Assembly: GCA_017525245.1 (NCBI GenBank)
Contig: JAFXTE010000088.1
Span: forward strand, 1 to 47,472
Length of the DNA: 47,472 bases
Direction: 5' to 3'
DNA from: Bacteroidales bacterium
GTDB taxonomy: Bacteria > Bacteroidota > Bacteroidia > Bacteroidales > WCHB1-69
The translations under genes were made by a program, and so were the position numbers. The notes below the pieces were generated by a model that saw only the letters and a list, made by a program, of their open reading frames with translations, did not search any database and was not told where the DNA came from. The first letter of the stretch is position 1, and every line of letters starts with the position of its first letter. This document shows positions 1 through 47,472 of the stretch, piece by piece.

Positions 1-695
1 CCAAGAAGTCGCAGGTGTTCACCACCGCGGCCGACAACCAGACCTCCGTGGAGATCCACGTGTTGCAGGGCGAGCGTCCCATGGCGGCCCAGAACAAGAG
101 TATCGGCCGTTTCCACTTGGACGGCATCCCGGCGGCTATGCGCGGCATCCCGCAAATCGAAGTCACCTTCGACATCGACTCCAACGGCATACTGAACGTG
201 ACGGCTCACGACAAGGCTTCCGGCAAGGAGCAGAAGATCCGTATCGAGGCATCCTCTGGCTTGAGCGATGACGAAATCAAGCGCATGAAAGCCGAGGCCG
301 AAGCCAACGCTGACGCCGACAAGAAGGCCAAGGAGGAAATCGACAAACTGAACAACGCTGACTCGTTGGTGTTCAACACCGAGAAGCAGCTCAAGGAGTT
401 CGGCGACAAGATCCCCGCTGACGACAAGGCCAAGATCGAGGCTGCGGCTGCGAAACTGAAGACCGCGCACGACAACAAGGATTTCAGCGGCATTGATACT
501 GCTATGGCTGAACTGCAATCCGCTTGGAACGAGGCTTCACAGAAGATGTACGCTCAAGGCGGCGGCGCGCAACAGCAACCTGGCGCCGACTTCAACGGCG
601 GCTTCAACCAGCAGGCCGGTCCGCAAGGCCCGCAAGGCGGCAACGGCGGTAACGACCAAGAGGTTCAAGATGTTGATTTTGAGGAGGTTAAATAA
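1..695 (+). CDS. dnaK: Chaperone protein DnaK (Hsp70), 3' part
   Basis: This is the C-terminal part of DnaK. The gene enters from the left edge in the frame whose first full codon is at position 3. It carries the end of the substrate-binding beta-sandwich ([49 protein letters not shown]), then the alpha-helical lid rich in K, E, D and A, then a Gly/Gln/Asn-rich linker and the acidic tail ending DVDFEEVK, which matches the EEVD-like end of bacterial DnaK. The N-terminal ATPase domain lies outside the window. The product is the cytoplasmic ATP-driven chaperone acting with DnaJ and GrpE, but neither partner is visible here. A palindrome (708-741) and a likely intrinsic terminator (754-787) follow. 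Identification is secure; only the 5' limit is unknown. Confidence 0.97.
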
Positions 696-707
696 CGATA
701 ATGTTTG

Positions 708-741
708 TTTGTAGGGGCGAATAATGATTCGCCCCTACAAA
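708..741. repeat. 15-bp perfect palindrome, GTAGGGGCG family
   Basis: Two perfect 15-bp arms (708-722 and 727-741) flank a 4-nt loop, with outer sequence GTAGGGGCG/CGCCCCTAC. Relatives with the same outer GGGRCG/CGYCCC but different cores lie at 17227-17246, 17318-17337, 36421-36439 and 42150-42170; 30514-30535 has a GAGACG version. It lies between dnaK and its terminator and is probably an interspersed intergenic palindrome rather than the terminator itself. Confidence 0.75.
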
Positions 742-753
742 ATACCCCAAAAC

Positions 754-787
754 CGGATGTCAATGATGAATTGGCACCCGTTTTTTT
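754..787 (+). terminator. Probable intrinsic terminator of dnaK
   Basis: Arms 754-763 and 771-780 pair (CGG/CCG, TG/CA, CAA/TTG, with one mismatch and one G-U pair) around a 7-nt loop, followed by seven T at 781-787. Confidence 0.6.
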
Positions 788-816
788 ATTTTTTTACGTT
801 GCTATCTGATTTTTTT

Positions 817-824
817 TACTTTTG
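817..824 (+). promoter_or_regulatory. Bacteroidetes-type -7 element (TACTTTTG)
   Basis: It matches TAnnTTTG, with a TTG about 16 bp upstream (799-801). The predicted start of transcription is near 832, about 100 nt before the lipoprotein start codon at 935. Confidence 0.5.
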
Positions 825-934
825 CAAAGTTTTCCCGTATGGTTTCATACGCAAAATGTCAATCATATATTGCAGTAAATCAGACACCTGCAATAGTTGA
901 TTTAATAAAAACCAAAAGTGTCTGCAACAAAAAA

Positions 935-1189
935 ATGAAAAAATTACTGATTTCTGTAGCTGTTGTCGCTATGTTAGCTTTCACAGGCTGTTCCAAGACA
1001 AGGGTCTGCAATTGCACGATCACGCAAACCATTGAAGATCTTGAGTTTGATGAAACGGAAACGATGGTTTCCAATACAACTCAAACAATTGAGAAAGGCC
1101 ATTGTGAAGACTTGAATGCCACAACAACAAACTCGGTTGCTGGTTATATGAATATGACTCAGGTAGTTAAATGCGAGGAGCAGAAATAA
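935..1189 (+). CDS. Small secreted lipoprotein, function unknown
   Basis: An 84-residue protein. The start at 935 is chosen because it opens directly into a lipoprotein signal peptide (MKKLLISVAVVAMLAFTGC) whose lipobox FTGC puts the acylated cysteine at about residue 19; the reading frame is open further upstream but only with non-signal-like sequence. The mature part is short, Thr/Asn-rich and has four further cysteines (two close together as CNC), which could form disulfides in the periplasm or at the cell surface. I do not recognise a family. It is a single-gene unit: TAnnTTTG promoter at 817-824 and a strong terminator at 1214-1237. Base composition is more AT-rich than dnaK and queE on either side. 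Confidence 0.7.
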   Translation: MKKLLISVAVVAMLAFTGCSKTRVCNCTITQTIEDLEFDETETMVSNTTQTIEKGHCEDLNATTTNSVAGYMNMTQVVKCEEQK

Positions 1190-1213
1190 CCAACTCTGAA
1201 TCCGCAATGAAGG

Positions 1214-1237
1214 GGAACCGGCATCCGGTTCCTTTTT
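1214..1237 (+). terminator. Intrinsic terminator after lipoprotein gene
   Basis: Perfect 8-bp stem GGAACCGG/CCGGTTCC with a CAT loop, followed by five T (1233-1237). Confidence 0.85.
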
Positions 1238-1330
1238 CTTGCGGTATGATTTACACATATTCATACGAAGTCAAATTCTTAACATACCGAATGGGGTGTT
1301 CTATGCTGTTCCACGGTCGGATAAAAAATG

Positions 1331-1338
1331 TATTTTTG
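1331..1338 (+). promoter_or_regulatory. -7 element TATTTTTG for queE
   Basis: Exact TAnnTTTG match 23 bp upstream of the queE start codon. A purine-rich stretch (AGAAAGGA, 1351-1358) just before the ATG at 1362 can act as ribosome binding site. Confidence 0.65.
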
Positions 1339-1361
1339 CAATCTTAAATAAGAAAGGAAAA

Positions 1362-1973
1362 ATGGATAAGAAAGGCTTGTTGATACCTGTGGTTGAGGAG
1401 TTTTACTCGCTTCAGGGCGAAGGTTACCATACGGGCAAGGCGGCTTATTTCGTGCGCGTGGGCGGCTGCGAGGTGGGTTGCTCATTCTGTGACGAGATGC
1501 GCGCATGGAATGCGGAAAAGTATCCGAAACTACTGGTGGATGATATCGTGGCGCGGGCGGCGCAGAAACCCGCAAGAGCCGTGGTGGTCACTGGTGGCGA
1601 ACCCCTGCTCTACAACATGGGGCCTCTCTGCTCCAAGATGCACGAACACGGAATCCAGTGTTTCCTTGAAACCTCCGGTTCCCAACCACTGTCCGGCGAT
1701 TGGGACTGGATTTGTCTGTCGCCGAAATACGGTGCGGCTCCGAAACCCGAAATCCTTGCCAAAGCCAACGAGTTGAAAGTCATTATCGGCAGCGAGGAGG
1801 ATTTCGCGTGGGCCGAGGAGAACGCACAGAAAGTCAGCAAAAACTGTCTCCTGTTCCTCCAGCCCGACTGGAACCGCTGCAACGCCATCATCGGCCGCCT
1901 CGTGAACTACATCCTTGAACACCCCCAATGGCGCGTCTCCCTGCAAACCCATAAGTATATGCAAATACTTTAA
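1362..1973 (+). CDS. queE: 7-carboxy-7-deazaguanine synthase QueE (radical SAM)
   Basis: A 203-residue radical SAM enzyme that converts 6-carboxy-tetrahydropterin to 7-carboxy-7-deazaguanine on the queuosine tRNA-modification pathway. Visible marks: N-terminal EEFYSLQGEGYHTGKAA, typical of QueE; the iron-sulfur motif GGCEVGCSFCDE (CX3CX2C) near residue 35; the SAM-binding TGGEPLLY; and LSPK/ELKVI in the C-terminal half. Length is normal for the family. The start at 1362 is preferred over the longer open frame because a TATTTTTG promoter lies at 1331-1338 and the family begins just before EEFYSLQGEG. No other queuosine genes are in the window. The next gene (DUF721) follows after a 76-bp repeat-filled gap. 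Confidence 0.93.
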   Translation: MDKKGLLIPVVEEFYSLQGEGYHTGKAAYFVRVGGCEVGCSFCDEMRAWNAEKYPKLLVDDIVARAAQKPARAVVVTGGEPLLYNMGPLCSKMHEHGIQCFLETSGSQPLSGDWDWICLSPKYGAAPKPEILAKANELKVIIGSEEDFAWAEENAQKVSKNCLLFLQPDWNRCNAIIGRLVNYILEHPQWRVSLQTHKYMQIL

Positions 1974-1977
1974 CCTT

Positions 1978-2045
1978 CTAACCCCCTAACCTATAAACCT
2001 ATAACCCAGCTTCAATAACCAATAACCTATAACCAATAACCATTA
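1978..2045. repeat. 7-bp-period repeat (AACCWAT words); 37 bp identical to 30658-30694
   Basis: Intergenic stretch built from CTAACCT/AACCTAT/AACCAAT words, clearest as a heptamer at 2013-2043. Positions 2009-2045 are identical to 30658-30694, and a related inverted copy is at 11144-11193. It ends right at the start of the DUF721 gene. Confidence 0.85.
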
Positions 2046-2049
2046 CCAA

Positions 2050-2340
2050 ATGCGTGACGAACACGAAAAGAGCTTGAAAGAACTGATTGGCCAGTTTGTG
2101 AGCCAGTCTGGAAAACAACATCTGATGGACAAGCAGCTGCTTTTCAATCATTGGCCCGAGTATGTGGGAAATATGTGTGCCCAGTTTTCAAAATGCGAGG
2201 ACTTGCGCAACGGCATCCTTTACGTTCGTGTGCAGAACGCTGCCCTTAAATTCGAGTTGTTCGGCCACAAATCCCAAATATTGAAGAAAATTGAAGCGGA
2301 TTTTGGTTCGCTGGTCCGCGACATCATATTCCGGCCGTGA
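2050..2340 (+). CDS. DUF721 (DciA-like) domain protein
   Basis: A 96-residue protein of the DUF721 type: MRDEHEKSLKELIGQFV, a W-P-E-Y-V-G segment near residue 37, then GILYVRVQNAALKFELFGHK and a C-terminal helix with ILKKIEADFG. This pattern (amphipathic helix, WPEIVG-like motif, short beta strands, then a lysine-rich helix) is characteristic of DUF721 proteins. Members related to DciA help load the replicative helicase DnaB in bacteria without DnaC. Whether this short Bacteroidetes form does the same is inference. The start codon follows directly on a repeat tract, with no obvious Shine-Dalgarno. Confidence 0.8.
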   Translation: MRDEHEKSLKELIGQFVSQSGKQHLMDKQLLFNHWPEYVGNMCAQFSKCEDLRNGILYVRVQNAALKFELFGHKSQILKKIEADFGSLVRDIIFRP

Positions 2341-2360
2341 TCTTTTTATCGTGTGCTCGC

Positions 2361-2389
2361 AAAAAGGGCGAAGCCTCGCGGCCACGTCC
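2361..2389 (-). terminator. Terminator-like repeat after the DUF4353 gene (copy 1 of 3)
   Basis: On the minus strand GGACG...CGCCC (one G-T pair) is followed by TTTTT. Closely similar sequences end the Abi gene (19244-19274) and the FISUMP gene (20371-20402); all three sit 40-100 bp past a minus-strand stop codon with a short tandem repeat between. Confidence 0.6.
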
Positions 2390-2392
2390 GTG

Positions 2393-2440
2393 TTTCAGGT
2401 TTCAGGTTTCAGGTTTCAAGTTTCAGGTTTCAAGTTTCAA
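2393..2440. repeat. 7-bp tandem repeat, GTTTCAR
   Basis: About seven units of TTTCAGG/TTTCAAG in a row between the terminator repeat and the 3' end of the DUF4353 gene. Confidence 0.9.
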
Positions 2441-2469
2441 AAGTCATCGTCTCGTCGTCTAATTTCGCC

Positions 2470-4656
2470 TCAGTTCGCCGTCACGATGATGGGTGTCGTG
2501 TTCACCGTCACGGTCTTGGTGCTGCCGCCGGTGTAGGACGCGCCGGTGTAGTAGTTGTGGAAGTTCGTGCCGCCGGTAATCGTGCCACCGTATTTCAGCG
2601 TGTACGTTCCTACCGTGAATTCAGGGCTGCTGAAGGTCATGATGGCCGATGAACCGCCACCTCCGGGACCGCCGCCGCCGCTCAGGGACGGAACTTTGAA
2701 AGTAAGGATGACTTCGTTGTCGCTGTTGCGGATCAGCTGGATATTATTGTTCGCCGCGTGCGTGTATTTGAGCACATGTTGGGTGCAGGCACTGGAAGTA
2801 GGGTTGGAGTACATCCCGCTCGGCGCGGTGCCTATAATAGTTCCGCCGGTGATGCCGAAAGTATTGTTGTCGCAGTCAAAGGATTCTTCGGGAGAACGGC
2901 TTGCCGCCGCAATCGTGAAACCGCCTGTGACGTACATCGGCCCGTTGCAGTCGATGGCGTCATTGTTGGTGGAGGCCGCGTAGGTGGTGCCTCCGTTGAT
3001 GTTGAGACGGTTGGCCGCGTTGATGGCATCGTCTCCTGTCGAAGTGATGGTGAGCTGTCCGCCGTTGATGTTGAGGACGGCTTTGCTTTCGATGCCTTCA
3101 CCGCCTTCACCGCTCTGCGTGCAGTTGACGGTGATGACACCGCTGTTGATGGTGAGGTTTCCGCCTGCCCGGATAGCTTTAGGGTTGCAGTAGTCGCCGT
3201 TGTTTCCGCCGGGTCCCCAGCCACCACCGGAGGTCACCGTGAACCGCGCCCCCGAGGTGGTGACGTTAAGAGTCAGCAAAGAATCCGCCGCATCCACCGC
3301 CCCGATGACCATGGCGCTGTCGGCACGGATGCCTTTTCCGCCCGCGCCGCTGCTGCTGCACGTGATGTCACCACCGGTAATCAGCAAGTTCGCGTCCGTC
3401 TTGATGCAACTGCTTGAGTAAGAGTCTTTCGTGGAACCAGAAACGGTGTAGGCCGCACCTGCGCCCGATGTGGTGATGTGCATCGAGCCGCCTGTGATGG
3501 TGATGTTGCCGTCAGCGGAGATACCCTTGCCGCCGTTGTTGCTGACAGGCAGCGTGATGGTGATGTTGCCACCGTTAATGTTTACCGTGCCGTCGGTGGT
3601 GATGGCTGAACAGTAGGAGGGATCCGTTTGGTTGTCCACAGTTTCCAAAACCGTAGCGCCGGAAGCCGTGATGGTGATGTTCCCTCCGTTGATGGTGATG
3701 TTTTGGTCGCTCTTCAGCACCTTGCTCTGCGCCCCAGTCGCGTTGAGGATGAGCGTGCCGCCGTTGATGGTCAGGATGCTGTCGCATTTCACCGCTTTCG
3801 TGTCGGCGGTGGCCACGGTGACATTCAGGGTGCCACCGTTGATCTCGATGAAACCTGTGTCGCCGTCCAAACCGTCTCCCGAAGTGCCCGAAACGGTGAC
3901 GTTGCCGTTGTGCATACGAATGTAGTCACCGTGTAAACCATCTGATACTGCAGATGTTACGACGATGTTGCCGCCGTAGATTTCAATGTAGTCGCCGCTG
4001 GATATGGCGTGCTTGGTCATGCCTTCCACAGTGAGCGTGCCGTTGCCATAGAAGAAGACCTGGCCTTTGCTGTATAGGGCGGCTTTTTGCGTTCCGTTGG
4101 CGCAGTCTTTCAAGTAGTTAACGGAATTGTCTGCCAAAATCACGGTCATCTTCTTGTCGATAATCGAGTTGATGGCCGCGCCCGTAGTGCTGGTGATGGA
4201 AGCGCCTTCTAAGGACAAGGTGAACCGTTTGTCGCTGGAGATGTTCAAGCAACCGTCCGTGGTTGTGCCGGAAACGTGATAGATGATGTCAGTGATACCG
4301 GCGGTGGTGACCACGTTCACGCAAGCAGCGCTGTCGGTGATGGTCACGCCCGCGCCCGCCAGCGGATTGGTGATGGTTACCGAGTTGCCGTTATAAATAA
4401 TATAGATATCGTATGCCGGCATGATGTTGTCGGTGCTGAACGTCACACTGTCGATATTTGTGAAGGGAATCGTTTGGAGTCCGCTATTATAGTTGAAAAC
4501 CGCGCTGTTGCTCTGGAACCAGATGCTGTCGATTTCACTGATTTTCTTCTCGAAGGTGACATTGCCGTTGCGATGCGTGTGCAGGTAGTATTCCTGGGCG
4601 TTCAACATTCCCGCACCCAAGACCAAGCTCAAGAGGATAAGGATACTCTTTTTCAT
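2470..4656 (-). CDS. Secreted DUF4353-like carbohydrate-binding beta-helix protein
   Basis: A 728-residue exported protein with a signal peptide (residues 1-20, cleavage near LNAQE). Residues about 25-75 form a short domain also seen in its operon partner (HTHRNGNVTFEKKISEIDSIWF). The bulk consists of repeated short strands with the pattern I-x-I-x-G-G-x-[IL]-x-[IV] (for example GGNITITASG, LNINGGQLTI), which predicts a right-handed parallel beta-helix and resembles DUF4353 / Cthe_2159-type proteins that bind acidic polysaccharide. A Gly-rich loop (SGGGGPGGGGSS) lies near residue 665, before the last strands. No catalytic motif is visible. Its start overlaps the stop of the upstream gene by 4 bp, so the two are probably translationally coupled. 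Inferred role: cell-surface or extracellular glycan binding. A sorting domain is present only in the partner. Confidence 0.75.
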   Translation of the reverse strand: MKKSILILLSLVLGAGMLNAQEYYLHTHRNGNVTFEKKISEIDSIWFQSNSAVFNYNSGLQTIPFTNIDSVTFSTDNIMPAYDIYIIYNGNSVTITNPLAGAGVTITDSAACVNVVTTAGITDIIYHVSGTTTDGCLNISSDKRFTLSLEGASITSTTGAAINSIIDKKMTVILADNSVNYLKDCANGTQKAALYSKGQVFFYGNGTLTVEGMTKHAISSGDYIEIYGGNIVVTSAVSDGLHGDYIRMHNGNVTVSGTSGDGLDGDTGFIEINGGTLNVTVATADTKAVKCDSILTINGGTLILNATGAQSKVLKSDQNITINGGNITITASGATVLETVDNQTDPSYCSAITTDGTVNINGGNITITLPVSNNGGKGISADGNITITGGSMHITTSGAGAAYTVSGSTKDSYSSSCIKTDANLLITGGDITCSSSGAGGKGIRADSAMVIGAVDAADSLLTLNVTTSGARFTVTSGGGWGPGGNNGDYCNPKAIRAGGNLTINSGVITVNCTQSGEGGEGIESKAVLNINGGQLTITSTGDDAINAANRLNINGGTTYAASTNNDAIDCNGPMYVTGGFTIAAASRSPEESFDCDNNTFGITGGTIIGTAPSGMYSNPTSSACTQHVLKYTHAANNNIQLIRNSDNEVILTFKVPSLSGGGGPGGGGSSAIMTFSSPEFTVGTYTLKYGGTITGGTNFHNYYTGASYTGGSTKTVTVNTTPIIVTAN

Positions 4657-5129
4657 AATTTGCTGATTTTGAATGAGGAATTGTTGATTTTCAAGATATA
4701 CAGGCCGGTTGGCAGGTCGCTGACCTTTACGGGCTCCCCTTCACGACTTACTCCATGCAGCAGCAACCGTCCGTCCGCCGAAAAGAGTTGGTAAGGATAA
4801 GACCGGAAGTCGTTCCCGCTGATGTACAGTTCGTTATGAACGGGATTGGGATACACCTTGAACGTTTCGGTGACGATGTCCTCGATGCCCGTAATCTCGT
4901 TGAACACCATGTTACGGATGTTACTTACAGCGAAAGAGTAGGGGACAGCTGTGCCGTTGTCAATGTACATGTAATTGTCTGAAAAATAGATTTTTCCGTA
5001 AGAACTGACTTCGATTTCCTGCGTGGAAGCGTCCTGAAAAGTCAGCTTCACATGGGTCTGCGCCGTCGTGGTGGAAAAAGCCATTACCACCATCAGACAC
5101 ATAAGCCATTTCATCATTATTTTCTTCAT
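4653..5129 (-). CDS. Small secreted protein with T9SS type A sorting domain
   Basis: A 158-residue exported protein. Signal peptide at residues 1-23 (MCLMVVMAFSTTTAQ), then a short domain (VKLTFQDASTQEIEVSSYGK...NIRNMVF, residues 26-75), then the type IX secretion C-terminal domain from about residue 85: FKVYPNPVHNELYISG, FSADGRLL, LPTGLYILKI, ending in FKISKL. The VYPNP and GLYILKI signatures are diagnostic of Por-type sorting domains, so the protein should cross the outer membrane by T9SS and be anchored or released. It is first in an operon with the DUF4353-like gene (4-bp overlap). A -7 element is at 5161-5168. With such a small passenger domain, its function may be mainly that of an adaptor; this is inference. 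Confidence 0.82.
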   Translation of the reverse strand: MKKIMMKWLMCLMVVMAFSTTTAQTHVKLTFQDASTQEIEVSSYGKIYFSDNYMYIDNGTAVPYSFAVSNIRNMVFNEITGIEDIVTETFKVYPNPVHNELYISGNDFRSYPYQLFSADGRLLLHGVSREGEPVKVSDLPTGLYILKINNSSFKISKL

Positions 5130-5160
5130 ATATACTTTGATTTTTCAAAAAAATGAGCGG

Positions 5161-5168
5161 CAAATATA
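5161..5168 (-). promoter_or_regulatory. -7 element TATATTTG for the T9SS/DUF4353 operon
   Basis: TAnnTTTG on the minus strand, 31 bp upstream of the start codon at 5129. Confidence 0.6.
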
Positions 5169-5190
5169 GTAAAAAAACAAAATAAGCTAC

Positions 5191-5282
5191 CACCAAAGTT
5201 ATAGTCTTAGTTATAGTCATAGTCATAGTCAAAGTTGTAGTCTGGTTTAAGTCTATGTCTAAGTCAAAGTCTATGTCTAAGT
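5191..5282. repeat. 6-bp-period repeat (AGTCAT / GTCTAA words)
   Basis: Two runs, AGTTATAGTC..AGTCATAGTCATAGTCAA and GTCTATGTCTAAGTCAAA, fill the space between the divergent promoters of the T9SS operon and purH. Confidence 0.8.
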
Positions 5283-5288
5283 TTTTTG

Positions 5289-5296
5289 TATTTTTG
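5289..5296 (+). promoter_or_regulatory. -7 element TATTTTTG for purH
   Basis: Exact TAnnTTTG match 22 bp upstream of the purH ATG at 5319. Confidence 0.7.
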
Positions 5297-5318
5297 CACT
5301 TCAAATTACACCAAAAAT

Positions 5319-6854
5319 ATGAAAAGAGCGATTATCAGCGTGAGCAATAAGGAGGGCGTAGTGCCTTTCGCTCAAGAACTTACAAAATTAGGATACGAGA
5401 TTATTTCTACAGGCGGAACGCGCAAGGCGCTCGAAGCCGCAGGCGTGAAGACCATCGGCATCAGCGATGTGACAGGTTTTCCCGAAATCATGGACGGGCG
5501 TGTGAAGACGTTGCATCCCAAAGTCCATGGCGGTCTCCTCTCCGTGCGCACCAACCCCGAGCATGTCAAGGAGATGGAAACCAACGGCATCGCCCCCATT
5601 GACATGGTGGTGGTGAACCTTTATCCGTTTAAGCAAACCATTGAGAAAGAGGGAACTACGTTTGAGGATGCCATCGAGAATATCGACATCGGAGGCCCTT
5701 CCATGTTGCGCAGCGCGGCCAAAAACCACGCTTTCGTGACGGTGGTGGTCGATAATGCTGACTATGCCACGGTGCTCGACGAACTTAAAACCCACGGTGA
5801 CACCACCTTGGAGACCCGTCGTCGTCTGGCTGCCAAGGTTTTCCGTCATACCGCCGCTTACGACACCTATATCTCCACTTACCTGACGGAAAAGACCGGA
5901 GAAGAATATCCTGAGAATCTGACGCTTACATTCACCAAGAAACAATCGTTACGTTATGGTGAAAACCCTCATCAGGAGGCCGCGTTCTATGCCGGCAAAA
6001 AACAGGGTTTCTCAATGGCGTGGGCGGAACAACTGCATGGTAAAGAATTGTCGTACAATAATATACAAGATGCAGATGCGGCTCTTCAGATTCTGCGCGA
6101 GTTTGACGGCCCGACGATGGTGGCCGTGAAGCATAAAAATCCGTGCGGTGTGGGACTCGGTGCAACCGCTTTGGAGGCCTGGACCCGCGCATACGAGGCC
6201 GACAGCGTCTCCATATTCGGTGGCATCGTGGCTTCCAACTGCGAAATCGACCTGCCGACGGCCGAGGCGATGAAGCCCGTCTTCCTTGAAATCATTCTCG
6301 CGCCTTCGTTCACGAAAGAGGCCTTTGACCATCTTTCCACCAAGAAAAACATCCGGCTGATGACCTTCAGCACCGACAAGGCTAATGCCGATGAGCGGAT
6401 GTATGTCAGCGTGGCAGGTGGTCTGCTATGCCAGTCGCTCGACCGCAAACGTTTTGAGGATTACGAACTTAACGTGGTGACCGAGAAAGCTCCCACCGCG
6501 GCAGAGATGGAGAATCTGAAGCTTGCGATGACGATATGCAAGCATGTGCGTTCCAACGCCATCACGGTGGCCTGCAACGGTTGCATCGCCGGTGTCGGAG
6601 CAGGACAGATGAACCGTGTGGGTGCCGCCCATATCGCCTTGGAAGAGGCTAAAGCCAAGGGACTTACAGCCAATCTTTGTCTCGCAAGCGATGCCTTCTT
6701 CCCCTTCGATGATGTGGTGAAGATGGCCAAGGAGTATGGTGTCACCGCCATCATCCAACCCGGCGGCAGCGTCCGCGACGAAGACTCGATCCGCGCCTGC
6801 AACGAGTTCGGAATCGCGATGGTGTTCACGGGGGTGAGGCACTTCAAACATTAG
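5319..6854 (+). CDS. purH: Bifunctional AICAR formyltransferase / IMP cyclohydrolase PurH
   Basis: A 511-residue enzyme catalysing the last two steps of purine synthesis: formylation of AICAR by 10-formyl-THF and ring closure to IMP. Domain order is normal: the N-terminal MGS-like cyclohydrolase domain (residues 1-150: MKRAIISVSNKEGVVPFA, STGGTRKALEAAG, VTGFPEIMDGRVKTLHPK) and the C-terminal transformylase domain (LRYGENPHQEAAFY, VKHKNPCGVG, DAFFPFDD, IQPGGSVRDEDSI, ending GVRHFKH). The key K-H-x-N-P-C-G-x-G motif is intact and the length is standard. The start at 5319 is preferred because the TATTTTTG element at 5289-5296 overlaps the longer frame. The gene ends in TAG, showing that TAG is an ordinary stop in this genome. 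Single-gene unit; no purine cluster here. Confidence 0.97.
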   Translation: MKRAIISVSNKEGVVPFAQELTKLGYEIISTGGTRKALEAAGVKTIGISDVTGFPEIMDGRVKTLHPKVHGGLLSVRTNPEHVKEMETNGIAPIDMVVVNLYPFKQTIEKEGTTFEDAIENIDIGGPSMLRSAAKNHAFVTVVVDNADYATVLDELKTHGDTTLETRRRLAAKVFRHTAAYDTYISTYLTEKTGEEYPENLTLTFTKKQSLRYGENPHQEAAFYAGKKQGFSMAWAEQLHGKELSYNNIQDADAALQILREFDGPTMVAVKHKNPCGVGLGATALEAWTRAYEADSVSIFGGIVASNCEIDLPTAEAMKPVFLEIILAPSFTKEAFDHLSTKKNIRLMTFSTDKANADERMYVSVAGGLLCQSLDRKRFEDYELNVVTEKAPTAAEMENLKLAMTICKHVRSNAITVACNGCIAGVGAGQMNRVGAAHIALEEAKAKGLTANLCLASDAFFPFDDVVKMAKEYGVTAIIQPGGSVRDEDSIRACNEFGIAMVFTGVRHFKH

Positions 6855-6890
6855 CCTTTTCAGCTATTAGCTTTTGGCTATTAGCTTTTA
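6855..6890. repeat. Repeat flanking the four-helix-bundle gene (left), GGCTATTAGCTTTT
   Basis: Copies of AGCTATTAGCTTTTGGCTATTAGC run from the purH stop into the 3' end of the four-helix-bundle gene and supply its last codons and stop. The right flank (7341-7388) contains the reverse-complement words. Confidence 0.8.
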
Positions 6891-7255
6891 GCGATTGGCA
6901 GTTGCCGTCTGATGACATTTATCAGTTCGTTGATTTGTTTCTCAATGAGATGTACTTTTTTTAATAACGACTCTAAAGTTTGATAATTGATGTACTCTAA
7001 ATTATAAGCTATTTGTAATTGAGTTTCAACTTCAAATGCAGAACCAAGACTGATACTTAAAAAATGAATGAACTCTCTTTCAGATTCTCTTGCTGATCCT
7101 TCTGCAATATTTGATGAAATGGATACCGATGCTCTTCTTAACTGATCCCCCAAGCCATATCGCTCGTATGAAGGAAAATCTCGTACTATTTTGTAGATTT
7201 CTGTAGTAAATGAAACAGAATCTTTCCAAATGTTGTAATTTCTAAAGTTTCTCAT
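6881..7255 (-). CDS. Four-helix bundle protein (23S rRNA intervening-sequence family)
   Basis: A 124-residue all-helical protein of the S23/IVS-protein family. Marks are the N-terminal FRNYNIWKDSV, then VRDFPSYERYGLGDQLRRAS, VSISSNIAEGSAR, and the C-terminal helices with EVETQLQIAYNL and EKQINELINVI. Family members form pentameric helical bundles. Some lie inside rRNA intervening sequences, while many Bacteroidetes genomes carry stand-alone copies of unknown role. This copy is alone between purH and ung, is more AT-rich than both, and is bordered by inverted words of the AGCTATTAGC/GCCAATAGCT repeat. Its last codons (IAKS-stop) come from the left repeat. It may be a repeat-associated mobile cargo gene; that is inference. 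Confidence 0.88.
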   Translation of the reverse strand: MRNFRNYNIWKDSVSFTTEIYKIVRDFPSYERYGLGDQLRRASVSISSNIAEGSARESEREFIHFLSISLGSAFEVETQLQIAYNLEYINYQTLESLLKKVHLIEKQINELINVIRRQLPIAKS

Positions 7256-7340
7256 CTCATTATGTTTTTATTAGTTAAAATTATAAAAGCTATAAAATAA
7301 TATTTTGCAAATATACAAAATTTCACGAATAACAAAGCCA

Positions 7341-7388
7341 AAAGCCAATAGCTAACAGCTAACAGCTAACAGCCAACAGCCAATAGCC
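7341..7388. repeat. 7-bp tandem repeat AGCTAAC/AGCCAAY (right flank of four-helix-bundle gene)
   Basis: AGCCAAAAGCCAATAGCTAACAGC..., about six heptamers, ending 18 bp before the ung start codon. Related tracts are at 8176-8208 and 26826-26872. Confidence 0.9.
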
Positions 7389-7405
7389 ATTAACAACCAA
7401 CAATC

Positions 7406-8086
7406 ATGCAAGTCTCAATCAACCCCAACATCGACGAATCCTGGAAAAAAGTCCTCTGGGACCAATTCCAGGCTCCGTATTTTGCGGAACTGAAAGCCTT
7501 TTTGGTAGAAGAGAAGAAACACTATCTCGTATTTCCGCCGGGACCGAAAATTTTCAACGCGTTCAATTCCACACCGTTTGACAAGGTGAAGGTCGTGATT
7601 ATCGGCCAGGACCCGTATCATGGGGAAGGGCAGGCGCACGGATTGTGTTTCTCGGTGCAAGACGGCGTGCCGATTCCGAAGTCGCTGCAGAACATTTTCA
7701 AGGAGCTGAGTACGGATGTTGGGTTTGTTCCTCCGAGAAGCGGTAATTTGCAGTCGTGGGCGAATCAGGGTGTGTTGCTGCTCAACGCCACGCTCACGGT
7801 GCGCGCCCATCAGGCAGGATCGCACCAGCGTCATGGCTGGGAAACCTTCACAGACTGTGCTATTCAACGCCTCTCGGAGCAACGCGAAGGCTTGGTGTTC
7901 CTGCTTTGGGGAAACTATGCGATTGAGAAACAGCGTCTTATCGATACGTCCAAACATTATGTACTCACGGCTCCGCACCCGTCACCGCTTTCCGCTTCAA
8001 GGGGCTTTTTCGGCTGCCGCCACTTCTCCCGCACCAACGAGATCCTGATGTCAATGGGAAAGAGCCCAATTAATTGGCAACTGTAA
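7406..8086 (+). CDS. ung: Uracil-DNA glycosylase (family 1)
   Basis: A 226-residue family-1 uracil-DNA glycosylase that removes uracil from DNA and starts base-excision repair. The catalytic water-activating motif [13 protein letters not shown] (Asp near residue 71), the uracil-stacking/binding segment [12 protein letters not shown], the WGNYA segment and the leucine-intercalation motif [13 protein letters not shown] are all intact. Length is normal (about 220-230). The N-terminal part [17 protein letters not shown] matches the family. The gene stands alone. Its upstream sequence is a heptamer repeat tract, and no clear TAnnTTTG was found close to the start. Confidence 0.97.
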
Positions 8087-8087
8087 C

Positions 8088-8208
8088 GATGAAACGATGA
8101 GACGATGATGCGATGAGACGATGATGTTTAAAAGCCACAGTTAAGTTTAAAGTCATAGTTATTGTTAAAGTTAATAGCCAAAAGCCAACAGCCAATAGCC
8201 AACAGCCA
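8088..8208. repeat. Two repeat tracts: 8-bp GACGATGA and 7-bp AGCCAAY
   Basis: 8088-8128 is a run of ACGATGAA/GACGATGA/TGCGATGA octamers. 8176-8208 is AGCCAAC/AGCCAAT heptamers that run straight into the ATG of the AddB-like gene. The gap holds nothing else. Confidence 0.85.
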
Positions 8209-11145
8209 ATGTCCCCATTCCTGAACCATATTATCGACAAACTCCTCACAAACCGCGACATCCCCTTGCACGATGTTGCGGTGGTTTTGCCGAACCGTCG
8301 TGCGCGTCGCAGGCTGCTTCAGGGCTTGCACGAAGCCAATGGTGGCAAGGCGATGTTTGCACCGCAGATTTTCCCGATGGAGGATTTCATTGCGTGGCTG
8401 TCGCCGCTTCACGTCATCGACCAAACGACCCAGCTGCTGAATTTGCATGCGGTCTCCTGCCAGTTTCCAGGAGAACGTTTCGAATTGCACAACATCCTCT
8501 CGTGGGGGATTGCCTTCCTCAAGGATATTAGCGACATGGATATGCAGTTGCAAGATGTTCCAGTCATCTTGCGGGAATATGCCGATGCCGCCAAATTCGA
8601 GGTTCCCTTTGGCAAGGACGAGCTTTCGGAAGGAGATCGTGAAAAGCTGAAATTCAATGACTTGCTTGCTGAAATATATAGACTGCTTGGAAAACAGTTA
8701 CGAGAGAAGGGAGAAGCTTACGAAGGTATGTTGTATCGCGATTGCGCTGAACATATCGCCGATTATGCGAAAAAAATCCCCTTTAAGCGGCTTGTTTTCG
8801 CCGGCTTCTATGCGCTTTCGCCTGCAGAGCTGACAATTTTGCGCTATCTTCAGGAACATTTCCAAACGGAATTCTATTTCGATATTGATCCGTTTTATTG
8901 CCATTTGGAGGAAGTTAACGGCGGGTCCCGTATTCAACGGGAACCTTCCTTTTTCATCAAACGAAACTGCGAAAAGCTGCAGTTGGATCCTGCACGGCTT
9001 GAATTTAACGAGAAAAACTACGCCACAGTTCCCAAAGAGGTGAAAATCGTTGCCACGGCGCAGAATATGCGGCAGATCTACTGTGCGGTTGAGGAAATTG
9101 AACGCATCAAAAACCAGAAACGCCAGGACAATCCCGATGTGGTGGATGAGAATGGGGTGGTGGATATGTCGGACACGGCGGTAGTGCTGGCGGACGAAGA
9201 TCTGTTGTTGCCCTTCCTGTCGGCCTACAAACCTGACGATGTGAATATTAACGCGACCATGGGCTTTCCGTTCACAGCCACGCCGGTATGCTCGCTGCTG
9301 TTGCAGGTAATGGCGGTTTACGAGTCGGTATTCGCACTGACGGCAGACGACAGTGCAGAACTATCCTTCAGTGGCGAACAGGTGGAGCTGTTATGGCAAC
9401 ACGAACTGCTTCGGACTGAATCCCCGTCAGAAGCCTTCTTCCCAACAGTTATTCGATATTCGCAACTTCCCAAAAAAGAGGTGTTTGAAAATCTTTCCAA
9501 AAACATAATCAGCCGTTGTTTCCCTTCCCTGCTGTCGCGTTTTTGCCAATATGCGGATTCTGTTACTAACGCTGAGAAATACAAGGAGTTATGGCAGGAA
9601 GTGATTCGCAGACTGACGGAAATGCAGTCGCTCTTCGATGCTTGGTTCGGCCCAGACGAAACGGTGGATTTCGCTTTTGCCAAATTTGCCGTGACCAAGA
9701 TGATGAGCGAGGTGACCATTGCCATAAAGGGTGACCCTGACAGCGGTCTTCAGGTGATGGGGCTGCTCGAAACCCGTATGATGGATTTCAAAAACATCAT
9801 CATGCTGTCAGTGAATGAGGGCATCCTTCCCAAAGGTATCACCTACAATTCGCTGTTGCCCTTCGATTTCAAATACAAATTCGACGGCAAAGAGGCGCTG
9901 CCCAACTATCTTTACCAAGACCAGGTGTATGCCTACCATTTTTTCCGTCTGCTGCAACGTGCGGAGAATGTGATCTTGATTTACAACAGCTCTTCTGACA
10001 CTACGATGGCCGAAAAGAGCCGTTTCATCTCCCAGCTGGAGTTCGAGGTGAGGAACCAGCAGATGGAAAACCACATCCGCATCCAAAATTTCAAACAGGA
10101 TTTTGATCTCTCCCTGCCGGTCAGAAAAGCGTTGAGCATACCGAAAACCGATATGCTGCTTGAGAAACTCCACAAACACTCCTTTTCCGCTTCATCACTG
10201 CAGACGTTCATCCTTTGTCCGCTCAAATTCTGCTTGCGCTACCTGATGAAGGTGCAACCCCCGACAATTCTTTCCGACAGATTAGAAGCCAACGAGTTGG
10301 GGACCGTCATCCACGCCATTTTCAACGCCGCATTTGACGAAATTATCGCCTGCGAAAGTCATAGCGAACGTTATGCGGCTGTCTTGCAGAAGTATATTGA
10401 TTTGTGTGATGAATTGGTTTGTGCTGAAATTCTCAAGTTGAAAGGTCGGGAATCAATGTCCGCGAATGACTTAAGCCAAGGTTATTGGCTGATTAACCGG
10501 CGTATCATCAAAGAGACCGTGGTCAGCTATTTGGAGCGGGCGAAAACGGAGCTTCTTGACTCCCCGTGGAGGATTACATCCAACGAGATGAAGATTGATA
10601 TTCAGGATTATACGGTTGCTCCAGGGAATGGAAAACCCTCCTTCTTGGTGAAAATGACTGGCAGTATTGACCGGGTGCAGAAGAACGGGAATGGGGAGGT
10701 CATGATATTGGATTACAAGACGGGCAAAGTGGAAGAATCCAAACTCCGTCTTTCGGTGAAGAAGGACACGGAATTGACGGATGATGTCGTGCGAAACCTT
10801 ATCAACACTGTTTTTACGGACAGCAAATACGACAAACTGTTCCAACTTTTCACGTATTTGTTAATGTACGAACACAATGCCGGAGAATCGTCTTCTGTTG
10901 TGAAAGCGGGCATCCTCAGCACCCGAGAGGTCAGCAAAAACAGTCTTGTATATTTGTTTAAGGCGAGTATCTTGAAAGATGAAAATCTGATGACGTATAA
11001 GCCTGATATACAAGAATGTATGAATGGTCTTTTTCTCCGAATCTTCGACAAGGAAACACCGTTCAGCCAGACTGAGAACGAAGACAACTGCAAGAATTGT
11101 GATTTCCTGCACCTTTGTGGCCGACAAACGGCAGTGGGAAATTAA
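8209..11145 (+). CDS. AddB-like PD-(D/E)XK nuclease family protein (double-strand break repair)
   Basis: A 978-residue protein with AddB architecture. An N-terminal inactivated helicase-like region begins VAVVLPNRRARRRLLQGL. A middle part carries ETRMMDFKNIIMLSVNEGILP, a motif III-V-like segment of the UvrD/RecB fold. The C-terminal PD-(D/E)XK nuclease (about residues 660-978) has GSIDRV...MILDYKTGK. Cysteines CPLKFC near residue 666 and the final CKNCDFLHLC can form the 4Fe-4S cluster typical of AddB nucleases. Such proteins pair with an AddA/UvrD-type helicase-nuclease to resect DNA ends; that partner is not in the window, so it may lie elsewhere. The ATG is provided by the end of an AGCCAAT repeat. 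Identification as an AddB-type nuclease is firm, the exact subfamily less so. Confidence 0.85.
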   Translation: MSPFLNHIIDKLLTNRDIPLHDVAVVLPNRRARRRLLQGLHEANGGKAMFAPQIFPMEDFIAWLSPLHVIDQTTQLLNLHAVSCQFPGERFELHNILSWGIAFLKDISDMDMQLQDVPVILREYADAAKFEVPFGKDELSEGDREKLKFNDLLAEIYRLLGKQLREKGEAYEGMLYRDCAEHIADYAKKIPFKRLVFAGFYALSPAELTILRYLQEHFQTEFYFDIDPFYCHLEEVNGGSRIQREPSFFIKRNCEKLQLDPARLEFNEKNYATVPKEVKIVATAQNMRQIYCAVEEIERIKNQKRQDNPDVVDENGVVDMSDTAVVLADEDLLLPFLSAYKPDDVNINATMGFPFTATPVCSLLLQVMAVYESVFALTADDSAELSFSGEQVELLWQHELLRTESPSEAFFPTVIRYSQLPKKEVFENLSKNIISRCFPSLLSRFCQYADSVTNAEKYKELWQEVIRRLTEMQSLFDAWFGPDETVDFAFAKFAVTKMMSEVTIAIKGDPDSGLQVMGLLETRMMDFKNIIMLSVNEGILPKGITYNSLLPFDFKYKFDGKEALPNYLYQDQVYAYHFFRLLQRAENVILIYNSSSDTTMAEKSRFISQLEFEVRNQQMENHIRIQNFKQDFDLSLPVRKALSIPKTDMLLEKLHKHSFSASSLQTFILCPLKFCLRYLMKVQPPTILSDRLEANELGTVIHAIFNAAFDEIIACESHSERYAAVLQKYIDLCDELVCAEILKLKGRESMSANDLSQGYWLINRRIIKETVVSYLERAKTELLDSPWRITSNEMKIDIQDYTVAPGNGKPSFLVKMTGSIDRVQKNGNGEVMILDYKTGKVEESKLRLSVKKDTELTDDVVRNLINTVFTDSKYDKLFQLFTYLLMYEHNAGESSSVVKAGILSTREVSKNSLVYLFKASILKDENLMTYKPDIQECMNGLFLRIFDKETPFSQTENEDNCKNCDFLHLCGRQTAVGN

Positions 11146-11218
11146 AGGTTAATAAAGGTTATAGGTTATGGGTTATAGGTTATGGAAGCTGGGAAATAGT
11201 GAATAGTGAGCTGTGATT
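11144..11218. repeat. Repeat tract: inverted relative of the AACCTAT element plus ATAGTGA heptamers
   Basis: 11144-11193 is, on the opposite strand, close to 1999-2040 and 30658-30694 (CCCAGCTTCCATAACCTATAA). 11194-11218 continues as ATAGTGA-type heptamers. Confidence 0.75.
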
Positions 11219-11263
11219 AGTGAAAAGTTTATCTTAAGTCTAGGTCTAATCGGGTAAGGGTTG

Positions 11264-11301
11264 AAAAAAAACGGAGCTGGAACACCAGGGCATCCCAGCT
11301 C
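11264..11301 (-). terminator. Intrinsic terminator of the accessory operon
   Basis: On the minus strand a perfect 7-bp stem (GAGCTGG 11301-11295 / CCAGCTC 11280-11274) is followed by CG and eight T. It lies 26 bp past the stop of the acidic protein gene. Confidence 0.85.
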
Positions 11302-11326
11302 TGCCTTTTGTTAGCGGAATTTCAGA

Positions 11327-11767
11327 TTAGGTGGACAGCCAATAAACCGAATGCTCGATAATATACCTCATGTCTTTCCCGTCAATTTTGAAATTGTCCC
11401 AAACTTCCATAACATTGTCGAATCGCATGAGGATGAGTTCATCGTGGTCGAAATCATACCATTCCAAATCCCATGGATCGCTTTTGTCGCAGAGGTATTT
11501 CCCGTCCCATTCGGGGTCGTCATTCCGAAGCCTAACCACATTGTTCGCCATGTCAATGTAATAGAATTTCTCGTTCTCTGTATAGAACAACGACAAATCC
11601 CAGTGAAGGCAGCCGATAACATAGTCGAACACGTCTTTGGTGTCATCGCTGCCAGCATCGTCTTTGCGGTCGGCGTCCCAACCCAGTTCGTCCTCGGTGA
11701 GATCTAAAGACCCGTCTTTATAAGCGGGATTCCAAAAGTTTTTCTTGATGATTTTTTTGCTTTTCAT
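11327..11767 (-). CDS. Hypothetical very acidic protein (possible immunity/antitoxin partner)
   Basis: A 146-residue protein I do not recognise. It begins with a short basic stretch (MKSKKIIKKNFWNP) and is otherwise strongly acidic and aromatic (DLTEDELGWDADRKDD, DPWDLEWYDFDHDEL). By hand count it has about 35 D+E against 18 K+R, a net charge near -17. No signal peptide or membrane segment is seen. It lies 1 bp downstream of a basic 143-residue protein (net about +16) and is last before a terminator at 11264-11301. Acidic small proteins next to basic ones are common as immunity proteins or antitoxins, and this is the reading offered here; it rests on charge and gene order only. A SMI1/KNR4- or SUKH-type immunity family was considered but no defining motif could be assigned. 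Confidence 0.6.
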   Translation of the reverse strand: MKSKKIIKKNFWNPAYKDGSLDLTEDELGWDADRKDDAGSDDTKDVFDYVIGCLHWDLSLFYTENEKFYYIDMANNVVRLRNDDPEWDGKYLCDKSDPWDLEWYDFDHDELILMRFDNVMEVWDNFKIDGKDMRYIIEHSVYWLST

Positions 11768-11768
11768 A

Positions 11769-12200
11769 TCAATCTTTTTTTTGTTTTTTGTAGTATTTCA
11801 AAGCACGTTCAACATAAAGTTTGTCGGTTTTAGTACACTCGAATTCATTTCTCCCATTATGTGACTTGCGCCAATATTCTCCTTTCTCGTTCAGTTGCCA
11901 CCGATGGGTATGCGCCCCTACGAAATTGCCCTCTTTGTCATACACCAAATCGATAGTCTTTGAGATGCCATGAGTTCGTTTGTTATAAAAAGCGATGTGC
12001 TTAATACGTTCAGGATGTTTGGGGTCTGCAACATAATATCGTTGTGAAGTGAAAGAGTTCATAGGGGCTTTAGTGCGGTTACCTTTTGTTACAGCTACCA
12101 CCTTCGTTTTTCCAATCATTCCAACAGTCTTATACCTGTCTTTAGTGTAAGACCCCAGCGTGTTGCTGACGAAATAAGAATATGATCCGTTACCTCCCAT
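11769..12200 (-). CDS. Hypothetical basic protein (MGGNGSYS start), toxin-like
   Basis: A 143-residue protein of unknown function. The N-terminus MGGNGSYSYFVSN is Gly/Ser-rich, similar to small proteins seen near DUF4417 genes in phage-like contexts (from memory, not checked). It is strongly basic: about 29 K+R against 13 D+E by hand count. A central segment has HIAFYNKRTHGISKTIDLVYD and GAHTHRWQLNEKGEYWRKSH; the several histidines with nearby K/R resemble small nuclease-like domains but no known active site can be named. The C-terminus is lysine-rich (ALKYYKKQKKD). It overlaps the end of the DUF4417 gene by 11 bp and is followed after 1 bp by the acidic gene, so the three are probably co-translated. 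Toxin-like status is inference. Confidence 0.6.
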   Translation of the reverse strand: MGGNGSYSYFVSNTLGSYTKDRYKTVGMIGKTKVVAVTKGNRTKAPMNSFTSQRYYVADPKHPERIKHIAFYNKRTHGISKTIDLVYDKEGNFVGAHTHRWQLNEKGEYWRKSHNGRNEFECTKTDKLYVERALKYYKKQKKD

Positions 12201-12921
12201 GGCGCATTCTGTTTAAGTGATTGTTAGGATAATAGGTGCTGATGCTCTCGTCCTCGCCTGCAATCTTGTCGCCGTAGCGGATGATGTGGGTGGGATGAAG
12301 CCGTTTAAGCATTTCCTCATAACCTTTCTGCCAGAAGAAAACAGAACTCGGATTTCCGATGATGCCCATGCTGTTGACGGCCACTACAGAATTTGTAGGG
12401 AAACCGGCAAAGCAGTAGTCGTTACTGCGCGGGTCAGCCCAAACCACATTCGGGATTACTTTCACATCATGAAGCTGAAAGTACCTTGTCGCCATCTTGT
12501 TCAAGTAGGAATGGTACATTTTCACAGGCTCGGGCATATCTATCTTTATTGAGAAATCAAGCCCAATAACAACTGAAAAACCAGCAAGTATGGATGTGTA
12601 TTTGGGCAGATCTTTCAAAACACATGTAAAATATGTGTCATCAATATAGAAATGAGGGCAGGCGGTCGTTGTGACGTGTCTGTTGTAATCAGCCCGTGCT
12701 TCATGAAAGGGGATGATGGCTGTCGGCCATGCTCCATCGTAAGGTTCTACGATAGGCATTCCGTAATCGGTCAGGGTCATTCCGTCTAACAGTTCCAGAC
12801 GAAATGGATCCTCATGTTTCTTAATAGTTTTTTTTGTGGCTGAAACATCTCTTGTTTCGATGACATAATTGCTGTCATCGAAAAGTTTCAATTGTTTTTC
12901 AAATGTCTTATACATAATCAT
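12190..12921 (-). CDS. DUF4417 domain protein
   Basis: A 243-residue protein matching the DUF4417 pattern: MPIVEPYDGAWPTAIIPFHEAR, CPHFYIDDTYF, then ILAGFSVVIGLDFSIKIDMP, YLNKMATRYFQLHDVKVIPN, VVWADPRSNDYCFAGFP, VVAVNSMG and RLHPTHIIRYGDKI. Members occur in phages, prophages and accessory regions; the biochemical role is not established to my knowledge. It opens a three-gene unit ending at the terminator at 11264-11301. The residues up to 40 are variable and charged. The context (basic gene, acidic gene, XRE/ImmA regulator upstream) is typical of a mobile or defence-type island rather than core metabolism. Confidence 0.75.
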   Translation of the reverse strand: MIMYKTFEKQLKLFDDSNYVIETRDVSATKKTIKKHEDPFRLELLDGMTLTDYGMPIVEPYDGAWPTAIIPFHEARADYNRHVTTTACPHFYIDDTYFTCVLKDLPKYTSILAGFSVVIGLDFSIKIDMPEPVKMYHSYLNKMATRYFQLHDVKVIPNVVWADPRSNDYCFAGFPTNSVVAVNSMGIIGNPSSVFFWQKGYEEMLKRLHPTHIIRYGDKIAGEDESISTYYPNNHLNRMRHGR

Positions 12922-13002
12922 AAGAATTTGGTTTTTAATGATTTAATAATTTTTTTTCGCCGATTACGGGTGACATGTTGAAAAAAATTGCATCTTTGCA
13001 GC

Positions 13003-13105
13003 CTCCTTTCCGGTCTGCCACCCGTCTTCTGTTTTAGGACGATAGTCTTAACCTCGGCGAAGTCAGACTTAGCACCGCGTTATTTGCCCATAGCGCGGTG
13101 TTTTT
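13003..13105 (+). ncRNA. Candidate structured small RNA with intrinsic terminator
   Basis: This lies on the plus strand between two minus-strand genes. A near-consensus -7 element CATCTTTG (12991-12998) precedes about 100 nt that can fold. GTCTG 13013-13017 pairs with CAGAC 13064-13068, enclosing a CGTC/GACG hairpin (13023-13026 with 13038-13041). A strong terminator follows: CACCGCG 13073-13079 with CGCGGTG 13094-13100, then TTTTT. No open frame of meaning is present. It is divergent from the DUF4417 operon and convergent with the 78-aa gene. It could be a free small RNA, an RNA antitoxin, or simply a plus-strand terminator; the family is not recognised. Confidence 0.55.
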
Positions 13106-13119
13106 GTGTCCGTCTGTTT

Positions 13120-13356
13120 TCATTTAACTTTCTTTACATGCATTCCTCCTTCCATTAAAATTTTCACTCTATGGGCCGACAGTTCACGGTTGTTGACTGT
13201 GCCTTGGTCACTATCTTTGCCAAAACAAATTTCAATACATTCTGCAAAGGTGATTATTTTGCAGTGTTTGTGAAAATAGGCAGCTGTGATTTCGATTTGT
13301 TCTGACGTCAAAGTTTCTAATTGTTGCATTAGTTTGCTTTTATTCATGATTGGCAT
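13120..13356 (-). CDS. Small hypothetical protein downstream of the XRE/ImmA regulator
   Basis: A 78-residue protein (or 75 residues from the second ATG, MNKSKLMQQLETL, at 13347). It starts with a helix (MQQLETLTSEQIEITAAYF), then FAECIEICFGKDSDQG, and ends in NNRELSAHRVKILMEGGMHVKKVK. No known domain is recognised. The gene begins 17 bp after the stop of the XRE/ImmA gene and so is probably its operon partner. In comparable loci the small partner of an XRE/ImmA-IrrE protein may be a regulatory target or toxin, but nothing here decides that. Its 3' end faces the candidate small RNA. Confidence 0.6.
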   Translation of the reverse strand: MPIMNKSKLMQQLETLTSEQIEITAAYFHKHCKIITFAECIEICFGKDSDQGTVNNRELSAHRVKILMEGGMHVKKVK

Positions 13357-13373
13357 GTTGTCGTGTTGTCTGA

Positions 13374-14450
13374 TTACGCAAAATTTTGTTCAACTCCGCT
13401 CTTGTTGATGTTTAGATAATACGCGGCCTTTGTCTCGGAAATCAGCCCTGCGGATAAAGCCTTATACACCAGACTCTCAAAACGGGAAGGTCTTTCATTG
13501 GCCGTTCTTGATCTTTCGACTTCCCTCTTGAAGGCAGGGTCGGCGTTCTTCCTTTTCATAAGGGTGACATAGCGGCTTTCGGGAATCAGATTTAGCCTTT
13601 TCGCCTTGTACATCAATGCGTCAATGGAAACACCGTACATCATCTGAATGTCAACAAACTGTCTCAGATGGATGTGCCAGCCGATTGTTCCTCCGACTAA
13701 CTTGGCGAATATCTCGCTGGGTATCAGCACTTCGTTTGCGAACAGATGGCAGTAGGACTCTTTTTGTCTCGGGGTGGCTCCTTCGGGGAATGTCATCACA
13801 ATGTGACCCAGTTCGTGCAATGCGGTGAATCGCTTCCTTTCAGGCGTGTAATTCTTGTTCAAGATGATGACTGGACATCCGTTGGCGAATCCGCTCAATC
13901 CGTCAAAGTCCTCGCCGGCTTCAATCTCCTGCACTTTCACCCCATGGCTCTCCAACAGGTTCACCACTCCGCAGATGCCTCCCAGCCCAAGTTCCCATTC
14001 TTTGCGGAGTTGGGCGGCTAATTCGCAGACCTTGTCTTCGCTGTCAACCACGGTATGAGAAAAGTCTATGTCGAATTTTGAGGTGAGTCCAAGTGCGTCT
14101 TCAATAGCGCAATATCGCTCTATGCCGTCCTTGACCTCTCCAATAATCATGTTTTTTTCTTTAACGGTCATCTTTGCTTTCTTTCTGAACTCGATGTTCT
14201 CCATAGACACCTCAAATGGTCTGAACAGAAAATCAGGTATGGTTTCCAGTGCCACGCAAAATGCTGACAGCACCTGTCCTGACGGCATCATTTTTCCTGC
14301 CTCGTATTTGTAGATGGCCTGCGGGGTCACCATGCCGTTCATTTTTTTGGACAGCTCTGCCATAGAGAGCCCCCGCATCTCCCTGACGCTCTTTAGCCGT
14401 TTTCCGAAAATCACTTTTTTTTCTTCCATATTGATAGGTTTTGATAACAT
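13374..14450 (-). CDS. XRE-family regulator with ImmA/IrrE metallopeptidase domain
   Basis: A 358-residue two-domain protein. Residues about 18-72 form an XRE helix-turn-helix (LKSVREMRGLSMAELSKKMN, TPQAIYKYEAGKMMPS). Residues about 160-280 form an ImmA/IrrE zinc peptidase domain with FTALHELGHIVMTFP, the HExxH site, preceded by VIILNKNYTPERKRF and followed by CHLFANEVLIPSEIF with the third ligand region. Such fusions repress mobile-element or stress operons and are relieved by proteolysis. It has its own TATTTTTG at 14474-14481. A shorter start (MEEKKVIFG, 14429) gives a more usual leader length and is an equal candidate. It is the regulator of the accessory island and likely controls at least the 78-aa gene. 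Confidence 0.9.
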   Translation of the reverse strand: MLSKPINMEEKKVIFGKRLKSVREMRGLSMAELSKKMNGMVTPQAIYKYEAGKMMPSGQVLSAFCVALETIPDFLFRPFEVSMENIEFRKKAKMTVKEKNMIIGEVKDGIERYCAIEDALGLTSKFDIDFSHTVVDSEDKVCELAAQLRKEWELGLGGICGVVNLLESHGVKVQEIEAGEDFDGLSGFANGCPVIILNKNYTPERKRFTALHELGHIVMTFPEGATPRQKESYCHLFANEVLIPSEIFAKLVGGTIGWHIHLRQFVDIQMMYGVSIDALMYKAKRLNLIPESRYVTLMKRKNADPAFKREVERSRTANERPSRFESLVYKALSAGLISETKAAYYLNINKSGVEQNFA

Positions 14451-14473
14451 TATTCATATCTTATTTCAGTTTG

Positions 14474-14481
14474 CAAAAATA
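14474..14481 (-). promoter_or_regulatory. -7 element TATTTTTG for the XRE/ImmA gene
   Basis: Exact TAnnTTTG on the minus strand, 23 bp upstream of the first possible start codon (14450). Confidence 0.65.
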
Positions 14482-14510
14482 CATTTTTTTTTAATATACA
14501 AACCAATGGC

Positions 14511-14543
14511 AAAAAAAAACAGAGGCTGTCACTGACAGCCTCT
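14511..14543 (-). terminator. Intrinsic terminator of the decarboxylase operon
   Basis: Perfect 11-bp inverted repeat (14521-14531 / 14533-14543) with a 1-nt centre and, on the minus strand, a G and nine T (14519-14511). It lies 24 bp past the oadB stop. Confidence 0.9.
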
Positions 14544-14567
14544 GTCGTATAAACACTAAACGTTACT

Positions 14568-15713
14568 CTAGTACAAGAAGCTCAGCAGGATACCTGCGGC
14601 CACTGCGCTGCCGATGACGCCGGCCACGTTGGGACCCATGGCGTGCATGAGCAGGAAGTTGGTGCGGTCGTACTTCTGACCCTCGATCAAGGAGACACGC
14701 GCCGCATCGGGCACGGCGGAGACGCCGGCGTTGCCGATGAGCGGGTTGATCTTGTTGTCGCCCTTGAGGAAGAGGTTGAAGAACTTCACGAAGAGCACGC
14801 CGGAGGCGGTGGCAATCACGAAGGAGAAGGCTCCGAGCACGAAGATGAGCACGGAGGCGGGACGCAGGAAGTTGGTGGCCTGCGTGGAGGCACCGACGGT
14901 GAGGCCGATGAGGATGGTGACGATATCCACGATGGGGCCGGAGGCGGTGTTGGCCAATCGTTTGGTCACGCCGCTCTCCTTGAGCAGGTTACCGAAGAAC
15001 AGCATACCGAGCAACGGCAGGCCCGTGGGCACGAGGAACGCGGTGAGCAGGATGCAGAGCAGCGGGAAGAGCACTTTCTCGCGGTGGCTGACGGCGCGGG
15101 GCGGTCTCATGCGGATGAGGCGCTCCTTCGGGGTGGTCAGTGCGCGCATGATGGGCGGTTGGATCACCGGCACCAAGGCCATGTAGGAGTAAGCCGACAC
15201 GGCGATGGCACCCATCATGCTCGGGGCGAGCTTGGACGAAATGAAAATGGCCGTGGGGCCGTCAGCGCCGCCGATGATGCCGATGGCACCGGCCTCCATG
15301 GGCGTGAAGCCGAGCAACAAGGCGGTGATGTAAGCCGCGAAGATGCCGAACTGGGCCGCCGCGCCGATCAGAATCAGCTTCGGGTTGGAGATCAGGGCCG
15401 AGAAGTCCGTCATGGCCCCGATGCCCAGGAAGATCAGTGGCGGGTAGAAGCCCTTCACCACACCGAAATAGAGGTAGTTGAGCACGGCTCCGTTCTCATA
15501 CACGCCGACCTGCAGACCGTCAGTGAACGGGATGTTGCCGATGATAATGCCGAAACCGATGGGTACGAGCAACAGCGGCTCATATTCCTTGATAATTCCC
15601 AAAGCTATGAACACCAGGCCGATGCATATCATGATGATATGCCCCCAGGTGCAGTTTCCGAAGCCGGAATAGCTCAGGAATTGCAATAATCCTTCTTTGA
15701 AAAACTCTAACAT
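14568..15713 (-). CDS. Sodium-ion-translocating decarboxylase beta subunit (OadB/MmdB)
   Basis: A 381-residue integral membrane protein with about nine to eleven hydrophobic segments. It carries the family signatures GAIGIIGGADGPTAIFISSKLAP (around residues 145-165) and, at the end, NFLLMHAMGPNVAGVIGSAVAAG. This subunit decarboxylates carboxybiotin and couples this to export of Na+. It is the last gene of mmdA - OadG-like - biotin carrier - oadB and is followed by a strong terminator. With a carboxyltransferase of the acyl-CoA type upstream, the most likely complex is methylmalonyl-CoA decarboxylase (succinate to propionate pathway). Oxaloacetate or glutaconyl-CoA decarboxylase are alternatives not fully excluded. 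Length and start (MLEFFKEGLLQFL) fit the family. Confidence 0.93.
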   Translation of the reverse strand: MLEFFKEGLLQFLSYSGFGNCTWGHIIMICIGLVFIALGIIKEYEPLLLVPIGFGIIIGNIPFTDGLQVGVYENGAVLNYLYFGVVKGFYPPLIFLGIGAMTDFSALISNPKLILIGAAAQFGIFAAYITALLLGFTPMEAGAIGIIGGADGPTAIFISSKLAPSMMGAIAVSAYSYMALVPVIQPPIMRALTTPKERLIRMRPPRAVSHREKVLFPLLCILLTAFLVPTGLPLLGMLFFGNLLKESGVTKRLANTASGPIVDIVTILIGLTVGASTQATNFLRPASVLIFVLGAFSFVIATASGVLFVKFFNLFLKGDNKINPLIGNAGVSAVPDAARVSLIEGQKYDRTNFLLMHAMGPNVAGVIGSAVAAGILLSFLY

Positions 15714-15739
15714 AATCTCAATCTTTTCTTGTTGGGAAA

Positions 15740-16180
15740 CTATTCAAAAACCACGAGCACCTGTCCTTCCATGACGGCATCGCTCTTGCTCACCTTCACC
15801 TCCTTGACCACACCGTCGCGGTCAGCGTCGATGTTGTTCTCCATCTTCATGGCTTCGAGCAGAAGGAGGCGCTGGCCGGCCTTGACGGCGTCGCCGGGTT
15901 TCACGAACACGTCGAGCACGGTGCCGGGCAGCGGGGAGTTGAGGGTGCCGCCACCGCCCGTGGGAGCGGCGGGAGCCACTTTCTGCGCGGGAGCAGCGGC
16001 CTGTGCCTTCGGGGCGGCGGCCACTTTCACCACGGGCTTCACCGTCCGGGGTTTCAGCTCCATGTCGAGCTCCACCTTGTAGGGCGTGCCGTTGACGGTC
16101 ACTTCGATGTTGTTGTCTTCCAATTCGCCGACTTCGACGGCGTACTTGTTTCCGTAAATCTTAAAGTTATAGGTTTTCAT
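15740..16180 (-). CDS. Biotin carboxyl carrier protein of the Na+-translocating decarboxylase
   Basis: A 146-residue protein. The N-terminal ~45 residues (MKTYNFKIYGNKYAVEVGEL) are the small domain typical of methylmalonyl/oxaloacetate decarboxylase carriers. An Ala/Pro/Lys-rich flexible linker follows (residues 46-74), then a biotinyl-lipoyl domain with LNSPLPGTVLDVFVKPGD and the biotinylation motif EAMKMEN (acceptor Lys112). It shuttles the carboxyl group from the carboxyltransferase to the membrane beta subunit. It lies 26 bp upstream of oadB and 26 bp downstream of the OadG-like gene, within one operon. Confidence 0.94.
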   Translation of the reverse strand: MKTYNFKIYGNKYAVEVGELEDNNIEVTVNGTPYKVELDMELKPRTVKPVVKVAAAPKAQAAAPAQKVAPAAPTGGGGTLNSPLPGTVLDVFVKPGDAVKAGQRLLLLEAMKMENNIDADRDGVVKEVKVSKSDAVMEGQVLVVFE

Positions 16181-16206
16181 ATTCTTTATTTTTCAAATTT
16201 TGGTGA

Positions 16207-17193
16207 TTATCTTCTGGGGTTTCTCTTCATGGTGAGTTCCTTCTGCGCCCACGGGGAGTAGTGTTTGGAGGGCATGTTGATGGTGATGACCTCGCTCTCC
16301 TCGTCGTGCATGCTGCCGAAGTGGAGGTGCAGGGCGGTACCGATGGCGGCCACGGTCTCGCCGTTCACAGCCTCGTCATCGGCTTTGGTGCCTGCGGCCG
16401 CAGCCATGGCGGGCGTTTTGGCGGCCTCCTCCTTGGCTTTCGACTTCATCGTGGCGCGGCGGCTCGCGTAGTTGAAGATTTTCAGCATGACGTAGATCAT
16501 GATAAGCGCCGTGAACACTACGGCCATGGAGATGATGGCCATGCCGATGCCGTAGGGGTCGTCGCGTTTGAGCTTGTCCTGCTTGGAAATCTTCACCTCG
16601 GTCTCGTTGGAGGATGCGGGGGTGAAGTCGCTCAGGAAGTTCAGTTCGCCAGAGGCGCGGATGCCCTTCTTGAAGGCCTTGTCGTCGCGCACCCCGTCGG
16701 CCACGTAGCCGAACACGCGGGAGGTGTCGCGCAGTTCCACGGGATACTCCACGAGGTCGAGAAGTTCCTTGCCGTCGGAGCTGATGAGCGCGATGTAGCG
16801 CGTATTCGACTTTTCCGGGGTGAAGTTGGTGTGGAACGGGCCGTAGAGCGGCGAGTTGTCCAGAAAGAAAATCAGGAAGCTGCGCTGGGGCATGTACATT
16901 TTCTGGTCCGTAGGGATACGGTACCAGTTGGAGGGAGTCGTGCCGCCCTTCTTGCCGGCGGCGGCCAAGCCCGTGGTGTCATCCGTGAGGAAGCAGCCGG
17001 TGATGTTGACCGTGTTGTAGGCGGTGTTGAAAATCTCCACCCACGGCACGTGACGGCCATACTCGTCGGCATAGTTATCCTCGTTCTTGATCATCATCTC
17101 GTTGAGACGCAGGTCATGCACCGACTGGCCGAAGGAGGCCGTGACGGCGAACAGCGCGACAACGGTGAAGATATATTTGTAAATCGATTTCAT
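16207..17193 (-). CDS. OadG-like decarboxylase gamma/delta subunit with N-terminal lamin-tail-like domain
   Basis: A 328-residue protein longer than the usual ~80-100-residue OadG. It has a signal peptide (residues 1-22, ASFGQ) and a periplasmic domain of about 170 residues resembling a lamin-tail domain (RLNEMMIKNEDNYADEYGRH, WVEIFNTAYNTVNITGCFLTDD, RSFLIFFLDN). After a linker comes one membrane helix (GMAIISMAVVFTALIMIYVML, residues about 216-236) and a charged cytoplasmic tail with Ala/Lys-rich sequence. The membrane helix plus charged tail is the OadG/MmdD-like part that anchors the complex. Placement between the carboxyltransferase and biotin carrier genes supports this. The role of the extra domain is unknown; fusion of this sort is, from memory, usual in Bacteroidales. 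Confidence 0.82.
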   Translation of the reverse strand: MKSIYKYIFTVVALFAVTASFGQSVHDLRLNEMMIKNEDNYADEYGRHVPWVEIFNTAYNTVNITGCFLTDDTTGLAAAGKKGGTTPSNWYRIPTDQKMYMPQRSFLIFFLDNSPLYGPFHTNFTPEKSNTRYIALISSDGKELLDLVEYPVELRDTSRVFGYVADGVRDDKAFKKGIRASGELNFLSDFTPASSNETEVKISKQDKLKRDDPYGIGMAIISMAVVFTALIMIYVMLKIFNYASRRATMKSKAKEEAAKTPAMAAAAGTKADDEAVNGETVAAIGTALHLHFGSMHDEESEVITINMPSKHYSPWAQKELTMKRNPRR

Positions 17194-17222
17194 AAATCTC
17201 TGAATTTATTGGTTTTTTTATT

Positions 17223-17340
17223 GTTGGGACGCGATTTATCGCGTCCGATTTTCTGATTATTATCGCGTCCGATTTTCTGATTATCGCGTCCGAATTTTAA
17301 TATCGTGTCCGATTCACGGACGCGATGAATCGCGTCCCTA
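17223..17340. repeat. Cluster of GGACGCGAT/ATCGCGTCC palindromes inside the operon
   Basis: Two complete palindromes (17227-17246, 2-nt loop; 17318-17337, 2-nt loop) enclose three further half-copies of ATCGCGTCC/ATCGTGTCC in tandem with GATTTTCTGATTAT spacers. The cluster fills the 156-bp gap between mmdA and the OadG-like gene, so it is transcribed if the operon is one unit and could form alternative hairpins or a processing site. Confidence 0.85.
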
Positions 17341-17349
17341 CGGGATTGA

Positions 17350-18909
17350 TTACAACGGCAGGTTATCGTGTTTCTTGGCCGGGTTCTCCAGACGTTTGTT
17401 ACGCAGCGACTCGAGGGCGCGGATCACGCGGAAACGGGTGTTGCGCGGCTCGATGACATCGTCGATGTAACCGTATTGCGCGGCCACGTAAGGGTTGGAG
17501 AATTTCTGGCGGTATTCTTCCACTTTCTCGTCAAGGAATTTCTTGCGCTCGCCATCGTCCTCGATTTTCTTCATTTGGGAACCATAGAGAATTTCAGCTG
17601 CGCCGCTGCCACCCATCACGGCGATTTCAGCGGTCGGCCATGCGTAGTTCACATCGCCGCGCAGGTGCTTGGAGCTCATGACGCAGTAGGCACCGCCGTA
17701 GTTCTTACGCAGAATGACGGTGACTTTCGGCACGGTGCACTCGCCGTAAGCGTAAAGCAGTTTCGCGCCGTGCAGGATGATGCCGCCGTACTCTTGGCCG
17801 GTGCCAGGCAGGAAGCCGGGAACGTCAACCAACGTCACCAACGGGATGTTGAAGGCGTCGCAGAAACGGACGAAGCGCGCGCCCTTGCGGGAAGCGTTGA
17901 TGTCCAATACGCCAGCCATGCACTTGGGCTGGTTGGCGACAATACCCACGCACATGCCGTTGAAACGGGCGAAACCGACCACGATGTTTTGTGCGTAAGT
18001 GGCGTGAACCTCGAGGAACTTGCCGTCATCGACAATGCCGTTGATCACGTCCTTCACGTCGTAAGGCTGGTTCGGGTTGTCGGGGATGATGGAGTTGAGG
18101 CTGTCCTCCAGACGGTTTATTGGGTCTTCCGTCGGCTCGTATGGCGGTTCCTCCATATTGTTGGAGGGTAAATAGCTGATGAGCTCGCGCAGCAAGGCGA
18201 TACCCGTCTCCTCATCGGGGACAGAGAACTGTGCTACACCGGACTTGGTGGAGTGGATGGTTGCGCCGCCGAGTTGCTCGGTGGTCACATCCTCGCCAGT
18301 GACGGTCTTCACGACCTTCGGACCCGTCACGAACATGTAGCTGGAGTTCTGGGCCATCATGATGAAGTCGGTCAATGCAGGGGAATAGACGGCGCCGCCG
18401 GCACAAGGTCCGAAGATGGCGGAGATTTGCGGCACCACGCCGGAGGCCAGAATGTTGCGTTGGAAAATCTCGGCATAGCCGGCCAGACTGTTGACACCCT
18501 CCTGGATACGGGCTCCACCGGAGTCATTGAAGCCGATGACGGGAGCACCGACTTTCATGGCCTGGTCCATCACTTTACAGATTTTCGCGGCGAAGGTCTC
18601 GGAAAGAGAACCGCCGAAAACGGTGAAATCCTGAGAATAGACATACACCAGACGGCCATTCACTGTGCCGTAGCCGGTGACGACGCCATCGGAGAGGAAC
18701 TTTTCCTTCTCGATGCCGAAATTCACACAGCGGTGGGTCACGAACATGTCGAACTCCTCAAAGCTGCCTTCGTCGAGGAACATCAGGATGCGCTCCCGCG
18801 CGGAATATTTGCCTTTGGCGTGCTGTTTGTCAATTTTATCTTGACCGCCGCCCAAACGAGCCTTCTCTCTCAAAGACAAAAGCTCGTTGATTTTATCTTG
18901 CATTGCCAT
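17350..18909 (-). CDS. mmdA: Acyl-CoA carboxyltransferase, methylmalonyl-CoA decarboxylase alpha subunit
   Basis: A 519-residue biotin-dependent carboxyltransferase with two crotonase-like halves. The N-terminal half has [38 protein letters not shown] and [14 protein letters not shown]. The C-terminal half has [48 protein letters not shown] and the final [26 protein letters not shown], which is typical of propionyl/methylmalonyl-CoA enzymes. It moves CO2 from (S)-methylmalonyl-CoA to biotin. First gene of the operon, with TATTTTTG at 18975-18982. The 156-bp palindromic gap to the next gene is unusual and might allow separate expression. The second ATG (MQDKINELL, 18903) is an equally possible start. 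Confidence 0.93.
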
Positions 18910-18974
18910 ACTTGATTGATATTTAGTTTGTTATAAATTATTTTTGAATCAAAATATACAACATATTACCCTTG

Positions 18975-18982
18975 CAAAAATA
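18975..18982 (-). promoter_or_regulatory. -7 element TATTTTTG for the decarboxylase operon
   Basis: Exact TAnnTTTG on the minus strand, 65 bp upstream of the mmdA start. Confidence 0.65.
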
Positions 18983-19040
18983 CTAAATTTTTCAATGCGA
19001 AATTGAAAAAATTTGCGGGAAATTGCGACGTGGTTCAAAG

Positions 19041-19181
19041 GTTGCTCTCTCGCAAGAGCAAGCGGCAACGAACAGCAAATGCACCATTCCGTTTGGCCTC
19101 CATCAACTAACGGAAACAACACGCTGTTTCCGAAACCCACTTCGCCAACGGAAAAGCGAGGCCTTGCCCGGCCAAACGGAA
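19041..19181. other. Structured non-coding interval (nested inverted repeats)
   Basis: The 400-bp gap between mmdA and the Abi gene has no convincing gene. It holds nested inverted repeats: GTTGC/GCAAC (19041-19045 / 19065-19069), 12-bp perfect arms TTCCGTTTGGCC/GGCCAAACGGAA (19087-19098 / 19170-19181), and inside these an 8-bp hairpin CGGAAACA/TGTTTCCG (19111-19118 / 19125-19132). The open frames across it look like chance. It could be a small RNA or a palindromic element. Confidence 0.55.
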
Positions 19182-19243
19182 ACTGGGACTCGCAAGGGAA
19201 GGAGGGATACGCCATTCCTCGCAAACCGCAAACCGTAAATCGC

Positions 19244-19327
19244 AAAAAGGGCGCAGCCCCGCTTGGCCACGCCCTTCTAACGTCTTACGTCTTACGTCTT
19301 ACGTCTGGATTTAGTCGCGGAGACAGC
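19244..19327 (-). repeat. Left direct repeat of the Abi cassette, including Abi terminator
   Basis: 84 bp that align with 20372-20457 (roughly 80% by eye). On the minus strand it consists of the last codons and stop of abi, CGTAAGA-type heptamers, and a GGGCG/CGCCC hairpin (19274-19270 / 19253-19249) followed by TTTTT (19248-19244), which serves as the intrinsic terminator. Confidence 0.75.
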
Positions 19328-20225
19328 ACCATAGCGGTTCTTCTTCCCATCTGTGCGGAAATCCCATGGCGGCGAGGTCAACATTGGGATAATCTGACAA
19401 AAGGGATTTGATTTTCTGCACCATGTCATTGTCTGGAGATATTATATTGATGAAATACTTGATGATACAAAGGTTAAAGTAAATCCGTAGAGGATCGGTG
19501 TCACTGCTTATCCAAGGGTTAGATAAACGATTAGGCAATGTTGGTCGAATTGAATTGCGCTTGTTCCAAACACGCGCATGGTGACAGCAAGCGTTGCGAG
19601 TCAGAGTCACTATCGTAATCCAAGATTCAAAAGGAGAAACTTGAAGTCCAAATCTTTGAGCCACGCATTTCTTCAATCGCATATTTGTTATGTTGCTGTA
19701 GATGCTTGTGAGCACTCCGAAAGGAAGTATTTCAGAGAGTATCCATGCGGGTGGGTGTTTTTCATTATATTTCTGTTTAAAATGCGTCATAAACTCTTCT
19801 CGAGAATGGCTGACCTCTGAGTCTATTAGGGCTAATGTGTGATTAAATTTTGTGATATCTTTGAAATTCGTTTGATCTGTCATCCAAAAGGGATTGTTTG
19901 TAAATTTACATCCTGTTTCAACAATAGCACTGCGCACAGCGATTTCGATTTTTTCGATTTCGTTGAAAATTAAAATGCGCAACTTTTTGTCAAAACGGTA
20001 CAACATCAGCACTTGGTCAAATGATGTGCCCGCTTTGTAACGATGATCTGTCTTTGGCTTTAGCAGTAATGGATACATGTATGCAGACAACCGGTAATAG
20101 CCAATGTTTTCAATATATTTGGCTGCCATTTCAGGGTTTGAAATTAATAAACCTCTTGATTTTAAGAGATTTACAAGTTCCGAGGATGTCTTGAAAGATT
20201 TTCCGTAAGGTGTTTTCGTTTCCAT
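19311..20225 (-). CDS. Abi-family (AbiD/AbiF-like, Abi_2) HEPN protein, phage defence
   Basis: A 304-residue protein of the Abi_2 family. The start at 20225 (METKTPYGKSFK) is chosen because the longer frame would begin inside the upstream RNA terminator. Visible family features: LLKSRGLLISNPEMAAKYIENIGYYRLSAYMYPLL (residues 20-54, typical N-terminus), LYRFDKKLRILIFNEIEKIEIAVRS (75-99), ILSEILPFGVLTSIYSNI (162-179), and the HEPN RNase-like motif R210-N-x3-H215 in TLTRNACCHHARVWN. Such proteins act as abortive-infection toxins that probably cut RNA. Just upstream is a short RNA with its own promoter and terminator, as described for AbiF-type loci. The last residues (CCLRD-stop) match the end of the FISUMP gene (RCLRD-stop), suggesting a recombined 3' end. 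AT-rich compared with neighbours. Confidence 0.88.
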   Translation of the reverse strand: METKTPYGKSFKTSSELVNLLKSRGLLISNPEMAAKYIENIGYYRLSAYMYPLLLKPKTDHRYKAGTSFDQVLMLYRFDKKLRILIFNEIEKIEIAVRSAIVETGCKFTNNPFWMTDQTNFKDITKFNHTLALIDSEVSHSREEFMTHFKQKYNEKHPPAWILSEILPFGVLTSIYSNITNMRLKKCVAQRFGLQVSPFESWITIVTLTRNACCHHARVWNKRNSIRPTLPNRLSNPWISSDTDPLRIYFNLCIIKYFINIISPDNDMVQKIKSLLSDYPNVDLAAMGFPHRWEEEPLWCCLRD

Positions 20226-20247
20226 AATATAAACATTGTTTTCAACT

Positions 20248-20299
20248 AAAAAAAACGACCCGCACATTTGAGCATCGTAGAGAGGCTTGGCGGGTTCTA
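20248..20299 (-). ncRNA. Short RNA upstream of the Abi gene (candidate AbiF-type RNA antitoxin/guide)
   Basis: Minus strand. A TATTTTTG element (20313-20306) predicts transcription from about 20300. The RNA has ACCCGC (20295-20290) pairing perfectly with GCGGGT (20263-20258) around a loop of about 26 nt, then CG and eight U (20255-20248), an intrinsic terminator. The abi start codon follows 22 nt later, so Abi would be made only by read-through. Structured RNAs in front of abiF-like genes have been reported and proposed to restrain or direct the HEPN protein (recalled, not checked here). The loop may hold the functional sequence. Confidence 0.7.
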
Positions 20300-20305
20300 G
20301 GACTG

Positions 20306-20313
20306 CAAAAATA
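20306..20313 (-). promoter_or_regulatory. -7 element TATTTTTG for Abi RNA and abi
   Basis: Exact TAnnTTTG on the minus strand, about 10 bp before the first paired base of the short RNA and 80 bp before the abi start codon. Confidence 0.7.
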
Positions 20314-20370
20314 CATTTTTTTTAATATCAAAACACTGACCGGTAATTTTTTATTCTTCATTCAACAATG

Positions 20371-20402
20371 AAAAAAGGGCGCAGCCCGATGCGGCCACGC
20401 CC
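20371..20402 (-). terminator. Terminator repeat after the FISUMP gene (copy 3 of 3)
   Basis: Minus strand GGGCG (20402-20398) / CGCCC (20381-20377) with an inner GCC/GGC pairing, then six T. It is nearly the same sequence as the Abi terminator and belongs to the right direct repeat (20372-20457). Confidence 0.75.
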
Positions 20403-20457
20403 TAATCTCAAGTCTCACGTCTCACGTCCTACGTCTGATTTTAATCGCGGAGGCAGC
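20372..20457. repeat. Right direct repeat of the Abi cassette
   Basis: 86 bp matching 19244-19327 in the same orientation: terminator hairpin, CGTCTCA-type heptamers (20405-20436), and the last codons of the FISUMP gene. The interval between the two repeats is exactly the Abi RNA plus abi. Confidence 0.75.
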
Positions 20458-23400
20458 GGACGGAAAAATAGTGATTGTAATAGACGAGTATGTTAGTATA
20501 GCCAGCATTATTGTAATGTGATGATTGAGCGAGGGTGTGTTGATTTCGAGTGATAGTACCACTGCTGTTTGTTATTGAGCATACCCATGCATACCCTGAC
20601 GTTCCAGGAGTAGAACTCCAAAAAATGGTGTAGTCCCCAGAACCAGAATATGAGTATTCGTTTCCAAGTTGGCTGCCTGACGTACTACGTATACCCGTAG
20701 GCAATGCACTGAATCCTGTAGCGTTGTTAGTATTAGGATTAAGTCCTGGTACACAAGTGCCAGTGGCACTATTCCAACCATTGGTGGAAGCCAAAGCTTT
20801 GGCAATATACGAAGTGTTGTTAGAACAGAGGTATTGGCTTTGATTGCTCACATACTGGATCAGATCTGTCCATTCACCATTACTTGGAACATGCCATCCT
20901 GTTGGGCAAATACCTCTATAACTAGGACTGCCATTGGATGCTCTCACCGCACTACTCCACGTATAGAGATAACCGTAAGATTGTGAATTACCTGGATTAG
21001 CATAACCGTATATGCTTGAACCGTCTGAATAATGCTTGGATCTCATGTTCTCTTTCATCCAGCACTGGTCGCCAATCTGTACGGTGTTGTAAACATTATT
21101 GTCAAAATCTTTTACAGTGGGTGCGCCTGGACAGGGCGAACCGTCCGATGTCACTGAAGGGGTGGATGTTGTAAACGTCTTGAGCTCTCCGTAACCGGTT
21201 CCAGTGCCGTTGGTAGCGTATGCCCGCACATAATAGGTAGTGCCGCTTGAGAGGCCTGTCAGATTGCTAGTGAAGCTGCCCGTACCATTGCTATCAGTGG
21301 TGTGGCTTCCGGCAGGTGTTGGATTAGTTGAGGTGCTCCAGCACACGCCACGGGCAGTCACTGCGGAACCTCCTTCGGAGGTGATGTTGCCGCCGCAGGT
21401 CGCGGAATTTTCCGTGATGTTGGAGACATTGTTGGTAGTCACCGATGGAACAGCCGTTGTGGTATTTCCGTCACGCAAACATCGAACTGAAAGACTATTA
21501 TATGCAGTTCTATCTGTTGTACTATAACAATTTGTACTGTGATAACTCAACTCGATATAATTTGGATGACCACTGGAAGTGTCAGTACTAGTCCAAAAAT
21601 ATGAACTTGCGCCAAAGCCATAGCTTGAGCCATCACCTCCAGCGGGTAATATTCCAAGACTTGTACGATTATTAGTCGCTTGATTGTTCCCTACCGAGCA
21701 TGTATTCGAAGATAAAAACCAACCCATACTGAAAGCCAATGCTTTGGCGATATTCATACCATTACAGCAATTTTCACTTTGGCTGCCCACATTATCAACA
21801 AGTTGTGTCCATTCCGCATTGCTTGGCACATGCCATCCATTGGGACAGACACCTTGCACTCCACTCGGATTGGAATTACTAGCGGTGGCATTACCCATCA
21901 CCGTATTCCAGTTGTATAAGAGTCCATAAGATTGCTTATATGAACTGTCATTCGATGGATAGTCGCCATCATAAAAAGCCGTGCCATCGGCATAATGCGT
22001 GACACGCAAATTCTCCCTCATCCAGCACTGGTTGCCAACAAGAACCGTATTATAAGTATTGCCGTCAACATCAGTAACAACAGGCGTTCCTACACATGAT
22101 TTTTCGTCCCCGTTAGAATTAATCGAAGTAGTGAAACTCACTTCATTACCATAGACTGTTCCATATTGGTTCGTGACGTATGCTCGGACAAAATAGGTGA
22201 GGTTGGATGCAAGTTCCGTGATGTTGGCGGTAAAACTGCTGATGTCGCCACCAACATTGGTGTAATTGTCTGTTTTGGTCGGATTATGGGTTAAACTCCA
22301 GCACACACCCTTTTCAATCACTTCAACAACTCCATCTGAGGCGACACTGCCACCACAAACTGCAGAATTGGTTGATATATTGGACACGTTACTCGTCATA
22401 ACAGATAGACTTTGTTGGGCCGTTTCGTCATCGCGAACACATCGGATTGAAAAACGGTTTTGCTTTCCATAGAGTCCATTAAACGACACTGTAGCACTAT
22501 TGTTCCCCAGGGAGCATCCCCACGCTGTCTCATTTGAAGATTCGGTCGCAGTCCAAAATATAGCATGGGATCCTGGATGATAACCGTTGAAACCAGCCGG
22601 CTTAGCATCAAAACCTGTTTTATTGTTATTGTCTATCGTGTTCCCAACAGCGCAATTGTTAGGACTGTCTTCCCAATCACTTGTAGAAGCCAAAGCTTTG
22701 GCTATGTTATTGGTGTCTGAGCCACACACATATTCGTATTGAGTGCCAATATAATACAACAATTGAATCCATTCTGATTTACTTGGCACATGCCATCCGT
22801 TTGGACAGATGCCCTGTACACCGCTCGGTGTGGCATCACTGGATGATTGTCCGCGCATAACTGCAGGCCAGTTGTACAGCAAACCATAAGTGGATTTATA
22901 AGAAGAATCATAGCCTGGGTAGTACCAGGATCCTGCGTTGAACGAAGAAGCGTTTTCAGGTGTTATATTCTCGCCGTCCGCATATTTCGTTGTCCTCAAA
23001 TTCTCCCGCAACCAGCACTGTCCGCCAATCATCACCGTGTTATAAATATTACCATCAATGTCGGTGGCGAGTGGTGTGTTCGGACAAGAAAGGGAATCGC
23101 CATTGGGATTGACCACCGTTGAGAAGGAGACCTCATTACCATAAACTGTGCCGTATTGGTTGGTGGCGTATGCCTTCACATAGTAGGTGGTGCCGTTTGT
23201 GAGACCTGTAATGTTACTGCTGAAACTGCCCGTGCCGCTACCGTCGGTGGTGTGGTCGTCCGCGAGAGTCGGGTTGTGAGAAGAGCTCCAGCACACACCA
23301 CGGGCAGTCACTGCGGAACCGCCTTCGGAGGTGACGTTGCCGCCGCAGGTTGCGGAGGTGGAGGAAAGAACCGTCACCGAATCAGTGGTTACGGTGGGAA

Positions 23401-26251
23401 ATGTGGATTGGGGATTTATTCCCCCTCCCGTCGTGTCGCACGTCACCTCCACCCTGAACGTGTCATACGCGACACATGCGTTGTAACCATAGTCCATCAA
23501 GTGCGTGACCTTCACAATAAAGTCGGTGGTGGTGGTAGGTGCAAAATGCTCAATCTCGTGCGTGCGGCCAGGTAGCGCGTCTTCGGCCTCATACCACTGG
23601 AACGTAATCATCGGGTCGTTGTAGTTTTGGAGGTTGGCCCGCAATGTCACTTCCCCGCCCGTGCAAACCTCATCGGCAGTTCCAGTAATGGTGGCGTAGG
23701 GCTTGTCATAGACGTTGACCTTAAACGGGGCACTCGTGTAGGAACATCCGTCACTTTGGGTGACTTTAACCGTGAAAATATAGGGATTGTCATACGTGGG
23801 CTGCCAACAGTCAAAATAATAATTTGCAAAACCGCTCATGTTAGGTCTGTATTCACCGCTCTCATACCACTTATAAGTGGCATAAGTGTCGTAAGCACCG
23901 TCAACCCATGCAACGAGAACAACATTGTTCACATTAATACCTTCATAGCAAACATTCGGATTGCCGTCAATCATGACCATCCGTTGCGGACAGGTGTCGC
24001 TTGATACCGTCCCGTAAGGATATCCGCCAATCATATTCGACAGCTCCTGCACCTGATTTTGGAGACTCTCAATCGTATTCATCAGGTTGCACAGGTCAAG
24101 GGTGTTTTCGCAGTTGTTTCCGATATTCGTAATATAGTTGGCGTCATTGTTAAAGACGCTAACGTTGGAGGGAATGGTAGGTATTGTCGGCTTGTGGAGG
24201 ATTTGCGCTGCGCCGGAAGTGGCGTTCCAGTCGGCGTTCACCTGCGTAGGAACTTGCGCTTGGGTGATGTAGCCCGCGTCGTTGTTAAAGGCACTCACGT
24301 CAGTAGGAACGGTAGGAATGGAGGGTGTGTTGGTCAAGTCATTATAATCGCCGCTGAACAGTTCCGGACGATTAGTCAAATCGTTGTAGTCCTTGTCCCA
24401 AGCGGAGAACACCGGATCTGATTCAATGCTGATGCCGCCGATACTGTCAGGTATGGCGGTGAGGTAGCCCGCATCATTCACAAACGCACTCACATTGGTC
24501 GGCACGGTAGGGATGGTCGGTTTGTTTATCAGGTCGTTGTAGTTGCCGGTTGTAGCAACGTTCGCGAGATTCGGTTTATTAGTCAGATCGCTGTAATTGC
24601 CGCTGAAAAGATTGGGTTTGTTCGTCAAATCGTTGTAATCCTTGTCCCAAGCGTTGAACTGCGGGTCGATTTCCGTGTAGACTGTGAGATAACCTACGTC
24701 GTTGGTGAAAGAACTAATGTTGGTGGGCACGGAGTCCATTGTAATGTAACCTACATCATTAATGAACGTGCTTACGTTATTAGGAATAGTGGGGATGGTC
24801 GGGGTGTTAATCAGGTCGTTATAGTCCTTGTTCCAAGCATTGAACTGCGGGTCGGTTTCGGTGTAATCGGTGAGATAGCCAGCGTCATTGGTGAAAGCAC
24901 TCACGTTCGTGGGAATAGTCGGCACGGAATCCATCGTGATGTAACCGACATCGTTGGTGAAAGCACTGACATTCGTGGGTACGGAATCCATTGTGATGTA
25001 GCCTGCGTCATTGTTAAAGACGCTAACGTCTGTAGGGATGGTTGGGATAGTTGGCTGGTTGATGAGGTCATTGTAGTCGCCGCTAAAAAGTTCAGGTTTG
25101 TTCGACAGCGAGTTATAATCCCCATCAAAACCTGCCGGCAGCTTCACAAAACTGCCACCCGTCAGGAAGATGGTGTCGTTGCTGATGCTCAAAATCTGCT
25201 GCTCGGTGAAACTTGTAAGGTAGCCCGCATCGTTGGTGAAAGCGCTCACGTTTGTGGGAATAGTCGGCACGGAGTCCATCGTGATGTAGCCTGCATCATT
25301 AGTGAAGGCACTGACATTGGTGGGCACGGAATCCATTGTAATATAACCTGCATTATTGTTAAAGACACTAACGTCAGTAGGCACAGTGGGGATAGTCGGT
25401 GTGTTTATCAAGTCATTGTAGTCTTTGTCCCATGCGTTGAATTGCGGGTCGGTTTCTGTGTAGCCAGTGAGGTAGCCAGCATCGTTGGTGAAAGCACTCA
25501 CGTTCGTCGGCACAGAATCCATCGTGATGTAACCCGCATCATTCGTTAATTCGCCGACAGTTGTAGGAATCGTCGGCTTGTTTGTGAGAGAGTTGTAGTC
25601 GCCATCGAATCCCTCCGGCAGTTTCACGAAACTGCCGCCCGTCAGGAAAATCGTGTCATGGCTAATGCTTAAAATCTGCTGTTCTGCGGTCAGATACGGC
25701 ACATCATTGTAGAAGGCACTCACATTCGTGGGAATCGCAGGCACAGAATCCATCGTGATGTAATTCGCATCATTCGTTAATTCGCCAACAGTTTGCGGAA
25801 TTTGCGGACGGTTCGTCAAGTCGTTGTAGTCGCCGCTGAAACCATTGCCCGCTTCCTTGGAATACAGCGCATACGGCACGCTCAGCAGCTGCTGCTCACT
25901 CGATATTGTGTAGTTAGAGCCGCCGTTCGGATCAATCTCGGTCTTCAGAAAATAAGGTCCGTTTGCCCAGTCAATGCCAACGATGGAACCTTCCAGCAGG
26001 TTTCCACTTCCAATGGCTATTGTCACCAAGCCGTTGGCATTGGTTATGGCGGTGTGCGTCTCCCGAAAGACTATGTTGCCGTTGACCCCACCTTGCATCA
26101 AGCTGATTCGGATTCCGACAGGGGAATCGGTGACCAGCGCGTTGCTAGCGTTCCGCACTACCGCTTGGTAGCTGAACTTCTCCGGCGTCTGCGCGAAGAG
26201 AGAGACGGCGCAGAGCACGGTGATGATGATTAATGTAATAGATCTTTTCAT
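20441..26251 (-). CDS. Giant secreted fibre-like protein with three FISUMP domains
   Basis: A 1,936-residue exported protein. Start at 26251 (MKRSITLIIITVLCAVSLFAQ) gives a clean signal peptide; the longer frame does not. Domain order: an N-terminal domain seen on Bacteroidetes secreted proteins (FSYQAVVRNASNALVTD, residues 22-130); about 570 residues of tail-fibre-like repeats (YNDLTNKPTIPT, PTNVSAFTNDAGYITMDSVP; about 135-710); a short coiled coil (TIESLQNQVQELSNMIGG); one or two Ig-like domains (WYESGEYRPN, VCTGGEVTLRA); then three rounds of a fibronectin-III-like domain (SATCGGNVTSEGGSAVTARGVCWS) plus a FISUMP domain (NTVMIGGQCWLRENLR ... RCVRD). No T9SS tail is visible; the protein ends FSVRCLRD. 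Probably a cell-surface adhesin-like protein, but its ligand is unknown. Confidence 0.85.
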   Translation of the reverse strand: MKRSITLIIITVLCAVSLFAQTPEKFSYQAVVRNASNALVTDSPVGIRISLMQGGVNGNIVFRETHTAITNANGLVTIAIGSGNLLEGSIVGIDWANGPYFLKTEIDPNGGSNYTISSEQQLLSVPYALYSKEAGNGFSGDYNDLTNRPQIPQTVGELTNDANYITMDSVPAIPTNVSAFYNDVPYLTAEQQILSISHDTIFLTGGSFVKLPEGFDGDYNSLTNKPTIPTTVGELTNDAGYITMDSVPTNVSAFTNDAGYLTGYTETDPQFNAWDKDYNDLINTPTIPTVPTDVSVFNNNAGYITMDSVPTNVSAFTNDAGYITMDSVPTIPTNVSAFTNDAGYLTSFTEQQILSISNDTIFLTGGSFVKLPAGFDGDYNSLSNKPELFSGDYNDLINQPTIPTIPTDVSVFNNDAGYITMDSVPTNVSAFTNDVGYITMDSVPTIPTNVSAFTNDAGYLTDYTETDPQFNAWNKDYNDLINTPTIPTIPNNVSTFINDVGYITMDSVPTNISSFTNDVGYLTVYTEIDPQFNAWDKDYNDLTNKPNLFSGNYSDLTNKPNLANVATTGNYNDLINKPTIPTVPTNVSAFVNDAGYLTAIPDSIGGISIESDPVFSAWDKDYNDLTNRPELFSGDYNDLTNTPSIPTVPTDVSAFNNDAGYITQAQVPTQVNADWNATSGAAQILHKPTIPTIPSNVSVFNNDANYITNIGNNCENTLDLCNLMNTIESLQNQVQELSNMIGGYPYGTVSSDTCPQRMVMIDGNPNVCYEGINVNNVVLVAWVDGAYDTYATYKWYESGEYRPNMSGFANYYFDCWQPTYDNPYIFTVKVTQSDGCSYTSAPFKVNVYDKPYATITGTADEVCTGGEVTLRANLQNYNDPMITFQWYEAEDALPGRTHEIEHFAPTTTTDFIVKVTHLMDYGYNACVAYDTFRVEVTCDTTGGGINPQSTFPTVTTDSVTVLSSTSATCGGNVTSEGGSAVTARGVCWSSSHNPTLADDHTTDGSGTGSFSSNITGLTNGTTYYVKAYATNQYGTVYGNEVSFSTVVNPNGDSLSCPNTPLATDIDGNIYNTVMIGGQCWLRENLRTTKYADGENITPENASSFNAGSWYYPGYDSSYKSTYGLLYNWPAVMRGQSSSDATPSGVQGICPNGWHVPSKSEWIQLLYYIGTQYEYVCGSDTNNIAKALASTSDWEDSPNNCAVGNTIDNNNKTGFDAKPAGFNGYHPGSHAIFWTATESSNETAWGCSLGNNSATVSFNGLYGKQNRFSIRCVRDDETAQQSLSVMTSNVSNISTNSAVCGGSVASDGVVEVIEKGVCWSLTHNPTKTDNYTNVGGDISSFTANITELASNLTYFVRAYVTNQYGTVYGNEVSFTTSINSNGDEKSCVGTPVVTDVDGNTYNTVLVGNQCWMRENLRVTHYADGTAFYDGDYPSNDSSYKQSYGLLYNWNTVMGNATASNSNPSGVQGVCPNGWHVPSNAEWTQLVDNVGSQSENCCNGMNIAKALAFSMGWFLSSNTCSVGNNQATNNRTSLGILPAGGDGSSYGFGASSYFWTSTDTSSGHPNYIELSYHSTNCYSTTDRTAYNSLSVRCLRDGNTTTAVPSVTTNNVSNITENSATCGGNITSEGGSAVTARGVCWSTSTNPTPAGSHTTDSNGTGSFTSNLTGLSSGTTYYVRAYATNGTGTGYGELKTFTTSTPSVTSDGSPCPGAPTVKDFDNNVYNTVQIGDQCWMKENMRSKHYSDGSSIYGYANPGNSQSYGYLYTWSSAVRASNGSPSYRGICPTGWHVPSNGEWTDLIQYVSNQSQYLCSNNTSYIAKALASTNGWNSATGTCVPGLNPNTNNATGFSALPTGIRSTSGSQLGNEYSYSGSGDYTIFWSSTPGTSGYAWVCSITNSSGTITRNQHTLAQSSHYNNAGYTNILVYYNHYFSVRCLRD
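24130..25830. repeat. Intragenic tandem repeats encoding tail-fibre-like modules
   Basis: Roughly 20 partial or full modules within the FISUMP gene with the recurring words FTNDAGYITMDSVPTNVSA and GDYNDLINTPTIPT. Units vary in length and in synonymous bases, so the array is old enough to have drifted but may still recombine. Confidence 0.8.
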
Positions 26252-26443
26252 ATTTTTACGATTTAGTCTGTATTTTCGTTTTTTTATCCCAGAGCTCACT
26301 GCGTTCACCCTGGGTTGACACGTGTCGGGCTTGCAGCCCTCTTGGTATAAGGAATTGTCTTTCATAGTCCTTTATCGTCCTTTCATCGTTCTTTCGTCGT
26401 TCTTTCGTCGTTCTTTTCGCTAAATTCGCAAAATTCGCCGTAA

Positions 26444-26640
26444 CAAAACACAAAGAAAGTGGAGCTTCAATCCGACAGCATCCACGAAGTAGGGTCTGGA
26501 CTCCCTGATTACAAGATACTGAAGAACAAGCCCCACCGATTGGCAATAAACACACAATTGGCAAGCTTGATTTCCGAATATCCGTGTAATCGTCAGCAAA
26601 TTGTCCAGATTCACTTCGACGGATAAGCGAAAACTCGCTT
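26444..26640 (+). other. Cryptic plus-strand reading frame with downstream hairpin
   Basis: An open frame between in-frame stops (26441-26443 and 26624-26626) encodes sequence that looks like real protein (SIHEVGSGLPDYKILKNKPH, LAINTQLASLISEYPCNRQQ). There is no ATG; GTG at 26459 would give 55 residues. An AAGCGA/TCGCTT hairpin with a T-rich tail starts at the stop codon. It may be a small GTG-start gene or the tail of a lost gene. The rest of the 26252-26867 gap holds CGTTCTTT-type repeats (26371-26420), the RNA at 26651-26704 and heptamers. Confidence 0.4.
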
Positions 26641-26650
26641 TCTTTTCAAT

Positions 26651-26704
26651 AAAAAACCGTTGTCCGCCTCTCGGCAAAACAACGGTGCAAAAATAACAAA
26701 AATA
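26651..26704 (-). ncRNA. Short promoter-hairpin-T6 unit (candidate small RNA or attenuator)
   Basis: Two overlapping TATTTTTG elements (26704-26697 and 26695-26688) are followed at once by a perfect 7-bp stem CCGTTGT (26685-26679) / ACAACGG (26663-26657) and six T (26656-26651). The layout resembles the Abi RNA unit. It may attenuate transcription towards the FISUMP gene 400 bp downstream, or be the terminator of the methyltransferase gene with a chance promoter match. Confidence 0.45.
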
Positions 26705-26754
26705 CAATCCGCATCCAAGGAATTTTTTTCCGAACCCTTTGCGGGTGTTTTTTT

Positions 26755-26872
26755 AGTGAGCAGAGAATAGTGAGCAGTGAATAGTCTAAGTCGTGCTTTA
26801 CAAAAAAAGGGATTGAAAACCTGCCAAAGCCAGCCAAAAGCCAAAAGCCAACAGCCAAAAGCTAAAGCTAAC
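26755..26872. repeat. Heptamer tracts AGTGAGC/AGAGAAT and AGCCAAA
   Basis: 26755-26784 is AGTGAGCAGAGAATAGTGAG... with a 7-bp period. 26826-26872 is AGCCAAAAGCCAACAGCC..., which reaches the stop codon of the RNA methyltransferase gene. Confidence 0.8.
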
Positions 26873-27617
26873 ACCCCGTCATCCGGAACATCACCACGGC
26901 AGCAGCCACGGCGGCGTTGAGGGACTCGGCGGTGTCGCGGCCTTGGGCGGCGGTGGGAATGGTGATACGGTGGGTGACAGTGCTTGCCACTTTTGCGCTT
27001 ATGCCGTTCGATTCGTTGCCGATGACCAAAATGTCATTGCGGTTGAATTCGAACCGACGGATATCTTCACCACCGAGGAAGGTGCCGAGGATACGGCGGT
27101 AGGTGCTTTCCTGTTTCAGAAACTCAGGAAGTGAACGATAGTGTACGTGTATGTGCGTAAAGGAGCCCATAGTTGCCTGAATGACTTTGGGATTGTAGAA
27201 TTCCACGCAGTCGGGGGAACATACAATATGCTGGATATCAAACCAATCGGCTGTGCGGATGATGGTGCCGAGATTGCCTGGGTCCGAAATGTGGTCGAGG
27301 GCGAGAACGGGCTGTTCAGCGGGGATGTCGGGAAGGGATTGCCGCTGAAGTGCAATTGCAAGCAGCTCCGGCGGAGTTTGCATAGTGCTGATGCGCGACA
27401 TCTCCTCGGCGGTGACAAGGGTGGGGGAGAGGGAACTCAACCACACAGCATTGTCCGTCAAGGCGTTTTCAGTGGCGAAAATCTCCTCCACTTCAAAATC
27501 GGAAGCACAAAGCATCTCCACGCTCTTATAGCCCTCCACCAGAAACAACCCGCTTTCATCGCGGAATTTCTTGGCGTGTAATTTACGGATTTGGGATATA
27601 CGGTTTTTACTGATCAT
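26868..27617 (-). CDS. TrmH/SpoU-family RNA methyltransferase
   Basis: A 249-residue SPOUT methyltransferase. The N-terminal substrate-binding domain (ISQIRKLHAKKFRDESGLFLVEGYKSVEM) is of the type found in 23S rRNA 2'-O-ribose methyltransferases. The C-terminal knotted domain has LALDHISDPGNLGTIIRTADWF (motif 1), LVIGNESNGISAKV (motif 2) and IPTAAQGRDTAESLNAAVAAAV (motif 3), all intact. It methylates rRNA or tRNA using SAM; the exact site cannot be told from sequence alone. The stop codon lies in an AGCTAAC/AGCCAAA repeat tract. It runs alone on the minus strand, separated from the thioesterase gene by a 153-bp gap holding CGTAAGA and CGTCATA heptamers. Confidence 0.93.
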   Translation of the reverse strand: MISKNRISQIRKLHAKKFRDESGLFLVEGYKSVEMLCASDFEVEEIFATENALTDNAVWLSSLSPTLVTAEEMSRISTMQTPPELLAIALQRQSLPDIPAEQPVLALDHISDPGNLGTIIRTADWFDIQHIVCSPDCVEFYNPKVIQATMGSFTHIHVHYRSLPEFLKQESTYRRILGTFLGGEDIRRFEFNRNDILVIGNESNGISAKVASTVTHRITIPTAAQGRDTAESLNAAVAAAVVMFRMTGC

Positions 27618-27618
27618 T

Positions 27619-27777
27619 CTGAGACGTAAGACGTAAGACTTAAGACTTTGGGCGTTTTCGTTGGTTCAAGGTATTTCGGTGGATTATCCTTTGTGTTTTA
27701 TTTCATTAATTTTCGCTGTATAAGTTCTCTTAATCACGTGAATTTTACGTCTCACGTCAAACGTCATACGTCATACA
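27619..27777. repeat. Heptamer tracts CGTAAGA and CGTCATA
   Basis: 27622-27650 (GACGTAAGACGTAAGACTTAAGAC) and 27747-27777 (ACGTCTCACGTCAAACGTCA...) lie at the ends of the gap. The second supplies the final Val codon and TGA stop of the thioesterase gene. Confidence 0.8.
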
Positions 27778-28211
27778 TTCCCTTCGAACTCCCGAATCCG
27801 TTCCTTATATTCTTCACGGATGGGAATAGACTGATGGGTGGTTCGGTCAAAGCCGGCGAGGACGCTGAGGCAGGTGGTTTTCACGGTGTTGGTGTTGAGG
27901 TCGCGAAGCTGTTGCCGCATTTTCAGGCTCTTGTTGCCGATTTCAAAGATTTTGGATTCGCAGATCAGTTTGTCGTGGAACTCCACGGGTGCGGCAAAGT
28001 CCAGCTCTATATGCACCAAAACCAGATCGATGGTTTTCCAATCGACCTGGTTCTGTAACACTTTTTCCAAATAAAAACTCCGTCCGAGGTCAAAATAATG
28101 ACATTGGATGCCGTTATTGACATGGACGAAGGGGTCTAAATCACTCATCCGCACCTGTACGGGCACGGAGACACGGAAATGCGTATCTTCTAGGAGCGGT
28201 TTAGAGGGCAT
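27771..28211 (-). CDS. Acyl-CoA thioesterase, hotdog-fold (4HBT) family
   Basis: A 146-residue hotdog-fold thioesterase. The catalytic segment is [25 protein letters not shown], with the Asp (D-x-D-P-F-x-H-V-N-N, family consensus D-x-D-x-x-G-H-V-N-N) intact, followed by [18 protein letters not shown]. It hydrolyses an acyl-CoA of unknown chain length. Its start codon overlaps the 3' end of rpsT by 11 bp (ATGCCC inside the rpsT sequence), so it is probably translated from the rpsT transcript. The final codon and stop come from a CGTCATAC repeat. Confidence 0.88.
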
Positions 28212-28452
28212 TGATATGCTTCATCAAACCTGACTTCAGGTTGGCGGCTTTGTTCTTGTGAATCATGCCTCTTTTGGCGAGTTTGTCAATCATGGATGTC
28301 ATGGATGACAGTTTTTGGGTGGCCTCGCCTTTGTCGCTGATGGCGCGGATGTCTCTCAACGCGTTACGCATCGTTTTGGAGTAGTAACGGTTTGCTAATC
28401 TTTTCGTTTCGTTTGCTCTAATTCTCTTTAAAGATGACTTGTGATTTGCCAT
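28201..28452 (-). CDS. rpsT: 30S ribosomal protein S20
   Basis: An 83-residue basic protein with the S20 pattern: [63 protein letters not shown]20 binds 16S rRNA near the base of the small subunit body. Length is normal. It is preceded by TATTTTTG at 28499-28506 and shares 11 bp with the thioesterase gene downstream. Confidence 0.97.
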
Positions 28453-28498
28453 TATTTCTTACTTTTTTTATGTTTTTTCGTTTTAAATTTTCGGGCTG

Positions 28499-28506
28499 CA
28501 AAAATA
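28499..28506 (-). promoter_or_regulatory. -7 element TATTTTTG for rpsT
   Basis: Exact TAnnTTTG followed by GCAGCCC on the minus strand, 46 bp upstream of the rpsT start. Confidence 0.65.
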
Positions 28507-28567
28507 GACTTTTTTTGCATATAATCAATCTTTTGTGAAAATATTTTTTCAACAATCATGGACAGGG

Positions 28568-30295
28568 TTATGAACAGGCCTTCTGAAGATTCCATTCTTG
28601 TTTGAAAGGAATCCCGAGTGCGTTGAGGCCGCTGGCGCGCAGCAGATGTTTGGGTGCGTCATCGAGCCAGACCACGCGGACGCTGTTCCCTGAAGTGCTG
28701 AGTACCAGCCCACCCTCCGCCTGCCAGCTGACGTGGGAAGCCTCCTCTTCGTTGATGCAGTAGATTTGTGCGTGCTGCTCATCACGTCTCAGTTCGATTT
28801 CCGATTTGAGTTCCGGATAGAAAAACTCCTGAATCTTATCCTGAATGAAATAGTAGTGATTGTTCAGGGTGCCGTTTTTCTCCTGGTACGGTGCGTGACC
28901 GCAGCCTTCGAGCGGGTACAACTTGTTGCGCACATGTATGGAATCGAGGTGACGGTGGATGGCCTTTGACCCGAACATCTCGTCGAACATCCTCTCACCA
29001 AGTTTGCTCTTCACGCCCGAGAATGGGAAACCATGGTCGAAAAGGACAATTTTGTCATTGGTGCCGTGGAAGGAGACCACAGGAATTGGGTGACCGTCCA
29101 GCTCATGCAGGTCGTAAACCGCGCCCCACATGTTGGCTATCGCCTTGATTCTCACTTTGTCGCGATATTCGTTGCCTGAAGTGTGCAACGAACCGCATTT
29201 TTTCTGTAGCTTGTTTTTGGTCACGAACGGCGGACAGTTTTCGTTGTTCATGAACGCGGTTCCCAAGGCAGTGATGGAGCCGGCACTGGTTCCTGCGAGG
29301 AAAATGTAGTCGGGGTCGATTCGGTATTCCTCGGCGTTAGCCACCAAGTATCGTAGTGCAGCGTGGGCATCCTGAATCGCCTGGTATCCACATTGTTGGA
29401 TGGAGTTCTTGGAGATGGTGAACCCGAGCCGGTAGTTGACGGAGGCCACCACATAACCGCATTTCGCGAAATTTTCGCACCATACCCGCATGTTACGGTT
29501 GCCTTTGTCGCCGAAAAAGAACGCCCCTCCGTGCAGCAGCACGAGCAGCGGATGCTTCTGCAGGCTGTCGTCGGGTGTGTATAGGTCTAAAAACAAATCC
29601 AATTTTTTGGGAGCTGCTGTCTTGGGTAGCAGCTTGAGCATCATCCTGGTGTAGTTGGTGTCATCTTCCATAGGGTAGCTGGTCCAGAAACCTTTAGCTG
29701 TTCCATATTTGACGTCAGCGGTCTTCGTGAAATCGTACTTCGGTTCGCGGTAACGGGTGGATTTGATTTCGCGGCAGGTGGGTGCTGCGTAGTTCTTGAA
29801 GGAGATCTGGAACGTTTTCGCCTGTTTGCCTTGAGTGGTGATGGTGCCGAGGATTGCGGACGAGTCGGCGGCAATGGAGAAGGTTACCGGATCGTTTAAA
29901 GAACCGGCAACGAGCTTGTGGCCATTTGTCTCTCGCAGGAGCTTGAAACGGATGGGGGAAACACTGCTTTCCAGCGTGTCAATCCGATAATATTTTCCAG
30001 TCACCTTGCTTTTGTCCGCGGTTTCAATGCAAAGAGCATACTGCTGATCATTTATTTCACCTAAAAAATACCCGCTGATGTCGGAAAACGAGAAATCGGC
30101 AAGTTCCAGATCCTCTACGAATTCTGCCGTTTTCGGCTTGCCCAGCTCTTCTTGCCTAGGCTTAACCCCGTTTTTGGCTTTGTTCTTGCAGGAGTAAGGA
30201 ACAACAAGCAGGCATACCGCCAAGAGGAACAGCCATAGAACTGTCATGCGGCTTCTCAAATGGGATAATATGTCCGACTTTTTTACCATATTCAC
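28568..30295 (-). CDS. Secreted/lipid-anchored alpha/beta-hydrolase (carboxylesterase-like)
   Basis: A 575-residue exported hydrolase. After a basic N-terminus comes a hydrophobic segment and cysteine (VLWLFLLAVCLLVVPYSC) that may be a lipoprotein signal, although the lipobox is poor. Residues about 50-170 form a beta-rich domain. The alpha/beta-hydrolase domain has the oxyanion motif LLHGGAFFFGDKGN, the nucleophile elbow FLAGTSAGS (Ser in GTSAG), VVSFHGTNDKIV with the likely Asp, and LEGCGHAPYQ with the catalytic His, so the triad looks complete. The C-terminal ~100 residues look like an added T9SS- or Ig-like beta domain but lack a clear sorting signature. Start could be 30295, 30289 or 30247 (MTVLWLF); TATATTTG at 30307-30314 favours one of the later starts. 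Substrate unknown; acylated glycans are possible. Confidence 0.8.
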   Translation of the reverse strand: MNMVKKSDILSHLRSRMTVLWLFLLAVCLLVVPYSCKNKAKNGVKPRQEELGKPKTAEFVEDLELADFSFSDISGYFLGEINDQQYALCIETADKSKVTGKYYRIDTLESSVSPIRFKLLRETNGHKLVAGSLNDPVTFSIAADSSAILGTITTQGKQAKTFQISFKNYAAPTCREIKSTRYREPKYDFTKTADVKYGTAKGFWTSYPMEDDTNYTRMMLKLLPKTAAPKKLDLFLDLYTPDDSLQKHPLLVLLHGGAFFFGDKGNRNMRVWCENFAKCGYVVASVNYRLGFTISKNSIQQCGYQAIQDAHAALRYLVANAEEYRIDPDYIFLAGTSAGSITALGTAFMNNENCPPFVTKNKLQKKCGSLHTSGNEYRDKVRIKAIANMWGAVYDLHELDGHPIPVVSFHGTNDKIVLFDHGFPFSGVKSKLGERMFDEMFGSKAIHRHLDSIHVRNKLYPLEGCGHAPYQEKNGTLNNHYYFIQDKIQEFFYPELKSEIELRRDEQHAQIYCINEEEASHVSWQAEGGLVLSTSGNSVRVVWLDDAPKHLLRASGLNALGIPFKQEWNLQKACS

Positions 30296-30381
30296 GAATC
30301 ATGATGCAAATATACTGTTTTTTTCGGCAGCATGTAAATTGCAATCAACCCTTCGAAACTAAACGTCCGATTGCTAAAAAA

Positions 30382-30428
30382 ATTATGAATTAAAATTATG
30401 AATTATGCATTATGCATTATGAATTAAA
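30382..30428. repeat. 7-bp tandem repeat ATTATGM
   Basis: ATTATGAATTATGCATTATG..., about five units just 3' of the tRNA (minus strand). A related tract lies at 34186-34225. Confidence 0.85.
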
Positions 30429-30431
30429 AAG

Positions 30432-30505
30432 TGGTCCCACAAGGGCTCGAACCTTGGACCCTCTGATTATGAGTCAGATGCTCTAACCAACTGAGCTATG
30501 GGACC
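30432..30505 (-). tRNA. tRNA with CAU anticodon (Met or lysidine-modified Ile2)
   Basis: 74 nt on the minus strand fold as a full cloverleaf: acceptor GGTCCCA/TGGGACC, D arm AGCTCAGTTGGTTAGAGC, anticodon stem TCTGA/TCAGA with loop CTCATAA (anticodon CAT), T arm with GGTTCGAGCC, and discriminator A. CCA is not encoded. A CAT anticodon outside the initiator type can be elongator Met or, after lysidine modification, Ile reading AUA; the sequence alone does not settle this. Confidence 0.93.
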
Positions 30506-30513
30506 CGACAGTA

Positions 30514-30535
30514 GAGACGTTTCCTGAAACGTCTC
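30514..30535. repeat. Perfect palindrome GAGACGTTTC/GAAACGTCTC
   Basis: 10-bp arms with a CT loop, set in GTA...CAC like the GTAGGGGCG family. It lies between the tRNA and the ygiQ upstream region. Confidence 0.75.
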
Positions 30536-30657
30536 CACCCTGTCAAATTTCAGGCGGCAAAGATACACTTTTTTTTAACATGTTATGTTTTTTGTTTATT
30601 GTCTTCATTTACTGGTTCTTGGCTAATAGATAATGCTTGATAGCCAACGCCTATCCT

Positions 30658-30694
30658 GCTTCAATAACCAATAACCTATAACCAATAACCATTA
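30658..30694. repeat. Second copy of the 37-bp AACCWAT element
   Basis: Identical over 37 bp to 2009-2045 and likewise placed directly upstream of a gene on the plus strand, here 6 bp before the TATTTTTG of ygiQ. Confidence 0.9.
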
Positions 30695-30700
30695 AAAATG

Positions 30701-30708
30701 TATTTTTG
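30701..30708 (+). promoter_or_regulatory. -7 element TATTTTTG for ygiQ
   Basis: Exact TAnnTTTG match; the ATG at 30731 follows 22 bp later. Confidence 0.65.
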
Positions 30709-30730
30709 CCGTTCGAAAAGACAAAGGACA

Positions 30731-32527
30731 ATGGCCGGTGCGTCGCATTTTCTACCGATTACCAAGAAGGAACTCGACTATTTGGGTTGGGATTACGTGG
30801 ATGTCATCATCGTGAACGGTGACGCTTACGTGGACCATCCGTCTTTCGGTGCGGCGGTCATCGGGCGTGTGCTCGAGCGCGAAGGGTTGCGCGTGGCCAT
30901 TTTGCCGCAGCCAAACTGGCAGGACGACCTCCGCGATTTCAAGAAGTTAGGGACTCCGCGTCTTTTCTTCGGGGTCACCTCCGGCAACATGGACTCCATG
31001 GTCAACCATTACACCGCCAACAAACGGCTGCGTAGCGATGACGCCTACACCGCTGGTGGCAAGGCCGGTTTCCGCCCCGATTATGCCACCACCGTCTATT
31101 CCCGTATCCTGCGGCAGCTCTTCCCTGACACCCCCATTGTGCTTGGAGGTGTGGAAGCTTCCATGCGACGGCTCTCCCATTACGATTATTGGAGCGACAC
31201 CCTCAAACCTTCCATCCTACTTGACAGTCAGGCGGATGTGCTGGTCTATGGCATGGGCGAGCGGCCGATTGTTCAGTTAGCCAAGCTGATGCAACGCCAA
31301 GACTGGCGCGATCATCTTTCCGAATGTTCCCAAATTGCCTATATAGATAATAGTGTTAGCCGCTATAAGTCCGAAAATCCGATCCTGCTTCATGATTATG
31401 CTGAAGAGCTGAAAGATAAGCGTAAGTACGGAGAGAACTTTGTGGCGATGGAGAAAGAATCGAACAAACGGGTGCAACGCACTTTGATTCAGTCCTATAC
31501 GGATAAGTTTGTGGTGGTGCGTCCGCCGTTTCCCGTGGCTACGGAGGCCGAGATGGACAGTTTCGCCCTGTTTGACCGGATGAAGAACGCGCCGCATCCC
31601 AAGTACCTGAAACGCGGCGACATACCCGCATTTGAGATGATCAAGAACTCCATCACGATTCATCGGGGGTGTTTTGGCGGATGCAGCTTCTGCGCCATTG
31701 CCGCGCACCAGGGCAAGGCCATTGCCTCCCGCTCCGTGGAATCCGTTATGCGAGAAGTGGAGGATTTGGTGCAACGCCCTTATTTCAAGGGACACATCAG
31801 CGATTTAGGCGGTCCGTCCGCCAATATGTACAAGATGCATGGCAAAGATTTGTCGCAGTGTGAGAAGTGCGCGCGCGCGTCCTGCCTTGTGCCGAAAAAG
31901 TGTCCGAATTTGGTCGCCGATCACCATGCCGTCACGGCTCTCTATCAGAAAGTGATGAACACCAACGGGGTGAAGCATATCACTATCGGTAGCGGCATTC
32001 GTTACGATATGTTGCTGACTGACAATGAGAAAGAGCGTATGCAACTTGGGCTCGGGGAGTATCTCCGACAAGTGGTGCGCCACCATGTTTCGGGACGGTT
32101 GAAAGTGGCCCCCGAACACACAGATGCGGAGGTGCTTTCCCTCATGCGCAAGCCCTCCTTTGACCATTTTCTCGATTTTCTCAAAGATTTCAACGAGGAA
32201 AACCGAAAATGTGGCAAAAACCAGCAGTTGATTCCCTATTTTATTGCCTCGCATCCCGGCTGCACAGTGGAAAAGATGAGCAAATTATGCGACCTTACCC
32301 ATCAATATCATCTTATGACCGACCAGGTGCAGGATTTCACGCCCACGCCTATGACATACGCCACGGCGATGTATTATCTTGGTTATGACCCCTATACGGG
32401 CAAGAAAGTGCATGTGGCCAAGAGCAAACAGGAGCGTCAGGACCAGCATTTGTTCTTTTTCGCCGATTTGCCTGAAAACAGGAAGCGGATTCGGCAGCTA
32501 CGCGCTAATAGCAAAGTTATCAAGTAA
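30731..32527 (+). CDS. ygiQ: YgiQ-family radical SAM protein
   Basis: A 598-residue radical SAM protein of the YgiQ (UPF0313) family. The N-terminal cobalamin-binding-like region has FLPITKKELDYLGWDYVDVIIVNGDAYVDHPSFG; then GGVEASMRRLSHYDYWSD; the iron-sulfur motif HRGCFGGCSFCAIAAHQG (CX3CX2C) near residue 317; a DLGGPSANMYKM segment; a second cysteine group (CEKCARASCLVPKKCPN); and VAPEHTDAEVL and GKKVHVAK near the end. All these are standard for the family. Its reaction is not known. The start at 30731 (MAGASHFLPIT) is preferred because the longer frame begins within the promoter. It is a single gene, separated by a short gap from gltX. Confidence 0.92.
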   Translation: MAGASHFLPITKKELDYLGWDYVDVIIVNGDAYVDHPSFGAAVIGRVLEREGLRVAILPQPNWQDDLRDFKKLGTPRLFFGVTSGNMDSMVNHYTANKRLRSDDAYTAGGKAGFRPDYATTVYSRILRQLFPDTPIVLGGVEASMRRLSHYDYWSDTLKPSILLDSQADVLVYGMGERPIVQLAKLMQRQDWRDHLSECSQIAYIDNSVSRYKSENPILLHDYAEELKDKRKYGENFVAMEKESNKRVQRTLIQSYTDKFVVVRPPFPVATEAEMDSFALFDRMKNAPHPKYLKRGDIPAFEMIKNSITIHRGCFGGCSFCAIAAHQGKAIASRSVESVMREVEDLVQRPYFKGHISDLGGPSANMYKMHGKDLSQCEKCARASCLVPKKCPNLVADHHAVTALYQKVMNTNGVKHITIGSGIRYDMLLTDNEKERMQLGLGEYLRQVVRHHVSGRLKVAPEHTDAEVLSLMRKPSFDHFLDFLKDFNEENRKCGKNQQLIPYFIASHPGCTVEKMSKLCDLTHQYHLMTDQVQDFTPTPMTYATAMYYLGYDPYTGKKVHVAKSKQERQDQHLFFFADLPENRKRIRQLRANSKVIK

Positions 32528-32627
32528 AATACTTTAGCTTTTCATGCAATTGCTGTTGTAGAAACAAAATGCATTGCGTCTTTCGCCTTGAAATGCTGTT
32601 CATTTTTGTGCATATCCGAAATTTGTC

Positions 32628-32635
32628 TATCTTTG
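32628..32635 (+). promoter_or_regulatory. -7 element TATCTTTG for gltX
   Basis: TAnnTTTG followed by CCGCC, 26 bp before the preferred gltX start. Confidence 0.6.
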
Positions 32636-32661
32636 CCGCCTTGTTTTGAAATATGACATTT

Positions 32662-34185
32662 ATGGAAAATATGAAACCGAGAGTAAGATTTGCGCCGAGT
32701 CCCACAGGACCGCTCCATATCGGCGGTGTGCGTACCGCATTGTATAACTATCTGTTTGCCAAGAAACACGGTGGCACTTTCCTGCTGCGCATCGAGGATA
32801 CAGACCAGACCCGCTTCGTGCCGGGCGCGGAGGAGTACATCATCGAGGCCTTTCAGTGGCTCGGACTCAAGTTCGACGAGGGCGTCGGCATCGGCGGCGA
32901 GTTCGGTCCGTATAAACAGTCGGAGCGTAAGCCGATGTACAAGCCATACGCTGAGCAACTTGTGCGTGACGGTTGGGCATATTATGCTTTCGACACGCCC
33001 GAAGCCCTGGATGCCAAACGCAAGGAGGCGGAAAGTCAGAAGAAGACGTTCCAATATGATGCTTCCACGCGTATGTCAATGGTCAACTCGCTGACACTGA
33101 GTGCTGAAGAGACGAAAGCACGAATAGAGTCGGGGGCACCTTACGTGGTCCGTTTCAAATATCCCGAAAACACCGACATCCACGTCCACGACCTGATTCG
33201 CGGCGAGGTGGTGATTAATTCCAATTTGCTGGATGATAAGGTGTTATATAAGTCTGATGGAATGCCGACGTACCATCTGGCCAACATTGTGGATGACCAC
33301 ACGATGCAGATTACGCACGTGATTCGCGGTGAGGAGTGGTTGCCGTCGGCACCGCTGCACGTGATGTTGTACAAGGCGTTTGGCTGGGAGGCTCCGCAGT
33401 TCGCACACCTGCCGCTGTTGCTCAAACCCGATGGCAATGGCAAGCTCAGCAAGCGAGATGGCGACCGTCTCGGATTTCCGGTTTTCCCGCTGGAGTGGCA
33501 CGATCCCAAGAGCGGCGATGTTTCCTCGGGTTATCGCGAAAGCGGCTATCTGCCTGAAGCGGTGGTGAATATGTTGGCATTGTTAGGATGGAATCCTGGC
33601 ATTGAGCAGGAAATCTTCACCCTTGACGAGATGGTGGAACTCTTCTCGTTGGAGAAAATCAGCAAATCCGGCGCGAAGTTCTCCCTCGACAAGGCCAAAT
33701 GGTTCAACCACGAATACATCCAGATGAAATCCGCGCAGGAGTTGGCACCCTATTTTGCCAAGATTCTGGACGAAAAGGGCATTATTTATACGGAAGATTA
33801 TCTCCTGAAAGTCATCGACTTGATCAAGGATCGTCTTAACTTCATTCCCGATTTCTGGGAGCAGGCCGGCTATTTCTTCGTAGCCCCGACGGAGTACAGT
33901 GCACAGGATCTGAAGAAGCGTTGGAAAGAGGGCACTGGCGAGAAATTGCGTGTCATACTCCAGCTGCTAGAACAGGATGAGGTCTTCGACATGCAGGCCG
34001 CCCACGACCGCGTGATGGAGCACATCAAAGCCAACGAATGGAACATGGGAGCTGTGCTCAACAGTCTGAGAATCGGTCTTGTAGGAGCCGCTCGAGGCCC
34101 CGAACTCTTTACTATGATCAGCGTTCTTGGCGTGGAAGAGACCCGCAAGCGCACTGAAACGGCGATTGCCGCGGTGGAGGGATGA
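32662..34185 (+). CDS. gltX: Glutamyl-tRNA synthetase
   Basis: A class I aminoacyl-tRNA synthetase of about 507 residues that charges tRNA-Glu. The HIGH-type motif is in [20 protein letters not shown], followed by [20 protein letters not shown]; the KMSKS-type loop is [17 protein letters not shown]. The anticodon-binding helical domain fills the C-terminal third ([17 protein letters not shown]). The KLSKR variant and length are normal for Bacteroidetes enzymes. Three in-frame ATGs (32653, 32662, 32671) are possible; 32662 gives a leader of about 20 nt after the TATCTTTG at 32628-32635 and a normal N-terminus. A strong terminator follows at 34233-34257. Confidence 0.96.
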
Positions 34186-34225
34186 TTATGAATTCATAAT
34201 TCATAATGTATGATGCATAATTAAT
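34186..34225. repeat. ATTATGAATTCATAAT-type repeat
   Basis: Overlapping ATTATGA/ATTCATA/GATGCATA words just after gltX, related to the tract at 30382-30428. Confidence 0.65.
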
Positions 34226-34232
34226 AAGGAGT

Positions 34233-34257
34233 AGGGCCGTCACGGTGTGGCGGCCCT
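34233..34257 (+). terminator. Intrinsic terminator of gltX
   Basis: 11-bp stem AGGGCCGTCAC / GTGGCGGCCCT with one G-T pair and a GGT loop, followed by a T-rich stretch. It lies between the convergent gltX and sdaA genes and may serve both. Confidence 0.75.
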
Positions 34258-34341
34258 AATTGTATTCTTTATAGATATCTTGCGACTCCGTATCAAGGAA
34301 TTCCAGTCTGACGGGGTGCCATGGCGCCTTCCTACATGGAT

Positions 34342-35526
34342 TCAATCGATTGCCAGTCCCCCCATTGCTGTTTCCTTATACAAACTCGGCAGGTCTTTGC
34401 CCGTCAGGTTCATCGTTTTCACCACCTTGTCGAAGCTGATGAGGTGCTTGCCGTCGGACATCATGGCGAAGAGGTTGGCGTCGAGGGCGCGGAGGGCGGC
34501 GAAGGCGTTGCGTTCAATGCAAGGAATCTGCACGAGACCGCAGATGGGGTCGCAGGTGAGACCGAGGTGGTGTTCCAGCCCCATCTCGGCGGCGTATTCA
34601 ATCTGTTGTGGCGAGCCGCCGAAGAGCTGGTTGGCGGCGGCAGCGGCCATGGCGCATGCGGAGCCGATCTCGCCCTGGCAGCCTACCTCCGCTCCGGACA
34701 GGGAGGCGTTGGTGCGGATGATGTTGCCGAAAAGTCCGGCTGTGGCCATCGCCTTCAGGATGAACTTATCGCTGTAGTCATGGTTGTGCTTGAGGTGGTA
34801 GAGCACCGCCGGCAGCACGCCCGACGAGCCGCAGGTGGGCGCGGTGACGATCTTGCCGCCCGAGGCGTTCTCCTCCGCCGTGGCCAAAGCGTAGGCCGAC
34901 ACGAGACAGCGACCTTGCAGCGAGGCCTTGTAGCTGCGCGCCTTCACGTAATATTGCGTGGCCTTCCGCTTGACGTACAGTCCGCCAGGCAGCACCCCGT
35001 CGTTCTGCAACCCTTTCTCGATGGTTGACTGCATCACCTTCCAACGCTCCTCCAAGAAGTCCCAAAGGTCGGCGTCCTCGTGCTTTTCCACGTATTCCCA
35101 GAAGTTCATACCGTATTTCTCCACCAGTTTCACGATTTCCGACATACTGTTCTCCTCATAGCGCTCTTCGTGGTCAATCACGGAGTGCTCATCCGCAATC
35201 TCCCCGCCGCCGATGCTGTAAATTTTCCACTGGTCTGTCACCTCCTCGCCTTTGAGCGATTCAAAGAGCATGGCGTTGGTGTGGAACTCGTGCTGGATTT
35301 CGGGTTTCCAGACGATTTCGGTGGGTTTCGGCGAAAGGGCGTCGATGATGGTCTTGTCGGTGAAGTGGCCCTTGCCGGTGGCCGCCAGACTGCCGTAGAG
35401 GGTCACGCGGTAGCCGTTGGCGTCGGGAGTTCTCTCTTTGAAGATCTCGGCCGCGCGGTGCGGTCCCATGGTGTGGCTGCTGGAGGGCCCGTAGCCGATT
35501 TTGAAGATTTTCTTGATGGATTCCAT
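34342..35526 (-). CDS. sdaA: L-serine dehydratase (L-serine ammonia-lyase), single-chain
   Basis: A 394-residue iron-sulfur L-serine dehydratase converting serine to pyruvate and ammonia. The beta-like N-terminal domain has IKKIFKIGYGPSSSHTMGPHRAAEIF; the alpha domain has TAPTCGSSGVLPAVLYHLK, EVGCQGEIGSACAMAAAA and GLTCDPICGLVQIPCIERN, with cysteines for the 4Fe-4S cluster. Order is beta then alpha in one chain, as in SdaA. The start at 35526 (MESIKKIFK) is chosen because the longer frame begins with unrelated sequence and a TACTTTTG promoter lies at 35553-35560. The gene is convergent with gltX. Confidence 0.94.
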   Translation of the reverse strand: MESIKKIFKIGYGPSSSHTMGPHRAAEIFKERTPDANGYRVTLYGSLAATGKGHFTDKTIIDALSPKPTEIVWKPEIQHEFHTNAMLFESLKGEEVTDQWKIYSIGGGEIADEHSVIDHEERYEENSMSEIVKLVEKYGMNFWEYVEKHEDADLWDFLEERWKVMQSTIEKGLQNDGVLPGGLYVKRKATQYYVKARSYKASLQGRCLVSAYALATAEENASGGKIVTAPTCGSSGVLPAVLYHLKHNHDYSDKFILKAMATAGLFGNIIRTNASLSGAEVGCQGEIGSACAMAAAAANQLFGGSPQQIEYAAEMGLEHHLGLTCDPICGLVQIPCIERNAFAALRALDANLFAMMSDGKHLISFDKVVKTMNLTGKDLPSLYKETAMGGLAID

Positions 35527-35552
35527 AATGACGGATTCTAAAAATGAAAGTG

Positions 35553-35560
35553 CAAAAGTA
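35553..35560 (-). promoter_or_regulatory. -7 element TACTTTTG for sdaA
   Basis: TAnnTTTG on the minus strand, 26 bp upstream of the sdaA start at 35526. Confidence 0.6.
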
Positions 35561-35754
35561 TATAAAATTAGAAGAAGATTGACTGATGGTGAAAAATAAT
35601 CATAATCATGCCGCAAAGATACAATTTTATGGATTATATCTCTTGTCTTTGAATCTTAACAATTAATAGATAATAAATAAAATGAAAAACATTTGAAAAT
35701 ATTCTTCTGAATAAGTTGAAATGTTATGTATATTTGCCGAAAAAAATGATTGCG

Positions 35755-35785
35755 ATATGCTATTCAAAAAAAAAGCATATTTTTG
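35755..35785 (+). promoter_or_regulatory. hicAB promoter with candidate operator
   Basis: TATTTTTG (35778-35785) overlaps the right arm of an inverted repeat ATATGC (35755-35760) / GCATAT (35775-35780), arms 20 bp apart centre to centre. HicB proteins with a C-terminal helix-turn-helix repress their own operon, so this is a plausible binding site. A second TAnnTTTG (TATATTTG) lies further upstream near 35729-35736. Confidence 0.5.
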
Positions 35786-35801
35786 CGGTCTCTAATTATT
35801 G

Positions 35802-35996
35802 ATGAATATGAAGTATCATGAACTCGAAAGAAAACTTAGAAAGGTAGGGTGTTATCCGATTGGAGAACAAGAGTCAGGGCGTCCGCTATAGCACAGCCCT
35901 ATAACTGGAAACGATTTCACGATAAGCAATCATCATTCAAGAGAAGTGGCAACAGGCACTTTGCTAAATATAATGAAGTTGGCAGGATTAAAATAG
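35802..35996 (+). pseudogene. hicA: hicA toxin gene interrupted by an in-frame TAG
   Basis: Read through one stop, the frame encodes a full HicA-type mRNA interferase of 64 codons: MNMKYHELERKLRKVGCYPI, then GEQESGRPL, a TAG at 35889-35891, then HSPITGNDFTISNHHSREVA and TGTLLNIMKLAGLK with its own TAG at 35994-35996. HicA normally has Trp or an aromatic residue at this point before (Y/H)SPITGK, so a single G-to-A change (TGG to TAG) explains the break. The family's catalytic His (around SNHHSREV) lies after the stop, so the truncated 29-residue product should be inactive. hicB begins 7 bp later and is intact. Downstream re-initiation is not supported by a start codon before the His. Confidence 0.85.
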
Positions 35997-36003
35997 TAAA
36001 CGT

Positions 36004-36399
36004 ATGAAAGTACAAGCGCATATTGAATGTAATTCAGAAGGTTTCTATACTGTGTATTGCGAAGAAGATTTTCCTTTTGGCTTCTTCGGTGAAGGTTTCT
36101 CCGCTGATGAGGCAAGAGTGGATTTTGTCGAATGTTTCAAGGCCATGCGGGATGACTATTTTGAACAGACTGGCGAATTTATCGACGCGGAGTTCACTTT
36201 TGTTTATGATGCTTCTGCCTTTTTGCAGCATTACAAAGGAATCTTGACATTGTCGGGCATGTCGCGGATGACGGGCATCAACAAGGCGCAGCTGTCGCAG
36301 TATGTCTGCGGCAAACGCCATCCCTCCCCGCGCACGCAGGAGAAGATTAAGCGCTCTGTCCAGAAATTTGCGGAGGAACTGAGCCATGCGATGGCGTGA
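36004..36399 (+). CDS. hicB: HicB-family antitoxin
   Basis: A 131-residue antitoxin. The N-terminal HicB fold (residues 1-60) has VQAHIECNSEGFYTVYCEED and GFFGEGFSADEARVDFVECF. The C-terminal part is an XRE-like helix-turn-helix (LTLSGMSRMTGINKAQLSQYVCGKRHPSPRT) that should bind the operon promoter. It normally masks the HicA toxin and represses hicAB. Here it is complete while hicA carries a nonsense codon, so it may persist as a repressor or as protection against related HicA toxins; the last statement is inference. Confidence 0.88.
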   Translation: MKVQAHIECNSEGFYTVYCEEDFPFGFFGEGFSADEARVDFVECFKAMRDDYFEQTGEFIDAEFTFVYDASAFLQHYKGILTLSGMSRMTGINKAQLSQYVCGKRHPSPRTQEKIKRSVQKFAEELSHAMA

Positions 36400-36420
36400 G
36401 ATGCTCAGGCATACAGGTAC

Positions 36421-36439
36421 GGGCGTATCGCATACGCCC
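36421..36439. repeat. Palindrome GGGCGTAT/ATACGCCC
   Basis: Perfect 8-bp arms with a CGC loop, same core as 42150-42170. It is followed by a TGCCTAC heptamer tract (36462-36486) that abuts the stop of the YARHG gene. Confidence 0.8.
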
Positions 36440-36461
36440 CTACGAATGCTCAATTCACTAT

Positions 36462-36486
36462 TGCCTACTGCCTACTGCCTACTGCC
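36462..36486. repeat. 7-bp tandem repeat TGCCTAC
   Basis: Three and a half perfect units directly 3' of the YARHG-domain gene stop. Confidence 0.9.
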
Positions 36487-37680
36487 TCATTTCCAGAACT
36501 CCACCCACTTTCTCTCCTCCTCGCTGAACCCGTCCATTTCGCCTTTGTATTTCGGGTTCGGGAGGTACCATTCAGTGGATTCGAAATAATCTCGTAATGC
36601 TTTGTCTTTGAAGATGTAACCTCGGTAGGCAAAGGGCAGGTTCTTCAGGATGCGGCACTGCTCGGGGGTGAATACGGTGTAATAGGGATCCTCCTTTTTG
36701 CGCTCATCGGAAAGTGAAACAGGAATGTATTGCTTTTTAAAGATGTCAATGATGTTTTCTGCGTCATAATCTTCTTCGTTGCCCCAGCTCCAGTACGAGA
36801 TTGCCCAGTCTCGGCGTTGACTGATACGAAGTTCGCCTTCGGGGTGGAAATTGGCCTTGCGGAAGAAGAGTCCGCCTTCCTGTATATGGAAGACAGGGGT
36901 CTCTTTCCCATTTGTGATACCCCAAGTCGTGTCGATTGAAACTCTTCCTTTTCCGAGAATGCTCCATTCGTCGGCGGATTTGAAAAATTCGGGGAAGATA
37001 TGAAACGATTCGTGCGGACCAATGTTGATGTTCAACTGGAAGTTGTCGATTTGGTGGTTGGCCCAGCGGTTGGCCGCTGTCAGCACGTATGGGAAATAGA
37101 ACTCCTCCTCCACGGAACTTGACAGGTCGAAGTCGTAGGTGTGCTGGATGATGTTCAGTCCGGGACGGAATTTTGTCTTGAAATAATAGACGTAATCCAC
37201 GGGCATGCTTCCCGGATAATCCCAAGCGGCTATCGTGTCTTCGATTTGTTTTCGCGTCCAACTTTGGATGCGTCCGTTGATATAATACTGTGATGGCACA
37301 TAGTTTCCGCTGTCATCATAATGGCCGTTTCCCACATGTGCTATATCAAAAGAGAGCGATTCTCCGTTCATGACAACCTTGAAATTCCGGATGTGCGGGT
37401 GTTTCGGGTAAAAGTCCATAGGATCGGGACCGTTGTAAGGCGACTCGGCCTCGAACCCGACCAGCAGTTCTTTCTCGCCCACGGGGTTGAAGAACTCGTA
37501 ATAGACGGTCACCTCGATGTGGTCGCCCACCCGGTTGAGGGTCAGCACCTCCTTCCTCACGCTGATGTCGGTCTCCGTAATCGGGATCAGTTGGTTGCCG
37601 GAAGCGTAGAAGACACCATCGTTGGCGGTGGCGAAAAGTGTTGACAGACAGCAGAATATGACAATAATAAGTTTTCTCAT
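36487..37680 (-). CDS. Secreted protein with C-terminal YARHG domain
   Basis: A 397-residue exported protein. The start at 37680 (MRKLIIVIFCCLSTLFATAND) opens a signal peptide; the longer frame does not. Residues about 30-290 form a beta-rich domain resembling DUF4424-type sequences (EVTVYYEFFNPVGEKELLVGFE, YYFKTKFRPGLNIIQHTYDF). The C-terminus has a YARHG-type domain: ILKNLPFAYRGYIFKDKALR followed by DYFESTEWYLPNPKY. YARHG domains are thought to bind cell-wall material at the outside of the cell. It is divergent from the first BlaI/M56 operon; its likely -7 (TAATTTCG, 37702-37709) is a weak match. Function unknown; envelope maintenance is a guess. Confidence 0.75.
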   Translation of the reverse strand: MRKLIIVIFCCLSTLFATANDGVFYASGNQLIPITETDISVRKEVLTLNRVGDHIEVTVYYEFFNPVGEKELLVGFEAESPYNGPDPMDFYPKHPHIRNFKVVMNGESLSFDIAHVGNGHYDDSGNYVPSQYYINGRIQSWTRKQIEDTIAAWDYPGSMPVDYVYYFKTKFRPGLNIIQHTYDFDLSSSVEEEFYFPYVLTAANRWANHQIDNFQLNINIGPHESFHIFPEFFKSADEWSILGKGRVSIDTTWGITNGKETPVFHIQEGGLFFRKANFHPEGELRISQRRDWAISYWSWGNEEDYDAENIIDIFKKQYIPVSLSDERKKEDPYYTVFTPEQCRILKNLPFAYRGYIFKDKALRDYFESTEWYLPNPKYKGEMDGFSEEERKWVEFWK

Positions 37681-37738
37681 AACGGAGTTGGTTTGCAAGT
37701 GCGAAATTACGAAAAAATTTTTTCTCAACGAATGCAAT

Positions 37739-37787
37739 ATACAACTAATTTTTTCGTTGTATGATTAAAAAATAAATTATATCTTTG
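37739..37787 (+). promoter_or_regulatory. Promoter and candidate BlaI operator, copy 1
   Basis: Inverted repeat ATACAAC (37739-37745) / GTTGTAT (37756-37762) overlaps the -33 TTG; the -7 is TATCTTTG (37780-37787). The same block, with one arm mismatch, lies before the second operon (42292-42340). Repressors of the BlaI family bind such dyads, so both operons may answer to either repressor. Confidence 0.6.
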
Positions 37788-37842
37788 CCGCGCCGTTTTC
37801 AATGTAGAATGAAAAATTAAGAATGAATATAAATCTAATTCA

Positions 37843-37898
37843 AAAAGGGCTGAAAGCCCGACCTATGTTAGCATAGGGTGAGCGATAGCGCATAGGAC
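37843..37898 (+). other. Leader hairpins of the first BlaI/M56 operon
   Basis: In the 5' leader: GGGCT-GAA-AGCCC, then CCTATG-TTAG-CATAGG, and a further CATAGG after GAGCGATAGCG that can pair with the same CCTATG. An 8-bp-period tract (GATGATGC/GATGATAC) follows at 37902-37935. It resembles REP-like elements and the leader of the second operon in layout, not in sequence. Confidence 0.55.
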
Positions 37899-37982
37899 GG
37901 ATGACGATGATGCGATGATACGATGATGCGATAAATTAACAATGAATGTGACGATGAACATTAACCAATAAAATATAACGAT

Positions 37983-38369
37983 ATGAAAGAATTAACCAAA
38001 GCAGAAGAACAGGTGATGCAGGTGCTGTGGCAGATCAAACAGGGATTCGCCGCCGACATCATCGCCAATTTCCCGGAACCGAAGCCGGCCTACAACACCA
38101 TGCTTACCGTGGTGCGCATTCTCGAAAAGAAGGGGTTCGTGTCGCACGAGACCTTCGGGAAGTCGAACCGCTACTACCCGTTGGTAAGCAAAGAACAGTA
38201 CTCGGAGTCGTTCATGCAGCAGTTCGTGCGCAACTACTTCGACAACTCCTTCAAGTCGATGGTCTCTTTTTTCGCTAACAACCAGGATATTACGTTGGAA
38301 GAGCTGGACGACATCCGTCGCATGATCGATGCCGTTCCGCAAGATGATTCACCCACAAAAACCGAATAG
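37983..38369 (+). CDS. BlaI/MecI-family transcriptional repressor, copy 1
   Basis: A 128-residue BlaI/MecI/CopY-type repressor. The winged helix (residues 1-70) has LTKAEEQVMQVLWQIKQGFA, YNTMLTVVRILEKKGFVSHE and YYPLVSKEQYSESF; the C-terminal helices (SFKSMVSFFANNQ..LEELDDIRRMI) form the dimer domain. In the bla/mec systems the repressor is cut after the membrane metalloprotease senses a signal. The copy at 42483-42869 differs at only two residues by eye. It is followed after 2 bp by its M56 partner. Probable autorepression through the dyad at 37739-37762. Confidence 0.93.
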   Translation: MKELTKAEEQVMQVLWQIKQGFAADIIANFPEPKPAYNTMLTVVRILEKKGFVSHETFGKSNRYYPLVSKEQYSESFMQQFVRNYFDNSFKSMVSFFANNQDITLEELDDIRRMIDAVPQDDSPTKTE

Positions 38370-38371
38370 TC

Positions 38372-40015
38372 ATGAAAACGATCCTTTTCTCTGCCATCGC
38401 CATGGCACTCTTTTTCGGTTTCTATTGGCTGACATTGCGCCGGAGTAACTTGTTCCGCTTGCGCCGGTTCTACCTTGTGGGCACATTGGCGCTTGCGTTG
38501 GTGCTGCCGTTTGTCTCCATCGAGATGCCGAGCCGCGTGGCTGCCCTTGTTCAATCAACGACAACTGGGACAACTTTGACAACAGGGGCGGGTCAAATAA
38601 CGACAACTGTGACAACTCTGACAACAGGGGCGGGTCAATTAATGACAACTGGGACAACTTTGACAACAGGGAAGGTTGAATCAACGACAACTGGGACGAC
38701 TTTGACAACAGGGGCGACAAAAAAGTTGGCTTTTAAAGATATGGTATGTTATGGGTATGTTCTTGGTTGCGGGGTGGCCTTTATTCTGCTGGTTGTCAAG
38801 CTTTTTAAGACTTTTAGGTACTATCGACGCAGTGAGTTGTCGGATGAGCTTTCGACGGGCGACATGTGCGTGCGGGTGTTAGGCGAACCCGACGGCAACC
38901 TTCCGTTCTCGTTCCTGCGTTCGGTGTTCGTGAATCCGGAAGTGTTCACAGATAGAGAGTTGCAGCAGGTGTTGCGTCACGAGCGGACGCACATCCGCCA
39001 GCGTCACACGTGGGATCTGCTCTTCACGGAGGCGGTGCGGGTGATGCAATGGTTCAATCCGTTCATTTACTTGTACACCAGGGAGTTGAGCAGCGTCCAT
39101 GAGTATTTGGCCGATGAGGCGGTGCTTTCGTGCGGAACCTCGCGCCGCGATTATCTGGAACTGCTGTACAAGCAGTTGTGTGTGGGCAAGTTCGTGCCCG
39201 TGGGCAACAGTTTCCGTCATTTGCTGACCAAGAAACGCATTCTGATGATGAGCCAGCCCGTGAAACGCAGAATGTCGGCGTGGTGGCTGCTTGCGCTCGT
39301 CCCCATCATCGCCGGACTCTTGTTGGTGAACTGCCATCCGAAAACGGAGGAAGCAGCCGGTGAATTGGTGGGAGAGGAAGTTGTCGAAGAGCCGGAAGAT
39401 CCGATAGTCTATGACCCGTTTCTCGAAAGTCCCGACGAGATGCCGGAATTTCCAGGCGGCATCCAGCAGTATGTCGATAACCTCTACGGTAGCATGAAGT
39501 ACCCCGAATTGGCTGAAAAATACAAGCTGCAGGGCATATTCACAGTCCGCTTCATTGTGGAGAAAGACGGGCGGATACGTCACGTGGAGTTGGACACGGC
39601 ATACGTCAACTGGAAGTCCAAAGAGGGAGGTATGGTGGCCATGTTAGGCAAAAACGGTTATGCGCTTGCGCATCTTGATCTCGGCGAGGGCACATCTATG
39701 GATGAGGAATCGCGGAATGAGATTGTACGGCATTTGTATGAGTCGCTTACAGCGGAGTTCAACCGTGCCTTCCGTGCCGCACCCGCCTGCAAGCCCGCCA
39801 TGAAGGACGGACAGCCGGTGCGCTGCAGGTTACGGCTGCCGGCAGCCTTCACCGCTGGCGAAAACCCCACGGCCAAAGTCACCGTAACGGATCCACGCTC
39901 TTCCCGGGCTGTCACTGATGTTGAACTTGTCCAATCCGACGGCCAGACCGGTCCCCGCTTCCTGCGTGTTCTGATCGACACCTTCCCCTGTGAAACATCC
40001 GTGGTGCAGTACTGA
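38372..40015 (+). CDS. M56 (BlaR1-like) metallopeptidase with TonB C-terminal domain, copy 1
   Basis: A 547-residue membrane protein. Order: TM1 (residues 5-20), TM2 (34-50), a Thr-rich periplasmic or cytoplasmic insert of four 14-residue repeats (STTTGTTLTTGAGQ type, about 61-116), TM3 (about 124-142), and the M56 peptidase core with RHERTHIRQRHTWD (HExxH) and VHEYLADEAVL. A fourth membrane segment follows (WWLLALVPIIAGLLLVNC), then a periplasmic part with a TonB C-terminal domain (PEFPGGIQQYVDNLYGSMKY, FTVRFIVEKDGRIRHVEL). It senses an envelope signal and cleaves the BlaI partner. The TonB-like domain is an addition common in Bacteroidetes M56 proteins. Confidence 0.9.
   Translation: MKTILFSAIAMALFFGFYWLTLRRSNLFRLRRFYLVGTLALALVLPFVSIEMPSRVAALVQSTTTGTTLTTGAGQITTTVTTLTTGAGQLMTTGTTLTTGKVESTTTGTTLTTGATKKLAFKDMVCYGYVLGCGVAFILLVVKLFKTFRYYRRSELSDELSTGDMCVRVLGEPDGNLPFSFLRSVFVNPEVFTDRELQQVLRHERTHIRQRHTWDLLFTEAVRVMQWFNPFIYLYTRELSSVHEYLADEAVLSCGTSRRDYLELLYKQLCVGKFVPVGNSFRHLLTKKRILMMSQPVKRRMSAWWLLALVPIIAGLLLVNCHPKTEEAAGELVGEEVVEEPEDPIVYDPFLESPDEMPEFPGGIQQYVDNLYGSMKYPELAEKYKLQGIFTVRFIVEKDGRIRHVELDTAYVNWKSKEGGMVAMLGKNGYALAHLDLGEGTSMDEESRNEIVRHLYESLTAEFNRAFRAAPACKPAMKDGQPVRCRLRLPAAFTAGENPTAKVTVTDPRSSRAVTDVELVQSDGQTGPRFLRVLIDTFPCETSVVQY
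38554..38721 (+). repeat. Four 42-bp intragenic repeats (Thr-rich), copy 1
   Basis: Units of the type ACGACAACTGGGACAACTTT with an inner 9-bp ACAAC period encode the STTTGTTLTTGA-type segment. Units differ between this gene and its paralogue at 43054-43221. Confidence 0.85.
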
Positions 40016-40031
40016 TTGTCCGTTAGCTGTT

Positions 40032-40931
40032 ATGAAAAAACATGCTTTGTTCTTCCTGATTCCACTTGTTATTACAGGTTGCTCATATATGGGAGAAAAA
40101 GAAGCCCAAAGTATTCCTCAGAAAGAGGAATGTGCGTTTGATTTCAAATTAGAACAGGGCACAATTGTCATTTATGCAAAAATCAATGATATGGATTCTC
40201 TGCGTTTTATGTTGGATAATGGTGCCTCTACAACTATGTTTGACTCCACATTTTGGCAGTCATTCAAGCAACAAAACACTCCGCACTTTATCCAAAAAAG
40301 TGGAAATTACGACTATTATTATTGCCCTACAACCATATCTTTATCGGATTATTGTTATTCTATTGACACTATCTATGTCGCTTCGGAAAAGTATTCACAA
40401 AACTTTTTTTCTTCATTATCTCTCAAAGGAATGATAGGGGTAGAACTGTTTAATAAAAGCATTGTTGGCATTGATTTCGAAAATCAAAAGATTTTTATAT
40501 GCGAGCATTTGCCCGAAAATATTCAGGATTACAAACAATATGACATGATTTCCTTACATAAACAAGGAGACCCATACTATCATAAAAAGAGATTTTTGAC
40601 CGTGGACGGGCTCTACGACAAGAAAGGTGAGCCCGTGTCTTCGCATTTTCTCATTGATTTAGGTTCTATTACAAACAATCTTGATTATCCATCCTGTGAC
40701 AATATTGACATCGAAAAAAGCAAATCAATGGCAAGTGACACAACTTCAATGATTTACATGCTTTTAAACAAATATCCAATGATTGAAGCCGTATATATGG
40801 ACACCTTTGCTGACACCGCTCACGTTGATAACTTCAAAAATGGTGTGATTGGCATAGCTTTCCTGAAGCATTTCAATGTGATTTTCGACTATCCGCACAA
40901 CAAGTTGTACCTAAAACCGAATGGAAAATAA
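40032..40931 (+). CDS. Retropepsin-like aspartyl protease family lipoprotein
   Basis: A 299-residue lipoprotein (MKKHALFFLIPLVITGCSYMG, lipobox ITGC). The start at 40032 is chosen for this signal. The fold looks like a pepsin/retropepsin-type protein with VIYAKINDMDSLRFMLDNGAST, where the active-site motif is D-N-G-A instead of D-T-G-A, and the C-terminal GVIGIAFLKHFNVIFDYPHNKLYLKP, typical of bacterial aspartyl-protease-like proteins. Whether it is catalytic is doubtful because Thr after the Asp is replaced by Asn. It is clearly more AT-rich than the genes around it. Directly after the stop, in the same frame, lies the C-terminal tail of a second family member (40932-41090), so it seems to have replaced most of an older gene. 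Confidence 0.75.
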   Translation: MKKHALFFLIPLVITGCSYMGEKEAQSIPQKEECAFDFKLEQGTIVIYAKINDMDSLRFMLDNGASTTMFDSTFWQSFKQQNTPHFIQKSGNYDYYYCPTTISLSDYCYSIDTIYVASEKYSQNFFSSLSLKGMIGVELFNKSIVGIDFENQKIFICEHLPENIQDYKQYDMISLHKQGDPYYHKKRFLTVDGLYDKKGEPVSSHFLIDLGSITNNLDYPSCDNIDIEKSKSMASDTTSMIYMLLNKYPMIEAVYMDTFADTAHVDNFKNGVIGIAFLKHFNVIFDYPHNKLYLKPNGK

Positions 40932-41090
40932 GTGGATGCCTTCTTGAACGACAGTTTGCCTGCCGGCCACGCCAGCAAAGCCCCCTCCAAGGATGTCATC
41001 GGCTACTTCGGTTTCGGTCTGCTACAGCGCATGGGCGAGGTGGTGATCGATTACCCGAATCAGGTCTTATATTTTAAGCCTCGGTCTTGA
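40932..41090 (+). pseudogene. C-terminal remnant of a second retropepsin-like gene
   Basis: 52 codons in frame with, and right after, the stop of the gene at 40032-40931. The encoded tail (DVIGYFGFGLLQRMGEVVID then YPNQVLYFKPRS) matches the last residues of that protein (GVIGIAFLKHFNVIFDYPHNKLYLKP). It is GC-rich like the flanking M56 gene, unlike the gene before it. There is no start codon context of its own. The rest up to about 41231 holds nothing I can name. Confidence 0.7.
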
Positions 41091-41231
41091 ACAAAGAAGT
41101 GGCAATCGGTTCGTGGGATGCTCGGCGAAGCACCTACCGTGGGCGAGGGTCATGTTCAAAGCGTTTATGCTGAAGAATTCGGTGAACAAAACGGTGGAAA
41201 GCCGTTAGGATTGTCGGTTTTTCTGTCGATA

Positions 41232-41570
41232 TTAAAGGATTGTGGCCACCTTGTTCAAAAGGGGTGGTTCGCGTCGGGTGCGCTGCTGCTCTTCCACTTC
41301 GCGCTGGGCAATGACAAGGCAGTCGTGTTCGTAGCCGTATTGCAGGCGCATCCAGAAATCGTAAGGAATGCCCAACTCCTTTTCCAGTGCCATCGCCACT
41401 GCGGTGGTGAAACTGCGCTTGCCCTTGATAAGCTCGTTCAGATGGCTGGGCTGGATGCCTATTGCTTTGGCCAGCTCTTTCTGTTTGATGCCGCGCTCTT
41501 TCAACTCCTCGGCAAGTGTTTCTCCGGGATGCACCGCCCGGAAAGCTGTGATTCTGTTATCGTTGTCCAT
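41232..41570 (-). CDS. higA: HigA-family antitoxin (XRE)
   Basis: A protein of about 112 residues (117 if started at 41585). The N-terminal segment AVHPGETLAEELKERGIKQKELAKAIGIQPSHLNELIKGKRSFT is the VapI/HigA-type helix-turn-helix, followed by ALEKELGIPYDFWMRLQYGYE. HigA neutralises the HigB ribosome-dependent mRNase and represses the operon. Its gene overlaps the 3' end of higB in the usual higB-higA order. It is intact although higB is interrupted. The start MDNDNRITAF (41570) fits the family better than the two upstream Met codons. Confidence 0.9.
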   Translation of the reverse strand: MDNDNRITAFRAVHPGETLAEELKERGIKQKELAKAIGIQPSHLNELIKGKRSFTTAVAMALEKELGIPYDFWMRLQYGYEHDCLVIAQREVEEQQRTRREPPLLNKVATIL

Positions 41571-41871
41571 AGTGTGATTCATCAAGTTCTATGACGGTTA
41601 TTCTTATTCCATTTTCCAATTCCTGAAACAAAAGCCGTTCTACTCTTCCATTCATCACTCTCACTGAGCTCAATCCAATTTTCCTGAGCTGCTCGTAATG
41701 CAGATAGCTCAACTGTTTCAAGTCGCTGCACTTGGCAACACCCTGCAAATCGTTAAACACACGGTCTAAAGCCCATAAAAATTTCTTGTCTCGGGTGTAT
41801 TATTTGTACCTTTTGCTATTGTGAGTCGTTATAAGTTTTTCTAATTCAACATCTTCAAATGATACGTTCAT
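41557..41871 (-). pseudogene. higB: higB toxin gene interrupted by an in-frame TAA
   Basis: Starting at ATG 41871, the frame reads MNVSFEDVELEKLITTHNSK, RYK, then TAA (41802-41800), and continues YTRDKKFLWALDRVFNDLQG ... YLHYEQLRKIGLSSVRVMNG RVERLLFQELENGIRITVIE to the end at 41557. This is the normal HigB/RelE-like toxin of about 104 residues apart from codon 24; a single change (for example AAA to TAA) would explain it. The promoter TACTTTTG (41894-41887) is intact. Re-initiation at GTG 41760 would leave 67 residues lacking the first helix and strand. The toxin is probably inactive. Confidence 0.85.
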
Positions 41872-41886
41872 TGTTTTGAGAGTTTG

Positions 41887-41894
41887 CAAAAGTA
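41887..41894 (-). promoter_or_regulatory. -7 element TACTTTTG for higBA
   Basis: TAnnTTTG on the minus strand 15 bp upstream of the higB ATG. Confidence 0.6.
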
Positions 41895-42290
41895 ATAAAA
41901 ATTCCTAATATTGGGAATTTTCTTGTTTTCATGTTTGAATTTTTCACGGCCAAAGATACGAAATCAAACTGTACAAAAATCGTCTCTTGTGATTTTGTCA
42001 TAAGTTACCATTTGCGGTAGCTTTATTGTAATTAGAGAGATAAAAATAGACAAAGTTGTTATATGGGTTTAGATTGCCTCTTTTCGAAAAAAAACACATT
42101 TGGAGATTATTTTGGAGAAACAGCGTGTGCATTTGGGGCGTATACGATTGGGGCGTATGCGATACGCCCCAACGGGGGAATTGTGCGGTTGTTTCCATAA
42201 TTTTTAATTTTGTTTTTAACATTGCAAAAATACATTTTTTCTGATTGTATACACTCTCTCATCCGAAATTATTTTTCTCAACGAATGCAA
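41895..42290. other. Intergenic interval between higBA and the second BlaI/M56 operon
   Basis: No convincing gene. It holds the palindrome at 42150-42170 and a minus-strand TATTTTTG (42232-42225) followed by ATG-led sequence (METTAQFPRWG) that runs into the palindrome; this looks like the broken 5' end of a lost gene or chance. Confidence 0.4.
42150..42170. repeat. Palindrome GGGGCGTAT/ATACGCCCC
   Basis: Perfect 9-bp arms with a GCG loop, preceded by a partial extra copy (GGGGCGTATAC, 42135-42145). Same core as 36421-36439. Confidence 0.85.
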
Positions 42291-42291
42291 T

Positions 42292-42340
42292 ATAAAACTA
42301 ATTTTTTCGTTGTATGATTAAAAAAATAATTGTATTTTTG
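42292..42340 (+). promoter_or_regulatory. Promoter and candidate BlaI operator, copy 2
   Basis: ATAAAAC (42292-42298) / GTTGTAT (42309-42315) dyad over the -33 TTG, with TATTTTTG (42333-42340) as -7. About 65 bp here are nearly identical to 37722-37790, marking the left edge of the duplicated operon. Confidence 0.6.
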
Positions 42341-42352
42341 CCGCGTCCTTCC

Positions 42353-42427
42353 TTGAGCAGCCTCGAAGAGGCAAAACGCACGAAGTGCAAGTAACCCCGC
42401 ACAAGGCGATAGCTGCAGTGCGGGGGG
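42353..42427 (+). other. Leader hairpins of the second BlaI/M56 operon
   Basis: Three stems in a row: GCCTC-GAA-GAGGC, GCAC-GAA-GTGC, and CCCCGCAC/GTGCGGGG around a 15-nt loop with GGCGATAGC. The first operon leader (37843-37898) has different stems but also a GAA loop and a GCGATAGC stretch. Confidence 0.55.
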
Positions 42428-42482
42428 CGAAAGAGGGGCGAAAATACGACAAACAATTAGTAACTAATAAAATATAAGAACA

Positions 42483-42869
42483 ATGAAAGAATTAACCAAA
42501 GCAGAAGAACAGGTGATGCAGGTGCTGTGGCAGATCAAACAGGGATTCGCCGCCGACATCATCGACAATTTCCCGGAGCCGAAGCCGGCCTATAACACCA
42601 TGCTGACCGTGGTGCGCATTCTCGAAAAGAAGGGGTTCGTGTCGCACGAGACCTTCGGGAAGTCGAACCGCTACTACCCGCTGGTGAGCAAGGAACAGTA
42701 CTCGGAGTCGTTCATGCAGCAATTCGTGCGCAACTACTTCGACAACTCCTTCAAGTCGATGGTCTCCTTTTTTGCTAACAACCAAGATATTACGTTGGAA
42801 GAGCTGGACGATATCCGTCGCATGATCGATGCCGTTCCGCAAGATGATTCACCCGCAAAAACCGAATAA
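42483..42869 (+). CDS. BlaI/MecI-family transcriptional repressor, copy 2
   Basis: A 128-residue near-identical copy of the repressor at 37983-38369 (differences seen: Ala to Asp in ADIIDNF, and Thr to Ala in DDSPAKTE). Winged-helix and dimer helices are intact. It lies 2 bp upstream of its M56 partner. Because the DNA-binding residues are the same and the operators nearly so, the two repressors should bind both promoters and form mixed dimers; this is inference from sequence identity. Confidence 0.93.
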   Translation: MKELTKAEEQVMQVLWQIKQGFAADIIDNFPEPKPAYNTMLTVVRILEKKGFVSHETFGKSNRYYPLVSKEQYSESFMQQFVRNYFDNSFKSMVSFFANNQDITLEELDDIRRMIDAVPQDDSPAKTE

Positions 42870-42871
42870 TC

Positions 42872-44527
42872 ATGAAAACGATCCTTTTCTCCGCCATCGC
42901 CATGGCACTCTTTTTCGGTTTCTATTGGCTCACGCTGCGCCGGAGCAACCTGTTCCGCTTGCGCCGGTTCTACCTCGTGGGCACGTTGGCGCTTTCGTTG
43001 GTACTGCCGTTTGTTTCGCTCGAGATGCCGAGCCGCGTGGCCGCCGTAGTTAAAACAACGACAACTGGGACAACTCTGACAACGGGAGCGGTTGAGTCAA
43101 CGACAACTGGGACAACTTTGACAACAGGAGCGGTTGAATCAACGACAACTGGGACAACGTTGACAACAAAGGCGGGTCAGTCAACGACAACTGGGACAAC
43201 GTTGACAACAGGGGCGACAAAAAAGTTGTCTTTTAAAGATATGGTATGTTATGGGTATCTTCTCGGTTGCGGGGTGGCTTTTATCCTGCTGGTTATCAAG
43301 CTCTTTAAGACTTTCAGGTACTATCGGCGCAGTGTGCTGTCGGATGAGCTTTCGACGGGCGACATGTGTGTGCGGGTGCTGGGCGAACCCGACGGCAACC
43401 TTCCGTTCTCGTTCCTGCGTTCGGTGTTCGTGAATCCGAAAGTGTTCACGGAGAGCGAGTTGCAACAGGTGTTGCGGCATGAGAGGACGCACATCCGCCA
43501 GCGGCACACGTGGGATCTGCTCTTCATGGAAGCGATGCGGGTGCTGCAATGGTTCAATCCGTTCATTTACTTGTACGCCAGGGAGTTGAGTAGCGTCCAC
43601 GAGTATTTGGCCGATGAGGCGGTGCTCTCGTGCGGATTCTCTCGCCGCGACTACTTAGAACTGCTGTACAAACAACTGTGCGTGGGCAAGTTCGTGCCAG
43701 TGGGCAACAGTTTCCGTCACTTGCTGACCAAGAAACGCATTCTGATGATGAACCAGCCGGTAAAACGCAGAGCGTCAGCGTGGTGGCTCCTCGCGCTCAT
43801 TCCCATCATCGCCGGACACTTGTTGGTGAACTGCCATCCAAAAACGGAGATAGTTGCTGAGGAAGAGGCGGTTGAGGAAGTTATCGATGAACCCGTTTGC
43901 ATGGACCCCGATACGATGCCGCAGTTCCCGGGTGGAATCCAGCAGTATGTCAATAACCTCATCGGTAGCATGAAGTATCCTGAATTGGCCAAGAAGTACA
44001 AATTGTCAGGAGTTCTTTCGGTATGTTTTATTGTGGAGAAGGATGGACGTGTTCTTTTCACGGAGTTGGATACGGCTCATGTCAAATGGGGTGATGTTTG
44101 TGGCAAGAAAGGGGAGATGGTGCTTACGGCTCCTTTCGAAGGTCGTAAGGACAGCAATGACGGTTTGGCTGTCGCTCATCTTGATCTCGGAGAGGATGCC
44201 CCCGAAGATAAAGAATCTCGGAAAGAGATTTTGCGGAAAGTGATGGATGACAATATGGCGGAAATAAATCGGGCTTTCCGTGCCGCACCCGCCTGCAAGC
44301 CAGCCATGAAGGATGGAGAACCTGTGCGTTGCAAATTGCATCTGCCGGTGGGATTCACCACGGAGGAGCATGTCGTTAACAAACTAGTAATGCTTCAAGA
44401 CATCGCCGTTTCTCCAACTGCAAAGCCGTCAAAAGATCGTTACGTTACTGGCATAGTCGCACTCGATGAGCAGCTTGGGCCTGATTTTATAGACATTCCT
44501 TGGGTCGGCTACACCTCCGCAGAATAG
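42872..44527 (+). CDS. M56 (BlaR1-like) metallopeptidase with TonB C-terminal domain, copy 2
   Basis: A 551-residue paralogue of the protein at 38372-40015, with the same order: two N-terminal membrane segments, Thr-rich repeats (four 14-residue units, STTTGTTLTTGAVE type), TM3, RHERTHIRQRHTWD (HExxH), LADEAVLSCGFSRRDY, TM4 ending LLVNC, and the TonB C-terminal domain (PQFPGGIQQYVNNLIGSMKY, LSVCFIVEKDGRVLFTEL). The first ~315 residues are almost the same as copy 1, whereas the region after TM4 differs strongly, especially the last 60 residues. This suggests that the sensor or output domain has diverged while the repressor-cleaving part was kept. It is followed by a heptamer tract and the outer-membrane barrel gene. 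Confidence 0.9.
   Translation: MKTILFSAIAMALFFGFYWLTLRRSNLFRLRRFYLVGTLALSLVLPFVSLEMPSRVAAVVKTTTTGTTLTTGAVESTTTGTTLTTGAVESTTTGTTLTTKAGQSTTTGTTLTTGATKKLSFKDMVCYGYLLGCGVAFILLVIKLFKTFRYYRRSVLSDELSTGDMCVRVLGEPDGNLPFSFLRSVFVNPKVFTESELQQVLRHERTHIRQRHTWDLLFMEAMRVLQWFNPFIYLYARELSSVHEYLADEAVLSCGFSRRDYLELLYKQLCVGKFVPVGNSFRHLLTKKRILMMNQPVKRRASAWWLLALIPIIAGHLLVNCHPKTEIVAEEEAVEEVIDEPVCMDPDTMPQFPGGIQQYVNNLIGSMKYPELAKKYKLSGVLSVCFIVEKDGRVLFTELDTAHVKWGDVCGKKGEMVLTAPFEGRKDSNDGLAVAHLDLGEDAPEDKESRKEILRKVMDDNMAEINRAFRAAPACKPAMKDGEPVRCKLHLPVGFTTEEHVVNKLVMLQDIAVSPTAKPSKDRYVTGIVALDEQLGPDFIDIPWVGYTSAE
43054..43221 (+). repeat. Four 42-bp intragenic repeats (Thr-rich), copy 2
   Basis: Same layout as 38554-38721 but with a different order of unit variants (AVE, AVE, AGQ, ATK against AGQ, AGQ, VE, ATK). 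Confidence 0.85.
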
Positions 44528-44567
44528 TTAGCAGTTAGCAGTTAGTAGTTAGTAGTTAGTAGTTAAG
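44526..44567. repeat. 7-bp tandem repeat AGTTAGC/AGTTAGT
   Basis: Five and a half perfect-period units right after the stop of the second M56 gene. The remaining gap to 44658 shows nothing else clear. Confidence 0.92.
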
Positions 44568-44658
44568 ATGGCTCGAATGGGCCGTCTGGGGGTATTATAT
44601 GCCGAAAAATTCGAATATGAAAAAATGTAAAACATTGTGACTTAAAAAATTACAAAAA

Positions 44659-46887
44659 ATGAAAAAGATTATCAATGTTATGTTCCTGCTTCTGTTTTGC
44701 GCAACGCTTTTCGCGCAGAACACGGACACGACGGCGGTGGCGAAGGCCGACACGATTGTCCCGAAGAAGACCACGGAACTGCCCGAAGTGGGCATCACCG
44801 CGAAGAAGCCCGTCTATATGACCGATGGGGAAAAGACGATGTACAATGTCTCGGAAGACCCTGCGGTTCAGTCGGGTACGGCAGCGGACGCGCTGCAGAA
44901 CGCGCCGGGCGTGGAGGTCGATGTGGAGGGCAACATCACCCTGCGCGGAGTCTCATCGGTACAGATATGGCTTAACAATCGACCTGCCAACATGAACGCC
45001 GAAGCCCTCAAAATCCTTCTGCAGCAGATGCCGGCCAGTGACATCGAGAAGATTGAGGTCATCACTAACCCCTCGGCGCGGTACAGTGCGCAGGGTGCGG
45101 GCGGCATCATCAACATCGTCACCGTTTCCGACATCAGGAAAAACAGCTTCCTGAGCTTCGGGGCGAAGGGATCCTCCGCGCCCGAGGCCATCCCCTTCCT
45201 CTCCTATGTTTATGCCAACAAAAAGTTCACCATCAGCACCTATCTGCAATATTGGTATAGCACTTCCCTGCACGACAGACTTTCAGAATCAGCTATTTAT
45301 GACGATTCCGGGAGGCTTTCTTCCACAGATTCGTCGCATTCTATCAGACGATTTCGCGAAGACCAAACCGGGCTGTTCCTCAACGCCTCTTGGACGCCCG
45401 ACACCGCGAATATGGTCTATTTTTATGGCGGTTTATACCCGCAACTCACGCACTACAACTCCCAGGACAGTACTTCGTGGCGCGAATATATCTACAGCCC
45501 AGGGGATTACTCTTATTACGAGACTGTACTCCAAAAATCCGGGATTCTGTCGGGCTACGCGGGGCTTTGGTACGAGCATAAATTCAACAACAAAGGTCAT
45601 AAATTGAACACCTCAGCCATATACTCGGGACAGGGATATCGATCAAAAGGGGATCTTCATCGAGATTATCTTTGGTCGGGGCTTGCTGACCGTAACTGGT
45701 TGCAAACAAATGATTACCAGTATCATAGAGGAAATGTTTCGGTCGATTACACGATCCCATATCATCAGAACGGTGAGGTGGAAACGGGTGTTTCGGGAAG
45801 CTATGTGCACTACAAACAGCTATGGATGACGGACACGTTGGCGGTGGCCGATTTGGGGCGTTACTATGTGCATGACGCGGTGCGTTCGATGAATTCGCGC
45901 GGTCAGGACGGGGATTTCGACGCGTACGTTACCGTGCAGCACCGTTTCGGCGGCTTCACGCTGAAGGGCGGTCTGCGCTCTGAGCTGCTGTCGCTGAACT
46001 TAGACTACCCCGATTCCCCTGCTGACAACGTACGGAAACTCTATTGGGGGCTTTTCCCGTCGATACACCTGAGCTACCGCACGAAAAACATGCACAACTT
46101 CAAGCTGAGCTACACGCGGCGGGTGAACAACCCGCAGTCCTCCGACCTGACCACTTACCACAGATACGGGGAGGACAGCTTCAGTACGGGCAATCCTGAC
46201 CTGCGGCAGGCATTCACCAACTCGGTTGAGGCGGGCTGGACGAAATACATCAACAAATTCGGCAATGTGGGCGTCAATGCGTGGTTCAAGAACACGAAAG
46301 ACGAGTTCTCCAGCCTTGCGGATGTCTGCTACGACCCGTTTTTCGGAAGGATTGTCTATTTTTCGCAGCCCATCAACGCGGGCAAGACCCTGAACACGGG
46401 TGCGGAGGTGAATGTTACGTACCAGCTCAAGAGCTTCATGAATATCCGTTTTTACGGTAATGTCTATTACACGAAGTCGGCGTTCCAGTTCCGCGACGAA
46501 GAGCAGCCCTACGAGACGGAGAATTTGGGGTACAGTTTCCGGTTGAACTTTTGGGCAAAGTTGTGGAAGGTCTTGGAGGTGAACGCCGCCGCCAATTATC
46601 AGTCGCAGAACGTGTTCCTGTTCACCACGGTTCGGCCAAGCTACAGCATCGACCTCGGATTGCGGGCGGAGTTCTGGAAGCGGCGCATCGCGGTGTGGGT
46701 GAACGTGGACGACCTCTTCGACTGGAACCGCAGCGCGACCGTAAACGCCAATCCCTATTACAGTTACAGCGACTCCACGCGTGTGAGCTATCGGGCGCGG
46801 ACGGTGCGGTTCGGGCTGTCGTTCAAGTTCGGGAAGATGGAACTGGAAGGTTCACAGGCCGGACAAGGCCAAGGGGAGAGGAGGTAG
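44659..46887 (+). CDS. Outer-membrane TonB-dependent receptor-like beta-barrel protein
   Basis: A 742-residue outer-membrane protein. Signal peptide (residues 1-20, CATLFAQ), then a plug-like domain (ELPEVGITAKKPVYMTDGEK, SGTAADALQNAPGVEVDVEG, NITLRGVSSVQIWLNNRP, IEKIEVITNPSARYSAQGAGG), then a beta-barrel of the OMP_b-brl_3 type with alternating aromatic strands and a terminal RTVRFGLSFKFGK. The N-terminal carboxypeptidase-like domain usual in SusC-type receptors is missing, so it belongs to the shorter TonB-dependent-receptor family often found next to M56/BlaI genes (from memory). It may take up or sense the ligand monitored by the upstream M56-TonB protein, but no substrate can be named. 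The C-terminal end is Gln/Gly/Arg-rich (SQAGQGQGERR). Confidence 0.88.
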   Translation: MKKIINVMFLLLFCATLFAQNTDTTAVAKADTIVPKKTTELPEVGITAKKPVYMTDGEKTMYNVSEDPAVQSGTAADALQNAPGVEVDVEGNITLRGVSSVQIWLNNRPANMNAEALKILLQQMPASDIEKIEVITNPSARYSAQGAGGIINIVTVSDIRKNSFLSFGAKGSSAPEAIPFLSYVYANKKFTISTYLQYWYSTSLHDRLSESAIYDDSGRLSSTDSSHSIRRFREDQTGLFLNASWTPDTANMVYFYGGLYPQLTHYNSQDSTSWREYIYSPGDYSYYETVLQKSGILSGYAGLWYEHKFNNKGHKLNTSAIYSGQGYRSKGDLHRDYLWSGLADRNWLQTNDYQYHRGNVSVDYTIPYHQNGEVETGVSGSYVHYKQLWMTDTLAVADLGRYYVHDAVRSMNSRGQDGDFDAYVTVQHRFGGFTLKGGLRSELLSLNLDYPDSPADNVRKLYWGLFPSIHLSYRTKNMHNFKLSYTRRVNNPQSSDLTTYHRYGEDSFSTGNPDLRQAFTNSVEAGWTKYINKFGNVGVNAWFKNTKDEFSSLADVCYDPFFGRIVYFSQPINAGKTLNTGAEVNVTYQLKSFMNIRFYGNVYYTKSAFQFRDEEQPYETENLGYSFRLNFWAKLWKVLEVNAAANYQSQNVFLFTTVRPSYSIDLGLRAEFWKRRIAVWVNVDDLFDWNRSATVNANPYYSYSDSTRVSYRARTVRFGLSFKFGKMELEGSQAGQGQGERR

Positions 46888-46892
46888 CCACG

Positions 46893-47005
46893 ATATGTCT
46901 CCACGGATCGCGCGTATCACACGGAATTTTTTTCCCACGTGATCCGTGCGATCCGCGGAGATATTGTTTCCACGGATTACGTGGTGTTGCACGGATTTTT
47001 TTCGG
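46893..47005. repeat. CACGGAT repeats flanking the GxxExxY gene
   Basis: TCTCCACGGATCGCG, CACACGGAATTTTTTTC, ACGTGATCCGTGCGATCCGC and TTTCCACGGATTACGTGG in both orientations; another TCTCCACGGATGATAT copy follows the gene (47455-47470). Confidence 0.8.
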
Positions 47006-47060
47006 AGCACACAATAATCGTAAAATTGTTTCGTTATGATGTTTTACAAAATATTAAAAT

Positions 47061-47453
47061 ATGACAAATAAAAAATTTTTTGAAGACGAAGTGATTTACG
47101 AAATTATTGGTGGTTCCATGGAGGTGTACAACCATCTTGGTCCAGGCCTTCTGGAAAGTGTTTATGGGAAAGCCATGATTCACGAGCTGAGGTTGAGGGG
47201 GTTGTCGGTAAAGACGCAAGTGCCAGTGCCTGTGATGTACAAAGGATGTTGCGTTTCCGATGACCTTCGGGTTGATTTATTGGTGGAAGATTCCATTCTG
47301 GTTGAGCTGAAAGCCGTTGAGCGTTTGATGCCTGTGCATTTCAAACAAACAAGAACCTACATGAAGTTGTTGAGCAAATCGACCGGGTTGCTCATCAATT
47401 TTGACGTGGGGGATTTCAAAGACGGCTATAAAGTGCTGAGGAGCAGGACGTGA
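47061..47453 (+). CDS. GxxExxY protein (PD-(D/E)XK nuclease-like fold)
   Basis: A 130-residue member of the GxxExxY family: IIGGSMEVYNHLGPGLLESVYGKAMIHEL carries the naming motif G-L-L-E-S-V-Y, then VPVPVMYKGCCVSDDLRVDLLVEDSILVELKAVE (D..ExK of a PD-(D/E)XK-like core) and HFKQTRTYMKLLSKSTGLLINF. Length is usual. No function has been established to my knowledge. The gene is set between CACGGAT repeats on both sides, a typical placement for this family in Bacteroidetes (from memory) and a hint of repeat-associated spread. Confidence 0.92.
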   Translation: MTNKKFFEDEVIYEIIGGSMEVYNHLGPGLLESVYGKAMIHELRLRGLSVKTQVPVPVMYKGCCVSDDLRVDLLVEDSILVELKAVERLMPVHFKQTRTYMKLLSKSTGLLINFDVGDFKDGYKVLRSRT

Positions 47454-47454
47454 T

Positions 47455-47472
47455 CTCCACGGATGATATCTC
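47455..47472. repeat. CACGGAT repeat, right flank of the GxxExxY gene
   Basis: TCTCCACGGATGATATCTC at the window edge repeats the sequence that opens the left flank (46895-46906). The tract continues beyond the window. Confidence 0.7.

Follow-up and report, generated by a model that had tools for sequence, protein, structure and literature searches.

An abiF gene preceded by an abiF RNA in a Bacteroidales bacterium, and solitary copies of the RNA in phages and viruses

Introduction

In the type III system ToxIN an RNA gene with a terminator lies before the toxin gene, a layout shared with the locus described here, although ToxN is not known to be a HEPN protein. Its RNA antitoxin inhibits the RNase toxin through direct binding, according to the accessible text of two reports (PMC8860590, PMC5772629), which is also the mode of action considered below; it differs in that ToxI is a repeated pseudoknot.

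Closer systems are found in the AbiF family. PbAbiF, from a Prevotellaceae bacterium, was solved as a homodimer with two copies of its RNA, AbiFr (PMC12373285; PDB entry 8VZ6, PMC12737573); the work is that of Zilberzwige-Tal et al. (Cell 2025), cited here through the accessible parts of PMC12373285 and PMC12737573. The double change of R210 and H215 is described as inactivating PbAbiF (PMC12373285), and AbiFr nucleotides C32 and U38 as blocking its RNase (PMC12737573). A second system lies in the phi027 prophage of C. difficile, where the available sections of PMC12373285 describe RCd22, an RF03085 RNA that binds AbiF and neutralises it in cis and in trans; transcription of RCd22 mostly stops at a terminator before abiF, with some read-through. 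Within the accessible text of these papers, toxin activity and its neutralisation by RNA binding are reported for only PbAbiF and C. difficile AbiF (PMC12373285, PMC12737573), and anti-phage action of the latter is given as not demonstrated (PMC12373285). AbiD/F proteins and RF03085 have been tied to Cas13 ancestry, with AbiF as a proposed Cas13 ancestor (PMC12165695, PMC12737573, in part). In viruses, one cyanophage copy of the abiF RNA is in print, that of S-CREM1, in a paper whose accessible text further notes that Rfam includes three phage genomes (PMC9964418); an available excerpt of a review calls the role of the cyanophage copy unconfirmed (PMC12197685).

Here we analyse an abiF locus within a stretch of 47,472 nucleotides from a Bacteroidales bacterium of the gut (assembly GCA_017525245.1, contig JAFXTE010000088.1, positions 1 to 47,472), referred to throughout as the window, and follow its RNA into related cellular genomes and into phages.

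Results

Layout of the locus

The features of the locus are collected in Table 1. Reading the minus strand bore out the positions given in a preliminary description for the promoter-like box, the stem, the eight U and the start codon; the unit that it had put at 50 nt is 48 nt long, and the inner AGC/GCT helix and the loop pair C20280-G20276 had escaped it. The abiF ATG at 20225 stands 22 nt past the last T of the U-run. A second in-frame ATG, at 20267, falls within the RNA, and 20225 is taken as the start because it agrees with the aligned start of PbAbiF. We take the box TATTTTTG (TAnnTTTG) to be a -7 promoter box of the Bacteroidota type, and across homologous loci this pattern ends 10-11 nt 5' of the stem in 78 of 82 scorable RNA matches, where 0.014 would be expected per 30-nt stretch. 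A sigma-70 promoter scan found no promoter at the RNA, the TAnnTTTG box being of another type, and an intrinsic-terminator scan, which allows loops of at most 8 nt, did not report the RNA stem with its 26-nt loop. Elsewhere in the window, at 37983-40015 and 42483-44527, lie two neighbouring and apparently duplicated pairs of genes for a Penicillinase_R (BlaI-like) repressor and an M56 (BlaR1-like) peptidase with a TonB_C match.

Table 1. Features of the abiF locus, in window coordinates
Feature	Coordinates	Strand	Basis
Promoter-like box TATTTTTG	20306-20313	(-)	TAnnTTTG pattern, read from sequence
abiF RNA, a probable RNA antitoxin; RF03085 extended by one outer A-U pair	20258-20295	(-)	Family match, conservation, covariation
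Outer stem, 5' arm ACCCGC	20290-20295	(-)	Sequence; covariation
26-nt loop	20264-20289	(-)	Read from sequence
Outer stem, 3' arm GCGGGT	20258-20263	(-)	Sequence; covariation
Inner helix AGC/GCT, 20285-20287 with 20271-20273	20271-20287	(-)	Rfam structure line
Loop pair C20280-G20276 over three bases, enclosed by inner helix		(-)	Covariation
Eight-T run (eight U), preceded by CG	20248-20255	(-)	Sequence; with outer stem, probable intrinsic terminator
abiF (Abi_2, HEPN RNase), 304 aa, R210-N-x3-H215	19311-20225	(-)	
abiF 3' end (last codons) and terminator-like hairpin, dispersed repeat copy	19244-19327	(-)	
3' end of upstream Fib_succ_major gene and terminator, second repeat copy	20372-20457	(-)	

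The RNA: family, conservation and covariation

That the Abi gene is preceded by a dedicated structured RNA, as first proposed from the letters of the sequence, is confirmed by a full-length match to Rfam RF03085 (abiF RNA), obtained in the covariance-model search that had been suggested as a check (56.1 bits, where the gathering score is 37; positions 1-37 of 37; E 6.7e-8 in the window). This is the sole RF03085 match in the window, and tandem antitoxin repeats of the classical type III (ToxIN-like) kind were not found there. Folding energy was only moderately better than that of shuffles (z -2.15, with 7 of 200 shuffles equally good); this is too weak and was rejected as proof of an RNA, and it is because of the family match, not the folding energy, that the RNA is held to be more than chance.

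Conservation was assessed over 84 rows, being 83 matches from homologous loci plus the window. Across 38 nt 48 of these rows are identical and the window variant occurs in 7; most of the remainder differ by a few bases, and five, including three with a 30-nt insert, are longer. The 26-nt loop, which had been thought the only variable part, turned out to be the most conserved, near-invariant save for a few insert-bearing rows (83 matches in 77 of 80 loci).

The stem is also conserved and covaries, as an alignment of the regions upstream of homologues, the other check proposed, has now established. In a set of 16 distinct rows chosen from cellular loci, 93.1% of cells were paired and 7 of 10 pairs had changed on both sides, neither value being reached by any of 500 shuffles; the pair C7-column 32 fails in 9 of the 16 rows, the window included. 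A further alignment of 44 distinct phage and viral rows, fitted to the model, had 95.2% of cells paired and 53 cells changed on both sides, with none of 500 shuffles as high, while its changed-pair and pair-type counts were equalled by 12 and 21 of 500 shuffles. Within the loop, columns 16 and 20 form C-G in 8 and U-A in the other 8 cellular rows; among the 44 viral rows 25 have C-G, 19 have U-A and none departs from this, counts which kinship may inflate. This pair is absent from the Rfam structure line and would close a three-base loop. Downstream of the stem the U-run is broken in many of the homologous matches, 24 of the 83 reading CGTTTTATTTTTAT, so the terminator may be weaker there.

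The AbiF protein and its closest relative

The protein matches Abi_2 (PF07751) at 183.5 bits against a cut-off of 25.6 (E 6.5e-54), was called AbiD by PADLOC, and carries the HEPN motif R-N-x3-H as RNACCH at R210-H215, in keeping with the signature first noted. The pattern T-R/K-N-x3-H was extracted in 70 of 80 homologues; it missed the other 10, which may still have it. At E up to 0.001 the only PDB-sequence match is 8VZ6 (E 1.2e-135). A 68-residue stretch of the 8VZ6 chain is encoded without any difference at one homologous locus, L046; the protein of this locus is identical to window AbiF at 190 of 299 positions (64%), and the RNA there differs from that of the window by one base in 38, a loop base (A to U). 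PbAbiF and window AbiF also share the R210/H215 numbering and the RNA-gene layout, whereas window AbiF has five extra C-terminal residues that come from a local repeat. It had been suggested that the Bacteroidales version might be undescribed. Because PbAbiF, from a Prevotellaceae bacterium, is 64% identical and the L046 RNA is one base different, the version is, judged by sequence, already described, and the window holds a near relative of PbAbiF, whose structure is solved.

The C. difficile system shares with the window an RF03085 RNA before an Abi_2 gene, the HEPN motif and a terminator with read-through, which for the window is predicted (PMC12373285, accessible text). It differs in having two motifs, an RNA of ~100-130 nt and a place in a prophage lysis module (PMC12373285), compared with one motif in a 48-nt unit between a Fib_succ_major gene and a carboxylase gene in the window.

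Homologous cellular loci

A scan of genome contigs gave 272 relatives, of which the best 80 were kept, and RF03085 was found in 77 of these (83 matches). Among the three misses, L068 starts inside the RNA at a contig end, and L043 and L059 carry a loop insert of ~75 nt. The insert (L043 ~2893-2969, L059 ~940-1016) is common to the two, which come from different assemblies, is partly palindromic and looks like a small mobile repeat; its core was in no other locus among 87 examined. The 30-nt loop insert was seen in L022 (2917-2983), L030 (2917-2983) and L034 (2918-2984), each with an abi gene downstream, and that of L022, the only one tested, folds as two small hairpins. Six loci have a second abiF RNA 5' of the gene-adjacent one (L013:230-266, L016:2809-2845, L031:2810-2846, L037:2693-2729, L054:2802-2838, L061:1646-1682). 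The second RNA has a stem mismatch in L013, L016 and L031, is followed in L037 by sequence that could be the beginning of an abi gene since lost, and in L061 lies >1 kb from the gene-adjacent copy.

The genome of origin, a draft of 111 contigs, has one AbiF match and one RF03085 match. With this genome counted in both samples, RF03085 at E up to 0.001 was present in 6 of 395 sampled genomes of the phylum (5 above cut-off) and in 21 of 393 of the order (18 above cut-off). Compared by hand, 18 of 26 cellular sites found by starting from the RNA adjoin an Abi_2 match; 13 of the 26 carry the exact pattern CCAAGCCTCTNNACRATGCTCAAAT, 10 with a full abiF downstream and 3 with a remnant (one only at E 7.6e-4).

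Mobility and the neighbouring repeat

An RNA-gene unit is common to the window and L007 (90% identity, 20352-19311) and to the window and L008 (97%, 20403-19067), the L008 flanks matching other parts of the window; this points to toxin gene and RNA moving together as one unit. The two repeat copies, one at the 3' end of abiF and the other at that of the upstream gene, are 81% identical, and the genome of origin contains 24 matches to the repeat, including the query's own place, 6 of which cover most of the query. Both protein ends are supplied by this repeat, the CCLRD of AbiF mirroring the RCLRD of the upstream Fib_succ_major protein. An orthologue of the carboxylase was present in all five genomes of the same genus or family. 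In three of these (L172-L174) the sequence upstream of the carboxylase matched neither abiF nor the large upstream gene at the nucleotide level; no clean empty site can be read, because the carboxylase neighbourhood differs in these three.

Solitary RNAs in phages and viruses

The exact pattern was found in 38 IMG/VR contigs. A 38-base query of the window RNA returned 73 phage records from GenBank (60 from Mycobacterium phages), some weak at the E limit of 10, and a second 38-base query returned 7. We examined 50 phage and viral records chosen for the motif, many viral ones being fragmentary: the 38 IMG/VR contigs, in which the RNA match is by construction, and 12 GenBank regions. Three of the contigs apparently duplicate GenBank phages (Acj61, Lolly9 and LittleE, with the same lengths). 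RF03085 was present in 49 of the 50 records and above cut-off in 44, Mimi and SNW-1 being below. Xanthomonas phage X1 was dropped as a carrier, having no RF03085 match and 20.4 bits with the R1 model.

An Abi_2 gene was found in just 2 of the 50 records, L101 and L125. When the 1.5 kb downstream of each locus was searched alone by tblastn, as for the cellular sites with the exact pattern, a match was obtained in 2 of the 38 viral contigs (7 of the 38 offer <1 kb) and in none of 11 GenBank phages; remnants of distantly related abiF genes could be missed here because the cellular loci used for comparison are close kin of the query. A tblastn search with window AbiF returned 75 phage records, none of them named as a Mycobacterium, Synechococcus, Acinetobacter or Arthrobacter phage. 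The loci with the RNA (L088-L125, L146-L153, L155-L157), nearly all of them without abiF, come from phages whose hosts include Mycobacterium, Arthrobacter, Synechococcus, Acinetobacter and a marine member of the Paracoccaceae.

Many viral copies lie close to tRNA genes. This was tested on 46 loci, the 50 minus the three duplicate records and X1; L098 and L101 gave no expectation, free positions being absent in both. The RNA lay <=20 nt from a tRNA gene in 15 of 46, against 4.1 expected from random positions outside ORFs and tRNAs, and <=250 nt in 22 of 46, against 13.0, with none of 2000 simulations as high in either case. All 22 are on the same strand as the nearest tRNA. The RNA of GenevaB15, Bromden, Mimi and S-SZBM1 has annotated tRNA genes on both sides, and that of Lolly9 comes just before one. 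In 21 of the 46, e.g., CRP-143, the stretch read had no tRNA within 500 nt, and tRNA proximity is a tendency. In a mechanical list, overlap with a tRNA call or with an ORF of >=100 aa was recorded for 10 of the 46. ARAGORN calls of permuted tmRNA overlap the viral abiF RNA in L088 (7831-8219) and L113 (5209-5608), which may be a boundary error.

Discussion

The families of RNA and protein, the layout, the conservation and the covariation are observed directly, and we regard it as very probable that the locus is an RNA-antitoxin/toxin module of the AbiF (AbiD/F) family. Its sequence layout is that of an RNA-antitoxin (type III-like) system, with the RNA gene, furnished with a predicted promoter and terminator, directly before the toxin gene; the single RNA motif of the window, against two in C. 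difficile, counts against the assignment. Binding, inhibition, read-through and toxicity would follow by analogy with the published relatives. A single promoter would yield a short RNA, with the outer stem and U-run probably also terminating transcription, such that most transcripts would end as free abiF RNA and a minority would read through to abiF. The RNA would bind the AbiF dimer, probably with one RNA per monomer, and would keep the HEPN RNase (R210/H215) inactive. Were the balance upset, e.g., by phage infection, free AbiF would be expected to cut single-stranded RNA and growth would stop. The preliminary description had left it open that the RNA either restrains or directs Abi; restraint agrees with the experiments in the relatives PbAbiF and RCd22/AbiF, and direction falls with the absence of a variable guide stretch. 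Its idea that terminator read-through feeds abiF is supported by experiment in the C. difficile relative (PMC12373285, accessible text).

It also should be considered that the RNA might be a cis-acting leader only, a terminator or attenuator setting the level of abiF without binding the protein. The stem and U-run do lie between the promoter box and the gene, and the C. difficile RNA is described as reducing abiF expression in cis (PMC12373285, in part). However, a mere terminator needs no invariant loop, and the loop is near-identical across homologous loci and viral matches while the stem covaries; moreover, the relatives' RNA binds protein (PMC12373285, in part), and beside most of the viral copies looked at there is no abiF whose expression could be attenuated. 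We consider this reading quite unlikely. Less likely still is that the cassette is decaying and has no function: the closing residues of AbiF, CCLRD, do come from a genomic repeat common to the upstream gene, but frame, HEPN motif, RNA, promoter box and spacing are all intact, and in most of the best 80 of 272 relatives the match is confined to residues 1-299, which places the added tail outside the shared part. Least likely of all, and rejected, is an RNA that guides AbiF to target RNAs in the manner of Cas13, for although the proposed Cas13 ancestry of AbiF would favour it (PMC12165695, PMC12737573, in part) and the link to the origin of RNA-guided HEPN effectors made in the preliminary description stands, no variable guide or spacer segment was found (48 of 84 rows identical over 38 nt), no repeat-spacer array was seen in 19000-20700, and the near-invariance of the loop in relatives argues against a guide role.

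With the RNA-antitoxin/toxin module as the favoured reading of the window, the solitary viral RNAs invite a reading of their own. In phages of unrelated hosts the solitary abiF RNA may be an antitoxin decoy, made with the phage tRNAs and silencing host AbiF as counter-defence, and we would put the chances of this at about even. It is suggested by the near-fixed loop and covarying stem in phages lacking a detected toxin gene, a pattern that would reflect selection for binding AbiF. Window AbiF would itself be among the proteins such decoys could bind, because they copy its RNA loop. There are precedents in the pseudo-ToxI of phage PhiTE (PMC3475682) and in RNA anti-CRISPRs (PMC10651486), both as far as the accessible text describes them. 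Our literature search, which rested mostly on search results and had most subscription journals, including the Cell 2025 paper, outside its scope, returned no proposal of an abiF decoy.

The host side was checked at 8 picked plasmid AbiF loci, either cyanobacterial or belonging to genera or groups close to the phage hosts, using the R1 model at E up to 1. A match preceded the AbiF gene in three (Synechocystis, Picosynechococcus and Rhodococcus opacus) and was absent in five (Arthrobacter, Mycolicibacterium, Acinetobacter johnsonii, Synechococcus elongatus and Sulfitobacter), which argues against a simple pairing of decoy and host AbiF. The RNAs of those five may be too divergent for R1, built as it is mainly on Bacteroidota rows. 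The viral RNAs may bind a ligand other than AbiF.

The module in the window is itself of modest interest, and the solitary viral RNAs could matter more. If they are decoys, AbiF-type defence would be common enough to select RNA mimics in mycobacteriophages, cyanophages and T4-like phages.
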